Assembly: GCA_902788865.1 (NCBI GenBank)
Contig: CADALZ010000011.1
Coordinates: forward strand, 54,587-115,740
Source of the DNA: an uncultured Bacteroidales bacterium
Lineage (GTDB): Bacteria > Bacteroidota > Bacteroidia > Bacteroidales > Bacteroidaceae
DNA length: 61,154 nucleotides
Reading direction: 5' to 3'
In this document: positions 1-61,154 of the stretch, one piece after another
Numbering within the stretch: the stretch's first letter is position 1
Layout: each line of letters begins with the position of its first letter
The notes under the pieces: generated by a model
The model's input: the letters and a program-made list of their open reading frames with translations, nothing else
Told to the model about the DNA's origin: nothing
The model's database searches: none
Translations under genes and position numbers: made by a program

Positions 1-189
1 CGTGGTCTCATGATAGGCATGGAGTTTGAAGAGCCTATCAAGGAGCTACGCCTGAACCTGCTGAAAGAGCAGCACGTATTCACAGGCGTGAGTGGTACTA
101 AAGTCATTCGCTTGCTGCCTCCACTTTGCCTAAGCAAGGCCGAGGCCGATCTTTTCCTTGAACGTTTTACCAACATCGTGAAGCAATGA
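1..189 (+). CDS. argD: Acetylornithine/succinylornithine aminotransferase, C-terminal fragment
   Basis: Only the last 62 codons are in the window; the frame is open from base 1 and ends in TGA at 187-189. The translation contains RGLMIGMEF, then a segment with FTGVSGTKVIRLLPPL, which matches the C-terminal domain of class-III PLP aminotransferases of the ArgD type. These enzymes transaminate N-acyl-glutamate semialdehyde in arginine synthesis. The catalytic lysine lies outside the window. The stop overlaps the proC start (ATGA), which implies co-translation. Arginine context (a transcarbamylase and argH nearby) favours ArgD over other class-III aminotransferases; given the succinyl-type transcarbamylase here, the substrate may be the succinylated form. 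Confidence 0.85.
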   Translation, partial: RGLMIGMEFEEPIKELRLNLLKEQHVFTGVSGTKVIRLLPPLCLSKAEADLFLERFTNIVKQ

Positions 190-956
190 AAATAGCAATT
201 ATCGGAGCAGGAAACATGGGTGGAGCCATCTGCCGTGGACTGATGCATGGAGAGGAAGCCCTGCAGGTAGTGGTTTCAAACCGTTCCATGGGGAAGCTCG
301 AAGCCCTGAAGGCTGACTATCCTACCCTTGAGGTGACCACAGACAATAAGGCAGCTGCTCAAGGAGCCGATATGGTGATCTTGGCTGTGAAGCCTTGGCT
401 CATGGAGAGCGTACTGAAAGAGATACAGCTGCAAGAGTCACAGGTGCTGGTCTCTGTAGCTGCAGGCATCAGCTTTGAGCAGTTGGCTGCTTATACAGGC
501 TGGCAGCATCAGACCATGTTCCGTCTGATACCCAACACAGCCATCAGCCACTTGCAGAGCATGACCATCATAGCCAGTCAGAATGCTACCAAGGAGCAAG
601 AAGCACTGATGCTGAGCCTATTCAACCAAATGGGTATGGCTCTGATGGTGCCAGAGTCTAAGATGGCTGCCTGCACCTCACTCACCTCGTGTGGCATTGC
701 CTATGTGCTGAAGTACATCCAGGCAGCCATGCAGGCTGGCGTGGAGCTGGGACTCTACCCTCACGAGGCACAAGAAATGGTGGCTCAGTCGGTACTGGGG
801 GCTGCTACCCTCGTCTTGAAGAACCAGCAGCATCCTGCCATCGAGATAGACAAGGTTTGCACCCCTGGAGGACTCACCATCAAGGGCATCAACCAGTTGG
901 AGCATGATGGCTTCACATCGGCTGTGATAAATGCCATGAAGGCCAGTATGAAATAA
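186..956 (+). CDS. proC: Pyrroline-5-carboxylate reductase
   Basis: 256 residues, normal for the family. It reduces pyrroline-5-carboxylate to proline with NAD(P)H, the last step of proline synthesis, in the cytoplasm. An N-terminal Rossmann nucleotide-binding loop GAGNMG is at residues 7-12, VKPW at about 68-71, the conserved PNT at 116-118, and the family signature CTPGGLT at 225-231. The ATG overlaps the argD stop by the ATGA arrangement, so the two are probably translated together. ProB and ProA, which supply the substrate, are encoded about 19 kb away on the same strand. Confidence 0.96.
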   Translation: MKIAIIGAGNMGGAICRGLMHGEEALQVVVSNRSMGKLEALKADYPTLEVTTDNKAAAQGADMVILAVKPWLMESVLKEIQLQESQVLVSVAAGISFEQLAAYTGWQHQTMFRLIPNTAISHLQSMTIIASQNATKEQEALMLSLFNQMGMALMVPESKMAACTSLTSCGIAYVLKYIQAAMQAGVELGLYPHEAQEMVAQSVLGAATLVLKNQQHPAIEIDKVCTPGGLTIKGINQLEHDGFTSAVINAMKASMK

Positions 957-970
957 ACAAAATCTATAGC

Positions 971-3745
971 ATGAAGAAGATCTTTTTATTAGGCTGCTTA
1001 CTGCTCAGTACAGTGAGCTTCGCACAGAAACGCCCGCTCGACCATAGTGTGTATGATGGTTGGAAGCACGTGGAAAGTAGCAAGATTTCCAACAAGGGCA
1101 ATTTCGTGGTGATACAGACCGACCCCCAACAGGGAGATGGTGTGCTGACCATCCATCGAGTGAAAAACGGACAAGAGCTGAAGATAGCCAGAGGCTACAA
1201 TGCCACACTGCTGCCCAACGAGCAGTATGCCGTGTGCCTCATCAAGCCACACTTTGCAGACACCCGTCAGGCTCGTATCGACAAGAAGAAAGCCGACGAT
1301 ATGCCTAAGGATAGCTTGGCCATCGTGCGTCTGTCTGATTTCCAGACCACCAAGATTCCGTTTGTGACGTCCTACCGCATAGGGACAGAGAGCAATGAGG
1401 CTGTGGCCTATATCTCTGCTGATACCACAGGCATTGACAAGAAGGCCAAAGGTGCCAAGCCTTTGCTGGTGTATCATTTTGCCAATGCTAAGACAGATAC
1501 CATCAAGCAGGTGGATAAGTATGCGTTCAGCAACGATGGCCTTACGTTGGTCTATACCACAGACGATGGGAAGAAGCACCCCACAGTGGGCGTGTATAGC
1601 GTGGCTACCTCCAGCACCAAGGAGCTGAGCAGCGGACATAAGTTCTACACCCTGCCACAGTTTGACGCCAAGGGCAGTCAGCTGCTCTATCTGGCTTCTG
1701 CCGATTCTCTGGATACAGGTACTAAGCATTGCGATCTTTATTACTATAGAGTGGGTGATGCGTCTTCGCGTCGTCTCATAGCCAGTGATTATAAGCAGGG
1801 ACTGCCTGAGGGTTGGGGGCTGAATCAGTATGCCAATCCATTCTTCAGTGAGAATGGGGAGCGCATCTTTGCTGGCGTGGCAGAGCACATTGCTCCAAAG
1901 GATACCACCCGTGTGTCTTTCGAGACAGCAGGACTCGACATCTGGTCGTGGGATGCACCTGAGACTCCGCCTTCACAGCTCATCAATATCAACCGTGTGC
2001 GTGAGCGCACAGCTTTGGCACTGGTAAATGCGCAGAGTGGCACCCTCACCCCACTGGGTCGTGGTGTGTTCGATCGCATCATCTTGCCTGATCAGGGTAA
2101 TGCCAACTATGCCGTGAGCATAGACCGCACCAGCCACATGGTAGAAAGCCAGTGGAACTACCAGCTGCCACAGGAGGTGTCTATCATCAACCTTCAGAAC
2201 GGACAGCGCACCCCTCTGCTGCAGGGGGCCAACGTGGCAGGAGTCTCTGCCTCACCTACTGGCAAGTACCTGCTCTGGTACGACTATACGCAGAAGGACT
2301 GGATAGCCTATAACACGCAGAGCCGTGAGACGCACAACCTCACTGCTGGCTTAGGAGTGAATTTCTGGGACGAGCTGAATGATACGCCAAGCGATGCCAG
2401 TCCTTATGGCATAGCTGCTTGGACAGAGAATGATGCCTACGTGCTCATCAATGACCGGTATGATGTATGGCAGATTTCTCCTGAGGGCGGACAGGCCATC
2501 AATCTTACAGGAGGCCAAGGACGTGCCACGAGCGTGACCTACCGCTTTGTGCGCACCAAGCAGACTACAGCTGTGCCTGGAAGTTTTGGCGCCTCTGGAC
2601 GTGCAGATGCCCTGAGTCTGAAAGAGCCTTTGGTATTCAGTCTTTTCGACAATGGTACCAAGCAGTATGGCTATGCCACCCTGAAAACGCTAAAGGCTGG
2701 TGCGCCTGTGCAGTTGGCTAAGGGTGACTTCATGTACACGGCTCTCAGCAAGGCCAAGGAGGCAGAGGCCTACATTTATATGAAGCAGAACTTCCAGCAG
2801 TGCCCTGATGTCTATTTCACTACCAACTGGAAGGGCGAACAGCGTCTGAGTGATGCCAATCCTGAACAGGCCAACTACCTCTGGGGTACGGCCGAGCTTT
2901 TCAAGTGGAACGCCTACGATGGCACTCCGCTCGAAGGTCTGCTCTATAAGCCTGAGAATTTTGATGAAAGCAAGAAATATCCTGTGATGATCTACTTCTA
3001 CGAGCGTCGCTCTGAGAACCTTTTTGCTTACTATGAGCCTGCTCCAAGTCGTAGCACGGTGAACATCAGTTTTTATACCAGCCGTGGCTATGTGTGCTTC
3101 GTACCCGATATCGTCTATACGGCTGGCCTGCCGGGTGAGAGTGCCTACAACTGCATCTGTGCTGGGGCAGAGGCTTTGGCTGAGAACCCGTGGATTGACA
3201 AGGACAACATGGCTATACAAGGTCAGAGCTGGGGTGGCTATCAGACATCCTACCTCATCACGCGCACCAATATGTTCAAGGCGGCTGGCTCTGGCGCTCC
3301 TGTGTCCAACATGACCAGTGCCTATGGTGGCATTCGCTGGGAGAGTGGCAGCAGTCGTCAAGGACAGTACGAGCAGGGGCAGAGCCGCATAGGACGCAAC
3401 CTCTGGGAAGCTCCTGAACTCTACATCTCCAACTCGGCTCTCTTCAAGGCCGACCGCATAGAGACTCCTGTGCTCATCATGCACAACGATGCCGATGGAG
3501 CTGTGCCTTGGTATCAGGGCATAGAGTTCTTCATGGCCTTGCGTCGCTTGGGCAAGCCAGCTTGGCTGCTGCAGTACAACAATGAGGCGCACAACCTCGT
3601 GGAGCGTCGCAATCGCATCGACCTCAGCATCCGCCTGCAGCAGTTCTTCGACCACTACCTGAAGGGTGATCCTGCTCCTGCTTGGATGACCAAGGGTGTG
3701 CCCAGCATCAAGAAAGGCGAGTACTTCGGACTGGAAACGGAATGA
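971..3745 (+). CDS. Secreted prolyl oligopeptidase-type peptidase (S9 family)
   Basis: 924 residues. The N-terminus, MKKIFLLGCLLLSTVSFAQ, is a classic signal peptide, so the enzyme is exported, probably to the periplasm. A long N-terminal beta-propeller-like region is followed by an alpha/beta hydrolase domain. The likely catalytic triad is Ser753 in GQSWGGYQ, Asp842 in HNDADGAVP and His874 in NNEAHNL. S9 enzymes cleave oligopeptides or release dipeptides after proline or other residues; the exact specificity cannot be read here. It starts 14 bp after proC and may be cotranscribed. It is longer than typical DPP-type S9 proteins. Confidence 0.9.
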   Translation: MKKIFLLGCLLLSTVSFAQKRPLDHSVYDGWKHVESSKISNKGNFVVIQTDPQQGDGVLTIHRVKNGQELKIARGYNATLLPNEQYAVCLIKPHFADTRQARIDKKKADDMPKDSLAIVRLSDFQTTKIPFVTSYRIGTESNEAVAYISADTTGIDKKAKGAKPLLVYHFANAKTDTIKQVDKYAFSNDGLTLVYTTDDGKKHPTVGVYSVATSSTKELSSGHKFYTLPQFDAKGSQLLYLASADSLDTGTKHCDLYYYRVGDASSRRLIASDYKQGLPEGWGLNQYANPFFSENGERIFAGVAEHIAPKDTTRVSFETAGLDIWSWDAPETPPSQLININRVRERTALALVNAQSGTLTPLGRGVFDRIILPDQGNANYAVSIDRTSHMVESQWNYQLPQEVSIINLQNGQRTPLLQGANVAGVSASPTGKYLLWYDYTQKDWIAYNTQSRETHNLTAGLGVNFWDELNDTPSDASPYGIAAWTENDAYVLINDRYDVWQISPEGGQAINLTGGQGRATSVTYRFVRTKQTTAVPGSFGASGRADALSLKEPLVFSLFDNGTKQYGYATLKTLKAGAPVQLAKGDFMYTALSKAKEAEAYIYMKQNFQQCPDVYFTTNWKGEQRLSDANPEQANYLWGTAELFKWNAYDGTPLEGLLYKPENFDESKKYPVMIYFYERRSENLFAYYEPAPSRSTVNISFYTSRGYVCFVPDIVYTAGLPGESAYNCICAGAEALAENPWIDKDNMAIQGQSWGGYQTSYLITRTNMFKAAGSGAPVSNMTSAYGGIRWESGSSRQGQYEQGQSRIGRNLWEAPELYISNSALFKADRIETPVLIMHNDADGAVPWYQGIEFFMALRRLGKPAWLLQYNNEAHNLVERRNRIDLSIRLQQFFDHYLKGDPAPAWMTKGVPSIKKGEYFGLETE

Positions 3746-3767
3746 CGCTCTCCTTATGACACATAAA

Positions 3768-3806
3768 AAAGGCGGACTCTCTGTGTGCAGAGCCCGCCTT
3801 TCTTTT
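3768..3806. terminator. Bidirectional intrinsic terminator
   Basis: AAAGGCGGACTCT (3768-3780) pairs with AGAGCCCGCCTTT (3789-3801) with one mismatch. T-rich sequence follows on the plus strand and a T-run follows on the minus strand. It lies between the convergent S9 peptidase and TlpA-like genes and can serve both. Confidence 0.85.
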
Positions 3807-3822
3807 ATCTTGCCCAGAAAGT

Positions 3823-4365
3823 TTACTTCCCGAAAACGCTATCCATATAGGTATAGAACTCAGGATCCTCACCCATCACTATTTTCACGATCTTGCCGTT
3901 CTCATCAAGCAAGATTTTCCATGGGTAGCCCTGCACCTCATACGCCTTAGCCACATCGCCCTCGCCTGCAGGATTATACACATGCAGCCATGGTATCTGA
4001 TGCTTCTCCACGCCAGCACGCCATTTCTCCTCGCTCTCACGGCAGTCTATGCTCAGGAACTCCACTTGGTCCTTATATTTCTCATAGGTAGCCTTCATCT
4101 CTGGCAGTCCGCGTATGCACCAGATGCACCAGCTGCCCCAGAAGTCGAGCAGTGTATATTTGCCCTTACCATAGAGAGAAGACAACTTGAAGTCGTTGCC
4201 CTGCAGGTCTTTCAGCGTGAAGTCGGGAGCCTGCACACCCTCCTTGATTTCCTCCTGCAACACGTCAATGCCCTTTACTGGGTTTTCACCACCCTCATTC
4301 ACGGCTGCCTTAGCACCCAATGTCATCAGGGCAGCCCCAGCCAATACTAGTAAAAATTTCTTCAT
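3823..4365 (-). CDS. TlpA-like thiol-disulfide oxidoreductase, exported
   Basis: 180 residues: signal peptide (MKKFLLVLAGAALMTLGAKA) followed by one thioredoxin-fold domain. The motif GVQAPDFTLKDLQG and the active site FWGSWCIWC (Cys80 and Cys83) are typical of AhpC/TSA-Redoxin proteins of the TlpA/ResA class, which act in the periplasm as thiol reductants or in cytochrome c maturation. A conserved proline in GYPW near the C-terminus fits the cis-Pro loop. It is a lone gene on the minus strand; a TATCTTCG box (plus 4395-4402) about 30 bp upstream of the start may be its -7 element. Confidence 0.9.
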   Translation of the reverse strand: MKKFLLVLAGAALMTLGAKAAVNEGGENPVKGIDVLQEEIKEGVQAPDFTLKDLQGNDFKLSSLYGKGKYTLLDFWGSWCIWCIRGLPEMKATYEKYKDQVEFLSIDCRESEEKWRAGVEKHQIPWLHVYNPAGEGDVAKAYEVQGYPWKILLDENGKIVKIVMGEDPEFYTYMDSVFGK

Positions 4366-4394
4366 AACTTCCTGTTATTTAGTTATATTCGGTG

Positions 4395-4402
4395 CGAAGA
4401 TA
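4395..4402 (-). promoter_or_regulatory. Possible -7 element for the TlpA-like gene
   Basis: On the minus strand this reads TATCTTCG, one base from the Bacteroidetes TAnnTTTG consensus, about 30 bp upstream of the start codon. No convincing -33 element was found at the usual distance. Confidence 0.4.
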
Positions 4403-4466
4403 AGCAGAAAGTTTGAAAAAATGATAATTGAAGATTAAGAATTGAGAATTATTCACAATTCACGGT

Positions 4467-5648
4467 TCACGTTTCTTCGATCCTTCGCTCCAAGAAGAAC
4501 CGCTTCGTGGCAAGGAAGAACAGTGCTACGCCCGAGCCATTCACCACGCTCACCGTCCAGAAAGCAGCGGCATAGCCCAGCAGCTCTACCAGCACGCCCC
4601 CTATGAGGATGCCCAGTCCCATGCCAGCATCCCACGCTATGAGGATACTACTGTTGGCCGTACCACGCTCATTGTGGTGTGCCACGCTGATAAACATATT
4701 CAGGAAGGCTGGATACATGTGTCCGTTGCCCAGACCTATGAGGATGGCCGATCCGTAGTAGCCCACCATGTTGGGGCACGCCACGAAGAGCGTGTAGCCT
4801 ATGAAGGAGAGCACCATGCCCTCTGCCGCATTGTGCGTCAGCCTACCCTCACGGAGCGACTTTGCCCCTTGCAGTCGAGATACGAACAGACCTATGGAGA
4901 GCAGCATAAAGTAGGTGCCCGTGCCACTGGTGATGCCCATCACCTCCTTGCCATAGATGGCCAGATAGTTGCTCAGCACGCCAAAGCAGAAGGCAAACAG
5001 CAGTATGTTGATGGCCATGAGCCAAGAGCGTGTGAGAAAGAAGCGGTCCAGCGAGAGCTTCTCCTTGTTCTTCACGATTTCCTTCGTTGGCAGCTCCACC
5101 GTATGGTCCACAGCCAGTCCGATGCCAGCCACCACCAGCGCCAACCAGAACAGCAGCGTGAAGTTGCCCGTCTCATGGTAGATATACAGTCCCACCGTTG
5201 GAGCCAGCGCCATGGAGAGGTTGTTGCTCAGTCCGTAGTAGCCTATGCCCTCGTTTCTGCGTGAGGCAGGCAGCACGTCTATCGCCACCGTACTGTTGGC
5301 CACCGTCAGGGCTCCGAAGGGCATGCCATGGAGCGTACGGACGATGGCAAACATCAGCAGGGTGCCTGCTGCCAGATAGCCGGCAAAGAAGGCGAAGAAG
5401 AAAAAGAAACACGCCATGAGCACCCGCTTGCGGTCGAAGCTATCTACCACGAAACCACTGAACGGACGGATGATCAGTGCGGCGATGGTATAGCCCGACA
5501 GCACGATGCCAATCACGTCCTTCGTCGCTCCGAAGCGCTCGCTCAGATAGAGCGGCAGCAGAGGGGTGAGCAGGTAGAAGGCGAAGAACAACGCAAAGTT
5601 GGCCACCATCACCTTCAGATAATTCTTATTCCAGAGTTTCTCTTCCAT
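4467..5648 (-). CDS. MFS transporter
   Basis: 393 residues from the chosen start MEEKLWNKNYLK; the frame is open further upstream (to 5801) but that stretch is AT-rich, not hydrophobic and overlaps an inverted-repeat element, so the shorter start is preferred. About 12 hydrophobic segments are visible. The loop after TM2 contains GFVVDSFDRKRVL, the major facilitator motif A. It resembles arabinose/multidrug-efflux type MFS proteins, but the substrate cannot be told. It is an inner-membrane protein in a single-gene unit. Confidence 0.85.
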   Translation of the reverse strand: MEEKLWNKNYLKVMVANFALFFAFYLLTPLLPLYLSERFGATKDVIGIVLSGYTIAALIIRPFSGFVVDSFDRKRVLMACFFFFFAFFAGYLAAGTLLMFAIVRTLHGMPFGALTVANSTVAIDVLPASRRNEGIGYYGLSNNLSMALAPTVGLYIYHETGNFTLLFWLALVVAGIGLAVDHTVELPTKEIVKNKEKLSLDRFFLTRSWLMAINILLFAFCFGVLSNYLAIYGKEVMGITSGTGTYFMLLSIGLFVSRLQGAKSLREGRLTHNAAEGMVLSFIGYTLFVACPNMVGYYGSAILIGLGNGHMYPAFLNMFISVAHHNERGTANSSILIAWDAGMGLGILIGGVLVELLGYAAAFWTVSVVNGSGVALFFLATKRFFLERRIEET

Positions 5649-5666
5649 ATCGTCTGTTTTGCGCTG

Positions 5667-5674
5667 CAAAATTA
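5667..5674 (-). promoter_or_regulatory. Possible -7 element for the MFS gene
   Basis: Minus strand TAATTTTG matches TAnnTTTG, about 20 bp upstream of the chosen MFS start. No clear -33 box. It also supports the shorter start. Confidence 0.45.
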
Positions 5675-5744
5675 AGCACTTTTCAGTAAATGAGAAAACG
5701 TTTACCTTAATTCCGATATCATCATACATTTTTTTGAAATAAAT

Positions 5745-5968
5745 TGAACTGAAATGAATAATCCCCACATAAATATGCAGCCATTCTATACATCTTTGCA
5801 TATAAATGCCTCACGAGGTAAATTGACTTCCCTCACGAGGTAATTTTTACGCCCTCACGAGGAAGACAAAGTTTTAATAAGAAAAGCGGTCTGATTATGT
5901 ATGAGATGAATTGCGTATTAATTACATAGTGTATAATTATGCATATGAGGATTTTTCATTTCAGTTCA
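5745..5968. repeat. 224-bp inverted-repeat element with three phased 10-mers (element A)
   Basis: The ends are TGAACTGAAATGAATAATCC (5745-5764) and its inverted copy at 5949-5968, with a single mismatch. Inside are three exact copies of CCTCACGAGG at 5809, 5831 and 5853, a period of 22 bp, preceded by TGCATATAAATGC-like sequence and followed by TTATGCATATGAGG. No ORF fits. The structure resembles a miniature inverted-repeat element (MITE) or an iteron array. It occupies much of the gene-free gap 5649-6256. Confidence 0.75.
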
Positions 5969-6099
5969 TTCAATTATATAAATACGCATATATTCATGGA
6001 GAGGTTTGTGAACACAAAAAAATGATGTATTCGGAGTGGGAATTGTACCCTCTTAAGTGATAACGTGTAGGAGGGAGAGCAAAAATATTTCCTGAAAAG

Positions 6100-6131
6100 T
6101 TTGGTGGTTTGAAATAAACGCCTTATCTTTG
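6100..6131 (+). promoter_or_regulatory. Promoter of the tRNA-Gly/tRNA-Leu unit
   Basis: TTTG at 6100-6103 and TATCTTTG at 6124-6131 with a 20-bp spacer match the Bacteroidetes housekeeping consensus. Transcription would start near 6138 and run through a structured leader into the tRNAs. Confidence 0.75.
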
Positions 6132-6166
6132 TCCCCGCAAAAGAGAATTGCGAAAAACAACAAACG

Positions 6167-6236
6167 CGGAATTCTCGTGCAAATGAGCGCAAAGCCAAGC
6201 TCGCTTGAGCTTTGCCGAGTGCAGCCGAGAATGCCG
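6167..6236 (+). other. Structured leader stem-loop upstream of tRNA-Gly
   Basis: An outer stem pairs CGGAATTCTCG (6167-6177) with CGAGAATGCCG (6226-6236) with one internal mismatch. An inner hairpin pairs GCAAAGC+CAAG (6189-6199) with CTTG+GCTTTGC (6204-6215) around a CTCG tetraloop and one bulged base. It lies wholly in the predicted primary transcript and about 20 bp before the tRNA. It could be a processing element, a small RNA or a dispersed repeat. Confidence 0.6.
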
Positions 6237-6256
6237 AAAAATTATGAAATAATTTT

Positions 6257-6329
6257 GCGGAAATAGCTCAGTTGGTAGAGCACAACCTTGCCAAGGTTGG
6301 GGTCGCGAGTCCGAGTCTCGTTTTCCGCT
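6257..6329 (+). tRNA. tRNA-Gly (GCC)
   Basis: A complete 73-nt cloverleaf: acceptor GCGGAAA/TTTCCGC with discriminator T, D arm AGCTCAGTTGGTAGAGC, anticodon stem CAACC/GGTTG with loop TTGCCAA (anticodon GCC), and T arm GCGAG-TCCGAGT-CTCGT. The T loop begins TCC rather than the usual TTC. CCA is not encoded. Confidence 0.95.
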
Positions 6330-6345
6330 CTCCCTCAAGAAGGCC

Positions 6346-6430
6346 GCTCGGATGGTGGAATCGGTAGACACGAGGGACTTAAAATCCCTTGGCCATTGCG
6401 GCTGTGTGGGTTCAAGTCCCACTCCGAGTA
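6346..6430 (+). tRNA. tRNA-Leu (TAA)
   Basis: An 85-nt class-II tRNA with a long variable arm. Acceptor GCTCGGA pairs with TCCGAGT (one G-U) plus discriminator A; anticodon loop CTTAAAA gives anticodon TAA; T loop TTCAAGT. It begins 16 bp after tRNA-Gly and shares its promoter and terminator. Confidence 0.95.
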
Positions 6431-6444
6431 CAGAAAGAAAAGAG

Positions 6445-6475
6445 AAGTCCTGAACGATTGTTCAGGACTTTTTTA
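6445..6475. terminator. Bidirectional terminator between tRNA-Leu and argH
   Basis: AAGTCCTGAAC (6445-6455) pairs perfectly with GTTCAGGACTT (6460-6470) around GATT, followed by TTTTTT on the plus strand. The opposite strand is also T-rich after the stem, so it serves argH as well; the argH stop codon lies in the T-run. Confidence 0.9.
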
Positions 6476-7813
6476 TTTAGCACTTTCCAATAACGCTTGC
6501 TCTGCCTGCTCCACGCGCTCGAAGTGGAAGCCTGAGAGGACATCGGTCATCAGGGCTTGGATCTCAGCGTTGCAGAGGCGGCCGATGCTGCCCTCGTGGG
6601 TGTGATGCACCTCCTTGGAGTGCGTGAACTCCCCACGCTCGAACTCCAGCCCCACCTGCTTGTAGGCATCGCGGAAGGGCACGCCCTGCAGCACCAACTC
6701 ATTGACACGCTCCACGCTGAAGATGGGCAGGTAGCGCGGATCATCGAGGATATGCTCGTTTACCTTGACACGGCTCAGCGTGTAAGCTGTCATGTGCAGG
6801 CAGTCGATCAGTTCATCGAAAGCAGGCAGGAAGACTTCCTTCAGCAGCTGATAGTCGCGGAAGTAGCCCGTAGGCAGATTGTTCATCATGAGCACTATCT
6901 GCTGGGGCAGACTCTGCAGCTTGTTGCACTTGCTGCGCGTGAGCTCGAAGACATCGGGATTTTTCTTATGCGGCATGATGCTGCTGCCTGTGGTGCACTC
7001 ATCGGGCAGCTTGAGGAAGCCGAAGTTCTGACTGTTGTACATGCAGGCATCGAAGGCCAACTTCGACACGGTGCCGGCAATGCCAGCCAAGGCAAACGCC
7101 ACATTGCGCTCCATCTTGCCACGCCCCATCTGCGCATAGACCACGTTATAGTCGAGCGAGTCGAAGCCCAAGAGACGGGTGGTCATGGTGCGATTCAGTG
7201 GGAAGGATGAGCCATAGCCAGCGGCAGAACCCAGCGGATTTCGATTCACCATCTTATAGGCTGCCTGCAGCAACTGCAAATCATCTACGAGGCCCTCTGC
7301 ATAGGCACCAAACCACAGGCCGAAGCTGCTGGGCATGGCTATCTGCAGGTGGGTATAGCCTGGCATGAGCACGTCTTTATAGCGCTCGCTCTGCTCGATG
7401 AGCACGTGGAAGAGTTCTTCTAATGCCTCTGTGAGGCGATGTATCTGCGAGCGTGTGAAAAGCTTGAGGTCGAGCAGCACCTGGTCGTTGCGTGAGCGTC
7501 CGCTGTGTATCTTCTTGCCCACATCGCCCAGCGTGCGTGTAAGCATGAACTCCACCTGCGAGTGCACATCCTCTACATCGTCTTCTATCTGGAACTTCCC
7601 CTCCACTGCGAGCTGGTAGATCTGGCGCAGCTCTGCCAGCAGCATCTTGAGTTCCTCGGCAGTGAGCAGTCCGATGCTCTGCAGCATGGTGATGTGTGCC
7701 ATGCTACCCAGCACGTCGGACGCTGCCAAGTAGAGGTCCATTTCACGATCGCGCCCCACTGTGAAGCGCTCAATCTCCTTGTTTACCTGTACTGATTTTT
7801 CCCAAAGCTTCAT
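6473..7813 (-). CDS. argH: Argininosuccinate lyase
   Basis: 446 residues, usual length. It splits argininosuccinate into arginine and fumarate, the last step of arginine synthesis. Family marks: SGRSRNDQV at about 104-112, the catalytic TH pair at 154-155, and the fumarase/aspartase signature GSSIMPHKKNP at 276-286. The C-terminal stretch after about 400 is poorly structured. It is the last gene of a minus-strand run, separated from the SRPBCC gene by a 150-bp repeat array and ended by the shared bidirectional terminator. Confidence 0.97.
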   Translation of the reverse strand: MKLWEKSVQVNKEIERFTVGRDREMDLYLAASDVLGSMAHITMLQSIGLLTAEELKMLLAELRQIYQLAVEGKFQIEDDVEDVHSQVEFMLTRTLGDVGKKIHSGRSRNDQVLLDLKLFTRSQIHRLTEALEELFHVLIEQSERYKDVLMPGYTHLQIAMPSSFGLWFGAYAEGLVDDLQLLQAAYKMVNRNPLGSAAGYGSSFPLNRTMTTRLLGFDSLDYNVVYAQMGRGKMERNVAFALAGIAGTVSKLAFDACMYNSQNFGFLKLPDECTTGSSIMPHKKNPDVFELTRSKCNKLQSLPQQIVLMMNNLPTGYFRDYQLLKEVFLPAFDELIDCLHMTAYTLSRVKVNEHILDDPRYLPIFSVERVNELVLQGVPFRDAYKQVGLEFERGEFTHSKEVHHTHEGSIGRLCNAEIQALMTDVLSGFHFERVEQAEQALLESAK

Positions 7814-7825
7814 AAAAGCGATGCT

Positions 7826-7952
7826 TTTAAAATTAAAAGATTATAAAATTAAAAAATTAAAAAAACGTTGTAGTTAGGATGGAAGGAGCGGCGAAGCCGC
7901 AATCTTCGCAATCTTCGCATATTTGCATTTTTTAATTTTTTAATTTTAAAAT
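7826..7952. repeat. AT-rich inverted array with GGCGAAGCC core (array 1)
   Basis: The left arm (7826-7866) consists of AATTAAAA-like units; the right arm (7927-7952) is its inverse. The centre holds GGATGGAAGGAG, CGGCGAAGCCGCAAT (to 7903) and two copies of AATCTTCGC. It fills the SRPBCC-argH gap. The same core recurs in the next array at 8.5 kb. Confidence 0.7.
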
Positions 7953-7971
7953 ATAGCCGCGGCTATATTTT
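7948..7971. terminator. 24-bp perfect palindrome at the SRPBCC stop codon
   Basis: A perfect palindrome centred on GCCGCGGC with AAAATATA/TATATTTT flanks. It overlaps the TAG stop (7963-7965) of the SRPBCC gene. On the minus strand it is followed by AT-rich sequence with T-runs, so it may end transcription; a symmetrical protein site is also possible. Confidence 0.5.
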
Positions 7972-8379
7972 ACTGTATGGTATCTGCGCCAGCAGTCCGG
8001 CTATCTTCTCCACGGCATCTGTGAGCGGCTTCTTCACCATGGCCATCATGAACGAGTTCATGTTAAGTCCCACGGTGACGCGCATCTTGCACTGGCTGCC
8101 CGTGATGGGGAGCAGCTGCACCCACATGTCGAATGGCAGGGGCGACTGCACCGTGCTATACTTGATGGTCTTGTTAGGCTCCTTCTCCACGAGCTTCAGC
8201 GTGACCATGCCCATAGGACTCTTATAGGAGATGCTGTCCTCGCCAATGACGATGTCCTTCAGCTGGTCTTCTGGGATACGCTCCTTCAGACGGGTGAGGT
8301 TATCCACATTGCTGAGCACGTCGAACACCACGCGCTGTGGAGCCGTTATCTCTTTTTCACTGCTATGAATTTGCTCCAT
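7963..8379 (-). CDS. SRPBCC-fold protein (polyketide cyclase/START-like)
   Basis: 138 residues. The beginning, with EKEITAPQRVVFDVLSNVDNL, is the usual first strand and helix of small SRPBCC/START proteins, and the C-terminal helix (KKPLTDAVEKIAGLLAQI) fits the helix-grip fold. No signal peptide and no catalytic motif are visible, so it probably binds a small hydrophobic ligand in the cytoplasm; function unknown. It sits between pyrE and argH on the minus strand with repeat arrays on both sides. Confidence 0.75.
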   Translation of the reverse strand: MEQIHSSEKEITAPQRVVFDVLSNVDNLTRLKERIPEDQLKDIVIGEDSISYKSPMGMVTLKLVEKEPNKTIKYSTVQSPLPFDMWVQLLPITGSQCKMRVTVGLNMNSFMMAMVKKPLTDAVEKIAGLLAQIPYSKI

Positions 8380-8385
8380 TTTAGT

Positions 8386-8536
8386 ACATTAAACGTTATA
8401 CATTAAACGTTATACATTAAACGTTATACATTATACATTAAACTTTAAGCATTAAACATTAACTATATAGAGCGAAGCCATCTGGATGGGAACGGCGAAG
8501 CCGTAATGTTTAATGTTTAACGTTTAATGTTTAGCG
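8386..8536. repeat. Tandem 14-mer array with inverted arm and GGCGAAGCC core (array 2)
   Basis: Three exact head-to-tail copies of ACATTAAACGTTAT at 8386, 8400 and 8414, degenerating to 8462. An inverted arm of ATGTTTA-type units lies at 8504-8536. Between them are GGATGGGAACGGCGAAGCCG and TAAT (8484-8507). It fills the whole pyrE-SRPBCC gap. Confidence 0.75.
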
Positions 8537-8537
8537 T

Positions 8538-9176
8538 TCAAAGGCTGTCTCCCCAGTGTGCAGGATCCTTGCGCCACTGATTCAGCGTATCTATGTCGCC
8601 CTCTTCGATATAGCCTGTGCGGAGGGCCTCTTCGAGCACCATCTCATAGTTGGTGAGCGTGACGAGCTTCACCTTGGCCTCCTTGAACGCCTTCTCGGCC
8701 ACAGGGAATCCGTAGGTATAGGAAGCTACCATGCCTATCACCTCGCAGCCATCACGACGGATGGCCTCCACAGCCTTAAGGCTGCTGCCGCCCGTAGAGA
8801 CGAGGTCTTCTACCACCACCACCTTCATGCCCGGACGAAGCTCGCCCTCGATGAGGTTTTCCAGACCGTGATCCTTAGGTTTAGAGCGTACATATACGAA
8901 GGGCAGATTCAGGGCGTCGGCCACCATGGCACCCTGGGCAATGGCACCTGTAGCCACGCCAGCGATAGCATCGACTGCGCCAAACTGCTCCATGATGATG
9001 CGCGTGATTTCTGTCTTGACAAAATTGCGCAATGTGGGATAAGAGAGTGTCTTACGGTTGTCGCAATAGAATGGCGACTTCCAACCTGAAGCCCATGTAA
9101 AAGGGTTGTTTGGCTGCAACTTGATAGCCTTAACTTTCAGTAATTTCTCTGCAAAAAGTCTCTCTACGTTTTTCAT
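8538..9176 (-). CDS. pyrE: Orotate phosphoribosyltransferase
   Basis: 212 residues. It joins orotate to PRPP to give OMP in pyrimidine synthesis. The PRPP-binding loop VVVEDLVSTGGSS is at about 120-132, and the GVATGAIAQGAMVADAL segment at about 73-89 and YVRSKPKDHG at 95-104 match the type-I PRTase fold. An upstream -7 box (plus 9245-9252) suggests its own transcript. Confidence 0.96.
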   Translation of the reverse strand: MKNVERLFAEKLLKVKAIKLQPNNPFTWASGWKSPFYCDNRKTLSYPTLRNFVKTEITRIIMEQFGAVDAIAGVATGAIAQGAMVADALNLPFVYVRSKPKDHGLENLIEGELRPGMKVVVVEDLVSTGGSSLKAVEAIRRDGCEVIGMVASYTYGFPVAEKAFKEAKVKLVTLTNYEMVLEEALRTGYIEEGDIDTLNQWRKDPAHWGDSL

Positions 9177-9244
9177 AATTTCTTTATTCGCTTTTTGTTT
9201 AGTTTAAAGAAAGACAAAGACGAGCCTGTCTTTGCTTTTGAGGG

Positions 9245-9252
9245 CAAAGATA
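9245..9252 (-). promoter_or_regulatory. -7 element upstream of pyrE
   Basis: Minus strand TATCTTTG, about 70 bp before the pyrE start. No good -33 box. The leader between contains an AAAGAC/GTCTTT hairpin of uncertain meaning. Confidence 0.5.
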
Positions 9253-9323
9253 ATAAACCCCCGCGAGATAGGAAAGCGTAACGGGGATTTTTTAGCAGTC
9301 TGAACGCAAAAAAAACGTCAAGA

Positions 9324-9830
9324 CTACAAATCTTCCTCGAAGCCTGGCTCCTCTGTGGATGAGAGGTCTATGAACTGACGCAGCTCCTCGAAGCTGTAGC
9401 CTCGGCTCTCGCCATAGTGCAGCAACTTCACCTTGCGCTGATAGCCCGTGATCTCTGGCTTCATGCTGCGCTCCTTCTGCTCCAGCGCCTTGCGCAAGGC
9501 TGCCTTATAGGCTTGCGGGTCAATGGCATCGATGGCTGGTTGATAGACTAAGCGCGAGATGTGCTTCTGCTGCAAGGCTTGTGCCATCTTACGCTTGCCC
9601 CAGCCAGAAAAGCGGAGCTTGTCGTTGACAAAAGCTCGGCAGTAGCGCGCCTCATCGATGAACTGCTCTTCTTCCAGACGCTGCAGGATGCGCTCTATGG
9701 CCTCATCGGGCAACTCCAAACGCTGCAGCTTCTCCTCAATCTCCGAGCGGCAATGCTCGCTCTGAGAGCAGAAGGCAGCCATGCGTTTCAGAGCGTCTTG
9801 CTCTGAAAGGCTTGTTGTAGGTTTTCTCAT
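9324..9830 (-). CDS. recX: Regulatory protein RecX
   Basis: 168 residues, in the family's range. RecX proteins bind RecA filaments and damp RecA activity. The sequence shows the three-helix repeats of the family: EEKLQRLELPDEAIERILQRL, then FIDEARYCRAFVNDKLRFSGWGKRKMAQAL, which is the most recognisable RecX block. The start codon overlaps the prmC stop by ATGA, so the two are coupled. recA itself is not in the window. Confidence 0.88.
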   Translation of the reverse strand: MRKPTTSLSEQDALKRMAAFCSQSEHCRSEIEEKLQRLELPDEAIERILQRLEEEQFIDEARYCRAFVNDKLRFSGWGKRKMAQALQQKHISRLVYQPAIDAIDPQAYKAALRKALEQKERSMKPEITGYQRKVKLLHYGESRGYSFEELRQFIDLSSTEEPGFEEDL

Positions 9831-10663
9831 AATTGTGCTTTTATTACTCTGTCATTATGTGATATATCTTGATAGATAGTCACTTCCTTATAGCCTTGTG
9901 CCTGGAGCAATGCCTTCAGCGAGGCTCCCTGCGAGCGATTGATCTCGAAGTAGAGCCTGCCGCCAGGACGCAGCAGATGCCTGCCCAGCGCTCCGATGCG
10001 ACGATAGAACAGCAGAGGGTCGTCATCGGGCACAAAGAGAGCCAAGGCTGGCTCGTAGTCCACCACATTAGGCTCCATGCTATCACGCTCACGCTCCAGC
10101 ACATAGGGCGGATTGCTCACTATGACATCAAACCTCGCCTCCCCTTCAGGCTCCGCGCTGAGCACATCGAGCAAGCGGAAATCTACCTGAGCTCCCAGCC
10201 GCTGGGCGTTGGCTTGTGCCACCTCTAAGGCTGCGAGCGACACATCCCATGCTTCTACCTGTGCCTGAGGCAGTTCCAATGCCAATGATATGGCTATGCA
10301 CCCGCTGCCAGTGCCTACATCGAGCACGGAGGTACCTGCCCCCGTCTCTGCCAGAATGCGCTCTACCAGCTCTTCTGTCTCTGGGCGTGGAATGAGCACG
10401 TCTGGGGTGACAGAAAAACAGCGGGAAAGGAACAGCGCATAGCCTTGAATGTACTGGATGGGTTCAAAATGTGCCAGTCGCTGAAGAATGCTTTGCAGTT
10501 TTTCTTCCTGATTCTCCGATAATTGTATATCTTTGCAGAGGAAAAAGTCTGTCTGCGGCTGACCCAGTATCTCCGTACAGACGATGCGCGAGAGGGCAGC
10601 TGCCTCACGCGGCTCGTAGTAAGCGCTCAGGGCGCTGCGTATCTGTGACGGATTGGTGGACAT
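9827..10663 (-). CDS. prmC: Release factor glutamine methyltransferase
   Basis: 278 residues from the chosen start MSTNPSQIRS. The longer frame (to 10789) is rejected because it would run into the divergent ribD gene and its extra N-terminus is unlike the family. PrmC methylates the GGQ glutamine of release factors. The SAM loop DVGTGSGCIA is at 115-124 and the catalytic NPPY at 184-187, preceded by a helical N-terminal domain with IPRPETEELV at 91-100. It heads the minus-strand run and overlaps recX by 4 bp. Confidence 0.94.
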   Translation of the reverse strand: MSTNPSQIRSALSAYYEPREAAALSRIVCTEILGQPQTDFFLCKDIQLSENQEEKLQSILQRLAHFEPIQYIQGYALFLSRCFSVTPDVLIPRPETEELVERILAETGAGTSVLDVGTGSGCIAISLALELPQAQVEAWDVSLAALEVAQANAQRLGAQVDFRLLDVLSAEPEGEARFDVIVSNPPYVLERERDSMEPNVVDYEPALALFVPDDDPLLFYRRIGALGRHLLRPGGRLYFEINRSQGASLKALLQAQGYKEVTIYQDISHNDRVIKAQL

Positions 10664-10710
10664 AGTACATTGCTTTTTCCGATGCGAAGATAATGCAAAA
10701 TTTAGAAATA

Positions 10711-11763
10711 ATGAACAGTAGTATAGAAGAAAAATACATGCAGCGCTGCTTGGAGCTGGCCAGGCAGGGCATGAGCGGGGCTGCTCCAAACCCCATGGTA
10801 GGGGCTGTGATAGTGGCCGAGGGGCGCATCATAGGCGAGGGCTATCATGCTAAATGCGGAGAGGCGCATGCCGAGGTGAATGCCGTGAACTCCGTGCGCC
10901 CTGCAGACAGGCCGCTGCTGAAGCAGGCTACCATCTACGTGAGTCTGGAGCCTTGTGCGCACTATGGCAAGACACCGCCCTGTGCCGACCTTATCATCCG
11001 TGAGCAGATACCTCGCATCGTGGTGGGGTGTCAAGACTCGTTCGACAAGGTGGACGGAAAGGGCATCCAGAAGCTGCGCGAGGCTGGGCGTGAGGTCATA
11101 GTGGGGGTGCTGGAGCAGGAGTGCCGCTCTCTGAACAAGGCGTTCTTCACGGTGCAGGAGAAGCATAGGCCATTCATCACCCTGAAATGGGCACAGAGCA
11201 GCGATGGATATATAGACAGAGTGCGCACGGAGGGGGCTCCTGTGCGCTTATCGACAGAGCGCTCGCTCATCGAAGTGCACAAGCTGCGTGCAGAGCATAC
11301 GGCCATCATGGTGGGCAGGCGTACGGCGCTGCTGGACAATCCCACGCTGAACGTGCGCCACTGGACGGGCCGTCAGCCTGTGAGGGTGGTGCTGGATAGG
11401 ATGCTGAGCCTGCCTCCAGAGCTGCACCTCTTCGATGGCAGTCAGCGCACGCTGGTCTTCACTGCCCAGCAGAGGGAGAGCCGCCCCAACGTAGAGTATC
11501 GCACCATAGACTTCGACCATGACTTGCTGCCACAGGTGCTGGGGGTGCTGCAAGAAGAGCAACAGCAATCGCTGCTGGTGGAGGGTGGCAGGGAGCTGCT
11601 GCAGTCGTTTATCGATGCCAACCTGTGGGACGAGGCGCACATAGAATACAGCCCCATCAGCATAGGCGTGGGGGTGCCTGCTCCGCTAATAAGTCTAAAA
11701 AAACCTTATAAAGAAGTCTTAAAATGGGGGCAAAAGTACCATATTATATATAATTTTGTATAA
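10711..11763 (+). CDS. ribD: Bifunctional riboflavin biosynthesis deaminase/reductase
   Basis: 350 residues from MNSSIEEKYM; an in-frame ATG at 10693 would add six residues, but family members usually begin close to EEKYMQRC. N-terminal deaminase: zinc site with HAEV (His53, Glu55) and PCAHYGKTPPC (81-91). The C-terminal reductase spans about 150-350, with LKWAQSSDGYI and LLVEGGRELLQSF. It converts diaminohydroxyribosylaminopyrimidine phosphate to the ribitylamino pyrimidinedione in riboflavin synthesis. Divergent from prmC. Confidence 0.95.
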   Translation: MNSSIEEKYMQRCLELARQGMSGAAPNPMVGAVIVAEGRIIGEGYHAKCGEAHAEVNAVNSVRPADRPLLKQATIYVSLEPCAHYGKTPPCADLIIREQIPRIVVGCQDSFDKVDGKGIQKLREAGREVIVGVLEQECRSLNKAFFTVQEKHRPFITLKWAQSSDGYIDRVRTEGAPVRLSTERSLIEVHKLRAEHTAIMVGRRTALLDNPTLNVRHWTGRQPVRVVLDRMLSLPPELHLFDGSQRTLVFTAQQRESRPNVEYRTIDFDHDLLPQVLGVLQEEQQQSLLVEGGRELLQSFIDANLWDEAHIEYSPISIGVGVPAPLISLKKPYKEVLKWGQKYHIIYNFV

Positions 11764-11801
11764 AACTTGCTCACAAAACGTCCTATAACAAAATACTTTC
11801 T

Positions 11802-11809
11802 TATCTTTG
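11802..11809 (+). promoter_or_regulatory. -7 element for the DUF6242-like lipoprotein gene
   Basis: TATCTTTG 22 bp before the ATG at 11831. It overlaps an in-frame TTG at 11807, which is why that upstream start is rejected. No clear -33 box. Confidence 0.55.
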
Positions 11810-11830
11810 CGGGCGAAAAATATAAATGGA

Positions 11831-13132
11831 ATGAGAAGACGTTTTTTATTTTCTATAGGAAGCTTGATACTGACTATCGCCTTGCTGAGTTCTTGCATCA
11901 AGGGTGAGAACGATGAGGTGGCCTTCAGCATCGATGCCTCTGTGCGTGCTTTCAGCATCGATTCTATCAACGGCGTGAAATATCCGTTCAGTATCGACTT
12001 GCTGAGAAGCAGCATCTATAATAAGGACTCCCTGCCCTACCTATCGGACACGCTGCTGAAGAGCTTCGTGATAGACACGTTCAGCGTCTCTGGAGCTGTG
12101 TTTGCAGCAGATACCATGATGAGTTTCCCTGCCACGGTGGACCTGACGAAGGCTATGAATGGGGCAGATGGCATCATGTTTACCGTCTATGCTGCTGATG
12201 GTAGGACTACACGCAACTACAGACTGGACGTGAGGGTGCACCTGCAGGATCCTGACTCGCTGTCATGGGGGCAGATAGCCAACTTGCCTGAAGACTTCCA
12301 GAAGGCCGACTTGGGCACCTCGCCAAAGGTAGTCAACTTCGGCAAACAACTGCTGATCTTCAGCAGTCTGGACTGCTATCATACCTCTTTAGATAATGCG
12401 GGCAGCTATGCGCTGGAGGCTTCTGCCATCAGCGGTCTACCAACAAGTGTAGATTGGAGCTCGCTGCAGCTATTCGACGATCTTCTCTTCGTGCGCACAG
12501 CAGAGGGCGATGTCTATACCTCGGCAGACGGACAGCTCTGGGGCAAGCATCCCTCACTGAGCGGAGGGGTGAAGACATTGCTGGCTGGCATGTCGCAGCT
12601 GCTGCTGGGCATACAGACGGTGGATGGCACAGACTACTTCTGCCATGCCAAGGCCGATGATCCTACATGGGTACTGGGTACTGCAGTGCCTGCCGACTTC
12701 CCTTCAGCCAACACGCATGTCACTGCACATACCACCTATACAGGTGTGGAGCGCGTCATCCTCACAGGTGATGTGCCTGGGGCAGAAGCACAGGAGGAAG
12801 TGGTGCCTTGGTTCACCTTCAACGGTGAAGAGTGGGCCGCACTGGATACCAAGGAGATGTATTGCCCCTACGTGGGCCACCCTACCATTTTGCAGTATAA
12901 CGACTGGTTCTACCTCTTCGGCAACGGATTCGAGGCCATGTATGAATCGCCCAGCGCACTGACATGGAGCGAGGTGACCTCTAAATTCATGCTGCCTGCA
13001 GCACTGAAAGGCAAGCAGTGCTTCAGCGCCACGGTAGATGCAGACAAGTATATCTGGATAGTGGTGAGTGAGGCTGGCAACAACCAGCTGTGGAGAGGCA
13101 GACTGAACAAATTTGGCTTCAAGCGCCAATAA
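11831..13132 (+). CDS. DUF6242-like surface lipoprotein
   Basis: 433 residues from MRRRFLFSIG. A lipoprotein signal with LLSSC puts the lipid on Cys22. The N-terminal part (FSIDSINGVKYPFSID, IYNKDSLPYLSD) and the later repeated SWxxL / tryptophan-rich stretches resemble the Bacteroidales DUF6242 family, whose C-terminal half looks like a beta-propeller. Function unknown; envelope-located. It lies between ribD and uppS, just upstream of the outer-membrane assembly genes, so a link to the envelope is plausible but only inferred. Confidence 0.75.
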   Translation: MRRRFLFSIGSLILTIALLSSCIKGENDEVAFSIDASVRAFSIDSINGVKYPFSIDLLRSSIYNKDSLPYLSDTLLKSFVIDTFSVSGAVFAADTMMSFPATVDLTKAMNGADGIMFTVYAADGRTTRNYRLDVRVHLQDPDSLSWGQIANLPEDFQKADLGTSPKVVNFGKQLLIFSSLDCYHTSLDNAGSYALEASAISGLPTSVDWSSLQLFDDLLFVRTAEGDVYTSADGQLWGKHPSLSGGVKTLLAGMSQLLLGIQTVDGTDYFCHAKADDPTWVLGTAVPADFPSANTHVTAHTTYTGVERVILTGDVPGAEAQEEVVPWFTFNGEEWAALDTKEMYCPYVGHPTILQYNDWFYLFGNGFEAMYESPSALTWSEVTSKFMLPAALKGKQCFSATVDADKYIWIVVSEAGNNQLWRGRLNKFGFKRQ

Positions 13133-13153
13133 CATGAAAGCGAAAAAGAAATT

Positions 13154-13900
13154 ATGGAAGATACATTGACCTTCGACCCTCAGCATATTCCTGCTCACAT
13201 TGCCATCATCATGGATGGCAATGGACGCTGGGCTAAGCAGCAGGGACAGGCGCGCAGCTTCGGACACCAAGCAGGGGCACAGACCGTGCACACCATTGCA
13301 GAAGAAGCCGCACGCTTAGGGGTGAAGTATCTCACCTTATATACTTTCTCTACGGAGAACTGGAACAGACCTGAGGAGGAAATCACAGCCCTGATGAACC
13401 TGTTGTTCGACCAGATTGAGGAGGAGACCTTCATGAAGAACAACATCAGGTTTCGCATCATAGGCCAAGAGGAGCGACTGCCCGTCAAGGTGCAGGAGCG
13501 ACTGAACCAGTGCATAGCACGCACAGCTGCCAATACGGGCATGACCATGGTGCTGGCACTGAGCTACTCCTCACGCTGGGAGCTCACGGAGGCTGCACGC
13601 CAGATAGCACAGGAGGTGAAAGCGGGCAAGCTGGAGGTGGATAGCATACAGGCTGAAACCATAGAGGCGCACCTGACTACCAACTTCATGCCCGACCCCG
13701 ACTTGCTGATACGCACAGGTGGGGAGGTGAGGATGAGCAACTACCTGCTATGGCAATGTGCCTACTCGGAGCTGTACTTCTGTGACACCTTCTGGCCCGA
13801 CTTTGACGAGCAGGAGCTGCACAAGGCCATAGCGCACTACCAGCAGAGAGAACGTCGCTTTGGCAAGACCAGCGAGCAGGTGAAGAGTGATAGAGTTTAG
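13154..13900 (+). CDS. uppS: Isoprenyl transferase (undecaprenyl diphosphate synthase type)
   Basis: 248 residues. It makes long-chain cis-polyprenyl diphosphate, the carrier lipid for peptidoglycan and O-antigen. The conserved DGNGRW is at 21-26 with the catalytic Asp21, [13 protein letters not shown] at about 61-73, and the C-terminal [10 protein letters not shown] plus [12 protein letters not shown] block. It immediately precedes bamA, the usual order in Bacteroidetes. Confidence 0.96.
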
Positions 13901-13960
13901 GGTTTAGGGTTTAGAGTTTAGAGATTTTTTGCATTTTTGCATTTTTGCATTTTTGAATAA
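13899..13960. repeat. Short tandem repeats between uppS and bamA
   Basis: A run of TTTAGGG/TTTAGAG 7-mers (about four copies) is followed by four copies of the 8-mer TTTTTGCA. Both are perfect or nearly so. They fill the gap and contain an in-frame TTG at 13929 that should not be taken as the bamA start. Confidence 0.7.
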
Positions 13961-13967
13961 TATAAAG

Positions 13968-16634
13968 ATGAGATATCGATTACTCAGAATATTGATAGCA
14001 CTGATGGGCGTGATGAGCTACGCTCCTGCCCTCTTTGCGCAGACACCTACTGAGCCAGACGGTGGGGAGACACCTGTGGTTCTTTATAATGCACAACCTA
14101 AGAAGTATGCCATCGCTGGCATCAGGGTCGAAGGGGCTGATTCGTATGAAGACAACGTCATACTGAGCATCTCTGGCTTGGCCGTGGGGCAGACAGTGAC
14201 CATCCCTGGCGATGACATCACAGATGCAGCTAAGCGCTACTGGAGGCATGGACTCTTCTCTGATGTGCGCATAGAGGAAGACAAGGTGACGGCAGACAGC
14301 GTGTGGCTTTCCATCCACCTGCAGCTGCGTCCGCGTGCTTCTGAGATAAGGTTCGTTGGTGCCAAGAAGTCGGAACGTGATGAGCTGGAGACGCGCATCG
14401 GCATGATCAAGGGCGGACAGGTGACGCCAAACACCATAGACCGTGCCACCACTCTGATAAAGCGCTACTACGACGAGAAGGGCTTCAAGAATGCGGAGGT
14501 GGAAGTGCTGCAGATAGACGACCCTAACAATGAGAACCAGGTCATCGTAGAGGTGAACATCGATAAGAAGGAAAAGATCAAGGTGAACCAAATCACCTTC
14601 GAGGGCAACCAAGCCATCACGGCCAAGAAGCTGAAGCGTGTGATGAAGAAGACCAACGAGAAGAATAAGCTGGTGAATATCTTCCGTACCAAGAAGTTCA
14701 CGGATGAGAACTTCGAGGCTGATAAGCAGCTCATCATCGACAAGTACAACGAGCTGGGCTATCGTGATGCCGTGATTGTGGAAGATAGCGTGTCGCCTTT
14801 CGACGAGGGATCTGTGAACGTGTATATTCACGTGGATGAAGGTCAGAAATACTACCTGCGCAATATAACGTGGGTGGGAAACACCGTCTATCCTACGGCT
14901 CAGCTGGAAAACCTGCTGCGCATGAAGAAGGGCGATGTGTATAACCAGAAGTTGCTCGATGAGCGACTGGTGAGCGACGATGATGCTATTGGCAACCTTT
15001 ATTATAATAACGGCTATCTGTTCTACTCCCTAGACCCTGTGGAGGTGAACATAGATAATGATTCCATCGACCTTGAGATGCGTATCGTGGAAGGTCAGCA
15101 GGCCACCATCAACAAGATCATCATCAGTGGTAACGACCGCGTGTATGAGAATGTGGTGCGTCGTGACCTGTATGTGCGTCCAGGCGACCTCTTCAATCGT
15201 GAGGAGCTCATCAACACCATGCGCCGACTGATGCAGATGGGACACTTCGACCCTGAGCAGATTCAGCCCAACCCTGTGCCACATCCTGAAGACGGCACGG
15301 TGGATATAGAGCTGCCACTTGTGTCTAAAGCCAACGACCAGATAGAGCTCTCTGCCGGTTGGGGACAGACGGGTGTGATAGGACGTATGAGTCTGAAGTT
15401 CACCAACTTCTCCATGGCCAACCTGCTGCACCCTGGCAAGAATCACCGAGGCATCATGCCACAAGGCGACGGTCAGACTCTCACGCTGAGTGCACAGACC
15501 AATGCGAAGTATTACCAGTCATATAGCATCTCGTTTGCAGATCCATGGTTCGGAGGCAAGCGCCCTAACACCCTACAGCTCTCTGCCTACTACTCTGTGC
15601 AGACAGACATCAGTAGCCGCTACTACAGCAGTCCTATGATAAACAACATGATGAACAGCTATATGTATGGTGGCATGTACGGAGGTATGTATGGTGGCTA
15701 TGGCATGTACAACAGCGGCCTCTACAACATGGAGAACTACTACGACCCTGATAAATATGTGAAGATGTTAGGTATCTCTGCCATGTTTGGCAAGCGCCTC
15801 ACTTGGCCAGACGACTACTTCCAGGCTTCTGCAGAGCTCTCTTACCAGCGCTACATGCTGAGTGAGTGGCAATACTTCCCTGTGACAGATGGCAACTGCA
15901 ACAACCTGAGCCTGAACTTCACCATAGGTCGTTACAACACAGACAGCCAGATCTATCCTCGCTCTGGCTCTGAGTTCTCTTTCTCTGCAGAATTCACCCC
16001 ACCTTTCTCTCTGTGGAACGGGGTGGACTACAGCAAATACAACCAGAACAACCAAGACGACGTGAACCGCATGCACAAGTGGGTGGAATACCATAAGTGG
16101 AAGTTCAAGTCCAAGATGTTCATCCCACTGCTCGACCCCTATACCGTGCAGCGCACTCCTGTGCTCATGGCAAGAGCCGACTTCGGACTGATAGGCCACT
16201 ACAACAAATATAAGAAAACCCCGTTCGGAACTTTCGACGTGGGTGGTGATGGTATGACGGGCTACTCTTACTACGCAACAGAAAACATCGCTCTGCGTGG
16301 CTATGAGAACAGCTCACTGACTTACAGTAGTAGAGGTGGCAATAACGCTGGCTATGCCTACACCCGCATGGTGCTGGAGCTGCGCTACCCTCTGATGCTG
16401 GAGACCTCAACGAGTATCTATGCACTGGCCTTCCTCGAAGGTGGTAACGCATGGCACGAGGTGAGCGACTTCAATCCCTTCGACCTGAAACGATCTGCAG
16501 GCATCGGTGTGCGCATCTTCCTGCCTATGATCGGTATGATGGGTATCGACTGGGCTTACGGATTTGACAAAGTTAATGGTACCAGAGAGTATGGAGGCAG
16601 CAACTTCCACTTCATGCTGGGCCAAGAGTTTTAA
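13968..16634 (+). CDS. bamA: Outer membrane protein assembly factor BamA
   Basis: 888 residues from MRYRLLRILIAL, with a signal peptide ending near LFAQ. It inserts beta-barrel proteins into the outer membrane. Five POTRA-like repeats occupy about residues 45-450 (IAGIRVEGADSYEDNVIL marks the first), followed by a 16-strand Omp85 barrel; the region with GRGG-like turns and the C-terminus ending in GQEF fit the family, the last residue being Phe as expected for the beta-signal. A Met/Tyr/Gly-rich insertion (about 555-590, containing three MYGG units) sits in the barrel domain, probably in a loop. It is followed directly by skp genes. Confidence 0.96.
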   Translation: MRYRLLRILIALMGVMSYAPALFAQTPTEPDGGETPVVLYNAQPKKYAIAGIRVEGADSYEDNVILSISGLAVGQTVTIPGDDITDAAKRYWRHGLFSDVRIEEDKVTADSVWLSIHLQLRPRASEIRFVGAKKSERDELETRIGMIKGGQVTPNTIDRATTLIKRYYDEKGFKNAEVEVLQIDDPNNENQVIVEVNIDKKEKIKVNQITFEGNQAITAKKLKRVMKKTNEKNKLVNIFRTKKFTDENFEADKQLIIDKYNELGYRDAVIVEDSVSPFDEGSVNVYIHVDEGQKYYLRNITWVGNTVYPTAQLENLLRMKKGDVYNQKLLDERLVSDDDAIGNLYYNNGYLFYSLDPVEVNIDNDSIDLEMRIVEGQQATINKIIISGNDRVYENVVRRDLYVRPGDLFNREELINTMRRLMQMGHFDPEQIQPNPVPHPEDGTVDIELPLVSKANDQIELSAGWGQTGVIGRMSLKFTNFSMANLLHPGKNHRGIMPQGDGQTLTLSAQTNAKYYQSYSISFADPWFGGKRPNTLQLSAYYSVQTDISSRYYSSPMINNMMNSYMYGGMYGGMYGGYGMYNSGLYNMENYYDPDKYVKMLGISAMFGKRLTWPDDYFQASAELSYQRYMLSEWQYFPVTDGNCNNLSLNFTIGRYNTDSQIYPRSGSEFSFSAEFTPPFSLWNGVDYSKYNQNNQDDVNRMHKWVEYHKWKFKSKMFIPLLDPYTVQRTPVLMARADFGLIGHYNKYKKTPFGTFDVGGDGMTGYSYYATENIALRGYENSSLTYSSRGGNNAGYAYTRMVLELRYPLMLETSTSIYALAFLEGGNAWHEVSDFNPFDLKRSAGIGVRIFLPMIGMMGIDWAYGFDKVNGTREYGGSNFHFMLGQEF

Positions 16635-16657
16635 TAACGCTAAATCGAGAGAAAGAC

Positions 16658-17173
16658 ATGAAAAAGTTTGGAATCATTTTGATGCTGCTCTGTGCAGTGG
16701 CATTCAATGCTAACGCTCAGCGTTTCGCATTCATCGACATGGAATACATCTCACAGAATATTCCAGAATACCAAGCGGCTACCGACCAGCTGCAGAAGCT
16801 CTCTGAGCAATATCAAAGCGAGGTAGAGAAGATAAACAACGAGGCCAAGACCCTCTATGAGAACTACCAGAAAGCCACCGGTCTTTCTGATGCCGTGAAG
16901 CGTCAGCGTGAAGATGCCATCGTGGCCAAGGAGAAGGAAGCCGTAGAGCTGCGCCAGAAGTACTTCGGACAGGAGGGCGAGATGATGAAGAAGCAGCAAG
17001 AGCTGCTGGAACCCCTGCAAGACGAGATCTATCAGGCCGTGAAGTCCATCGCTCAGCGCAAGGGCTATGCCGCTGTGATAGACCGTGTCTCAGCCTCCAG
17101 CATCATTTTTGCCCAGCCTAGCATCGACATCAGCGAAGAGGTTTTGCAGGAATTAGGCATCACTATTAATTGA
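16658..17173 (+). CDS. OmpH/Skp family periplasmic chaperone 1
   Basis: 171 residues with a signal peptide (MKKFGIILMLLCAVAFNANA). A long coiled-coil core runs from about 35 to 120 with many Glu/Gln/Lys, framed by short beta-strands (FAFIDMEYI, YAAVIDRVSAS, SIIFAQPSIDI). Skp trimers hold unfolded outer-membrane proteins on their way to BamA, encoded 24 bp upstream. It is the most divergent of three tandem paralogues. Confidence 0.9.
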   Translation: MKKFGIILMLLCAVAFNANAQRFAFIDMEYISQNIPEYQAATDQLQKLSEQYQSEVEKINNEAKTLYENYQKATGLSDAVKRQREDAIVAKEKEAVELRQKYFGQEGEMMKKQQELLEPLQDEIYQAVKSIAQRKGYAAVIDRVSASSIIFAQPSIDISEEVLQELGITIN

Positions 17174-17199
17174 GCTTTCAGTTTTTTAGTGTATCTTTG
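17170..17199 (+). promoter_or_regulatory. Internal promoter before the second skp gene
   Basis: TTG at 17170-17172 and TATCTTTG at 17192-17199 with a 19-bp spacer. It overlaps the stop of skp 1 and gives a leader of about 60 nt before the next start, so skp 2 and 3 could be expressed apart from bamA. Confidence 0.65.
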
Positions 17200-17263
17200 C
17201 GCAGTAAATCGGCAAAAACCGTATTTATAGAGATAGAGTAATAACTAATTAATTATAAGAACT

Positions 17264-17770
17264 ATGTTAAAGAAAATCGCAATTGTCGTAGTCATGTTTC
17301 TGCTCCCTCTGGGCGTCATGGCTCAAACAAAGTTGGCTCACTTGAACTCTCAGGAAATTATTCCAGACATGCAGGAGTATAAGGATGCCATCGCCTCTCT
17401 GCAGAGCAAGGAGAAGGGCTATCAGGATGAGCTGGCCCGCATCTCAGAAGAGTTCCAGAAGAAATATCAGGAGTATATCGCTCAGGCCGACTCACTGCCT
17501 CGCAACATCGCAGAGCGTCGTGAGAAAGAGCTCAGCGACATGCAGCAGAGAGCACAGGAGTTCCAGCAGGAAGCTCAGCAGGCCATGCAGCAGGCTCAGC
17601 AGGAAGCCATGAACCCTATTCTGCAGAAGGTGAACGATGCCGTGCAGGCAGTAGGCAAGGCCGACGGCTATACCTACATCTTCGACTTGGCCAACAGCTC
17701 CATCACCTATGTAGGCGATAGCAGCGTGGATATCACAGCCAAGATCAAGGCGCAGCTTGGCATTAAATAA
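17264..17770 (+). CDS. OmpH/Skp family periplasmic chaperone 2
   Basis: 168 residues: signal peptide (MLKKIAIVVVMFLLPLGVMAQ), then a Gln/Glu-rich coiled-coil with repeated QQAQQEA, then a C-terminal strand pair (YTYIFDLANSSITYVGDSSVDI). It is closely related to the next gene in length and sequence, including signal peptide and DSLPRNIAERR segment, which points to a recent tandem duplication. Role as for Skp, delivering barrel proteins to BamA. Confidence 0.9.
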   Translation: MLKKIAIVVVMFLLPLGVMAQTKLAHLNSQEIIPDMQEYKDAIASLQSKEKGYQDELARISEEFQKKYQEYIAQADSLPRNIAERREKELSDMQQRAQEFQQEAQQAMQQAQQEAMNPILQKVNDAVQAVGKADGYTYIFDLANSSITYVGDSSVDITAKIKAQLGIK

Positions 17771-17794
17771 CCGTACTAGAGAGCATTAAAAACT

Positions 17795-18301
17795 ATGTTG
17801 AAAAAGATTGGATTAGCCTTAGCCCTGTTTCTGCTCCCTCTGGGAGCCATGGCGCAGCAATACTTTGCACACACCAACTCGCAAGATATCATCAGCGAGA
17901 TGCGTGAGTACAAGACTGCCATGGCCACGCTGGAGAGCATGCAGAAAAAGTACCAAGACGAGCTTAACCGCGTGAAAGATGATTTCAACGCCAAGTACCA
18001 ATCCTACTTGGCCGATGTGGAGTCACTGCCCCGCAACATTGCAGAGCGCCGTCAGAAAGAACTGCAGGACTTGGCCACACGCCAAGAACAATTCCAGCAG
18101 GAGGCACTCCAATCGTTGCAGCTGGCACGCCAGGAGGCCATGACACCCATTCGCCAGAAGGTGAGTGAGGCCATACGCGCTGTGGCAGAAGCCGATGGTT
18201 ACATCTATGTGTTCGACCTCAGCACCACGCCCATAGCGTATGTGAGCAGTCAGAGTGTAGATATCACAGACAAGGTGAAAGCGCAGCTTGGCATCAGGTA
18301 A
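17795..18301 (+). CDS. OmpH/Skp family periplasmic chaperone 3
   Basis: 168 residues, same layout as its upstream neighbour: signal peptide MLKKIGLALALFLLPLGAMAQ, coiled-coil with ESLPRNIAERRQKELQDL, and the C-terminal YIYVFDLSTTPIAYVSSQSVDI. It lies 24 bp after skp 2, the same spacing as skp 1 to bamA. A terminator follows at 18331. Confidence 0.9.
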   Translation: MLKKIGLALALFLLPLGAMAQQYFAHTNSQDIISEMREYKTAMATLESMQKKYQDELNRVKDDFNAKYQSYLADVESLPRNIAERRQKELQDLATRQEQFQQEALQSLQLARQEAMTPIRQKVSEAIRAVAEADGYIYVFDLSTTPIAYVSSQSVDITDKVKAQLGIR

Positions 18302-18330
18302 CGTCAGAGTTTTTTTGAGGCTATATATAA

Positions 18331-18375
18331 AAAAGGTGGGGAGAATGCTCCTCACCTTTTCTATTTTTCTTATTT
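18331..18375 (+). terminator. Terminator after the bamA-skp run
   Basis: AAAAGGTGGGGAG (18331-18343) pairs with CTCCTCACCTTTT (18348-18360) with one G-U; T-rich sequence follows to 18375. It separates skp 3 from murI. Confidence 0.85.
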
Positions 18376-18378
18376 TTG
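18371..18378 (+). promoter_or_regulatory. -7 element for murI
   Basis: TATTTTTG fits TAnnTTTG, 27 bp before the chosen murI start and inside the tail of the preceding terminator. No convincing -33 box. Confidence 0.4.
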
Positions 18379-18404
18379 CAAAAGATAGTGTAAAAGTGAG
18401 TAAT

Positions 18405-19514
18405 ATGAATCATCAATTACCATCAGCTCCAGGTCCCATCGGAGTGTTCGACTCTGGCTATGGGGGACTCACCATCCTGAGCAAGATCAGGGAGGTGTTG
18501 CCTCAGTATGACTACTTCTATCTGGGTGACAATGCCCGTGCGCCATACGGCTCACGCTCGTTCGACGTGGTGTATGAGTTTACGCTGCAAGCGGTAGAGA
18601 AGCTCTTCGAGATGGGCTGCCACTTGGTGGTTTTGGGGTGCAATACAGCCTCAGCGAAGGCACTACGCAGCATTCAGCAGAACAATCTGCCCCACATAGA
18701 CCCTCAGCGCCGTGTGCTGGGCGTGATTCGCCCCACGGTAGAGGCCATAGACACGCTGACGAAGAGCCGCCATGTGGGGGTGCTGGGCACACCTGGCACC
18801 ATAAAGTCGGAGTCATATCCGCTGGAGATTCACAAGCTCTTCCCCGATATCAAGGTATCAGGGCAGGCATGCGCGCTGTGGGCTGCCATCGTGGAGGCAG
18901 GCGAGGCGCAGAGTGAGGGGGCCGACTATTTCATCCAGAAAGACATCAACGCACTGCTGGCTAAGGATGCTGAGATAGACACCATCATACTGGGCTGTAC
19001 GCACTACCCTATCCTATTGCCTAAAATCAGGCAGTATGTGCCAGAGGGTATCAACATTCTGGCGCAAGGCAACTTGGTGGGCGAAAGCCTGAAGGACTAT
19101 CTGAAGCGCCATCCTGAGATGGATGCCCGCTGCACTAAGGAAGGCACATGTACCTACTTCACCACAGAGGCAGAGGAGAAGTTCTCTGAATCGGCCACCA
19201 CCTTCCTCAGTGAGCAGGTCAGCGTGCAGCATATCGAATTAGGAAACAATCAAACCAACAATTACTCTATGGAAACAAAGGAAGATAAAAATCGCACGGT
19301 AGAGGTGTTTCAAGGCACTTCGTGGGAAGCAGAACTGGTGAAAGGTCTGCTCGAGAGCAATGGCATAGCCTGCATGACCAGAATGGGCAATGCTGGTGTC
19401 TATTCCCTAACCATAGGCAATGACTATAGCGTGTGGGTATTTGAGAAAGACAAGACGCAGGCATTGGAAATCATTAACAATCGGACAGATATCGATGAAA
19501 AAGACGTGGAATAG
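18405..19514 (+). CDS. murI: Glutamate racemase fused to a DUF2007 domain
   Basis: 369 residues from MNHQLPSAPG; upstream in-frame codons overlap the terminator and are rejected. Residues 1-283 are a full glutamate racemase: GVFDSGYGGLT (13-23), catalytic Cys79 in LGCNTAS and Cys198 in LGCTHYP. It makes D-glutamate for peptidoglycan. Residues about 298-362 (VFQGTSWEAELVKGLLESNGI, then YSLTIGNDYSVWV) match DUF2007, a small signal-transducing-like domain usually encoded alone. An internal Met289 sits just where a separate DUF2007 gene would begin, so the fusion looks like loss of a stop codon. The 3' end overlaps proB by 20 bp. Confidence 0.93.
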   Translation: MNHQLPSAPGPIGVFDSGYGGLTILSKIREVLPQYDYFYLGDNARAPYGSRSFDVVYEFTLQAVEKLFEMGCHLVVLGCNTASAKALRSIQQNNLPHIDPQRRVLGVIRPTVEAIDTLTKSRHVGVLGTPGTIKSESYPLEIHKLFPDIKVSGQACALWAAIVEAGEAQSEGADYFIQKDINALLAKDAEIDTIILGCTHYPILLPKIRQYVPEGINILAQGNLVGESLKDYLKRHPEMDARCTKEGTCTYFTTEAEEKFSESATTFLSEQVSVQHIELGNNQTNNYSMETKEDKNRTVEVFQGTSWEAELVKGLLESNGIACMTRMGNAGVYSLTIGNDYSVWVFEKDKTQALEIINNRTDIDEKDVE

Positions 19515-20586
19515 AATCATCGTAAAGGTGGGCAGCAATGTGCTGAGCCGTAAGGACGGCACACTAGACGTGACGCGCATGTCGTCCCTGGTAGATCAGA
19601 TAGCCGAATTGCGTCTGGCTGGTCTTGAAGTGATACTGGTGAGCTCTGGAGCTGTGGCCTCGGGCAGGAGTGAGATACGCCCTATCAAGAAACTCGACAG
19701 CGTGGAGCAGCGTCAGCTCTTCTCTGCCGTGGGGCAAGCCAAGCTCATGGGGCGTTACTACCAGCTCTTTGGCGACCATAACATCACTGTGGGGCAGGTG
19801 CTCACCACGAAGGAGGACTTTGCCACACGCAGGCTATATCTCAATCAGAAGAGCTGCATGAGCGTGATGCTGGCCAATGGTGTGGTTCCCATAGTCAATG
19901 AGAACGATACCATCTCTGTGACGGAGCTGATGTTTACGGATAACGACGAGTTGAGCGGCCTGATAGCCACCATGATGGATGCACAGGCGCTCATCATACT
20001 GAGCAACATAGATGGCATCTATGACGGAAACCCTTCTGACCCTGAGGCTAAGGTGATAAGGGAGATAGGGCCTGCAGACGATCTGACCACCTACATACAG
20101 ACCAGCAAGTCGAACTTCGGGCGTGGGGGCATGCTCACCAAGACACGCATCGCCCGCAAGGTGGCCGATGAGGGCATAGAGGTACTGATAGCCAACGGCA
20201 AGCGTGAGCACATTCTCACAGACCTCTACCTGCACCCAGAAGAGACGCTCTGCACGCGCTTCACCCCTTCCGACGCTCCTATCTCTGGCGTGAAGAAGTG
20301 GATAGCGCATAGCGAGGACTTTGCCAAAGGTGAGGTGCATGTGAATCATGAGGCTGCCCTGCGCCTGACCTCTGAAGAGGCTGTGAGCCTGCTGATGGTG
20401 GGCATCACACGCATCGAAGGGGAGTTTGAGAAAGATGACATTGTTCGCATCATCGACGAGAAGGGTGAACTGGTGGGTGTGGGTCGTGCCAACTACAACG
20501 CCAAGGATGCTCGCTCGCAGATAGGCAAACATGGAGGCAAGCCTATGGTGCACTACGACTACTTGTTTATAGAGAGGGCTCTATAA
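19495..20586 (+). CDS. proB: Glutamate 5-kinase
   Basis: 363 residues from MKKTWNRIIVKVGSNVL; the longer frame reads through the DUF2007 end and is rejected. It phosphorylates glutamate, the first step of proline synthesis. An amino-acid-kinase domain (KVGSNV near the start, LVSSGAVASGR, NENDTIS) spans about 1-260, and a C-terminal PUA domain about 275-360. It overlaps the murI-DUF2007 stop and is followed by proA after a short repeat-filled gap. ProB is usually inhibited by proline. Confidence 0.96.
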   Translation: MKKTWNRIIVKVGSNVLSRKDGTLDVTRMSSLVDQIAELRLAGLEVILVSSGAVASGRSEIRPIKKLDSVEQRQLFSAVGQAKLMGRYYQLFGDHNITVGQVLTTKEDFATRRLYLNQKSCMSVMLANGVVPIVNENDTISVTELMFTDNDELSGLIATMMDAQALIILSNIDGIYDGNPSDPEAKVIREIGPADDLTTYIQTSKSNFGRGGMLTKTRIARKVADEGIEVLIANGKREHILTDLYLHPEETLCTRFTPSDAPISGVKKWIAHSEDFAKGEVHVNHEAALRLTSEEAVSLLMVGITRIEGEFEKDDIVRIIDEKGELVGVGRANYNAKDARSQIGKHGGKPMVHYDYLFIERAL

Positions 20587-20661
20587 ACAAGATTAAAAAA
20601 TTAAAAGATTAAAAGATAATGCACAACTTATAATTTATAATTCATAATTCATAATTAAATA
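20587..20661. repeat. AT-rich repeat between proB and proA
   Basis: GATTAAAA-type units are followed by an inverted-looking ATAATTCATAATT array. No coding potential. It is part of the class of short-period intergenic arrays seen throughout this window. Confidence 0.6.
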
Positions 20662-21912
20662 ATGGACCTGACAAATACATTTAAAGAAGTAAGGGCTGCG
20701 AGTAGGAAACTGCTGCAACTTGATGCGGAGACTATCAACAAAGTGCTGCTGGCAGTAGCCGAGGCGACAGAGGCGAAGGCTGACTTCATCCTTCAGGAGA
20801 ACCAGAAGGATCTCAATAGGATGGAGCCTACCAATCCGCTGTACGACCGTCTGAAGCTGACCAAAGAACGCCTGCAGGGCATTGCCTCTGACATGCGCAA
20901 TGTGGTGTCTCTGCCCTCTCCTCTGGGAAAGGTGCTTAAAGAAACGGTGCGCCCTAACGGGCTGATTATACGCAAGGTGAGCTTCCCCTTTGGTGTGGTG
21001 GGTGTGATTTATGAGGCTCGCCCTAATGTGACGTTCGATGTGTTTTCACTCTGCTTCAAGAGTGGCAATGCCGTGCTGCTGAAGGGCGGCAGTGATGCGC
21101 ACGCCACCAATCTGGCCATTGTGCAGGTGCTGCATGAGGTGCTGGAGCGCTTCCAGATAGATACGCACATCGTGGAGCTGCTGCCAGCCAGTCATGACGC
21201 TACTGCTGAGATGCTGCAGGCCGTGGGGCTGGTAGATGTGATTATCCCTCGTGGTAGCAGTCGCCTCATTCAGTTTGTGCGCCAGAATGCCAAAGTGCCT
21301 GTGATAGAGACGGGTGCAGGCATCTGCCACACTTACTTCGATGCAGAAGGCGATTTGGAGAAGGGCAAAGCCATTATTCACAACGCCAAGACACGTCGTG
21401 TGACGGTATGCAATGCGATGGACTGTCTTCTGCTGCATGAGAGTCGGCTCGCTGATCTGCCTGCGCTCTGTGCCCCTCTGGCTGAGAAAAGCGTAACGCT
21501 CTATGCAGACGAGCGTGCTTTCCAGGTGCTGGAAGGCCACTACCCTGCTACCCTGCTTTGCCACGCCACGCCAGATAGCTTTGGTACTGAGTTTCTGGAC
21601 TATAAGATGGCCATCAAGACGGTGGACAGCCTGCAGGAGGCCATAGACCACATCAATGGCATTGGCTCTGGCCATAGCGAGAGCATCGTCACTGAAAACA
21701 AGGCGCATGGTGAGCAGTTCTGCCGTGACATCGATGCTGCCTGTGTGTATGTGAATGCCCCAACATCCTTCAGCGATGGGGCACAGTTCGGCTTGGGAGC
21801 AGAGGTGGGCATCAGTACCCAAAAGATGCACCCACGCGGTCCTATGGGACTGGAAGAAATCACCACCTACAAGTGGCTGATAGAAGGCAATGGACAGACA
21901 AGAAACCCTTGA
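20662..21912 (+). CDS. proA: Glutamate-5-semialdehyde dehydrogenase
   Basis: 416 residues. It reduces gamma-glutamyl phosphate to glutamate semialdehyde with NADPH, following ProB. The aldehyde-dehydrogenase fold has [14 protein letters not shown] at about 113-126, KGGSDA at 141-146, and the catalytic Cys250 in VTVCNAMD, where most ProA proteins have CNAxE. The stop overlaps a GAAGC/GCTTC hairpin. Confidence 0.96.
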
Positions 21913-21966
21913 AGCTGGGGCTTCAGATTAAAAAATTAAAATATTAGAAAATTAAAATATTAAAAA
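21911..21966. repeat. Hairpin plus AT-rich array between proA and the transcarbamylase gene
   Basis: GAAGC-TGGG-GCTTC (21911-21924) overlaps the proA stop and is followed by AATTAAAATATTA-type units up to the next start codon. No T-tract typical of a strong terminator. Confidence 0.6.
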
Positions 21967-22923
21967 ATGAACAGATTTCTGAACGTTGGCGATATAGGCG
22001 ACTTGCACAAGGCCTTGCAGGAAGCCATGGAGATAAAGAACGATAGATTTAAGTATGTGGAGCTGGGACGCAACAAGACCCTGCTGATGGTGTTTTTCAA
22101 TAGCAGTCTGCGCACGCGTCTGAGCACACAGAAGGCTGCCCTGAATCTGGGCATGAACGTCATAGTGCTCGACGTGAATCAAGGGGCGTGGAAGTTGGAG
22201 ACAGAGCGTGGTGTGATCATGGATGGCGATAAGTCGGAACACCTCTTAGAAGCCATCCCTGTGATGGGTTGCTACTGCGACCTTATCGGTGTGCGCTCGT
22301 TTGCAGGACTTCAAGATCGTGACTACGACTATGCGGAGACCATCTACCACCAGTTCTTGAAGTACAGCGGCAAGCCTGTCTTCGCTATGGAGACGGCTAC
22401 AGTGCATCCGCTGCAGGCGTTTGCCGACCTCATCACCATCGAAGAGCATAAGCCTGTGAAGCGTCCCAAGGTGGTGCTCACATGGGCACCTCATCCTAAA
22501 GCTTTGCCTCAGGCAGTGCCCAACTCTTTCGCAGAGTGGATGAATGCAGCAGATGTGGACTTTGTCATCACGCACCCAGAGGGTTATGAGCTTGATCCTA
22601 AGTTTGTGGGCAATGCTGTGGTGGAATATGATCAGCGCAAGGCGCTGGAAGGAGCTCACTTCGTGTATGCCAAGAACTGGAGTTGCCCAGGCGTGACGCG
22701 TCCTGCCGACTATGGCAAGGTGCTGAGCAAAGACATGCGTTGGACCATCGATGCAGAGCACATGTCATGGACCGACAATGCCCACTTCATGCACTGCCTG
22801 CCTGTGCGTCGCAACATGATCGTGACAGACGACGTCATCGAGGCTCCTACATCCCTGGTGATTCCAGAGGCAGCCAATCGTGAGATCTCTGCTACAGTGG
22901 TGATTAAGCGAATGATAGGGTAA
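21967..22923 (+). CDS. argF': N-succinylornithine carbamoyltransferase
   Basis: 318 residues. The carbamoyl-phosphate site reads FFNSSLRTRLS (43-53) instead of the classical STRT, and the C-terminal HCLPVRRN and PEAANREISA motifs are those of the Bacteroides acyl-ornithine transcarbamylases. These carbamoylate N-succinyl-ornithine in arginine synthesis. Residue 90, which discriminates succinyl from acetyl substrate, is Ser here (GDKSEH); as I recall it is Pro in the B. fragilis enzyme and Glu in acetyl-type enzymes. Ser is compatible with the succinyl substrate. It follows proBA on the same strand. Confidence 0.93.
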   Translation: MNRFLNVGDIGDLHKALQEAMEIKNDRFKYVELGRNKTLLMVFFNSSLRTRLSTQKAALNLGMNVIVLDVNQGAWKLETERGVIMDGDKSEHLLEAIPVMGCYCDLIGVRSFAGLQDRDYDYAETIYHQFLKYSGKPVFAMETATVHPLQAFADLITIEEHKPVKRPKVVLTWAPHPKALPQAVPNSFAEWMNAADVDFVITHPEGYELDPKFVGNAVVEYDQRKALEGAHFVYAKNWSCPGVTRPADYGKVLSKDMRWTIDAEHMSWTDNAHFMHCLPVRRNMIVTDDVIEAPTSLVIPEAANREISATVVIKRMIG

Positions 22924-23092
22924 ATGAAGAATGAAGAATAAGGAATCTAACTGACCTTAAACATTGACTTACTATGAAATCTGTATTGATTAATATTTTT
23001 ATGCAAATCAAGAGAGACCTTTCTGGCTTGATAAGACAGAAGTCGCATCATTTATCCTTCATTCTTCACTCTTCATTCTTCATTTTATTCCT
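22921..23092. repeat. Inverted TGAAGAA/TTCTTCA array spanning a gene start
   Basis: Left arm ATGAAGAATGAAGAATAAGG (22923-22942); right arm of TTCATTCTTCA units at about 23057-23087. The right arm lies inside the next gene and encodes the hydrophobic core of its signal peptide. Confidence 0.6.
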
Positions 23093-24101
23093 TCTCCCCC
23101 TCAGCCTCTCTGCCCAACAAGTGGAGTGGAATGTTGATGCGCTGGGCTTCTTCGACAATTCAGAGGGCGACCATACCCTGCGTCGCACGCAGACCTATGC
23201 AGGCTTGGGCGTAAGTCCGGAAGTGGGACTCAGCTGGAACAATCGGCAGCATGCCATCATGGGAGGTGCCAACCTAATCACAAGTTGGGGAGCCAATGAG
23301 GATGCCTTGAAGGCCAGAGCATTAGTTTACTACCAGTATCAGAGCCCTAAGTTCCGCTTCCTCATGGGCAGCTTCATGCGCGAGAAGTTGCTGGGCGACT
23401 ATCCTGAATACCTCTTGTCTGATACCATACGCTACTATCGACCAGTGGTGCAAGGCATGGCCTGGCAATATGTGGCAGACAATGGGCATTTCGAAGCGTT
23501 TCTGGACTGGACCAGTGCCATCAGCAAGAAAGATAGAGAGCAGTTCATGGCAGGCATCAGCACCAAGTGGCAGTTTCAGCACTTCCTCCTTGGAGCAGAA
23601 GGCTACTACTACCACTATGCCTTGCATCATGGCAGCACAGACGATGAGCATATCCACGACTATCTCATCGCCCACCCTTTCATAGGGATAGGCTATGAGA
23701 GGCTTTCGTTTCTGGATGCTCTGGAACTAAAAGGCGGTCTCTTGGCGGCCTTCGATCGGGAGCGTGGCATAGAGAAAGGCAGTCACACACCAATTGGCTT
23801 TCTGGGCGAACTATCCGCCACCTGGAAGCGCCTCCAGCTCAAGCAGACCATCTATGCAGGTGGCAACATGCAGCAGTTCGGCAATGCCCACCTGGGGCAA
23901 TACTACTGGGGTGACACCTATACGCAGGCTCCGTTCTACAGTCGCACCGACTTCCGCTACCGCTTCATCAGCAACTACTTCGTGAATGTCTATGCAGGCG
24001 TCATCGTGAATGCCACCCGCTATGGCATCAACCACCATCAAGTGATCACGCTGCGCCTCAACCTTGGCTCCAAGAATTTCAAGCCTATCTCGCTGAAGTG
24101 A
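22974..24101 (+). CDS. Predicted outer-membrane beta-barrel protein, unknown function
   Basis: 375 residues. I do not recognise the family. An unusually long N-terminus (about 27 residues) precedes a hydrophobic segment ILHSSFFILFLLPLSLSAQ that ends like a signal peptide. The mature part is rich in alternating Tyr/Phe/Trp/Gly strands (ARALVYYQYQSPKFRFLMGSF, FMAGISTKWQFQHFLLGAEG, FRYRFISNYFVNVYAGVIV), as in outer-membrane barrels, and ends in a strand (VITLRLNLGSKNF). A second start at 23001 is possible. The signal core is encoded by a repeat arm. Confidence 0.7.
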   Translation: MKSVLINIFMQIKRDLSGLIRQKSHHLSFILHSSFFILFLLPLSLSAQQVEWNVDALGFFDNSEGDHTLRRTQTYAGLGVSPEVGLSWNNRQHAIMGGANLITSWGANEDALKARALVYYQYQSPKFRFLMGSFMREKLLGDYPEYLLSDTIRYYRPVVQGMAWQYVADNGHFEAFLDWTSAISKKDREQFMAGISTKWQFQHFLLGAEGYYYHYALHHGSTDDEHIHDYLIAHPFIGIGYERLSFLDALELKGGLLAAFDRERGIEKGSHTPIGFLGELSATWKRLQLKQTIYAGGNMQQFGNAHLGQYYWGDTYTQAPFYSRTDFRYRFISNYFVNVYAGVIVNATRYGINHHQVITLRLNLGSKNFKPISLK

Positions 24102-24225
24102 TTTGCTTATGCTCAGCCTATGCTCTCACTGTGAGCAAAAATGCCCACGCCTGTGAGCATTTATTTTTCTAACGTGAGAAAAATAAAACGGCAGTTAGCC
24201 AAATCTGTGAAACAGCCCAATCTCA
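24102..24225. repeat. Phased GTGAG motifs (element C, left part)
   Basis: GTGAG occurs at 24131, 24153 and 24174 (spacing 22 and 21 bp), each with AT-rich spacers and partly palindromic context (GCTCTCACTGTGAGC). Upstream TTTGCTTATGC resembles the TGCATAAAAATGC flank of the other phased arrays. No supported gene; a 75-codon frame here and beyond has no features of a protein. Confidence 0.6.
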
Positions 24226-24471
24226 TTTTACTCTACACCTCTACACCTTTTGGGTATATCTCACTGGAAATCTGCCTGTTAGATGGGTGTAGAGTGGCTT
24301 TCAACTCTACATCCACTCTACACCCACATTACACCCTACTAATGAAGAGAGCAACTGTAAAGGTGTAGAGTGGGTTTAGAGAGGGTGTAGAGTCAAGGAG
24401 CACCCTACACCCATTTAAATACCTGAGCAATAGCCATTTATATCTAAAAGGTGTAGGGGTGTAGGGTAAAA
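24226..24471. repeat. CTCTACAC/GTGTAGAG inverted-repeat cluster (element C)
   Basis: 26-nt end repeats at 24226-24251 and 24446-24471 (24 of 26 matching in inverted orientation), each with two tandem 8-mers (CTCTACAC or GTGTAGGG). Inside lies a perfect 13-bp inverted pair, GGGTGTAGAGTGG at 24285 and its complement at 24313, and further copies at 24364, 24385 and 24404. At least nine copies of the 8-mer in both orientations. Non-coding; adjoins the SusCD1 terminator. Confidence 0.7.
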
Positions 24472-24503
24472 AAGGGGTTATACCCTTACGGCATAGCCCC
24501 TTT
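24464..24503 (-). terminator. Terminator of the SusC1/SusD1 unit
   Basis: AAAGGGGTTA (24471-24480) pairs with TAGCCCCTTT (24494-24503); on the minus strand it is followed by a seven-T run. It lies about 40 bp after the SusD1 stop. Confidence 0.8.
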
Positions 24504-24544
24504 ACTGATAGTCAGTATTAAACTGATATTAAAAGAGAGTTGTA

Positions 24545-26095
24545 TTAGTTCTGAGGAACATTGTCCTTAACATCCCACCATACACGGCTCCAACGATCGT
24601 CGCTACCACCAAGATACTGCTGAACAGCAGACTGGATGTTAGCTTCGTTCACTGCATAGTCATCGCTATAGTACTCCATACGATATGGGTAAACAGTGTG
24701 GTTGCTCAGCAACTGCTGTGGCCCCATAGGCATAGAAGGAATATCGTAACGACGCCAGTCTGACCAAGACTCGATACCATCTGTGAGGAAGCCAGCCAAG
24801 AAACGCTGCATCACAATCTGCTTCAAAGCTGTTTCTTTGTCGCTGGAGAGCACCACCTTCTCAGAAGCCAAGTACTCATCCAGGCCAGCAGCACCCTGCT
24901 CCTCGAAGCTCAGAGAGATACCTTCCTGATAGAGGGCATTGGCATCTGCATTGATCCAACCCAGTGTAGCAGCCTCAGCCTCTACCAACTTGGTACGGGC
25001 AGCAGTGATCAGTCCATAAGTGGCAGTAGGTTCGCAATATTTAGTAGCAACACTACAAGCCACACCACGCTGAACGTTTACAGCATCATTTGACTCCAAG
25101 CCATACTCAATACCAATATATGAATCAAAGTCTGCAGGATCACCTTCTCTAGCACCCAGATAAGCATCACTACCTATAGTGAGATAAGTGAATGTACGAG
25201 GATCTTTGTACTCTTTCAGGGCATCCACGAAAATCTTATTAGGAGCAAAGCCCAAGCCGCGACCAGAATAGCCCAAGTTGCCAATATAGTAGAACCAAGA
25301 GTAAGCTGTCTTGCTATCAAAGGTATAGTTGAAGCTATCATCATTGGTTTCCATAGCGCCATCATTGTAAGCCTGAGCAAAGCGGCTCTGTCCTTCAGAA
25401 GGAGCAACATCTGCCAACTTAATGGCCATCATCTCACGGATAGTGGCATTGAACTTCTTCCACTTACTGATATCACCACCAAAGAGGATATCTGCAGAAG
25501 ACAAAGCACCAGCCTCATTGAATTGGCTATATGCCTGACGCAGATCTGCATCCAAAGCTGCGTAAATAGACTCCTGAGAATCAAGTTTAGGAGCCCAGAT
25601 ATCATCAGACTCGCCCTTTAAAGCCTCTGAATAAGGAATAGGACCAAGGATATCTGTCAAAGTCATGTAGAAAAAAGCACGCAATGTCTTGGCTGCAGCT
25701 ATCTGATTAGCATTGTCACCAAATTCTACAACATTGGTCTCACTATTAATCTCTGCATTCTCATTCATCTCAATAATCGTATTGAGGTTCTTGATAGCAT
25801 GGCGATAATAATTAGTTGTGTTAAAACTAACGGTAGTATCGAGGTCACCATACTGGTTATTCTTTGATTCTGCAATATAACCAGTTCTCAACTGCATCCA
25901 TGGGTCATAAGTGTCACTCGTCATGATGAAGTTGCGCAAGAACGTAGCTGAATAGGTGAACAGCATAGATGTATAGGCCGTATTTGGTCTGTTAGGATTC
26001 TGGTTGATGTCACCAAAATCGTCCATATCGCAGCTGGTCACTGTAACAGCGAGCAGCAAAGCGGCTAATGCGGATTTTGTATTGAATAATTTCAT
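24545..26095 (-). CDS. SusD/RagB-like outer-membrane lipoprotein 1
   Basis: 516 residues from MKLFNTKSAL. Lipoprotein signal with VTVTSC (lipidated Cys22) followed by acidic residues DMDD, typical for surface export. The sequence FGDINQNPNRPNT and the following helical TPR-like part match the SusD-like_2 type. It forms the lid of the SusC transporter encoded just upstream and binds the ligand at the cell surface. No glycan enzymes sit beside this pair, so the ligand is unknown and might be a peptide, glycan or other nutrient. Confidence 0.92.
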   Translation of the reverse strand: MKLFNTKSALAALLLAVTVTSCDMDDFGDINQNPNRPNTAYTSMLFTYSATFLRNFIMTSDTYDPWMQLRTGYIAESKNNQYGDLDTTVSFNTTNYYRHAIKNLNTIIEMNENAEINSETNVVEFGDNANQIAAAKTLRAFFYMTLTDILGPIPYSEALKGESDDIWAPKLDSQESIYAALDADLRQAYSQFNEAGALSSADILFGGDISKWKKFNATIREMMAIKLADVAPSEGQSRFAQAYNDGAMETNDDSFNYTFDSKTAYSWFYYIGNLGYSGRGLGFAPNKIFVDALKEYKDPRTFTYLTIGSDAYLGAREGDPADFDSYIGIEYGLESNDAVNVQRGVACSVATKYCEPTATYGLITAARTKLVEAEAATLGWINADANALYQEGISLSFEEQGAAGLDEYLASEKVVLSSDKETALKQIVMQRFLAGFLTDGIESWSDWRRYDIPSMPMGPQQLLSNHTVYPYRMEYYSDDYAVNEANIQSAVQQYLGGSDDRWSRVWWDVKDNVPQN

Positions 26096-26120
26096 AATGC
26101 AATTCATTTTAATTGTTAGT

Positions 26121-29100
26121 TTAGAAACCTAATCTTACAGTAACACCCACTGAACGGGTAGATGGAGATTGACCACCCTCAATATAGTTTGTACCTGCCT
26201 CAGAAGGGTCAATGTTAGGAATTGCAGAGTACAGCAACCATGGGTTTGTTGCCACCAATGAGATGCTTGCACTTTCCAAACCGACATTCAGCTTGCTAAG
26301 TTGTGACTTAGTAAACGCATAGCTCAATGCGATTTCGCGCATCTTCACATAAGAACGGTCATAAACCCATTCATCATTGTCATAGTAAGCCTTGTAGTGA
26401 TAGTACTGGTAAGCATTCATATAGGTATCCACCTTGTTGCCTTCCTGATCTACACCTACAACATGCACACCACCATTGCGAGAGATAGGCTCACGTACAT
26501 TCACGCCACGATCATTGATTTCTGCAGTTTCCTTGATGGTACCAGAACCTTGTCCCCACATATTGGTCCAAGAAACCAGCTTACCACCTATCTGGAAATC
26601 AAATGTGGCTGCCAAAGAAAGTTGCTTATAGCGAAGGGTTGTAGAGAAACCACCAGTGAACTTAGGCTGGAAATTACCCACAGACTTAATGTCATTCAGT
26701 TCATAAGTTGGCTGATATTCACCCCAAGTGTACTGAGCGTTACCTGTAGTCTTACGCAATATCAATTCGCCATTGTCATTGCGAGCCCAACGCGCACCTG
26801 TACGAATCTCACCAACAGGCTCACCTACTACAGAATACATGTACCATGGGTAGTAGAACTGGTTCCAGTACAGCTGATATTCATTCATGCCTTCTGTCAG
26901 GCGAACTAGCTTGTTCTGATTCTTGGCAATATTACCCTCGATATCCCACTGGAAATCACGCGATCGAATAGGAGTTACACCCAGCTGAATCTCAATACCC
27001 TGGTTGCGTAGCAGACCGGCATTGATCTGACGAGTACTGAATCCTGACTGAGGAGCCACATCCACATTAAGAATCTGGTTCTTAGAATCACGACGATAGA
27101 AGTTGATATCACCCCAGAAACGATTCTGGAAAAGACGGAACTCTGTACCAATCTCGTATGAAGTAGAAACGGTAGGCTTGATGTTCTGATTGAGCTGAGT
27201 CGTTGACTGCTGCAGGCCTGTTAAGGTATTATACTTGGCTACGCCATAAGTGTAGCTGGTATTGTAAACTCCCAGTGTAGAACCTACCTGCGCTGCAGAA
27301 GCACGGAGTTTCCAAAAGTCCAACCAGTCGGCCTTGATAAGCTGACTCATCATCACACTGATAGAAGCACCACCATAAAGGTAGCTATTGTGTGCCTGTG
27401 GCAAGCGAGAATCCCAATCATTACGCAGTGAGAGGTCAATGAAGTAAGTATCATCAAAACCTGCAGTCACTGTGCCAAAGAGACTGCGTGTCTTATAATG
27501 CCGCTCTTCATTGGTAGCATTCACATAACCATTGGTAGCAGCCAGATTGAAATAATCATTGATATTCAATCCATCTGTAGTGTTACCACGGAGATAACCA
27601 TAATTATAATTACGCTGTTCAACGAAAGCTGCAGCATCCACAGACAGACGGTCGTTTATGAAACGATCACCCCATGTCAAACGACCCTGATAAGTAAAGT
27701 CACGTTTATGGTACTGATCTTCACGATACTGAGACACATAATTAATAGAACCGTCAGAATATTTCCATTCGTCATTGTTGTTACGCATGTTACCCATTAC
27801 ACGAAAACCAGCTTTGAAATTGTATGGCAGGATGGCCTCTACATCACCAGTAATCACATTCCAGATAGAAGTAGAATAGCTATTATGCGTATCCATCACA
27901 GCATATGGGTTATCGTGGAATTTAGCCGTCAAATCATCTGGACTGATAGGATTCCATGTACGCCATGTACCATCTGGACGCGCATAGTCCTTATAGCGAG
28001 TGATGTCCACGTTCGTCTGTCCCCACTGAGTGAAGTCTGAATTATATGAGGTTTCGCCACCATAACCTTCACCATGTGCATTATGGTTACGACGATAAGT
28101 GAACTTGTAGTCTAAATTTACATTCAACCAATCAGTAGGTTTGAACACTTCCTTAACAGTCAGGTAACGACGGGTCTGGTCAGAATTCTGAACTATACCA
28201 TCACGCTGGCTATTGGTGAAAGAAATACGTGTAGTGTGGTTCACGTTGCTCTTAGAGAATGACACGTTAGTAGTATTAGTCATACCAGTGCGATACAGGT
28301 CTGCCAAATCTAAGTTGTGCACCCAAGGCATAGCCTGTCCATAATACTGGCTTGTTGGGTCATAATAAAGTGCGTCAGCCACTTTTACATTAGGATCATA
28401 GCGTGGACCCCAATCTTCATCAGAATACATATCATAAATGTAAGAGCCATCATCATTCTGACCCTCAAAGTTTCCTAACAAGAATTCTGGTGACATATAG
28501 TCAATGCTTGGATCATTGTCTCTGGTGCCATACAACTGACCATAGAGTCCATAGCTACCACCACCATAAGACTTCTGGAAATTATAATGATTGTAGTACT
28601 TCTCAAATGCTAATGTATGGCTAACCTCAATGTGGCCCTTTCCATCATTTGAAGTAGCACCCTTAGAGGTAATAATCACAGCACCATTGGCACCTTGAGA
28701 ACCATAAAGAGCGGTAGCGGCAGGGCCTTTCAGCACGTTGATACTCTCAACATCGTCCATATTCACACTATTCTTGTTGGTAATAGTACCATCTACTACG
28801 TAGATAGGCTCAGAACCAGCACGATCATCATAGCTGAAGCCTGTAGTACCACGGAGCACAATAGAACCATCGCCGAATGAAGAACCTGATGAACTGAAGA
28901 AGCGTGCACCAGAAATCTTACCAGCCAGTGAGTTACCAAGGTCCGTCTGACGAGCAATGGTCAGTTTCTCGGCATCTACCTTCTGCGTAGAATAACCCAA
29001 AGACTTCTCTTTACGGGTCAAACCCTGTGCCGTAACTACCACTTCTTCCAGCAACTCAGTGTCTGTGCGCAGTGTAATACGCATATAGGTACGCTCAATC

Positions 29101-29354
29101 TGGGCCTGTACACTCTGATAGCCCACATAAGACACTGTAATTGTTGATGCTGATGTTGGCACATTCTCGATTGTAAACTCACCATCTATATTGGTCACCG
29201 CACCACGATTGGTGCCATCTACCAACACAGAGGCTCCAATCACAGGTTCGCCTGTCTCATCGACTACAATACCAGTGATTCTGGAGGTTTGAGCTACAGC
29301 CATCAACACGCTTGCAAAGAGGCAAGCGAATAGCATTAAAACTCTTTCTTTCAT
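26121..29354 (-). CDS. SusC/RagA-like TonB-dependent transporter 1
   Basis: 1077 residues from MKERVLMLFACLF, with a signal peptide ending at AVAQ. A carboxypeptidase-regulatory-like domain (ITGIVVDETGEPVIGASVLV, about 25-100) is followed by the plug (YVVDGTITNKNSVNMDDVESINVLKGPAATALYGSQGA) and a 22-strand barrel ending in VGVTVRLGF. It imports a large nutrient across the outer membrane with TonB energy, together with SusD1 25 bp downstream. Two palindromic sites lie upstream. Confidence 0.95.
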   Translation of the reverse strand: MKERVLMLFACLFASVLMAVAQTSRITGIVVDETGEPVIGASVLVDGTNRGAVTNIDGEFTIENVPTSASTITVSYVGYQSVQAQIERTYMRITLRTDTELLEEVVVTAQGLTRKEKSLGYSTQKVDAEKLTIARQTDLGNSLAGKISGARFFSSSGSSFGDGSIVLRGTTGFSYDDRAGSEPIYVVDGTITNKNSVNMDDVESINVLKGPAATALYGSQGANGAVIITSKGATSNDGKGHIEVSHTLAFEKYYNHYNFQKSYGGGSYGLYGQLYGTRDNDPSIDYMSPEFLLGNFEGQNDDGSYIYDMYSDEDWGPRYDPNVKVADALYYDPTSQYYGQAMPWVHNLDLADLYRTGMTNTTNVSFSKSNVNHTTRISFTNSQRDGIVQNSDQTRRYLTVKEVFKPTDWLNVNLDYKFTYRRNHNAHGEGYGGETSYNSDFTQWGQTNVDITRYKDYARPDGTWRTWNPISPDDLTAKFHDNPYAVMDTHNSYSTSIWNVITGDVEAILPYNFKAGFRVMGNMRNNNDEWKYSDGSINYVSQYREDQYHKRDFTYQGRLTWGDRFINDRLSVDAAAFVEQRNYNYGYLRGNTTDGLNINDYFNLAATNGYVNATNEERHYKTRSLFGTVTAGFDDTYFIDLSLRNDWDSRLPQAHNSYLYGGASISVMMSQLIKADWLDFWKLRASAAQVGSTLGVYNTSYTYGVAKYNTLTGLQQSTTQLNQNIKPTVSTSYEIGTEFRLFQNRFWGDINFYRRDSKNQILNVDVAPQSGFSTRQINAGLLRNQGIEIQLGVTPIRSRDFQWDIEGNIAKNQNKLVRLTEGMNEYQLYWNQFYYPWYMYSVVGEPVGEIRTGARWARNDNGELILRKTTGNAQYTWGEYQPTYELNDIKSVGNFQPKFTGGFSTTLRYKQLSLAATFDFQIGGKLVSWTNMWGQGSGTIKETAEINDRGVNVREPISRNGGVHVVGVDQEGNKVDTYMNAYQYYHYKAYYDNDEWVYDRSYVKMREIALSYAFTKSQLSKLNVGLESASISLVATNPWLLYSAIPNIDPSEAGTNYIEGGQSPSTRSVGVTVRLGF

Positions 29355-29437
29355 AATCTCTCTTTTTACGTTAAACATAAAATCGTTACAATACCTATAT
29401 AAATGTTATAAAAGCATTCGTTTTTCTTATAAAACAT

Positions 29438-29464
29438 AAGTTCTAGCAGAACTTGGTAGAAAAA
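29438..29464. promoter_or_regulatory. Palindromic site upstream of SusC1, copy 1
   Basis: AAGTTCTAGCAGAACTT followed by GGTAGAAAAA. The dyad is AGTTCT-N3-AGAACT. It lies about 85 bp upstream of the SusC1 start codon. A second copy with the centre inverted is at 29593. Could be an operator for the SusCD1 promoter. Confidence 0.55.
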
Positions 29465-29592
29465 TGTCAATTTGTGTATATTTATGCGCTTTATATGACA
29501 TTTCGTAATATTTTTTTAGGTTCCTGGTGAAAAAAAGTTCAAAACATTTTGTGATTCAGATTTTTTTACTCACTTTTGCAAAGTTTTTATAA

Positions 29593-29619
29593 AAGTTCTG
29601 CTAGAACTTGGTAGAAAAA
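29593..29619. promoter_or_regulatory. Palindromic site upstream of SusC1, copy 2
   Basis: AAGTTCTGCTAGAACTT followed by GGTAGAAAAA: identical to copy 1 except for the three central bases, which are the reverse complement. Because TTTTAT follows it on the minus strand it could instead act as a second terminator for the rhodanese gene. Confidence 0.5.
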
Positions 29620-29657
29620 GAAAGGAGTGGGAAACGACTGTCCGTTTCCCACTCCTT
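29607..29657 (-). terminator. Terminator after the rhodanese gene
   Basis: A perfect 15-bp stem: AAGGAGTGGGAAACG (29622-29636) with CGTTTCCCACTCCTT (29643-29657); on the minus strand TTTCTTTTTC follows. Confidence 0.9.
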
Positions 29658-29679
29658 ATATAATAATAGGTGGCTAATG

Positions 29680-30066
29680 CTATTTCACCACAGGCTTGCC
29701 TGCCTCTACCCAAGAAGTATATCCTTTCTCCAGATTGTAGATGGTCTTGAAACCTTTCTGTACCAAAATATCTGCGGCCGTAAGACTACGACGACCTCCA
29801 CGGCAATACACTGCCACAGGCTGGTCTTTCACCAGCATCTCGTCAACTAAATCAGAAAAGGTGTCGGCTTTCACATCGATCATAGTGAAACCCTTGATAT
29901 GCCCTTCGGCATACTCTTCTGGGGTACGTACATCCAAGAGCTGCACAGCATCGTCTTGGATAATCTGCGCAAATTCCTCTACGCCCACCGTCTTGATGGC
30001 TGGCTCTTGCTGGCAAGAGAAGAGGCTTACCACAGACAGCATAATGACTGCAATAAATGTTCTCAT
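29680..30066 (-). CDS. Rhodanese-domain lipoprotein
   Basis: 128 residues. A lipoprotein signal (VVSLFSC, Cys18) precedes a single rhodanese domain. LLDVRTPEEYAEGHIKG (43-59) is the CH2A-like block and the active loop is CRGGRRS (Cys88-Ser94), with the catalytic cysteine intact. Such proteins carry sulfane sulfur or act in periplasmic redox; the substrate is unknown. It is the last gene of a minus-strand run after the NigD-like gene. Confidence 0.9.
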   Translation of the reverse strand: MRTFIAVIMLSVVSLFSCQQEPAIKTVGVEEFAQIIQDDAVQLLDVRTPEEYAEGHIKGFTMIDVKADTFSDLVDEMLVKDQPVAVYCRGGRRSLTAADILVQKGFKTIYNLEKGYTSWVEAGKPVVK

Positions 30067-30081
30067 AACAAAAATTCTTTT

Positions 30082-30729
30082 TTAACGATTATATTCAAAT
30101 TGATATTGTTTCAGTCCTTCATCATAGGTATTCACCGTGAAATGCACCACCAGCTTAGGATAGGCAGCAAGGTAGGTAGCCAAAGGCAAAGAGCCATAGA
30201 CAAAGTCGGTAAATGCTTCGGTATCTCCATGGGCATCGTGGTAGAGCGAAAACCAAATATCGGTGCGACCACTAAGCACAGCAAGTCGCATGCTGTCTTG
30301 CACAAAGTCGAACTCATGCTCCTCGCCTCCATGGCGCAGTGCTAAGCGCATATTGAGATAAGCAGGTGACTGCCAGAGGCTCACCACTTGCACAGGATCG
30401 GCGACAATGGAGTCGAACTCAGCCGCTGTGCTAGGCACTACAGAAAAGACTCTCTTGGCAGAATAGAGGCGGACACCTCCTTCTACCTGCTCGTAATAGC
30501 CTATGCAACGTGCCAAGGAATCGGGTGTACCTTTGAAGTCTGTCCTGTTTTCCACCACATTATAACGCTGCCCTTCGTCAGTCTCGATGGCATTGACAGT
30601 GCTATCAGCAGCCAGATAAGCCACAAAAAATTCACGCACAGCGGAAGGAAACTGGTAACTATCGTCCTGACAAGATGCAAGGAGCATCACGCCAAAGAGC
30701 CATAGCAGTAGGTTCCAACACGCACGCAT
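30082..30729 (-). CDS. NigD-like lipoprotein
   Basis: 215 residues. The signal MRACWNLLLWLFGVMLLASC gives a lipidated Cys20. The pattern of the rest (DEGQRYNVVEN, then DPVQVVSLWQSPAYLNMRLALRHGG, then SLYHDAHGD and the YGSLPLATYL strand) resembles Bacteroidales NigD-like proteins, with an OB-fold part and a C-terminal beta-sandwich. Function not established. It ends 15 bp before the rhodanese start and begins 6 bp after the acyltransferase stop, so it is probably in the same operon. Confidence 0.65.
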   Translation of the reverse strand: MRACWNLLLWLFGVMLLASCQDDSYQFPSAVREFFVAYLAADSTVNAIETDEGQRYNVVENRTDFKGTPDSLARCIGYYEQVEGGVRLYSAKRVFSVVPSTAAEFDSIVADPVQVVSLWQSPAYLNMRLALRHGGEEHEFDFVQDSMRLAVLSGRTDIWFSLYHDAHGDTEAFTDFVYGSLPLATYLAAYPKLVVHFTVNTYDEGLKQYQFEYNR

Positions 30730-30735
30730 AGGGAT

Positions 30736-31875
30736 TCAGCCCTCCAAAGCTTTCAGTTGGTTGGTCAGTGGATTGGCATACATCAACAAGAGCTTCTCTC
30801 GGAGGAATGGAACATCCTTATGCGGAAGTTCTATTTTCTGCAACTGCCCTTCCAAATACTCCGAGAATCGCTGGCGATCGGCCTCTGTATAGTGCTCCGT
30901 GAAGCGTTGCTCAGCATAGAGCAAGTCATGCGCAACATAGTTATTGGGGTACAGCTTGTAGCCTGCATGGATACGACGGTCTATCAGTGCCGAGATACGA
31001 GCAAAGAGCTCTTGCTTTGGCAAAGAATCATCCAGTTTATCCAGCTCTGCATTGATGCAGCCATTGGCTTGGAAATGCACGTGTCCTTTCATGCCGAAGA
31101 TACCTGTCTGCATGTTTTTAAGGTCGTCAGCTTGACTTTTCTTAAAGGTAGCATCATCACGCTTCTGTTGGAACTCCTGCGCCTTCAGATAGTCGCAAGG
31201 ATCATATTCATAGGAAATGGAAAGCGGATGGACGTTCATCTCACGAAGACGCTGGAGAATAGTGCCCTCACCACCCATGACGAGCATCTTGAGAATGCTA
31301 TCCTGCGTACGATCGTCGGAATCCTTAGCCCTACCCTCTCGCTGTGCTATCCAGATGGACTGGTGTTTCTCACGGATGGCATAGTGCATGTAGGCCGACA
31401 TGCGGGCAGAAGACTGTAGCATCTGGCGCATGGTGAGTGCACGCTGTACGATGAACGACTTATTGATGCGTACTAATTTTTTAATCCACGGATAAATAAG
31501 GAGATTGTCACCAATGGCAATCTCTGGTGTGTCTCCACCTGCCTCTACCAGAAGTACAGAAAGGAAACCAGAATCAAGCACGATGTCTCGATGATTGGAG
31601 ATATAGGTATAGACCCCTTGAGGGTCTGGATTGTCCATCTCCACACCCTCCGTGCAACGCTTCATCAGGTCTTTCAAGAATGGGTAGCAAAATGCCTTCT
31701 GGAAGTCCAACTTGGTGTGACAGCCACGCATACGGGCAGCAATGGCCTCAAACGGAACATCTGGCATCACAGCAGCTGCCACCTGTCTGAATGCCGGATC
31801 TGCGATAAGTTCCTCATAGATCTGAGGAAGCTCTTCATCGTGGTAAGGGCGGATTTCATCAAACTCTGTGCTCAT
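30736..31875 (-). CDS. PlsC-like glycerolipid acyltransferase
   Basis: 379 residues. Motif I reads SNHRDIVLD (93-101), an acyltransferase signature; the spacing from His95 to Asp101 is one longer than the classical HX4D. Motif II/III-like IAQREGRAKDSDD follows at about 187-199. It probably acylates a glycerophosphate or related lipid at the inner membrane. No strong membrane helix is present. It lies directly downstream of ddl (9-bp gap). Confidence 0.82.
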   Translation of the reverse strand: MSTEFDEIRPYHDEELPQIYEELIADPAFRQVAAAVMPDVPFEAIAARMRGCHTKLDFQKAFCYPFLKDLMKRCTEGVEMDNPDPQGVYTYISNHRDIVLDSGFLSVLLVEAGGDTPEIAIGDNLLIYPWIKKLVRINKSFIVQRALTMRQMLQSSARMSAYMHYAIREKHQSIWIAQREGRAKDSDDRTQDSILKMLVMGGEGTILQRLREMNVHPLSISYEYDPCDYLKAQEFQQKRDDATFKKSQADDLKNMQTGIFGMKGHVHFQANGCINAELDKLDDSLPKQELFARISALIDRRIHAGYKLYPNNYVAHDLLYAEQRFTEHYTEADRQRFSEYLEGQLQKIELPHKDVPFLREKLLLMYANPLTNQLKALEG

Positions 31876-31884
31876 GGTAGTGGA

Positions 31885-32859
31885 TTAGAATTTATTTTCG
31901 ATAATGTCTGTCATCACATCCTTGATGTCAAGTCCAGCCGCACGCACCTGCTGAGGGATGAAGCTGGTAGCCGTCATGCCTGGCGTGGTATTGACCTCCA
32001 GCAGATTGATCTTTTCACCCTCTGTGATGATATAGTCTATGCGGATGATGCCCTGGGCACCCAGAATGTCGTAGATAGCAGAAGTGAGTTGCTGCACTCG
32101 GTCGCGAAGCTCATCTGGAATACGAGCTGGAGTGATTTCATCCACAGCACCATTGTACTTGGCATCATAGTCGAAATACTCATTGTGTGTCACCACCTCT
32201 GTAATAGGCAGCACCACTTGCTTAGTCTTCGTCTTATAGCAACCGCAGGTGATCTCCGTACCTTGCAGGAACGACTCTATCACTACCTCCTTGGCCTCTC
32301 CAAAGGCTTTCTGGATAGCAGGCTGAATCTGCGCTGCCTCCTTCACCTTGGTCACTCCGAAGCTTGAGCCCCCCAAACTTGGTTTGATGAAGCATGGCAG
32401 ACCGATATGCTGTATGACTTGCTCATCTGTGATGCTCTGTCCTTGCTTCAGAAGCAGGGAATCTGCCACTGATACGCCAAAGGCCTTGAGGTATTGGTTG
32501 CAGGCAAACTTATCGTAGGTGAGCGATGCCGCTAAGACGCCACAGCATGAATAAGGGATGTGAAGCATGTCGAAATAGCCTTGCAACAAGCCGTCTTCTC
32601 CAGGTGTGCCATGAATGGTGATGTAGGCGAAATCGAACTTCACCTTCTCATCGCCCTTCATAAAGCTGAAATCATTACGATCGATGGTGGCAGTAGCCTC
32701 ATCCTCCAACTGCACATGCCAATCCAAGCCATGCATCACCACCACATAGAGCTCGTATGCCTCCTTATCGATAAAAGAATAAATACCCTTTGCACTGCGC
32801 AGGGATACTTCATACTCCGAGGTGTCTCCACCTGCCACGATAGCTATCTTTCTTTTCAT
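31885..32859 (-). CDS. ddl: D-alanine--D-alanine ligase
   Basis: 324 residues. An ATP-grasp enzyme that joins two D-alanines for peptidoglycan. Signatures: VAGGDTSEYEVSLRSA near the N-terminus, IHGTPGEDGLLQGYFD at about 84-99, FIKPSLGGSSFGVTKV, and the C-terminal metal-binding EVNTTPGMTATS. The start overlaps the rluD stop by 4 bp, showing translational coupling. Confidence 0.96.
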   Translation of the reverse strand: MKRKIAIVAGGDTSEYEVSLRSAKGIYSFIDKEAYELYVVVMHGLDWHVQLEDEATATIDRNDFSFMKGDEKVKFDFAYITIHGTPGEDGLLQGYFDMLHIPYSCCGVLAASLTYDKFACNQYLKAFGVSVADSLLLKQGQSITDEQVIQHIGLPCFIKPSLGGSSFGVTKVKEAAQIQPAIQKAFGEAKEVVIESFLQGTEITCGCYKTKTKQVVLPITEVVTHNEYFDYDAKYNGAVDEITPARIPDELRDRVQQLTSAIYDILGAQGIIRIDYIITEGEKINLLEVNTTPGMTATSFIPQQVRAAGLDIKDVMTDIIENKF

Positions 32860-33920
32860 TTCAGTTCGTTCTTATAATAGTTTCTCCACTTGTCCAAGAG
32901 TGCCGACATGTCTGCTGGCAGCTCGGAGGTAAAGTACATCTCCTCACCCGTGACGGGATGCACGAACCCCAAGGTCATGGCGTGCAAGGCCTGCCGTGGG
33001 CAAATCTCGAAACAGTTGTTGATAAATTGTTTATATTTGGCTGTTCTATTTCCTCTCAAAACTTCATTTCCGCCATAGCGTTCATCATTGAAAAGCACAT
33101 GTCCGATGTGCTTCATGTGTACACGGATCTGGTGCGTACGGCCTGTTTCCAGGATACACTCCACCAACGTGACAAAGCCAAAGCGCTCCAGCACCCGATA
33201 ATGGGTCACCGCATACTTTCCCTCACCCTCTGGAAGCACAGTCATCTGCATTCGGTCTTTAGGGTTTCGACCTATATTCCCTACCACCGTGCCCTCATCT
33301 TCATCGAAATTTCCCCACACCAACGCCTGATAGCGACGCTTAGTGGTCTTATGGAAGAACTGGTCGCCCAGATGGGTCTTGGCATCAGGTGTCTTAGCAA
33401 TGACCAACAAGCCCGATGTATCTTTGTCTATACGATGTACCAACCCCACATGCGCATCATTCATATCCCAGTTGGGCACATCTTTCATGTGCCAAGCCAC
33501 GCCATTGATCAGCGTACCCGAATAGTTGCCATGGGCTGGATGCACCACCATGCCTGCAGGCTTATTGACCACCATCAGCGCATCATCCTCATAGACAATG
33601 TTCAGAGGAATATCTTCTGGGATAACCTCATTGTCGTAGTAAGGACGGTCGAGCATTACCGTTATCACATCGTGAGGCTTCACGCGGTAATTGCTTTTGA
33701 CAGATTTCTCATTGGCCAAGATATAACCAGCCTCTGCAGCTTTCTGAATACGGTTTCTGGACACATTGGTGAGTTTATCGTAAAGGTATTTGTCCACCCT
33801 CACCATGTCCTGTCCTTTATCTACCGTCACTCGGAAATGCTCATAAAGCTGCACTTGGTCTGCCGAAGGCTCCAAGTCGTCAAGCGCCATATCATCGGGC
33901 AATTCTTCTATCATCGTCAA
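32856..33920 (-). CDS. rluD: Ribosomal large subunit pseudouridine synthase, RluD type
   Basis: 354 residues. An S4 domain (VRVDKYLYDKLTNVSRNRIQ, about 40-100) precedes the RluA-family catalytic domain with HRIDKDTSG (162-170; catalytic Asp165). RluD modifies three uridines in helix 69 of 23S rRNA. About 30 extra acidic residues lie at the N-terminus. Its position next to ddl and a PASTA protein is the usual arrangement in Bacteroidales. Confidence 0.92.
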   Translation of the reverse strand: MTMIEELPDDMALDDLEPSADQVQLYEHFRVTVDKGQDMVRVDKYLYDKLTNVSRNRIQKAAEAGYILANEKSVKSNYRVKPHDVITVMLDRPYYDNEVIPEDIPLNIVYEDDALMVVNKPAGMVVHPAHGNYSGTLINGVAWHMKDVPNWDMNDAHVGLVHRIDKDTSGLLVIAKTPDAKTHLGDQFFHKTTKRRYQALVWGNFDEDEGTVVGNIGRNPKDRMQMTVLPEGEGKYAVTHYRVLERFGFVTLVECILETGRTHQIRVHMKHIGHVLFNDERYGGNEVLRGNRTAKYKQFINNCFEICPRQALHAMTLGFVHPVTGEEMYFTSELPADMSALLDKWRNYYKNELK

Positions 33921-33935
33921 TCTATAGATATAATC

Positions 33936-34577
33936 TTAGAACCAAGGATCTTCCTCTTCTGTCGCAGATTCTTCCTCTGCTGGCTGGTCGATAGGATTCT
34001 CATCCATCTCCATGTCCTCTTCATCCACACCATCTCCTGCCACCAATACCAGTGACGAACCCATAGGCACTTTTTCGCCTATCATCAACGTGTGTCCTCG
34101 ATATTTCACACCATACACCCAGTCTTTTTCTCCTTGAATGTATTGCACAGAGTCGATTTTAAATCCTGAAGCGGTTATTCTCACTTCTGCTTCACGAAGC
34201 GAGCTGTTTTCCACCACATCGGGAATGGCCATCAGAGGCACATTCATGGCATTGATGGTAAGGCGGATGATACGACCTTTCTTCACCAACTGCTCTGGCT
34301 CTGGATTCATCTCCAGCACAGTGCCAGCAGGCTTATCCTCCATATAAGTAGAGTCGGAAATCACAGCACCAAGGTCGTGATTACGAAGCATGAGGGTAGC
34401 CTCGTTGACACCCATACCCTTCACATCAGGCACACGTACACCTTCTCCATGATGTGTATAGATATCGAGTCCTTTCAGAATGAGGAAGATCATCAGAATC
34501 ACGAAAACGCCCATACCGATGATGTTCCACCAGAAGAGCTTATTACCCTTGAACGAAAAGAATTCTTTAATAGTCAT
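33936..34577 (-). CDS. PASTA-domain membrane protein
   Basis: 213 residues. One membrane helix (about 16-35) follows a short cytoplasmic tail; two to three PASTA repeats follow (VRVPDVKGMGVNEATLMLRN, then MAIPDVVENSSLREAEVRITASGF), then an acidic tail with many Glu and Asp. PASTA domains bind peptidoglycan or muropeptides in other bacteria. There is no kinase or penicillin-binding domain. It is the first gene of the PASTA-rluD-ddl-acyltransferase run. Confidence 0.85.
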   Translation of the reverse strand: MTIKEFFSFKGNKLFWWNIIGMGVFVILMIFLILKGLDIYTHHGEGVRVPDVKGMGVNEATLMLRNHDLGAVISDSTYMEDKPAGTVLEMNPEPEQLVKKGRIIRLTINAMNVPLMAIPDVVENSSLREAEVRITASGFKIDSVQYIQGEKDWVYGVKYRGHTLMIGEKVPMGSSLVLVAGDGVDEEDMEMDENPIDQPAEEESATEEEDPWF

Positions 34578-34624
34578 AGTCGAACAAAATTAGGACTGAA
34601 AACTTCGCTAAACTTAGTTTTCTG

Positions 34625-34632
34625 CAAAGATA
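34625..34632 (-). promoter_or_regulatory. -7 element of the PASTA-rluD-ddl run
   Basis: Minus strand TATCTTTG about 48 bp before the PASTA start. No good -33 box at the standard spacing. Confidence 0.5.
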
Positions 34633-34701
34633 CAACTTTCAAAGAAGTGGACTTATTAAAATCTAAACTTTTTTATCAGAATCGATATAATTCAAACAAA
34701 A

Positions 34702-34732
34702 AAGGATGTGCCAAGCTTTTCGGCACATCCTT
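34702..34732 (-). terminator. Terminator of the rpoBC unit
   Basis: AAGGATGTGCC (34702-34712) pairs perfectly with GGCACATCCTT (34722-34732); on the minus strand TTTTTTG follows. It lies about 28 bp after the rpoC stop. Confidence 0.9.
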
Positions 34733-34759
34733 CTATATAGGGAATCGATCCTTTACAAA

Positions 34760-37700
34760 TCAATCTTCGAATCGGCGTTCAAGCACGCTGGCTCTGTCAT
34801 TGTCATCAAAATCCAGCACAGTGCGCTTGTTAGCTTGCATACGTTCATAGTCTTCACGAGAATCCACGATGATCTTCTCAAACTCACGCAGACCTGTACC
34901 TGCAGGAATCAAGTGACCACAAATCACATTCTCCTTCATACCCTCCAGATAGTCTGACTTGCCGTTGATGGCAGCTTCGTTGAGCACCTTCGTAGTTTCC
35001 TGGAAGGATGCTGCTGACATAAAGCTGGAAGTCTGCAAAGCGGCACGAGTGATACCCTGAAGGATCTGAGTAGAAGTAGCTGGAACGGCATCACGCACCT
35101 GAACAAGCTTCAAGTCACGACGCTTCAGCATACTGTTCTCGTCACGCAGCTTACGTGCAGTCACTATCTGACCAGCCTGCATATTCTGAGAGTCACCAGC
35201 GTCCACCACTACCTTCTTACCCCAGATACGGTCGTTCTCATCCTGGAATTCGAGCTTGTCAACTATCTGCTGCTCCAAGAAGCGAGTATCTCCAGGCTCA
35301 TCAATCTGTACTTTACGCATCATCTGGCGAACGATAATCTCAAAGTGCTTATCATTGATCTTCACACCTTGCAGACGATACACATCTTGTACCTCGTTCA
35401 CGATGTACTCTTGCACAGCCGTAGGACCCTTGATGGCCAGAATGTCAGCAGGAGTAATGGCACCGTCTGAGAGTGATGTACCAGCACGTACATAGTCGTT
35501 CTCCTGTACCAGAATCTGCTTAGACAGTGGAACCAGATAGTGCTTCTCATCACCAGCCTTAGAGGTGACAATGATTTCGCGGTTACCACGCTTCACCTTA
35601 CCCATCTTGATCTCGCCATCGATTTCTGATACAATAGCAGGATTTGACGGGCTGCGAGCCTCGAACAGCTCTGTTACTCGCGGCAGACCACCCGTGATAT
35701 CACCAGCCTTACTTACAGCACGTGGAATCTTCACTATGATGTCGCCAGCCTTCACATGCTGACCATTTTCTACTACTACGTGACCACCCACAGGGAGGTT
35801 ATATGTTCTGATCAGTTCACCATTCTCATCTACGATGCGAGCACCTGGCACCTTCGTTCTATCCTTAGACTCTATGATAATGTATTCGCGCAAGCCTGTA
35901 GATTCGTCAACCTCCACATTGAAGGTGACATTCTCCACAACGTCTTCCAGTTCAACCTTACCGGCTGTTTCTGTGATAACCACTGCGTTGAATGGATCCC
36001 AACGAGCTATCAACTTGCCCTTCTCCACCTGCTCACCATCGCTGGCGTAGAGGGTAGAACCATAAGGAACAGTATGCGTAGAGAGCACAATGCCTGTGTT
36101 CACATCCACGAAACGGGCTTCAGTCAGACGGCTTACAACCAACTTAGCTGGTTCGCCTGCATCATCAACGATATCTACCGTGCGGAGCTCTTCAAATTCA
36201 ATCTTTGAGTTATTCTTTGCCACGATAGTAGCATCTGCTGCGATGTTGGCTGCTGTACCACCAGCATGGAATGTGCGAAGTGTCAGCTGAGTACCAGGCT
36301 CACCGATAGACTGTGCTGCAATCACACCTACAGCCTCACCCTTCTGAACCATCTTGCTGGTTGCCAGGTTGCGACCATAACACTTAGCGCATACACCCTT
36401 CTTAGACTCACAAGTCAATACCGAACGGATTTCGACGCTCTCGATTGGAGAATCCTCAATAACCTGAGCGATACTTTCTGTGATCTCATCACCAGCAGCT
36501 ACAATCAGCTCGCCTGTGGTAGGATGAATAATGTCATGCACTGAAACACGACCCAAGATACGTTCGTAGAGGGTTGCTACCACTTCGTCGTTGTTCTTCA
36601 AAGCTGTACAAACCAAACCACGCAGCGTACCGCAGTCTTCCTCATTGATAATCACATCGTGTGACACATCCACCAAACGACGGGTCAGATAACCTGCGTC
36701 GGCAGTCTTCAAAGCGGTATCGGCCAGACCCTTACGAGCACCGTGCGTAGAGATGAAGTACTCCAGCACAGACAGACCTTCCTTAAAGTTGGAAAGAATA
36801 GGGTTCTCAATGATCTGACCACCTTCTGCACCTGCCTTCTGAGGCTTAGCCATCAGACCACGCATACCAGAGAGCTGACGAATCTGCTCCTTAGAACCAC
36901 GGGCTCCAGAATCCAACATCATAAAGACAGAGTTGAATCCATCGTTATCGGCAGACAGGGTCTTCATCAAGATATTAGACAACTCTGAGTTGACGTGTGT
37001 CCATATATCAATTACCTGATTGTAACGCTCATTGTTGGTGATGAAACCCATGTTATAGTTAGCAATCACCTGCTCTACTTCATCATAACCCTTCTGAACC
37101 AAAGCAGCCTTCTCTTCTGGAATGATGATATCACCCAAGTTGAATGACAAGCCGCCCTTGAATGCCATGTAGTAACCCATGTTCTTAATGCCATCCAAGA
37201 ATTCGCAAGCCTTGGTCACACCGGCCACCTTAATCACATGGCTGATGATATCGCGCAATGACTTCTTAGAGATAATGGTGTTGATATATCCTGCTTCGTC
37301 TGGAACAATCTGATTCACCATCACACGACCTACTGAAGTTTCACGCATCAGTTTCTTCACGATGTTTCCATTCTCGTCCACATCGTTCACCATCACATTG
37401 ATGATGGCATGGATATCGCATTTTCCTTCATTATAGGCTATAATAGCTTCCTCTGGACCATAGAAGGTGAGACCCTCACCCTTAGCACCCTTACGCAGCT
37501 TGGTGATGTAGTACAGACCAAGCACCATATCCTGGGAAGGTACGGTGATAGGAGCACCGTTGGCTGGGTTCAAGATATTATGAGGCTCGAGCATCAGCAA
37601 CTGTGCTTCCAGAATGGCCTCATTGCTCAATGGCAAGTGCACAGCCATCTGGTCACCATCGAAGTCGGCGTTGAATGCCGTACATGCCAATGGGTGCAGC

Positions 37701-39076
37701 TGGATAGCCTTACCCTCGATCAACTTAGGCTGGAAGGCCTGGATACCCAGACGGTGAAGTGTCGGCGCACGGTTAAGCAATACAGGATGACCTCTCATCA
37801 CGTATTCCAAGATGTCCCAGATTACTGGCTCTTTACGATCAACGATCTTCTTGGCACTCTTCACCGTCTTTACAATACCTCTCTCTATCAGCTTTCTGAT
37901 GATAAATGGCTTGTAAAGTTCGGCTGCCATCAACTTAGGAAGACCGCACTCGCCCATCTTCAGCTCAGGACCAACTACGATCACAGAACGTGCTGAATAG
38001 TCCACACGCTTACCCAACAGGTTCTGACGGAAGCGACCTTGTTTACCCTTCAAACTGTCGGACAGTGACTTCAGCGGACGGTTTGACTCTGACTTCACAG
38101 CACTCGATTTACGAGAGTTGTCGAACAATGAGTCAACAGCTTCCTGAAGCATACGCTTCTCATTGCGGAGGATTACCTCTGGAGCTTTGATTTCAATCAA
38201 TCTCTTCAGACGGTTATTGCGAATAATCACACGACGATACAGATCATTCAGGTCGGAGGTGGCAAAACGACCACCATCCAGTGGAACCAATGGGCGGAGC
38301 TCAGGAGGAGTCACAGGAATAATCTTCATGATCATCCACTCAGGTCTGTTACGGCCCTTGGAAGCACGGAATGACTCTACCACCTGCAGACGCTTCAACG
38401 CCTCAGTCTTGCGCTGCTGAGAAGAATCATTGCCTGCACGGTTGCGCAGTTCATAAGACAAAGAGTCCAAATCCAAACGGCACAGCAGGTCGTAAATAGC
38501 CTCAGCACCCATCTTGGCAATGAACTTATTAGGATCGGTATCCTCCAGGAACTGGTTGTCCTTTGGAAGTTTATCGAGTAAATCCAGATATTCATTCTCT
38601 TCGAGCATGTCATACTGAGCCACCTGATCACCCAGCACACCTGGCTGAATCACGATGTAGCGCTCATAGTAGATCACAGCGTCGAGTTTCTTAGTAGGCA
38701 GACCCAGCAAGTAACCAATCTTGTTAGGCAGTGAACGGAAATACCAGATGTGGGCTACAGGCACCACCAACTGGATATGTCCAGAACGTTCGCGACGAAC
38801 CTTCTTCTCTGTCACCTCTACACCACAACGATCACAAACAATGCCTTTGTAACGAATGCGCTTGTACTTTCCACAATGGCACTCGTAGTCCTTTACCGGA
38901 CCAAAAATACGCTCGCAGAACAAACCGTCACGCTCTGGTTTATAGGTGCGATAGTTGATTGTTTCAGGCTTCAATACCTCACCAAAAGAGTTCTCAAGGA
39001 TTTCTTCTGGGGAAGCCAGACCTATTGAGATCTTAGAGAAATTGGTTTTTGTTTTATTTTCTTTTCTAAAAGCCAT
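34760..39076 (-). CDS. rpoC: DNA-directed RNA polymerase subunit beta'
   Basis: 1438 residues, full length. The zinc-binding start has cysteines in [18 protein letters not shown] and CGVEV (about 64-86); the catalytic magnesium loop [16 protein letters not shown] lies mid-protein; the second zinc site includes CGTLRGLVC and [13 protein letters not shown]. It follows rpoB by 32 bp in the same transcript. Confidence 0.99.
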
Positions 39077-39108
39077 ACTTATTTATGTATTTTGATCGTT
39101 GTCTATTA

Positions 39109-42100
39109 TTATTCAAGATGTATGCTCAGTCCTAAGCCCTTCAGTTCATGCAGAAGCACATTGAGTGACTCTGGGATTCCTGGAGTTGGCATAGGCTCGC
39201 CCTTCACGATAGACTCATAAGCCTTAGAACGACCGTTCACATCGTCAGACTTGATGGTCAGGATTTCTTGCAGCACATGAGCAGCACCAAAGGCCTCAAG
39301 TGCCCAAACTTCCATCTCACCGAAACGCTGACCACCGAATTGTGCCTTACCACCCAATGGCTGCTGGGTAATAAGTGAGTACGGACCAATGGAGCGTGCA
39401 TGCATCTTATCGTCTACCATGTGGCCCAACTTCAACATGTAGGTCACACCTACGGTAGCTTGCTGCTCGAATGGCTCACCGGTCTCTCCATCATAGAGTG
39501 TAGTCTTACCATAGCGTGGCAGACCTGCCTTATCAGTCCACTCGTTCAGCTGATTGATCGTAGCACCATCGAAGATAGGAGTTGCGAACTTCACGCCCAA
39601 TGCTCTACCAGCACGGCCAAGCACAGCCTCCAGAATCTGACCGATGTTCATACGAGAAGGCACACCCAGTGGGTTCAAGCATATATCTACAGGAGTACCA
39701 TCCTCCAAGAATGGCATGTCTTCCTGGCGTACTACGCGTGAAACAATACCCTTATTTCCGTGACGACCAGACATCTTATCACCGACACCGATCTTACGCT
39801 TCTTGGCAATATAAACCTTAGCCATCTGAATGATACCTGATGGCAGCTCATCACCGATGGTGATAGCAAACTTGCGACGCTTCAAGTCGGCATCCATCTC
39901 CTTATACTTTCTGATGTAATTCATTACCAGTGTATGAATCAAGTCGTTGGTATGCTCATCTTCAGTCCAGTTGCTCAGCTGCACGCCCATGAAATCAAAG
40001 TCGGCAAAGCTGGCAGCAGTGAACTTAGCACCCTTGGCTATCACGGCCGTACCCATATAGTCTTTCACACCTTCAGAAACATGATCGGCAGTGAGATGCA
40101 GCAGCTTCTCTACCAATATCTTTCTCAGTGCATCTACTTTCTCCTGGAACTCTTCGTCGAGCTTAGGCATCAGAGCCTTGTCAGCCAACTTAGAGCTGCG
40201 GGTCTTCATGGCACGTGAATAGAGACGCTTGCCTATCACCACACCTCTCAATGATGGGTTGGCCTTCAGAGAAGCATCCTTCACATCGCCTGCCTTATCA
40301 CCGAAGATAGCACGCAGCAGTTTCTCCTCTGGAGAAGGATCAGACTCACCCTTAGGGGTAATCTTACCAATGATGATATCGCCTGGCTCGATGCGTGCGC
40401 CAATACGTACGATACCGTTTTCATCCAGATCCTTAGTAGCTTCCTCGCTGACATTAGGAATATCAGAAGTGAGCTCTTCCATGCCACGCTTGGTTTCACG
40501 TACTTCGAGTGAATATTCATCCACATGCACAGAAGTCATGATATCCTCACGCACGATGCGCTCATTCAGCACGATAGCATCCTCATAGTTGTAACCCTTC
40601 CAAGGAATGTAAGCCACCAAGAGGTTCTTACCCAATGACAACTCACCGTCAGCAGTAGAGTAACCCTCTGTCAGAATCTGACCCTTTGTCACTCTGTCGC
40701 CCTTGTTGCAGATAGGACGCAGGTCGATGGTCATACTCTGGTTGGTTCTGCGCCACTTAGGAATCTTATACTCCTTCAGTGCAGGCTCGAAGCTCACATA
40801 GTCTTCTTCCTCCGTGCGATCGTAAAGGATCTTAATAGTCGTAGAATCTACGAACACAACCTCACCCTCGCCTTCTGCAGCAATCTGCGTGCGAGAGTCG
40901 CGTGCCAACTGTGCTTCGATACCCGTACCTACGATTGGAGATTCGGTTCTCAGCAGAGGCACTGCCTGGCGCATCATGTTAGATCCCATCAACGCACGGT
41001 TAGCATCATCGTGCTCCAAGAAAGGAATCAAGGCAGCAGCGATAGAAGCGATCTGCTGAGGAGACACATCCATGTAATCTACCTCATCGGGAGATACTAC
41101 AGGGAAGTCGGCATCCTGACGGCTCTGGATTCTGTCGTTCTTGAACGTACCATCGTCCTCCAATGGAGCATTACCCTGAGCGATGATCTTTTCTTCCTCT
41201 TCTTCTGCTGTCATATAAATCAGGCCTTCAGGTGAGAGATCCACCTTGCCATTGGTCACCTTGCGGTAAGGTGTCTCAATGAAGCCTAAGTCGTTGATCT
41301 TTGCAAATACACACAGAGATGAAATCAAACCAATGTTAGGACCTTCTGGTGTTTCGATAGGACAGAGACGACCATAGTGGGTATAGTGCACGTCGCGCAC
41401 CTCGAAACCAGCACGCTCACGTGACAGACCACCAGGACCTAAGGCAGACATTCTTCTCTTATGTGTGATCTCAGCCAGTGGATTAGTCTGATCCATAAAC
41501 TGAGAAAGGGCATTCGTTCCAAAGAATGAATTGATCACAGAAGAGATGGTCTTCGCGTTGATCAAGTCGGTTGGAGTGAACACCTCATTATCGCGTACGT
41601 TCATGCGCTCACGGATGGTGCGTGACATACGTGCCAAGCCAATAGAGAACTGGTTTGACAGCTGCTCGCCTACCGTGCGTACACGACGATTGCTCAAGTG
41701 GTCGATATCATCCACATCAGCCTTTGAGTTTATCAGCTCTATCAGATACTTGATAATCTCAATGATGTCTTCCTTCGTCAAGACACGTACGTTCATGTCT
41801 GTAGAAAGATTCAGCTTCTTGTTGATGCGGTAACGACCCACATCGCCCAAGTCATAGCGTTTCTCTGAGAAGAAGAGGTTGATGATTACCTCACGTGCAC
41901 TGGCATCATCGGCAGGGTCTGCATTACGCAACTGGCGGTAGATGTAGAGCACAGCTTCTTTCTCTGAGTTACTTGGGTCTTTTTGTAAAGTATTAAATAT
42001 GATAGAGTAGTCAGACTGATTTGGCTCATCCTTATGAACGAGGATGTTCTGAACGCCTGACTCCAAAATAATATCCAAATGTTCAGGTTCCAAGATGGTC

Positions 42101-42921
42101 TCACGATCGATAACGACCTCGTTACGCTCGATAGAAACCACTTCACCTGTATCTTCGTCTACAAAATCCTCCACCCATGATTTCAATACACGAGCTGCCA
42201 ACTTTCTGCCCGCAAGCTTCTTGATATTGGCCTTGTTCACCTTCACTTCCTCTGCAAGATTGAAAATCTCCAAGATATCCTTGTCGGTCTCGAAACCAAT
42301 GGCACGCAGCAAAGTGGTGACAGGCAACTTCTTCTTACGGTCAATGTAAGCATACATCACATTATTGATGTCGGTGGCAAACTCAATCCATGAGCCCTTG
42401 AAAGGTATGATTCTGGCTGAATAGAGTTTAGATCCATTCGCATGGATACTCTGGCCGAAGAACACACCTGGAGAACGATGCAACTGTGACACGATCACAC
42501 GTTCTGCACCATTGATGACAAACGTCGCATTGTCTGTCATATAGGGGATTGTTCCCAAGAAAACATCCTGAACAACGGTATCAAAATCCTCATGGTCAGG
42601 ATCTGTACAATACAATTTCAGCTTAGCCTTCAAAGGTACGCTATAGGTGAGCCCCCGCTCCATACATTCCTCGATGCTATAGTGCGGCGGATCAATATAA
42701 TAATCCAAGAACTCTAAGACGAAATTATTCCTTGTATCAGCAATAGGAAAGTTTTCAGCAAATACTTTATACAATCCCTCGTTCTTACGTTTTTCTGTGG
42801 GGGTGTCTAGTTGTAAAAAGTCTCTGAACGACTTCAATTGAACTTCCAGAAAGTCCGGATACTCGCGCGGACTCTTGGTCGAAGCGAAATTAACTCTTTG
42901 ATTTACAATATTAGAAGACAT
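39109..42921 (-). CDS. rpoB: DNA-directed RNA polymerase subunit beta
   Basis: 1270 residues, full length. Recognisable parts: the rifampicin region with [20 protein letters not shown] and [21 protein letters not shown], and the C-terminal [24 protein letters not shown]. The residues usually altered in rifampicin resistance look wild type (FMDQTNP, HKRR). It lies downstream of rplL with a strong terminator-like hairpin between. Confidence 0.99.
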
Positions 42922-42961
42922 CTGGTAATGGATTAGTAGAACTTAAAAAGAAATAAAGACA

Positions 42962-42996
42962 CAAAAAGGTTAAGAACCCTTTACGGGTTCCTAACC
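42962..42996 (-). terminator. rplL-rpoB attenuator hairpin
   Basis: A stem of 12 bp (42968-42979 with 42985-42996, one G-U on the RNA strand) with a 5-nt loop and TTTTT on the minus strand, 30 nt after the rplL stop and before rpoB. It would reduce read-through from the ribosomal-protein genes into rpoBC. Confidence 0.85.
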
Positions 42997-43025
42997 GAGA
43001 TTCCCTGAGAATTCAGGATAGCTTT

Positions 43026-43403
43026 TTATTTAAGTTCAACTTCAGCTCCTGCACCTTCCAGTGTAGCCTTCAGTGCCTCAGCCTCATCCTTAGATACACC
43101 TTCCTTCACTGTGCTAGGTGCACCGTCAACGAGGTCCTTAGCTTCCTTCAGACCCAGACCGCAAGCTTCCTTAACGGCCTTTACTACCTGAAGCTTAGCA
43201 GCACCAGCGCTCTTTAATACTACATCAAATGATGTCTTCTCCTCAGCGGCGGCGGCACCACCGGCAGCAGGACCAGCAGCAACTGCAACAGCTGCAGCAG
43301 CAGGCTCAATTCCATACTCGTCCTTCAGGACTGTCTTCAACTCTTGAACTTCCTTTACTGTAAGGTTAACCAACTCTTCAGCAATAGCTTTAATATCTGC
43401 CAT
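43026..43403 (-). CDS. rplL: 50S ribosomal protein L7/L12
   Basis: 125 residues. Ala/Gly-rich hinge (about 36-55) between the N-terminal dimerisation helix and the C-terminal domain ([27 protein letters not shown]). It forms the stalk of the 50S subunit, bound to L10, encoded just upstream. Confidence 0.98.
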
Positions 43404-43454
43404 TTTTATAAATCTTTTAATTGTTATTTCTAAAATGTTTTGTTTAATTTTGGA

Positions 43455-43964
43455 TTAGCGCTCCTCCAGCGTCTTCAGCACGCCATGGATAGTATTGGCA
43501 CCAGACTCGAGTGCTGAGATAACACCCTGAGTAGGACCTTCCAACATTGCCACAACGTCTGCGATGAGTTCGTTCTTGCTCTTGATTGCAACGAGCTCTT
43601 CGAGTCTGTCAGCGCCTACATAGAAGCCTTCCTCTGCATATGCAGCCTTCAGGCTAGGAACACCACCTTTAACATCTTTGAGCAACTTAGCTGGCTTGTT
43701 CGCAGTCTCAGTGAACATGACAGCTGTAGTACCCTTTAACGTACCAAAAAGCGGAGAGAAATCCACATCTTGCTTTTCCAAAGCCTTCTGAAGCAGGGTG
43801 TTCTTCACCACGATCAGCTTGATACCATCGCCGAAGCATTTTCTTCTCAGTGCGCTGGTAGCCTCTGCGTTCATACCTGCAGTGTCAACCAAATAAAAAT
43901 GTGGATAGTTCTTAACTATAGCAGTAAGTTCTTCAATAATTCTTGCTTTATCTTCCTTTTTCAT
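43455..43964 (-). CDS. rplJ: 50S ribosomal protein L10
   Basis: 169 residues. The sequence with YLVDTAGMNAEATSALRRKCF and LIVVKNTLLQKAL is typical of L10. It anchors L7/L12 to the ribosome. Only 15 bp separate it from rplA, so a long L10 leader like that of E. coli cannot lie here except inside rplA. Confidence 0.97.
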   Translation of the reverse strand: MKKEDKARIIEELTAIVKNYPHFYLVDTAGMNAEATSALRRKCFGDGIKLIVVKNTLLQKALEKQDVDFSPLFGTLKGTTAVMFTETANKPAKLLKDVKGGVPSLKAAYAEEGFYVGADRLEELVAIKSKNELIADVVAMLEGPTQGVISALESGANTIHGVLKTLEER

Positions 43965-43979
43965 AACTTCTCCGTTTTA

Positions 43980-44678
43980 TTAAGCTTCATCTACTGATTT
44001 TGGGTCAATCTTAATACCGGCACTCATCGTGCTAGAAAGATAAATACTCTTAATATATGTTCCCTTAGCTGCACTTGGCTTCAACTTGTTCAAAGTGTTG
44101 ATAAACTCCTTGGCGTTCTGTGCGATTGCCTCTGGAGTGAAAGATACCTTACCGATAGAAGCATGAACAATACCTGTCTTGTCTACCTTAAAGTCGATCT
44201 TTCCTTGCTTAACCTCTTTAACAGCCTTAGCTACGTCCATAGTTACGGTACCACTCTTAGGATTAGGCATCAAGCCACGAGGGCCGAGCACACGTCCCAG
44301 AGGACCGATCTTTCCCATGCAAGATGGCATCGTGATGATCACATCCACGTCTGTCCATCCGCCTTTGATCTTGTCGATATACTCGTCAAGACCTACATAA
44401 TCAGCGCCAGCTTCTTTTGCAGCAGCCTCAACATCAGGAGTACAAAGTGCCAATACACGCACTACCTTACCTGTACCGTTAGGAAGTGAAACCACGCCTC
44501 TCACCATCTGGTTAGACTTACGAGGGTCAACACCCAGACGTACGTCGATATCCAGTGAAGCATCAAACTTGGTATAGGTGATTTCCTTTACCAGAGCAGA
44601 AGCCTCGGCCAGCGTGTAAGATTTCCCTGCTTCAATTTTGCCTGCAGCCAACTTTTGATTTTTTGTCAGTTTACCCAT
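43980..44678 (-). CDS. rplA: 50S ribosomal protein L1
   Basis: 232 residues. The family signature [30 protein letters not shown] lies mid-protein (it is seen here as [20 protein letters not shown]). It forms the L1 stalk. It follows rplK by 15 bp. Confidence 0.98.
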
Positions 44679-44693
44679 TCTAATTGAAGTTTA

Positions 44694-45137
44694 TTAGTTA
44701 TTACTAGGGAACTCCCCGTTTACAGTTATACCCATACTTCTGGCAGTACCTGCAACCATCTTCATGGCAGCCTCTACTGTGAAGCAGTTCAAGTCAACCA
44801 ACTTGTCCTGAGCGATAGCGCGAACCTGATCCCAGGTGATTGAAGCAACCTTCTTGCGGTTAGGCTCAGCAGAACCACTCTTCACTTTAGTGGCTTCCAG
44901 CAACTGAATAGCCACAGGTGGAGTCTTTACGACAAAGTCGAAAGACTTGTCAGTGTAATAAGTAATGATTACAGGCAGCACTTTACCTGCCTTGTCCTGA
45001 GTCCTGGCGTTGAATTGCTTGCAGAAATCCATGATGTTGATACCCTTAGAACCCAGAGCAGGACCTACGGGAGGTGATGGATTTGCTGCGCCACCTTTAA
45101 TCTGTAACTTGATTTGTCCAGCAACTTCTTTAGCCAT
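44694..45137 (-). CDS. rplK: 50S ribosomal protein L11
   Basis: 147 residues. [20 protein letters not shown] at the N-terminus is the conserved proline-rich segment that contacts thiostrepton-type sites; the C-terminal rRNA-binding domain ends with [10 protein letters not shown]. Part of the GTPase-associated centre. Confidence 0.98.
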
Positions 45138-45164
45138 TTTTCTAAAATTTATAAAAACATAAAT

Positions 45165-45195
45165 AAGAAAAAAGGATACTTATCTGCTAAGTATC
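45165..45195 (-). terminator. Terminator-like hairpin between nusG and rplK
   Basis: GATACTTA (45175-45182) pairs with TAAGTATC (45188-45195) and TTTTTTC follows on the minus strand. It overlaps the nusG stop codon, so ribosomes ending nusG would influence it. An 8-bp AT-rich stem is weak, so partial termination is likely. Confidence 0.6.
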
Positions 45196-45736
45196 ATTCT
45201 TTCTCCACTTGCATAAAGTTTAATTCGAGAGGGGTCTTCCTTCCGAATATCTTCACCATAACCTTCAGCTTCTTCTTTTCGGTGTTGATCTCTTCGATCA
45301 CGCCGCTGAATCCACTGAATGGACCGTAATTCACCTTTACGGTTTCACCAACGATGTAAGGGATGTTTGCATCATCTTCCGTCTCTTGCAGTTCGTCGAA
45401 TGTGCCAAGGATGCGACTGACTTCTGATTGTCTCAGAGGGGTAGGATTGTCCATGCCACCTAAAAAACCAAGTACATTTGGGGTATTCCTAAGATGGTGA
45501 GCTATCTCACCAACCAATGCTGCTTCCACCAATACGTAACCAGGGAGATAGCTTCTCTCCTTCATAACCTTTTTACCGTTACGAACCTGATATACCTTCT
45601 CGGTAGGAATCAGCACCTGAGAAACGTAGTCGCCAAGGCTTCCGTACTTCATATCGGCTTCGATATATTCCTTCACCTTTGCTTCTTTACCGCTAACGGC
45701 ACGCATCACGTACCATTTCTTCTCAATCTCAGACAT
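45194..45736 (-). CDS. nusG: Transcription termination/antitermination protein NusG
   Basis: 180 residues. An NGN domain (KKWYVMRAVSGKEAKVKEYIE at the start, SYLPGYVLVEA) and a C-terminal KOW domain (VGETVKVNYGPFSGFSGVIEEI). It binds RNA polymerase and couples it with Rho or the ribosome. Standard secE-nusG-rplK order. Confidence 0.97.
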   Translation of the reverse strand: MSEIEKKWYVMRAVSGKEAKVKEYIEADMKYGSLGDYVSQVLIPTEKVYQVRNGKKVMKERSYLPGYVLVEAALVGEIAHHLRNTPNVLGFLGGMDNPTPLRQSEVSRILGTFDELQETEDDANIPYIVGETVKVNYGPFSGFSGVIEEINTEKKKLKVMVKIFGRKTPLELNFMQVEKE

Positions 45737-45751
45737 GCTCCAATTAGTTTT

Positions 45752-45940
45752 TTAACGTGGATAAACAAACTCCATCACATTCTGGAAACAGAAATCCATC
45801 ACAAATACCACCAATGCAATGAGTATGGAAGCATATAATACTGCAACTGCACTGCTGGTCAGTTCCTTGTATGTAGGCCAGGTTACCTTATATACAAGTT
45901 CGTTGTAAGATTCTTTTACGTAATTAATAATCTTATTCAT
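45752..45940 (-). CDS. secE: Preprotein translocase subunit SecE
   Basis: 62 residues from MNKIINYVKESYNEL. The longer open frame reads back through tRNA-Trp and is rejected. The conserved KVTWPTYKEL precedes a single membrane helix (AVAVLYASILIALVVFVMDF). It is the short single-helix SecE form, part of SecYEG. Confidence 0.95.
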   Translation of the reverse strand: MNKIINYVKESYNELVYKVTWPTYKELTSSAVAVLYASILIALVVFVMDFCFQNVMEFVYPR

Positions 45941-45954
45941 ATCATTAATTTTAG

Positions 45955-46027
45955 CACGGGAGGAGAGGCTCGAACTCCCGACAGCCGGTTTTGGAGACCG
46001 GTACTCTACCAACTGAGCTACTCCCGT
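45955..46027 (-). tRNA. tRNA-Trp (CCA)
   Basis: 73 nt on the minus strand. Acceptor ACGGGAG pairs with CTCCCGT, discriminator G; D arm TAGCTCAGTTGGTAGAG; anticodon loop CTCCAAA gives CCA; T loop TTCGAGC. It lies between tuf and secE, the usual place in Bacteroidetes and elsewhere. Confidence 0.96.
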
Positions 46028-46077
46028 GTGAATCAGTCCTCCGCTCGTCACGGAGAACTGATGTTGTTTATCTAAGA

Positions 46078-47277
46078 TTAATCCTCGTCGAGAATTTCAG
46101 TAATCTGACCAGAACCTACGGTACGACCACCCTCACGGATAGCGAAGCGCAGACCTACGTTCAGAGCTACTGGGTAAATCAGATCAACGATGATCTCTAC
46201 GTTATCACCTGGCATTACCATTTCAGTTCCCTCTGGCAGAGTGATCTCACCAGTACAGTCCATAGTACGCAGGTAGAACTGAGGACGATAGTGGTTGTGG
46301 AATGGAGTATGACGACCACCCTCTTCCTTCTTCAGCACGTAGATAGTAGCCTTGAACTTCTTGTGTGGATGAATCTCACCTGGCTTGCAGAGCACCATAC
46401 CACGCTTAACCTCGTTCTTGTCGATACCGCGGAGCAACAGACCTACGTTATCACCAGCTTCACCCTCATCCAGGAGCTTGCGGAACATCTCAACGCCAGT
46501 TACAACTGACTTCTTGTCCTCACCCAGACCCAGGATCTCAACTTCGTCACCTACATGGATGCGACCAGCCTCGATACGACCAGTAGCCACAGTACCACGA
46601 CCAGTGATTGAGAAGATATCCTCAACAGGCATCAAGAATGGTTTGTCAACGTCACGTGGAGGCAGTGGAATCCAGTTGTCAACAGCGTCCATCAGTTCCA
46701 TCACCTTGTCTTCCCACTTAGCTACACCGTTCAGTGCACCAAGAGCAGAACCCTGGATGAAAGGAGTGTTTTCACCATCGAAATCATAAGCTGCCAGCAG
46801 GTCGCGCATTTCCATCTCAACCAACTCGAGCATTTCAGGATCGTCAACAAGGTCACATTTGTTCATGAACACTACCAGGCGAGGTACGTTTACCTGACGG
46901 GCAAGCAGGATGTGCTCACGAGTCTGAGGCATAGGACCATCTGTAGCGGCAACTACGATGATAGCACCATCCATCTGAGCAGCACCAGTTACCATGTTCT
47001 TCACATAGTCAGCGTGTCCCGGGCAGTCAACGTGTGCATAGTGACGGTTAGCGGTCTCATACTCAACGTGTGCAGTGTTGATAGTGATACCTCTTTCCTT
47101 CTCTTCAGGAGCGTTGTCAATCTGATCGAATGACTTAACCTTACCTTCATTACCAGCAACTCTTTCAGCCAACACCTTAGTGATAGCAGCTGTCAAAGTA
47201 GTCTTACCGTGGTCAACGTGACCAATTGTACCAATGTTAACGTGCGGTTTGGTACGTTCGAATTTCTCTTTAGCCAT
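46078..47277 (-). CDS. tuf: Elongation factor Tu
   Basis: 399 residues. GTPase motifs: [10 protein letters not shown] (G1, about 19-28), DCPGHADYV (G3) and NKCD (G4). Domains 2 and 3 follow ([26 protein letters not shown]). It delivers aminoacyl-tRNA to the ribosome. It is flanked by tRNA-Thr(GGT) upstream and tRNA-Trp downstream on the same strand. Confidence 0.99.
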
Positions 47278-47328
47278 AGCTTTACTTGTTATTTATTTGA
47301 TTAATAATCGGCATTTACACTCTCTTCG

Positions 47329-47400
<72 letters not shown>

Positions 47401-47431
47401 AAGACGGTATTTACACCTCTTTTTATTATTG

Positions 47432-47514
47432 TGGGCAAAGATGGATTCGAACCACCGAAGGCGTACGCCAGCAGATTTACAGTCTGCCCCATTTGGCCAC
47501 TCTGGTATTTGCCC
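47432..47514 (-). tRNA. tRNA-Tyr (GTA)
   Basis: 83 nt, class II. Acceptor GGGCAAA/TTTGCCC, discriminator A; anticodon loop CTGTAAA (anticodon GTA); a variable arm GCGTACGC-type; T loop TTCGAAT. Confidence 0.96.
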
Positions 47515-47518
47515 CTGT

Positions 47519-47655
47519 CCCGCTTCGCGGAAGATTATAAAATTAAAACATTAAAATATTAAAAAACTTGTCATCTATACAAAGAACTCTTTAATCTTCT
47601 AGTCTTTTAATTCTTTAATCTTTTAATTTTTCAATTTGGAGCCTTCTGGGCTCCT
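47519..47655. repeat. AT-rich inverted array between tRNA-Tyr and tRNA-Thr (array 3)
   Basis: A CCGC-TTC-GCGG hairpin (47520-47530), then a left arm of AATTAAAA/ACATTAAAA units (to 47571), a 16-bp centre, and a right arm of TTTTAATC/TTTAATTC units (47588-47636), then a GGAGCC/GGCTCC hairpin (47638-47654). It splits the tRNA cluster. Similar in style to arrays 1 and 2. Confidence 0.65.
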
Positions 47656-47656
47656 G

Positions 47657-47730
47657 AGCCTCTTGTCGGATTCGAACCAACGACCCCGAGATTACAAATC
47701 ACGTGCTCTGGCCAACTGAGCTAAAGAGGC
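47657..47730 (-). tRNA. tRNA-Thr (TGT)
   Basis: 74 nt. Acceptor GCCTCTT/AAGAGGC, discriminator T; anticodon loop TTTGTAA (anticodon TGT) on a stem with one T-T mismatch; T loop TTCGAAT. First tRNA after the promoter of this unit. Confidence 0.94.
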
Positions 47731-47739
47731 ATTGCTAAA

Positions 47740-47775
47740 TGCACCCGTTCCGCACTAATCCGAGCGAAACGGGTG
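47740..47775 (-). other. Hairpin at the 5' end of the tRNA-Thr/tuf transcript
   Basis: GCACCCGTTCCGC (47740-47752) and GCGAAACGGGTGC (47763-47775) form a 13-bp stem with one mismatch and a 10-nt loop. It lies between the -7 box and tRNA-Thr, so it is expected at or near the RNA's 5' end. No T-tract, so not a normal terminator; it may stabilise the RNA or guide processing. Confidence 0.6.
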
Positions 47776-47806
47776 CAAAGATACAACTTTATTTTACATC
47801 CGCAAA
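47776..47806 (-). promoter_or_regulatory. Promoter of the tRNA-Thr/Tyr/Thr-tuf unit
   Basis: On the minus strand TTTG (plus 47803-47806), a 19-bp spacer and TATCTTTG (plus 47776-47783). Confidence 0.8.
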
Positions 47807-47823
47807 ATTTTTGCGAATTTTTC

Positions 47824-48123
47824 TTATTGATTTCTTAGTTTTTCCTTGTACTTCACCAGTTGCTTGCTCAGGGCATCCATGCACAAATCTACTGATTCTT
47901 CAAAAGTATCGCAGATTTTATTGGCAAAAAGCTCATCATTCTTCACAAGCACTTTCACGGAAGCTTCTTTGTTGGCCGCCGTTTCTGGCTTTACTACTTT
48001 CAGTGACACCTCTACTTTCTTAATATCATCGTAAAACTTCTCTAACTTAGCAGCTTTCTTCTGGATGAAAGCCTGCAACTGCTCTGATGCGTCAAAGTGA
48101 ATCGCTTGAATTCTTACTTCCAT
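47824..48123 (-). CDS. hpf: Short ribosome hibernation-promoting factor (HPF/RaiA)
   Basis: 99 residues, the short form without a C-terminal dimerisation domain. MEVRIQAIHFDASEQLQAFIQKKAAKLEKFYDDIKKVEVSLK matches the RaiA/HPF alpha/beta fold. It binds the 30S decoding region in stationary phase. Its start lies 32 bp inside the xerC 3' end. Confidence 0.9.
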   Translation of the reverse strand: MEVRIQAIHFDASEQLQAFIQKKAAKLEKFYDDIKKVEVSLKVVKPETAANKEASVKVLVKNDELFANKICDTFEESVDLCMDALSKQLVKYKEKLRNQ

Positions 48124-49030
48124 AATTGCCTCCTTTTTTTTCTTCGGCTCGAGGATGAGCCTGGTTATACACTTGTTTTAGCTCCTCAAAGGTGGTGTGG
48201 GTGTAGATTTCGGTGGTGGCCAAGCTCTCATGTCCCAAGAGTTCCTTGATGGCCCCCAGACCCGCATGGTGATTCAGCATCGTCGTTGCAAACGTGTGCC
48301 TCAGCACGTGTGGGCTTTTCTTCTTCGCCGTAACTACCTTCGAAAGATGCTCACTAACTATCTGTCCAACCTTTCCAGGATAAAGTCTGTTCCCGTCTTT
48401 CTTCACAAAAAATGCTTCCGAGCGCACGGGGAGTGCTTCATTCCGTTTGTTGATGTATGCCAGCATGGCTTCTTTCAGCTCGTCGCCAAAGGGTATCAGG
48501 CGTTGCTTGTTGCGCTTGCCCGTCACCTTGATCACCTTTCCGGAAAAGTCCACGTCCTTGTCGTCCAGTCCTATCAGCTCTGCACGTCGCATGCCTGTCT
48601 CATAGAACATCTGCAAGATCATGTGGTCTCTGCATCCTTCAAAGCTGTCCCCGAAATCCACCTCGTCCAGCAGTCGGTCCATCTCGCTTTCCTTCAGAAA
48701 CACTGGCAGTGGTTTTTTCTTCTTGGGCCCCGTCACCTTGCGGGTGGGATCCACCGTCACCATGTTTCTCTTCAGCAAGAATTTATAGAACGACCGCAGC
48801 GCGCTGAGCTTTCGGTTCACCGAGGTGGCTTTCACATCCTTCTCCATCAATGACATCATCCATTCACGGATCAGAGAGGCGTCCACCTCTTGCGGGCTTA
48901 CTTCCCGCTGGCATTCTTTCCTCAAGAATTCGTCAAACTCACGCAGGTCTGTGCCATAGCTCACCACGGTCTTGTCTGAGTAATTCCGCTCGTATTTCAG
49001 ATACTCCAGGAAAGAATCTGTCAACAACAT
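48092..49030 (-). CDS. xerC: Tyrosine recombinase, XerC type
   Basis: 312 residues. SAM-like N-terminal domain (about 1-95) and a catalytic domain with Arg148 (ETGMRRAEL), Lys172, His241-Arg244 (HVLRHTF), His267 and the nucleophile Tyr276 (TTEIYTH). It would resolve chromosome dimers at dif, with partner encoded elsewhere. Between rpsU and hpf, the usual order in Bacteroidales. The C-terminal tail overlaps hpf by 32 bp. Confidence 0.9.
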   Translation of the reverse strand: MLLTDSFLEYLKYERNYSDKTVVSYGTDLREFDEFLRKECQREVSPQEVDASLIREWMMSLMEKDVKATSVNRKLSALRSFYKFLLKRNMVTVDPTRKVTGPKKKKPLPVFLKESEMDRLLDEVDFGDSFEGCRDHMILQMFYETGMRRAELIGLDDKDVDFSGKVIKVTGKRNKQRLIPFGDELKEAMLAYINKRNEALPVRSEAFFVKKDGNRLYPGKVGQIVSEHLSKVVTAKKKSPHVLRHTFATTMLNHHAGLGAIKELLGHESLATTEIYTHTTFEELKQVYNQAHPRAEEKKGGNYGSKNSSDSL

Positions 49031-49105
49031 TTTCGTTACATTCTAAATTCAGCAACGAATATAAGAAAAAGAATTCAATAATTCAAGGAAAGAACTAAAT
49101 ATTTC

Positions 49106-49297
49106 TTATTCTTCCACTTGCTGCAGCTTCTGCACGTACACAGCGTGTTCCTTCTGGAGTCTCTTCAGTACAGATGGTTTGTCAAACTGCTGACGAGCTC
49201 TGAGCTCCTTCACTACGCCGGTCTTCTCAAATTTGCGCTTGAACTTCTTGAGAGCCTTCTCAATGTTCTCGCCTTCTTTTACAGGTACAATAATCAT
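49106..49297 (-). CDS. rpsU: 30S ribosomal protein S21
   Basis: 63 residues from MIIVPVKEGENIEKALKKF; the longer frame runs over the promoter and is rejected. Lys/Arg-rich, typical S21. First gene of rpsU-xerC-hpf. Confidence 0.96.
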   Translation of the reverse strand: MIIVPVKEGENIEKALKKFKRKFEKTGVVKELRARQQFDKPSVLKRLQKEHAVYVQKLQQVEE

Positions 49298-49348
49298 TTG
49301 TTTTGTTAAAAATAAGTTAGTTAATAATAAAATTTCCGTTTGGAACCG

Positions 49349-49379
49349 CAAAATTACACATAGTTTGCCATTTCCCAAA
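49349..49379 (-). promoter_or_regulatory. Promoter of rpsU-xerC-hpf
   Basis: Minus strand TTTG (plus 49376-49379), 19-bp spacer, TAATTTTG (plus 49349-49356), about 50 bp before the rpsU start. Confidence 0.75.
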
Positions 49380-49450
49380 AGTTTTTGAAGTTTTTTATTA
49401 TCTTTACCCCCAAAATATGAAGTTACACCTTATTTATATAATATAGACAC

Positions 49451-51238
49451 ATGGAAACTAGCATTATCAAGCAGCGCCTGCTCACGCTTCGTCTTTGGAT
49501 GAGAGTCAATAACATGCAGGCCTTCATCATTCCGAGTACAGACCCGCACATGAGTGAATATGTGGCTCCGCATTGGCAGAGCCGTGAGTGGATCTCTGGT
49601 TTCACAGGGTCGGCTGGCACCGTGGTGGTGACTCTCAAGGAGGCAGCCCTCTGGACAGACTCCCGTTATTTCCTCCAAGCAGCCGATCAGTTGCAAGGCA
49701 CTGGCATACAACTGAAGAAGGAGAAACTACCCGAGACACCCAGCATCGAAGATTGGCTGATGGAGAAGCTGGAAGCTGGTGATACTGTCGGATGCGATGG
49801 CTATGTTTTCCCTGCCGATGAGATAAAGCGCCTCACCACTCTGTTTAAAGACAATAAAGACATTAAGATTAACTTCCAATTAGACCCGATGGAAGAAATC
49901 TGGACAGATCGCCCTGTCCTGCCTTCTACCCCAGCACTGATCTATCCCACCGCATACGCTGGAAAGGATGTCACTACAAAACTGGCAGAAATCAGGGAAC
50001 GACTGAATCAGCAAGGGTTTGACGCCCTCTTTGTCTCTGCCCTCGACGAAATAGCTTGGGCACTGAACCTGCGTGGCACTGATGTGCATTGCAACCCCGT
50101 GGTGATCAGCTATCTCTACGTCAGCCAGACAGAGGCCCACCTCTTTATCAGTCCCGAGAAGGTGACACCAGAAGTCCAAGCGCATCTCCAAGAAGCAGGA
50201 GTGACGTTGCACGACTATACTGATATTGAGGCTTTTGCCATCGACGTGAAAGATCTACATATATCCATAGACCCATCGAAAACCAACGTACGACTTTATG
50301 AGCTTTTCGGAGAGCACAATGAGATAAAGCCTACCACCTCCCCTATCCCTGCCCTCAAGGCTGTGCGCAATGAAACAGAAATCAAGGGCATCCATGCGGC
50401 TATGCAGCGTGACGGTGTGGCCTTGGTGCAGTTCCTTCACTGGCTGGAAGAGGCTGTGCCTCAAGAACATGAGACGGAAATCAGCGTAGATCGGAAGTTG
50501 CATGAGCTTCGCGCAGCACAGCCGTTATATATAGGTGAGAGCTTCGACACCATAGCAGGTTATGGCCCTCATGCTGCCATCGTGCACTATGAGGCTACGC
50601 CTGAGACCGACGTACCTCTGGAGCCGCATGGTTTCCTGCTCCTCGACTCTGGAGCGCAATACCTCGACGGCACCACCGACATCACGCGCACCATTGCCCT
50701 TGGTCCTTTGACGCAAGAAGAAAAGGAGGACTACACGCTGATTCTGAAGGGTCATATCGACCTCGCTATGGCTGTGTTCCCAGAAGGCACTCGTGGTGCT
50801 CAGCTCGATGTGCTGGCGCGCATGCCTATCTGGAAGAAGCGCCTGAACTACCTGCATGGCACTGGGCATGGCGTGGGGCACTACCTCAACGTGCATGAAG
50901 GGCCTCAGAGCATCCGCATGCAAGAGAATCCCGTCGCATTGCAGGCAGGTATGGTCACCAGCAACGAGCCTGGCGTCTATAAGGCAGGCAGTCATGGCAT
51001 CCGCACGGAGAACTTAGTGCTCACCGTTCCAGCTGGTGAGGGTATGTTCGGAAACTATCTCAAATTCGAGACCATCACCCTCTGCCCTATCGACAAGCGC
51101 CCCATCCTCCGCGAACTGCTCACAGACGAAGAAGTTGAGTGGCTGAATGTCTATCATCAGCAGGTCTATGATGCCTTGGCACCAAGCCTCAGCGCAGCAG
51201 ACCGTGATTGGTTGGCCGATGCTACCAGTGCTCTCTAA
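49451..51238 (+). CDS. Xaa-Pro aminopeptidase P-like, M24 family
   Basis: 595 residues, the long eukaryote-like form with two creatinase-N-type domains (about 1-300) before the pita-bread catalytic domain. Metal ligands are visible in LLDSGAQYLDGTTDITRT (two Asp), HGTGHGVGHYLNVHEGP (His), NEPGVYK (Glu) and RTENLV (Glu). It removes N-terminal residues preceding proline; no signal peptide, so cytoplasmic. The stop is 3 bp before the left end of element B. Confidence 0.94.
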   Translation: METSIIKQRLLTLRLWMRVNNMQAFIIPSTDPHMSEYVAPHWQSREWISGFTGSAGTVVVTLKEAALWTDSRYFLQAADQLQGTGIQLKKEKLPETPSIEDWLMEKLEAGDTVGCDGYVFPADEIKRLTTLFKDNKDIKINFQLDPMEEIWTDRPVLPSTPALIYPTAYAGKDVTTKLAEIRERLNQQGFDALFVSALDEIAWALNLRGTDVHCNPVVISYLYVSQTEAHLFISPEKVTPEVQAHLQEAGVTLHDYTDIEAFAIDVKDLHISIDPSKTNVRLYELFGEHNEIKPTTSPIPALKAVRNETEIKGIHAAMQRDGVALVQFLHWLEEAVPQEHETEISVDRKLHELRAAQPLYIGESFDTIAGYGPHAAIVHYEATPETDVPLEPHGFLLLDSGAQYLDGTTDITRTIALGPLTQEEKEDYTLILKGHIDLAMAVFPEGTRGAQLDVLARMPIWKKRLNYLHGTGHGVGHYLNVHEGPQSIRMQENPVALQAGMVTSNEPGVYKAGSHGIRTENLVLTVPAGEGMFGNYLKFETITLCPIDKRPILRELLTDEEVEWLNVYHQQVYDALAPSLSAADRDWLADATSAL

Positions 51239-51240
51239 AA

Positions 51241-51559
51241 TGCAATGATGTGAAAAAAAAACTGACCAACTGACCAACTGACCGTTTTTTTGCTTTTGCA
51301 TAAAAATGCGTTTTATAGAAAAACACGTTGTTTCTTTGCATAAAAATGCAGATTTTGAGCATTAACAGTGCTACATGTCAATAGGGGTAATTTTAATTCT
51401 CAGGTGAGGAGAAAATTTTTCCCAAGTGAGGAAGTCAAAATCTCCTCATAAAGGAAAAGTGAAAATGATAATTAGCAAATTAATGCATAAATATGCATTA
51501 GTTAGAGACAAAAAACCGGTCAGTTGGTCAGTTGGTCAGTTTTTTTTCACACCATTGCA
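51241..51559. repeat. 319-bp element with about 44-nt inverted ends (element B)
   Basis: Ends 51241-51284 and 51517-51559 match in inverted orientation with one mismatch and one indel; their inner part is three tandem ACTGACCA units. The interior has TGCATAAAAATGC twice, GTGAGG-type 10-mers starting at 51400, 51422 and 51444 (22-bp period), and ATGCATAAATATGCAT. No ORF of its own: the frame of the next gene stays open back into it, but without protein-like features. Confidence 0.8.
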
Positions 51560-51603
51560 AATGTCTTGCCACCTCATTCACCACATCAGAAAAATGGACA
51601 TTC

Positions 51604-51634
51604 TTGCCTATTCAAAAGAGAATGATTACCTTTG
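51604..51634 (+). promoter_or_regulatory. Promoter of the SDR gene
   Basis: TTG at 51604-51606, 20-bp spacer, TACCTTTG at 51627-51634; about 50 bp before the ATG at 51690. It lies just outside element B. Confidence 0.75.
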
Positions 51635-51689
51635 CTCCAATTTTAAACAACTTGAATTATTCAATAACCACAAAAAACAACATCTAAAA

Positions 51690-52394
51690 ATGAAAACAGT
51701 ATTAGTGACGGGTGCCAACAAAGGCATCGGATTCGGCATTGCCAAACACCTGGGTCTCTCAGGCTGGCGGGTAATCATCGGGGCACGCCATCAAGAACGT
51801 GCAGAAAAGGCCATAGAAGCGTTGAAAGATGCTGGCATCAATGTGCTGGGATGGGTAAATATCGAACTGACCAGTGCAGAGTGCTTAGAGCAGGCAGCCC
51901 AAGAAATCGCAGAGAAGTATCCAGAACTGACACTGCTGGTGAATAATGCTGGCATCCCTGGAGACATGAGTGTGAATGCTCAGCAAACAGAACTAAAAGA
52001 CATCAAGGAAACCTTAGAAGTCAACTTTATCGGTACCTTCACACTTACCCAACTGCTGATGTCTGTTCTTGAGAAAAACAACGGACGCATAGTGAATGTG
52101 ACCGTGCCTTCGGAGATTAGCCCCTACTGGCATCCACTGGCTTATGTGACCAGCAAGGCGGCACAAAATGCCATGATGGGTGTGATGGCGATGGAGTTCC
52201 AGCAGAAGGGCAGAACGTTAGAAACATTCTCCGTGCATCCTGGACCTACGACCACCGACCTGAACGGCAACATGAGCCTACCTGGTTTCCACGACATTGA
52301 GACTGTGGGAGCCAAGTTCGCCGAGCTAATCAATGATGGCAAGACCCATCAAGGCGAGTTTATCGAGCTCTACCCCATCGTGAAAGAGGACTAA
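51690..52394 (+). CDS. Short-chain dehydrogenase/reductase
   Basis: 234 residues from MKTVLVTGANKGIG. Cofactor loop TGANKGIG (7-14), NNAG (85-88), and the catalytic pair Tyr152 and Lys156 in AYVTSK, with a Ser at 141 or 144. Classical SDR, most like carbonyl-reductase-type enzymes; substrate unknown. An upstream in-frame extension of 88 codons through element B is rejected because a promoter lies within it. Confidence 0.92.
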   Translation: MKTVLVTGANKGIGFGIAKHLGLSGWRVIIGARHQERAEKAIEALKDAGINVLGWVNIELTSAECLEQAAQEIAEKYPELTLLVNNAGIPGDMSVNAQQTELKDIKETLEVNFIGTFTLTQLLMSVLEKNNGRIVNVTVPSEISPYWHPLAYVTSKAAQNAMMGVMAMEFQQKGRTLETFSVHPGPTTTDLNGNMSLPGFHDIETVGAKFAELINDGKTHQGEFIELYPIVKED

Positions 52395-52405
52395 TTTAAG
52401 ACAGC

Positions 52406-52448
52406 TTTCCCTCAAAAGCATTTATTACAAGATAGCTTTTGAGGGAAA
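52406..52448. terminator. Inverted repeat between convergent SDR and sulfatase genes
   Basis: A perfect 14-bp stem, TTTCCCTCAAAAGC (52406-52419) with its complement at 52435-52448, and a 15-nt loop. There is no clear T-tract on either side, so it may act as a 3'-end barrier rather than a classical terminator. Confidence 0.55.
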
Positions 52449-52458
52449 ATTATATATT

Positions 52459-54189
52459 CTATTCTATAACGAACGTTTCTTCTGCTGCTCCATAGCCAAT
52501 GCGCTTGGCATTTACCAGCAGCTTCTGATCAGGCTGCAAGACCAGCGTTTCACCTTCGGAATAAACATTCCAGGGGGAATCATATTCAATGTCTCGTCCA
52601 TTGGGTGCCCCAAAGGTCCACATCATGCAATAGGTGAACTGAGGAGCCTTCAATTTCTGTGGCTCTTCGCCTGGATTCAGTATCTTATAGCCGATAGAAG
52701 CGCCCTTGGTGGCACATGCCAGCTGGTAGCCGCCTTTCACCTTTACCAACTCAGGTGTAGCTGTAGTTGGAGGTGTGTCACTGCCGTTCCACCACTGACG
52801 AAGCATCTCCCTTTCTGGAATGGCTGCCATATCACCCACTTCCTTCATCCAAGCCTCGTGCGCACCACGCAGCTCTGCCAACTTATCTGCATAGGTAGGA
52901 TCAGCAGCGAGGTTGTGCAATTCATCTGGGTCGTTCAGCACATCATATAGCTCTTCTACTGGCTTGGTAGGCACAAACCATTCTTCTTGATACTCATTCA
53001 GTTTGCCCTTCTGGTGCATATCCAGTATTTCACGCATATAGGCCATACCTTTACGATAGGTCAGATCCATGTATTTAGGACGGTCGGGCATATAGTTGCG
53101 TATGTAGCGGAACTGCTTGTCGCGCACGCTGCGCACACGATCGTACACCTCATCCATACGGTCGCGCCCTGCATACACATACTGTCGCTTAGTCTTAGAG
53201 GCCTGACTACCCAGAAACGCCTGTCCCTGCAGGTGGTCAGGAATCTGAATCCCTGCCAATGAAAGCACGGTGGGAGCCAAATCTACAGAGCTGGTCAGAT
53301 CATCGCACACCTCGCCTGCATGGGCACCCTTAGGGAACTTCACCACGAAAGGAATGTGTGTGCCACGCTCTAAGATTTCACGCTTCGTCCAAGGCAGATT
53401 GCCTCCATGATCACTGAAGAAGAAGATGTATGAATTATCATAAAGCCCATTGTCCTTCAAGCGCTGTATCAGCTGCCCCACGCACCAGTCCATCAGTTGC
53501 ACATTGCTCAGCATGCGTGCCATAGTTTCACGTCCAAGTTCAGTATCTGGCAAATAAGGTGGAAGCGTCACTTTATCCGGGCTAACCAGCAGTTCGGGAT
53601 GCTGCTCGAAATGTCTGGAGGTCACCATCGTCTGCGACTCGTGGGTAATGAAGAGATTGAACACACTGAAGACGGGTTTACCCTCTGGCGCATGACGCCA
53701 GTCTGCCACCGCGTTACACTCATCCCATACGGTCACAGGCTCTTCAAACTGGTAATCTGTTTTCTGATTGTTGGAAGTGAAATAGCCAGCCCTACGCAAG
53801 TACTCCGGAAATGCCTTCACATAGTCGGGCAATACGGCAGAATATGGGGGGACACCTATTTTTTGCGATTGGTCGGCACTCAGCAACGTACGCATGTGAT
53901 GAGTACCCACAGAAGTGGGATACATGCCCGTAATGATTCCAACCCTGCTTGGTGAGCTCACACCTGCACAGGTGAACATATTGGTGAACCTCATGCCCTC
54001 ACGAGCCAGTTGGTCTATGTTGGGGGTACTTATCATTTGGCCACCATAAGCACTCATGTAGGGAGAAATGTCTTCGCAGGTGATCCAGATAATGTTTGGG
54101 CGCTCCACCTCTTCGGGTTGTGAAACTGTACACGAAGCAAGTGTTGGCAACAGGCCGCCAATCACGTAAGGCAAGCAGTTCGTTTTCAT
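52459..54189 (-). CDS. Sulfatase 1, lipoprotein (heparan N-sulfatase-like)
   Basis: 576 residues from MKTNCLPYVIGG; the signal ends in LASC (Cys20), so it is a lipoprotein. Sulfatase fold: PNIIWITCEDISPYMSAYGG (31-50) supplies metal ligands and GVSSPSR holds the formylglycine site with Ser78, then ITGMYP. The layout is closest to N-sulfoglucosamine sulfohydrolase-like enzymes, but substrate is inferred. The Ser-type site needs an anaerobic sulfatase-maturing radical SAM enzyme. It is divergent from sulfatase 2. Confidence 0.9.
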   Translation of the reverse strand: MKTNCLPYVIGGLLPTLASCTVSQPEEVERPNIIWITCEDISPYMSAYGGQMISTPNIDQLAREGMRFTNMFTCAGVSSPSRVGIITGMYPTSVGTHHMRTLLSADQSQKIGVPPYSAVLPDYVKAFPEYLRRAGYFTSNNQKTDYQFEEPVTVWDECNAVADWRHAPEGKPVFSVFNLFITHESQTMVTSRHFEQHPELLVSPDKVTLPPYLPDTELGRETMARMLSNVQLMDWCVGQLIQRLKDNGLYDNSYIFFFSDHGGNLPWTKREILERGTHIPFVVKFPKGAHAGEVCDDLTSSVDLAPTVLSLAGIQIPDHLQGQAFLGSQASKTKRQYVYAGRDRMDEVYDRVRSVRDKQFRYIRNYMPDRPKYMDLTYRKGMAYMREILDMHQKGKLNEYQEEWFVPTKPVEELYDVLNDPDELHNLAADPTYADKLAELRGAHEAWMKEVGDMAAIPEREMLRQWWNGSDTPPTTATPELVKVKGGYQLACATKGASIGYKILNPGEEPQKLKAPQFTYCMMWTFGAPNGRDIEYDSPWNVYSEGETLVLQPDQKLLVNAKRIGYGAAEETFVIE

Positions 54190-54218
54190 TGAATAGGTAT
54201 TTATGATTGTTAATATTG

Positions 54219-54249
54219 CAAATGTAGCGACAAAGAAGCAAAAAAGCAA
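54219..54249 (-). promoter_or_regulatory. Promoter of sulfatase 1
   Basis: Minus strand TTG (plus 54247-54249), 20-bp spacer, TACATTTG (plus 54219-54226); 30 bp before the start codon. Confidence 0.75.
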
Positions 54250-54255
54250 GAAATA

Positions 54256-54287
54256 TTTGGTGTTTTTCGTAATTACACGTACCTTTG
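54256..54287 (+). promoter_or_regulatory. Promoter of sulfatase 2
   Basis: TTTG at 54256-54259, 20-bp spacer, TACCTTTG at 54280-54287. It is back to back with the sulfatase 1 promoter, with only six bases between the two -33 boxes. Confidence 0.75.
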
Positions 54288-54349
54288 CTATGACAAGATT
54301 TTATTACATGCACCTGTAATTCAGGTGCAACTTAATACTCATTTAAACT

Positions 54350-56023
54350 ATGTATATAGACAAGAAGATTCTGGCTTTACCTTTTATGGCTATGGGCAGC
54401 ATGGCTATGGCACAGACTGCCCAGCAACGCCCGAACATCCTCTACATCATGTGCGACGATCATGCCATACAGGCCATCAGTGCATACGGCAGTCCTATCT
54501 CCAAACTGGCCCCTACCCCAAACATTGACCGTTTGGCACGCCGAGGGATGCTGTTCAACAACTGCTTCGTAGAGAACTCGCTCTCTGCACCAAGTCGTGC
54601 CTGCCTCATCACAGGACTCTACAGCCACCAGAACGGACAGCGGCAGCTCTTTGAGGGTATCGACAGCTCGCAGACCTTCTTCTCCGAGTTGTTACAGCAG
54701 TCGGGCTACACCACTGGTCTAGTAGGTAAATGGCATCTCCTGACTGAGCCAAAGGGCTTCGACTACTACCACGTGCTGGATGATCAAGGGAAATATTACA
54801 ACCCTACCTTCGCTTCCACAGGACAATATGGGAACTACAAGCAGGAGATGGGCTATGCCACGACACTTATTACAGAGCATGCCATCGAGTATCTGAATAA
54901 CAGAGACAAGAGCAAGCCGTTCTGCTTGCTGGTGCACCACAAGGCTCCCCACCGCAACTGGATGCCCGACACCAAGAACATAGGCAAGTATGCCGATGTA
55001 ACTTTCCCACTGCCAGAGACTTTCTATGACGACTATGCCACTCGTGGTTCTGCTGCACACACGCAGAAGATGAACATCGCTCATGCCATGGAGATGATTC
55101 AGGATCTGAAAGTGCCAGAACTACTGGAACCAGACAATATCGAGAGCATGACATCATACAACTCGCTAATGGGAGAACTGGGAAGACTGACATCACAGCA
55201 ACGGGCTGCATGGGACAGGTATTATCTGCCCCGCAATCGTGAATTTATGGAGGCTCACCTCACAGGAAATGAGCTGGTGGAATGGAAATACCAGAACTAT
55301 GTGCGCGACTACATGGCCGTGATACAGTCTGTCGATGAGAGTGTAGGACAACTGCTTGACTATTTAGAACAGCATGGCCTTGATAACAATACGATTGTGG
55401 TATATACTTCCGACCAAGGCTTCTACATGGGAGAGCACGGCTGGTTTGACAAGCGTTTCATGTATGAGGAATCCATGCATACCCCTCTCATCATCAGCTA
55501 TCCTGGTCATGTGAAGGCAGGCAGCGTGTGCGACTATCTGGTGCAGAACATCGACTTCGCCCCCACCTTTCTTTCATTGGCAGGCATAGAGAAGCCACAG
55601 CAAATGACAGGCGTTTCACTGGAACCCTTGTTTGCTGGTGAGCCTGTGAAGAAATGGCGTGAAAGTCTTTATTACCACTATTACGACTATCCGACGTTCC
55701 ACTTGGTACGTAAGCACGATGGTGTTCGCACAGAGCGCTACAAGCTAATCCACTTCTACGGTAAGGGTGGTGAGAGTGCTGTGTCCGAGAATAAATACAT
55801 GAATGTACGAGGGACCCGTGAGAACAGCATATACAACTACCTGAAAAACTCCAACTACTTCCAGGATGATGCCGATGTGGATTACTACGAGCTCTACGAC
55901 CTTCAGGCAGATCCGCATGAGCTGAATAATCTCTATGGCCAGAAAGGCACAGAGAAGGAAACCAAGAAGCTGATGAAGCTGCTTGCTGAATATAGGAAGA
56001 CACTGAATGTTGATGAACCATAA
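54350..56023 (+). CDS. Sulfatase 2 (N-acetylglucosamine-6-sulfatase-like)
   Basis: 557 residues with signal peptide (MYIDKKILALPFMAMGSMAMAQ). RPNILYIMCDDHAIQAISAYG carries metal ligands; SLSAPSR holds the formylglycine Ser79. The C-terminal ESLYYHYYDYPTFHLVRKHDGVRT and LYDLQADPHELNNLY match GlcNAc-6-sulfatase-type (S1_11-like) enzymes acting on mucin or heparan. Periplasmic or surface location. Single-gene unit on the plus strand among minus-strand sulfatases. Confidence 0.9.
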   Translation: MYIDKKILALPFMAMGSMAMAQTAQQRPNILYIMCDDHAIQAISAYGSPISKLAPTPNIDRLARRGMLFNNCFVENSLSAPSRACLITGLYSHQNGQRQLFEGIDSSQTFFSELLQQSGYTTGLVGKWHLLTEPKGFDYYHVLDDQGKYYNPTFASTGQYGNYKQEMGYATTLITEHAIEYLNNRDKSKPFCLLVHHKAPHRNWMPDTKNIGKYADVTFPLPETFYDDYATRGSAAHTQKMNIAHAMEMIQDLKVPELLEPDNIESMTSYNSLMGELGRLTSQQRAAWDRYYLPRNREFMEAHLTGNELVEWKYQNYVRDYMAVIQSVDESVGQLLDYLEQHGLDNNTIVVYTSDQGFYMGEHGWFDKRFMYEESMHTPLIISYPGHVKAGSVCDYLVQNIDFAPTFLSLAGIEKPQQMTGVSLEPLFAGEPVKKWRESLYYHYYDYPTFHLVRKHDGVRTERYKLIHFYGKGGESAVSENKYMNVRGTRENSIYNYLKNSNYFQDDADVDYYELYDLQADPHELNNLYGQKGTEKETKKLMKLLAEYRKTLNVDEP

Positions 56024-56041
56024 TATTTTTCATCTCACTTC

Positions 56042-56090
56042 AAAAAAAGAAGGCTCAAGGGAACATTCGTTCCACTTCGAGCCTTCTTAC
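56042..56090 (-). terminator. Terminator between convergent sulfatases 2 and 3
   Basis: AAGAAGGCTC (56047-56056) pairs with GAGCCTTCTT (56079-56088), enclosing a GGAAC/GTTCC inner stem. The minus strand carries a seven-T run, so it mainly ends sulfatase 3. Confidence 0.85.
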
Positions 56091-56114
56091 TGAATTATGA
56101 CGAATAAAACACTA

Positions 56115-57761
56115 TCAATAAGTCACTCTGGGGTATAAAGGCTCCAGAGATTGTTGAGCAGCTGCACGATTCTTGGCAATGGTCTCTTGGGTTCTTGAGA
56201 TTTCCTCGACATCATAGCTGGAATGTAGCAAAGCCTTCAGCTCTTCCACTGTTTTTTTATGCTTCTTGTCTGTTGCCAGATTCACATGCTCTTCAGGGTC
56301 TGTCTCATAATCGTAGAGTTCGCAACCTTCACGACCTTCGTCCCACTCAGTATAGCGATAACGATCCACACGCACAGAGCGCCCGAACACGGTGGTACGC
56401 CTATCATTGAGTGAAGGATTGAACGTGAAAGCAGCATCTCCTCTGAACGTCATGTAACGTGTAGGTTCATCCTCACCCCAAAGAGTACGAGCCTGCTGCG
56501 TAAACGCGGGATAGTTCCAAGTAGTATTCACGTCTTTAAGCAGAGGAAGCAAACTTTTTCCATCCAGATAGTCGGGTGTCTGCAGTCCTGCAAGCTCTGC
56601 CAAAGTAGGATATAAGTCGATGAGTTCAACGATGGCATTACAATTGCCTTTGGTATATCCAGGAGCATAGATGAACAGAGGCTGATGTGCCGTGCGCTCA
56701 AACAGCGTCTGCTTCTGCCAAAGCCCATGATCACCCAGCATATAGCCATGATCGCTCCAGAACACGATGATAGTGTTATCCATCAACTTCAGCTCTTCTA
56801 ATGTATCTATCAGTTTGCCTATTTGCGCGTCAATAAAAGTGACAGAGGCATAATAAGCACGCATAGAGTTCTCACACTCTTCATCGCTCAGACCACCATT
56901 CCACTTATTACCTGTACGAGCCAGAACAGGCTTTGTGAGCCATTCTTCCTCGAAGTTCTCTGGCAAAGTGACTTCTGGATACATATCAAAGTATTTCTTC
57001 GGAGCAATGTATGGGATATGAGGACGATAGAATCCTACAGCTAAGAAAAATGGATTACGTGGTTTAGGAGCAGGCCTGTCTGTACGCGCTGGGCCTCCAT
57101 AGGCGCTGCCTACATTACTGTATCGTCCTCGCAGGATGCTCACGGCTACATTAGCAGAGATGGCATCAGTCATCTCATCATCATTGCAATCAAGTGCCAA
57201 CCAAGTGCCTGGAGTGGTATTACCCTTCAGTAGATATTCGTCTGTACGGTCCTTGCCTATAGGATTATAGGCGATGGTCCATGACTGCGGATCATCTGAA
57301 CCCGGCTGACCGATATCACTGGGTACACCGGCATGATAGATCTTGCCTATGCGACAGGTGTAATAACCATTGTTCTTAAACAACTGCGGCAGTGTCACCG
57401 CATCAGGTATGGCGTAACGGAACTTCCCGCTTAAATCGTGCACACCAATCTTATCTGGACGACATCCGGTCATGATGGATGAACGGCTAGGACCAGACAG
57501 AGGCGACTGATTGTAAGCGCGGTTGAACACCACACCCATCTGTACCAAACGGTCCAGGTTAGGGGTATGTACTCTAGGGTCGCCAAAGGCGTTCATGGCG
57601 CTGCACAGGTCATCAGAAGAGATGAAAAGCACATTAGGCCTGTCATCTGTCGTCTGATTCCCGGCTGTAGCAGGGAAGCCCTGTGCTTGGGCCGCATTAC
57701 CGCTTGCTACCATAGCTGCAGAAAAGGCTATAGCCGACTTTGCTAATAATTGTATTTTCAT
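56115..57761 (-). CDS. Sulfatase 3 (iduronate-2-sulfatase/choline-sulfatase-like)
   Basis: 548 residues from MKIQLLAKSAIAF; signal peptide ending at AQAQ. RPNVLFISSDDLCSAMNAFGD and SPLSGPSR (formylglycine Ser89) lead the fold; YTCRIGKIYHAG and FFLAVGFYRPHIPYIAPKKYFD match iduronate-2-sulfatase-like enzymes. Substrate inferred, possibly 2-O-sulfated uronic acid. It is separated from sulfatase 4 by a strong hairpin and has its own -7-like box. Confidence 0.9.
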   Translation of the reverse strand: MKIQLLAKSAIAFSAAMVASGNAAQAQGFPATAGNQTTDDRPNVLFISSDDLCSAMNAFGDPRVHTPNLDRLVQMGVVFNRAYNQSPLSGPSRSSIMTGCRPDKIGVHDLSGKFRYAIPDAVTLPQLFKNNGYYTCRIGKIYHAGVPSDIGQPGSDDPQSWTIAYNPIGKDRTDEYLLKGNTTPGTWLALDCNDDEMTDAISANVAVSILRGRYSNVGSAYGGPARTDRPAPKPRNPFFLAVGFYRPHIPYIAPKKYFDMYPEVTLPENFEEEWLTKPVLARTGNKWNGGLSDEECENSMRAYYASVTFIDAQIGKLIDTLEELKLMDNTIIVFWSDHGYMLGDHGLWQKQTLFERTAHQPLFIYAPGYTKGNCNAIVELIDLYPTLAELAGLQTPDYLDGKSLLPLLKDVNTTWNYPAFTQQARTLWGEDEPTRYMTFRGDAAFTFNPSLNDRRTTVFGRSVRVDRYRYTEWDEGREGCELYDYETDPEEHVNLATDKKHKKTVEELKALLHSSYDVEEISRTQETIAKNRAAAQQSLEPLYPRVTY

Positions 57762-57776
57762 TATTTCCCGATTTTT

Positions 57777-57817
57777 TAAAAAAGCCAACCCTCTAATTTT
57801 GATATTAAAGGGTCGGC
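57777..57817 (-). terminator. Terminator/attenuator between sulfatases 4 and 3
   Basis: On the minus strand a 14-bp stem (57804-57817 with 57784-57797) pairs fully using two G-U wobbles and is followed by TTTTTT. It lies 16 bp before the sulfatase 3 start, so read-through from sulfatase 4 would be limited. Confidence 0.85.
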
Positions 57818-57824
57818 AAAGTTA
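57817..57824 (-). promoter_or_regulatory. Possible -7 element for sulfatase 3
   Basis: Minus strand TAACTTTG, with a TTTG 24 bp upstream (plus 57849-57852), longer than the usual spacing. It overlaps the base of the terminator stem. Confidence 0.4.
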
Positions 57825-57854
57825 CACTAACACGTATCAATTAAACCTCAAACA

Positions 57855-59309
57855 TTATGTTCCTTGTTTCATATCCTTAGAGGTCATTCCTTGTCTCAAT
57901 TTTTCCATCTGCTCTGGAGTAATCTCATAGAACCAACCGGAGTTGAAGGTGGTCTTGCCTTCGAGCTTGGTGCCCTTGGTCACATCGGCCCACCAATCTT
58001 CGATCTGCTTCTTCATCTGGGCAGTGCGCTCTGGATAAAGAGTACTCAGATCATGCTCTTCATGAATGTCGTTCACCAAGTTGAAGAGCTCAAGTTTTTC
58101 CTGCTGGTTCTGCATTGTCCACACCAGTTTCCAGGTACCGTCGATTACTGTCTGTGAGCCTGTAGCTGCATAGAACTGAGGGCGCTCTGGGAACGGCTGG
58201 CAACCCTGAAGTGTAGGCAGGCAAGAAATGCCATCGGTCTTGCGGTTATTGTTCACATTGCAGAAGTCGAGTACGGTAGGCATGATATCCATAGACATGA
58301 TGGGATCCATGCTGACGCGGTGTCCCCAGCCTTTAGGATAATAGAAGATACCTGGTACGCGGATACCTCCCTCGTAAACAGAGCCCTTGGCACCACGGAA
58401 GTAACCGTTGTTGCCATCAAACTTTTGTGCTGCAATGGCCTCACCACCATTGTCGGAGGTATAGATGATAAGGGTATTGTCCAGAATACCAAGCTCGCGC
58501 AAGGTGTTCATTATCTGACCAACACCATCATCCAAAGCCTCAACCATATCACGATACACACGCTGGTACTCAGCATCGGTCATGTCCTGATCATTGCGGT
58601 AAGGGCATACCTCAGGGGTGCGCAAAGGAGGATCGTTTGGACCCTGCATAGGCACGTGTACTGCATTGTGTGACACGAAGAGGAAGAATGGCTTGTGCTC
58701 CTTCTCAACAGACTCGCGGATAAACTCTACGGAGTACTTGTTGATAAGGTGTGTCACATATCCGGGCTCGTCTTTCAACTCTTTACCATCCCACCAGTCG
58801 ATTTTGTGCTGGGTGTTGTAGTGTGAGTGGAAGTCGATGTTGCCCATGGTATAGCCATGCCATACGTCAAAGCCGTTGTTAAGAGGATTGTACTTAATGT
58901 CCTGTCCCAGGTGCCACTTGCCCATGATACCGGTCCGATAGCCAGCTGCCTGGAGCAGCTTGGTCATCGAAGGATACACAGCAGGATCCAGTCCGTCCAT
59001 AGGATCAATCTCAGAGTAGATATGGTTCAAGCCTGCACGCTGCTGATAGCAACCGGTGAGGATGGACACACGGGTAGGTGAACTGAGTGGAGCATTGGCA
59101 TGATAATTCATACACTGCACGCCGTTCTCTGCCAGATAGTCTATATTAGGACTTGGTATATTGTTACCGCCATAGCAGTGGATGCCAGAGTATCCCATAT
59201 CATCTCCGAGTATGAACACTACATTGGGATGGGCAGGGTCATGCTGTGCCAGTGCTGCACTGCTAACTGCCATCAATGGCAATGCTAAAAGTTTACTATT
59301 CATTTTCAT
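57855..59309 (-). CDS. Sulfatase 4 (arylsulfatase A / galactosamine-sulfatase-like)
   Basis: 484 residues from MKMNSKLLALPLMAVSSAALAQ (a start two codons later at 59303 is also possible). PNVVFILGDDMGYSGIHCYGG supplies metal ligands and APLSSPTR the formylglycine Ser76. TGIMGKWHLGQD and NGFDVWHGYTMGNIDFHSHYN match arylsulfatase A-type enzymes that act on sulfated galactose or GalNAc. It starts 17 bp after the SusD2 stop, so it is in the SusCD2 operon. Confidence 0.92.
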   Translation of the reverse strand: MKMNSKLLALPLMAVSSAALAQHDPAHPNVVFILGDDMGYSGIHCYGGNNIPSPNIDYLAENGVQCMNYHANAPLSSPTRVSILTGCYQQRAGLNHIYSEIDPMDGLDPAVYPSMTKLLQAAGYRTGIMGKWHLGQDIKYNPLNNGFDVWHGYTMGNIDFHSHYNTQHKIDWWDGKELKDEPGYVTHLINKYSVEFIRESVEKEHKPFFLFVSHNAVHVPMQGPNDPPLRTPEVCPYRNDQDMTDAEYQRVYRDMVEALDDGVGQIMNTLRELGILDNTLIIYTSDNGGEAIAAQKFDGNNGYFRGAKGSVYEGGIRVPGIFYYPKGWGHRVSMDPIMSMDIMPTVLDFCNVNNNRKTDGISCLPTLQGCQPFPERPQFYAATGSQTVIDGTWKLVWTMQNQQEKLELFNLVNDIHEEHDLSTLYPERTAQMKKQIEDWWADVTKGTKLEGKTTFNSGWFYEITPEQMEKLRQGMTSKDMKQGT

Positions 59310-59326
59310 ATCTTTCTTTAAAATAA

Positions 59327-60868
59327 TTACCATCCAGGATTCTGTGTCAACTGTTTGTTTACAGTCATTTCCTTGGTTGGGAATGGCAATAACTCATGCT
59401 TGCCACTCTTGAAACCACCACCTGCGCTGAAGGCATCAGGAATCCACGTTCCGTCGCTCTTAAATGTACCAATCTTAAGGTCCTTGTCAGCAAGTTCGGT
59501 AGCTGCATCACCCCAACGAACAAGATCCATGAAGCGAGTACCTTCGTAGCAAAGTTCCAAGCGCTTCTCAATCTTAACATCGTCCATAGTAACACTACTC
59601 AGAGGCTCAAGTTGTGCACGCTCACGGATGCGGTTGACATACTCCAGAGCCTTATCGGCACTACCACCTGACTGCAGATGTGCTTCGGCTGCAAGCAACA
59701 ATACCTCAGCAAAACGCATATAGCGGAGGTTGGCGTGAGAATTATATGGAGAATTGTTAAAATCTGATGGCGAGAAACGCAGTTTCCAACTGAAAATACC
59801 ATCGTGCTGCTCAAGTGATGAACCTGACTTGATGTAAATGCCATGTGATTTCACTGTTTCGTAATCCCACAAAGTGTGAGTCAAGCGATAACCGTCCTTG
59901 CCTTCGCGTTCAACAAAAGCATCGTACAAGTCCCTTCTTGGGTTTGCCTGTCCCCAGCCGTTAGTACCAACATCACAATCATTATCAACCCAACTGAAGA
60001 ACTCACCACGCCATCCGATACTGATATACAATCCATGATAAATGGTATTAGCGGCATCTTTGATAAAGTTGGCTTCGAGGATATTCTCGCAATTAAAGTC
60101 GGTAGATGAGCATAAAATCTCACCGTAATCGCCACCAAACAAATCATATTTTCCTGAGTTTATCACCTGATCGAGCATATCACGTGCTTCGCTCCATTTC
60201 TTTTCCCAAACATATACTTTACCCAGCATAGCCTGAGCTGCAGTCTTAGTAATGCGTACCTGCACGTCGTCTACACTAGCCTTCTCTGCCAGAGCTCCTG
60301 AAGAAATGGCTCCCTTGAGGTCGCTCTCTACAAATGCCCACAACTCTTCAGTAGGAGTATTTGGCAAAGTGTACTCATCTGACTTCAACACATGATCAGC
60401 CAATGGAGGAGTTCCCCACAAAGCGGTGAGGTAGAAATAACACCATGCACGGAAGAAATGAGCCTCGGCAGCTACCTGCTTCTGGCGGGCTGTAGTAGGC
60501 TCCAGATTGTCCAGAATGGCGTTGGCGCGATATACCATCTGATAAAGACTGGTAAATACATTTTCAATATGAGTATTAGATGCATCGAAGGTGAAACCTG
60601 ACAATGCTTCGATAGGAACATTAGCACCACGACGATTACCACCGGCATACATATCGTCTGAAGTGAAATTGGTCAAATAGAAGAATGAAAGGATATGCGT
60701 CTGCCATCTGTAATAAATATCAGAAATGGCTTCTTCTGCATCCGTGTCGGTCTTATAATAATCATCCACACCAGTGACGCCATGCTGGGCGATATCCAAC
60801 TGGTCTTCACAGGCACTGAAGCAGAAACTCAATGCCAGAATCAATGATAATAATGTATATTTATTCAT
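59327..60868 (-). CDS. SusD/RagB-like outer-membrane lipoprotein 2
   Basis: 513 residues. Lipoprotein signal SFCFSAC (Cys20) followed by EDQLD. The N-terminal part (GVTGVDDYYKTDTDAEEAISDIYYRWQ, then VYRANAILDNLE) and the C-terminal RYMRFAEVLLLAAEAHLQSGG, ALEYVNRIRERA and RRLELCYEGTRFMDLVRWGDA-like block are typical SusD. It binds the glycan with SusC2. Coupled with sulfatase 4, it suggests a sulfated glycan ligand. Confidence 0.95.
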   Translation of the reverse strand: MNKYTLLSLILALSFCFSACEDQLDIAQHGVTGVDDYYKTDTDAEEAISDIYYRWQTHILSFFYLTNFTSDDMYAGGNRRGANVPIEALSGFTFDASNTHIENVFTSLYQMVYRANAILDNLEPTTARQKQVAAEAHFFRAWCYFYLTALWGTPPLADHVLKSDEYTLPNTPTEELWAFVESDLKGAISSGALAEKASVDDVQVRITKTAAQAMLGKVYVWEKKWSEARDMLDQVINSGKYDLFGGDYGEILCSSTDFNCENILEANFIKDAANTIYHGLYISIGWRGEFFSWVDNDCDVGTNGWGQANPRRDLYDAFVEREGKDGYRLTHTLWDYETVKSHGIYIKSGSSLEQHDGIFSWKLRFSPSDFNNSPYNSHANLRYMRFAEVLLLAAEAHLQSGGSADKALEYVNRIRERAQLEPLSSVTMDDVKIEKRLELCYEGTRFMDLVRWGDAATELADKDLKIGTFKSDGTWIPDAFSAGGGFKSGKHELLPFPTKEMTVNKQLTQNPGW

Positions 60869-60886
60869 AATCTCTTTTTTTAAATG

Positions 60887-61154
60887 TTAGAATGAAAGAT
60901 TTATACCCAACACGACTTTCCTTGAGCTTGGGTAAGAACCTGCGTCAATACCTGTATATTTCACACCTGTAGAAGCAGAGGTAGCTTCAGGATCAAAGCC
61001 GTCGTACTTGGTGAATGTGAAGAAGTCTTCCAATGATACGTATGCACGCACGCTACTAAGAGCAAGCTTGCTGATAAGATTTTTAGGCAGTGAGTAGCCC
61101 AACTGAATCTGTTTGATCTTGAAGAAAGAACCATCTTTCACCATGGCATTAGAG
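60887..61154 (-). CDS. SusC/RagA-like TonB-dependent transporter 2, C-terminal fragment
   Basis: 89 C-terminal codons; the frame is open to the window edge. SNAMVKDGSFFKIKQIQLGYSLP and the final strand KVVLGINLSF are the end of a SusC barrel. It pairs with SusD2, 18 bp downstream. The rest of the gene and the operon promoter lie outside the window. Confidence 0.93.
   Translation of the reverse strand, partial: SNAMVKDGSFFKIKQIQLGYSLPKNLISKLALSSVRAYVSLEDFFTFTKYDGFDPEATSASTGVKYTGIDAGSYPSSRKVVLGINLSF

Follow-up and report, generated by a model that had tools for sequence, protein, structure and literature searches.

What do three otherwise unrelated loci, at 5.8, 24.1 and 51.4 kb of this DNA, have in common, and is it a functional core or a mobile one? 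The window, by which we mean the whole 61,154-nt stretch that was analyzed, is C11:54587-115740 of a draft genome (G000) of 2.69 Mb in 80 contigs that is 84% complete. A preliminary description had proposed a single architecture for the three loci, namely a common flank, three units stepped by 21-22 bp and AT-rich sequence, set between inverted ends that differ from locus to locus. On balance we lean towards an account in two layers: a register of palindromes repeating every 22 bp and, at 51.4 kb, a MITE-like relative of an ATPase-bearing element in which the array would act in cis.

Anatomy of the three loci

The three CCTCACGAGG units at 5.8 kb (5809-5862, plus strand) follow one another in exact 22-bp steps, at 5809-5818, 5831-5840 and 5853-5862, and this is the sole place in the window that matches a two-unit CCTCACGAGG pattern with up to three mismatches (mean of 100 shuffles, 0.01). 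Direct reading gives TTTGCATATAAATGC at 5795-5809 (plus strand), and the array is flanked by two sites of the TGCATAAATATGCA type, CACATAAATATGCA at 5766-5779 and TGTATAATTATGCA at 5930-5943, both on the plus strand and both matching 12 of 14 bases. The inverted ends consist of a left arm of the AACTGAAATGAA type (5724-5775, plus strand, 52 nt) and a right arm (5938-5989, minus strand), which pair with 73% complementarity.

The layout is that of the 51.4-kb locus, with weaker ends. At 51.4 kb the left inverted arm (51241-51292, plus strand) contains three 8-bp repeats (AACTGACC), and TGCATA-type sites begin at 51297, 51337 and 51484; TGCATAAAAATGCG (51297-51310) and TGCATAAAAATGCA (51337-51350) match 12 and 13 of the 14 bases of TGCATAAATATGCA, respectively, and the third site (51484-51497) matches all 14, each on the plus strand. 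The 22-bp array (51399-51453, plus strand) lies between the second and third of these sites, with CTCAGGTGAGG at 51399-51409, CCCAAGTGAGG at 51421-51431 and a third unit, TCCTCATAAAG at 51443, that is in register and weak. The right arm (51509-51559, minus strand) closes the MITE-like element, whose ends comprise 39-nt arms that are 97% complementary and 20-nt outer arms that are 95% complementary.

The 24.1-kb locus is a different composite, an array beside a CTACACC-type inverted-repeat element. The array (24124-24178, plus strand; TCTCACTGTGAGC, CACGCCTGTGAGC and TCTAACGTGAGAA) has GTGAG at 24131, 24153 and 24174, in steps of 22 and 21, within a palindrome unlike that at 5.8 kb, and the locus has neither a site matching at least 12 of the 14 bases of TGCATAAATATGCA nor the TGCATAAATATGC flank. 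The multi-hairpin element (24226-24471, no strand assigned; 33-nt arms at 24226-24258 and 24439-24471, 88% complementary) has more copies elsewhere in G000, and the array adjoins it outside its left end, not within. The two arms of a copy co-vary both in this type (p 0.03, eight copies) and in the CTGACC type found at 51.4 kb (rank 1 of 120 pairings, five copies), results that are suggestive only.

The common architecture, and with it the conserved interior between divergent ends, therefore stands for the 5.8- and 51.4-kb loci and fails at 24.1 kb, where the palindrome is another and the flank is missing. The three units per locus are exact at 5.8 kb, hold with steps of 22 and 21 at 24.1 kb and weaken at the third unit at 51.4 kb. 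The AT-rich palindrome had been correctly placed at 5.8 and 51.4 kb, where TGCATAAATATGCA-type sites (12-14 of 14 bases) flank both arrays, and the inverted ends do differ among all three loci. A longer copy bounded by like ends was found in G000 for the 51.4-kb family only; the end types at 5.8 and 24.1 kb gave no gene-bearing partner there.

Ends of the CTGACC type occur at seven places in G000, and both ends are present in five of them (the window, C4, C14, C20 and C27). When aligned, the five two-ended copies have arms, TGCATA-type sites and array in one order, some units being degenerate, and the array stands at the same place in each. The C27 copy spans 1837 nt and comprises arms identical at 51 of 51 positions, the array, the palindromes and one 430-aa ORF that runs up to the right arm with its stop codon; no other ORF of at least 100 aa is present except a single nested antisense frame. 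It has no transposase, and its sole gene encodes a predicted P-loop-type ATPase related to DUF3987 proteins. A conserved interior with divergent ends had been called unusual for a MITE; at least the 51.4-kb locus is MITE-like, a non-autonomous relative of a longer, gene-bearing element in the same genome.

One copy is present in G000 and absent elsewhere. The C14 copy (L205) is missing from the syntenic intergenic site in G082 and G023, two array-rich relatives in the same genus, such that matched flanks 465 nt apart in G000 are separated by 94 and 98 nt, respectively. No clean empty site was found for the 51.4-kb copy or for L203 (three copies tried, including L205). The flanks of the L205 empty site are too diverged for a target-site duplication to be read, and no clear duplication is shared by the flanks of the five CTGACC copies, with two boundaries set 2 nt off. 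Several G000 contigs end in or beside array elements (C18:47334-47384, C28:36814-36882, C30:51520-51814 and C53:1-203); the assembly was therefore probably broken by copies that are nearly identical, and the true copy number is probably higher than the count.

A register of 22 bp with several palindrome classes

In 149 genomes of the genus, the pattern CCTCRYGAGG-N{4,34}-CCTCRYGAGG matched at 45 places, 39 with a gap of 12 and six with a gap of 34, these being counts of reported places with possibly one gap reported per place. The other 29 of the 31 allowed gaps gave no match, so that in these genomes only the 22-bp register, the spacing given in the preliminary description, is populated. The matches are confined to 11 of the 149 genomes, and a reversed control pattern matched once. 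With the gap fixed at 12, GTDB genomes yielded 96 stretches; among the 80 that were listed, Bacteroidales-group titles account for 70 and other titles for 10. The Bacteroidales set of 83 unique arrays excludes 16 non-Bacteroidales loci (by record title, viral contig, or high G+C where no title was listed) and one of 84 arrays for its short flanks, arrays being merged only when identical including 15 nt on each side. L120 was retained despite its Clostridia title because its sequence is like that of the G082 elements. The resemblance of this contig (JAFUGC010000014.1) to those Bacteroidales elements extends to both array and flanks, and it is likely mis-binned.

Of these 83 arrays, 72 lie mostly outside ORFs of at least 90 codons, DNA that makes up 16.7% of the loci; neither this mostly intergenic placement nor the confinement to one register counts against the preliminary description, which had named both as possible grounds for refuting it. 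One step beyond the matched pairs, 45 of 166 neighbours score at least 6/8 at offset 22; the other ten offsets between 17 and 27 give 0-2 of 166 apiece. Within the window, GTGAG-N17-GTGAG with at most one mismatch occurs 12 times, where 5.06 would be expected and the highest of 100 shuffles reached 11. Of its five exact occurrences, two fall at 5.8 kb, the 24.1- and 51.4-kb loci have one each, and the fifth is in an ORF at 48.9 kb.

A lag score for intergenic regions, relaxed because exact-palindrome counts in G000 were too small (one pair in a 400-kb sample and two in the window), gave lag 22 as the commonest once periodic-divisor lags were dropped. This was so in G000 (8 of 165 regions, with the window included and known arrays not removed), in G021 (6 of 136) and in G082 (6 of 133, in a sample partly picked at known arrays); in G064 lag 22 tied with lag 12 (2 of 165 regions). 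It was found in none of 117 regions of G044, from another family, and in none of 87 from E. coli K-12. Without the divisor filter, G000 has lag 22 in 10 regions, lag 14 in 9 and lag 21 in 8, the last arising from 7-bp repeats, and shuffled regions gave one match over all lags. For exact palindromes, lag 22 is the sole clear intergenic lag in G082 (8 pairs). The genes around G000 arrays are convergent at one, divergent at one and in tandem at eight, as compared to 28, 37 and 100 among regions overall; in these small counts no clear orientation bias was found.

Within a unit, the 10-bp palindrome is kept and the 12-bp spacer varies, and palindromes of different classes occupy one and the same register. 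For four classes in loci of G023 and G082, the distance between palindromes of different classes is an exact multiple of 22 in 35 of 74 cases (15 of 29 in G023 and 20 of 45 in G082), pairs that are not independent because the two genomes have related elements in common and the loci were partly picked for arrays. Twelve decoy sets with shuffled arms, run on these same loci only, gave 0-5 exact multiples among 26-69 pairs. The cross-class register is weaker in G000 (11 of 84 distances at residue 0, and 26 of 84 within one base). The interior of L007, wrapped at 22 bp, presents TGTGCGC-, CCTC-, CTCACA- and CCTA-type palindromes successively in a single phase; L210 has the same set in reverse order, and L201 has another set. 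In the L193 locus (1658-1834), CTCACA-type units are preceded by TTACGG-type units that apparently share their 22-bp register and are perhaps a fifth class. Samples of G021 and G064, neither of which has a CCTC-class match, contain 22-bp arrays of other palindromes whose motifs (ACTATAGT, ATAGTGACGGTAT and CTAAGTATACTTAG) are unrelated to those of G000. In one array of G021 (L318, 3923-4008) ATAGTGACGGTAT is present in both orientations. The common property is the register, not one sequence.

Flanking TGCATAAATATGCA-type sites (12 of 14 bases, on at least one side) accompany 5 of 15 close-relative arrays, 1 of 68 others and 0 of 415 shuffled flanks, the single case among the 68 being the window locus, mis-grouped by script. 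Two lone TGCATAAATATGCA-like sites (12 of 14 bases) lie in the window at 29475 and 60854, away from the noted arrays. Where neighbouring units have changed, their arms pair slightly more often than in shuffles (185 of 328; mean 175, with 314 of 5000 shuffles reaching 185), an excess that is weak.

Gene-bearing relatives and the reach of the array-element link

The 430-aa protein of the C27 element matches no Pfam or NCBIfam family with E up to 1; comparison with solved structures found no match at that limit either. The protein does find L219, L220 and L221, at 6.6e-24, 4.4e-14 and 1.8e-10, respectively, homologues among which are DUF3987 matches (1.6e-12 and 1.7e-8) and a BT4734-like_N match (1.8e-8), and G000 has nine homologues in all, some with these two domains. 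An alignment of six proteins keeps a GKS or GKG stretch and an MDE or VDE stretch in five, which we take to be Walker A-like and Walker B-like, respectively. From its sequence, the protein is thus predicted to be a P-loop-type ATPase related to the DUF3987/BT4734 primase-helicases. Matches in PHROGs are weak: L239 matches a structural protein at 0.0032 and L202 a primase at 0.018 and a helicase at 0.03, with none for L255 and L253. A phage origin was considered and rejected: 60 pattern-matched viral stretches contained neither a gene for a relative nor an exact CTGACC end.

An inverted repeat above the 99% level of the null (14.5; mean 9.7, largest 43.5) is present at six of 36 homologue loci. 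Three have tight arms: L246, which is the C27 element (51 of 51 positions), L255 of G082, also sampled as L225 (33 of 33), and L239 on C45 of G000 (28 of 28), with scores of 51, 33 and 28. In each, a three-unit array lies upstream of the gene and the right arm directly follows the stop codon; in L255 the array is located in the leader, and L239 is a composite in which its own right arm closes the array segment before the gene. The other three (L243, L237 and L230) have their repeats placed further out. Tight arms are therefore seen in 3 of 7 short-form genes with visible flanks, four short-form genes in G159 and G160 being left out of this count for having too little upstream DNA. Among the remainder, the C68 gene (L254, also sampled as L214) has only a weak arm pair with one arm 1.5 kb upstream, and L235 and L267 have no inverted repeat above the null.

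Ends also recur beside longer homologues. The TGTAAACTGTAAAGG end of a mini-element on C17 is found again after the stop codon of a 757-aa homologue on C55, with no upstream arm within 1.5 kb, and in G175 a 9-kb stretch containing a 757-aa homologue has a CTGACC end at either edge. This stretch (L404, G175:C16:146800-156800, at 243-9268) has inverted CTGACC repeats, several ORFs and a primase-type gene near the right repeat, and is possibly a larger relative of the mini-elements. End type does not track protein relatedness: the proteins of L255 and L202 share 74% identity and the ends are unrelated, and the L404 protein, at 47% identity, has CTGACC ends. The idea that the protein specifies the ends found no support here. 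In the 100 nt that follow the stop codon, repeats of 7-9 bp (score 11) occur at 10 of 46 DUF3987-family genes as compared to 42 of 609 control genes, a moderate enrichment (Fisher p 0.002, rank test p 0.00015, with five cut-offs examined), and the strongest such repeats overall follow control genes. At L270, L271, L258 and L253, the stop codons of primase-type genes overlap or directly adjoin clustered 8-9-bp repeats such as TGACACCGTAACACTGTAACGCCGTAAC.

How far does the link between array and element extend? Flanking inverted repeats above the 99% null were found at 3 of 83 arrays, by a test that misses degenerate arms, and such repeats were thus not found to be a general property of arrays. 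A general placement of arrays beside DUF3987-family genes was likewise not found, there being one such gene in 82 loci (14 of 96 having been excluded by the same non-Bacteroidales criteria). Copies of the CTACACC type have the array outside, to the left in some and to the right in others, with none seen beside L200. With clear inverted repeats around no more than 3 of the 83, the array is best seen as a wider module contained in some elements. At the same time, five kinds of inverted end enclose 22-bp arrays in the loci inspected, so that the preliminary description came close with its mobile core captured by different repeats, except that what these cores have in common is a register and not a sequence.

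Competing readings and known systems

The reading that we favor takes the array as a run of two-fold symmetric sites exactly two helical turns (22 bp) apart, in which CCTC..GAGG, CCTA..TAGG, CTCACA..TGTGAG and TGTGCGC..GCGCACA can each occupy positions of one register. The geometry is plain in the arrays themselves, and it suggests that dimeric proteins assemble next to one another along one helix face, in the manner of plasmid iterons or cooperative operators. In elements this assembly would serve copying or silencing, the array and TGCATAAATATGCA palindromes together forming a putative cis region for the element's replication or mobilization complex, or else for a host silencer, while the arms of 8-bp repeats would mark the element ends and the ATPase may take part in movement. 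A fuller version, in which transposase-less elements with fast-changing 8-bp-repeat ends and a shared multi-class interior are moved or copied by a primase-helicase-type ATPase and exploit the register as a genus-wide chromosomal site, is one that we hold only tentatively.

The arrays might instead be host regulatory or nucleoid sites unrelated to mobility, which mobile elements merely acquired or beside which they inserted. The 80 of 83 arrays under the inverted-repeat threshold agree with this, as do the arrays of other palindromes in G021 and G064 and the CTACACC copies, with their outside arrays of varying side and the case of L200. We nevertheless doubt it, as the array occupies the same place in the three perfect-armed gene loci and the five two-ended CTGACC copies, so that in those cases it has been kept as a part of the element.

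Tandem duplication followed by drift, which would leave the 22-bp register as a minisatellite relic whose spacing is unread by any protein, predicts a fixed period as well; some arrays do resemble plain minisatellites (for example L322 of G021), and the available text on P. gingivalis W83 mentions 22- and 23-nt tandem repeats (PMC4596501). Drift of this kind fits poorly with a 10-bp palindrome that is kept while its spacer varies, with motif classes that switch along an array without breaking the register, or with the motif inverted within the register in L318, and we consider the duplication account improbable. Transcribed RNA structure, in the form of terminator or attenuator hairpins, is more improbable still, to the point that we give it very little weight. 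Inverted arms do adjoin T-runs at gene ends and some palindromes could form hairpins, but the centres of neighbouring units are not preferentially complementary (AC-AC 21 and GT-GT 19 versus AC-GT 11 and GT-AC 13, with GC-GC 11 and AT-AT 5 complementary regardless), which makes a role for the arrays in RNA unlikely. Moreover, some in-register palindromes (ACTATAGT) are loopless, and Rfam at gathering thresholds returned six tRNAs only, with no match at the arrays.

Against this background, the two-layer account can be set beside several known systems. As in REP/BIME sequences the palindromes are intergenic, whereas here they hold a fixed 22-bp register and fall into several classes. Iterons of plasmids are also spaced by two turns. 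In ori2 of V. cholerae, as far as the available text describes it, the first iteron and the DnaA box are 22 bp apart and share one face of the helix, a distance that matters (PMC5872114). The arrays share with iteron origins repeated sites two turns apart, AT-rich surroundings and, in three loci, a replication-type ATPase nearby; unlike such origins they are chromosomal, have palindromic units of several classes and often lack a replication gene in the vicinity. BT4734-like proteins are listed among the archaeo-eukaryotic primases and DUF3987 is a predicted mobile-element helicase in the available portion of PMC5862659, and the gene of our elements shares with these proteins its group and a predicted role in mobile-element replication; the terms "iteron" and "terminal inverted" are absent from the main text of that paper. 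In our alignment, the inverted-repeat-bounded forms (430-533 aa) are without the N-terminal part of the long forms.

None of the matches listed in our literature search described these arrays or DUF3987 elements with inverted repeats. If the account is right, members of the uncharacterized Bacteroidales gene group DUF3987/BT4734 would gain a role, each being the only gene in a small element bounded by inverted repeats, and the arrays would point to a DNA-bound assembly that reads spacing more strictly than sequence, of which the papers that we found give no description. The nearest described element that we found, judging from the available text, is BrickBuilt of P. gingivalis (PMC4596501), which is likewise intergenic and multicopy, has inverted ends, lacks coding capacity in its small form and has inside it an array with a unit length close to two helical turns. 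The 23-nt repeats of BrickBuilt are contiguous, with no spacer between them, and its 12-nt ends resemble those of IS5-family elements, as far as that text goes, whereas here the period is 22, with 10 conserved and 12 variable bp, and the ends at 51.4 kb are arms with 8-bp repeats. In contrast to both MITEs and BrickBuilt, the gene-bearing form here has a predicted ATPase in place of a transposase.
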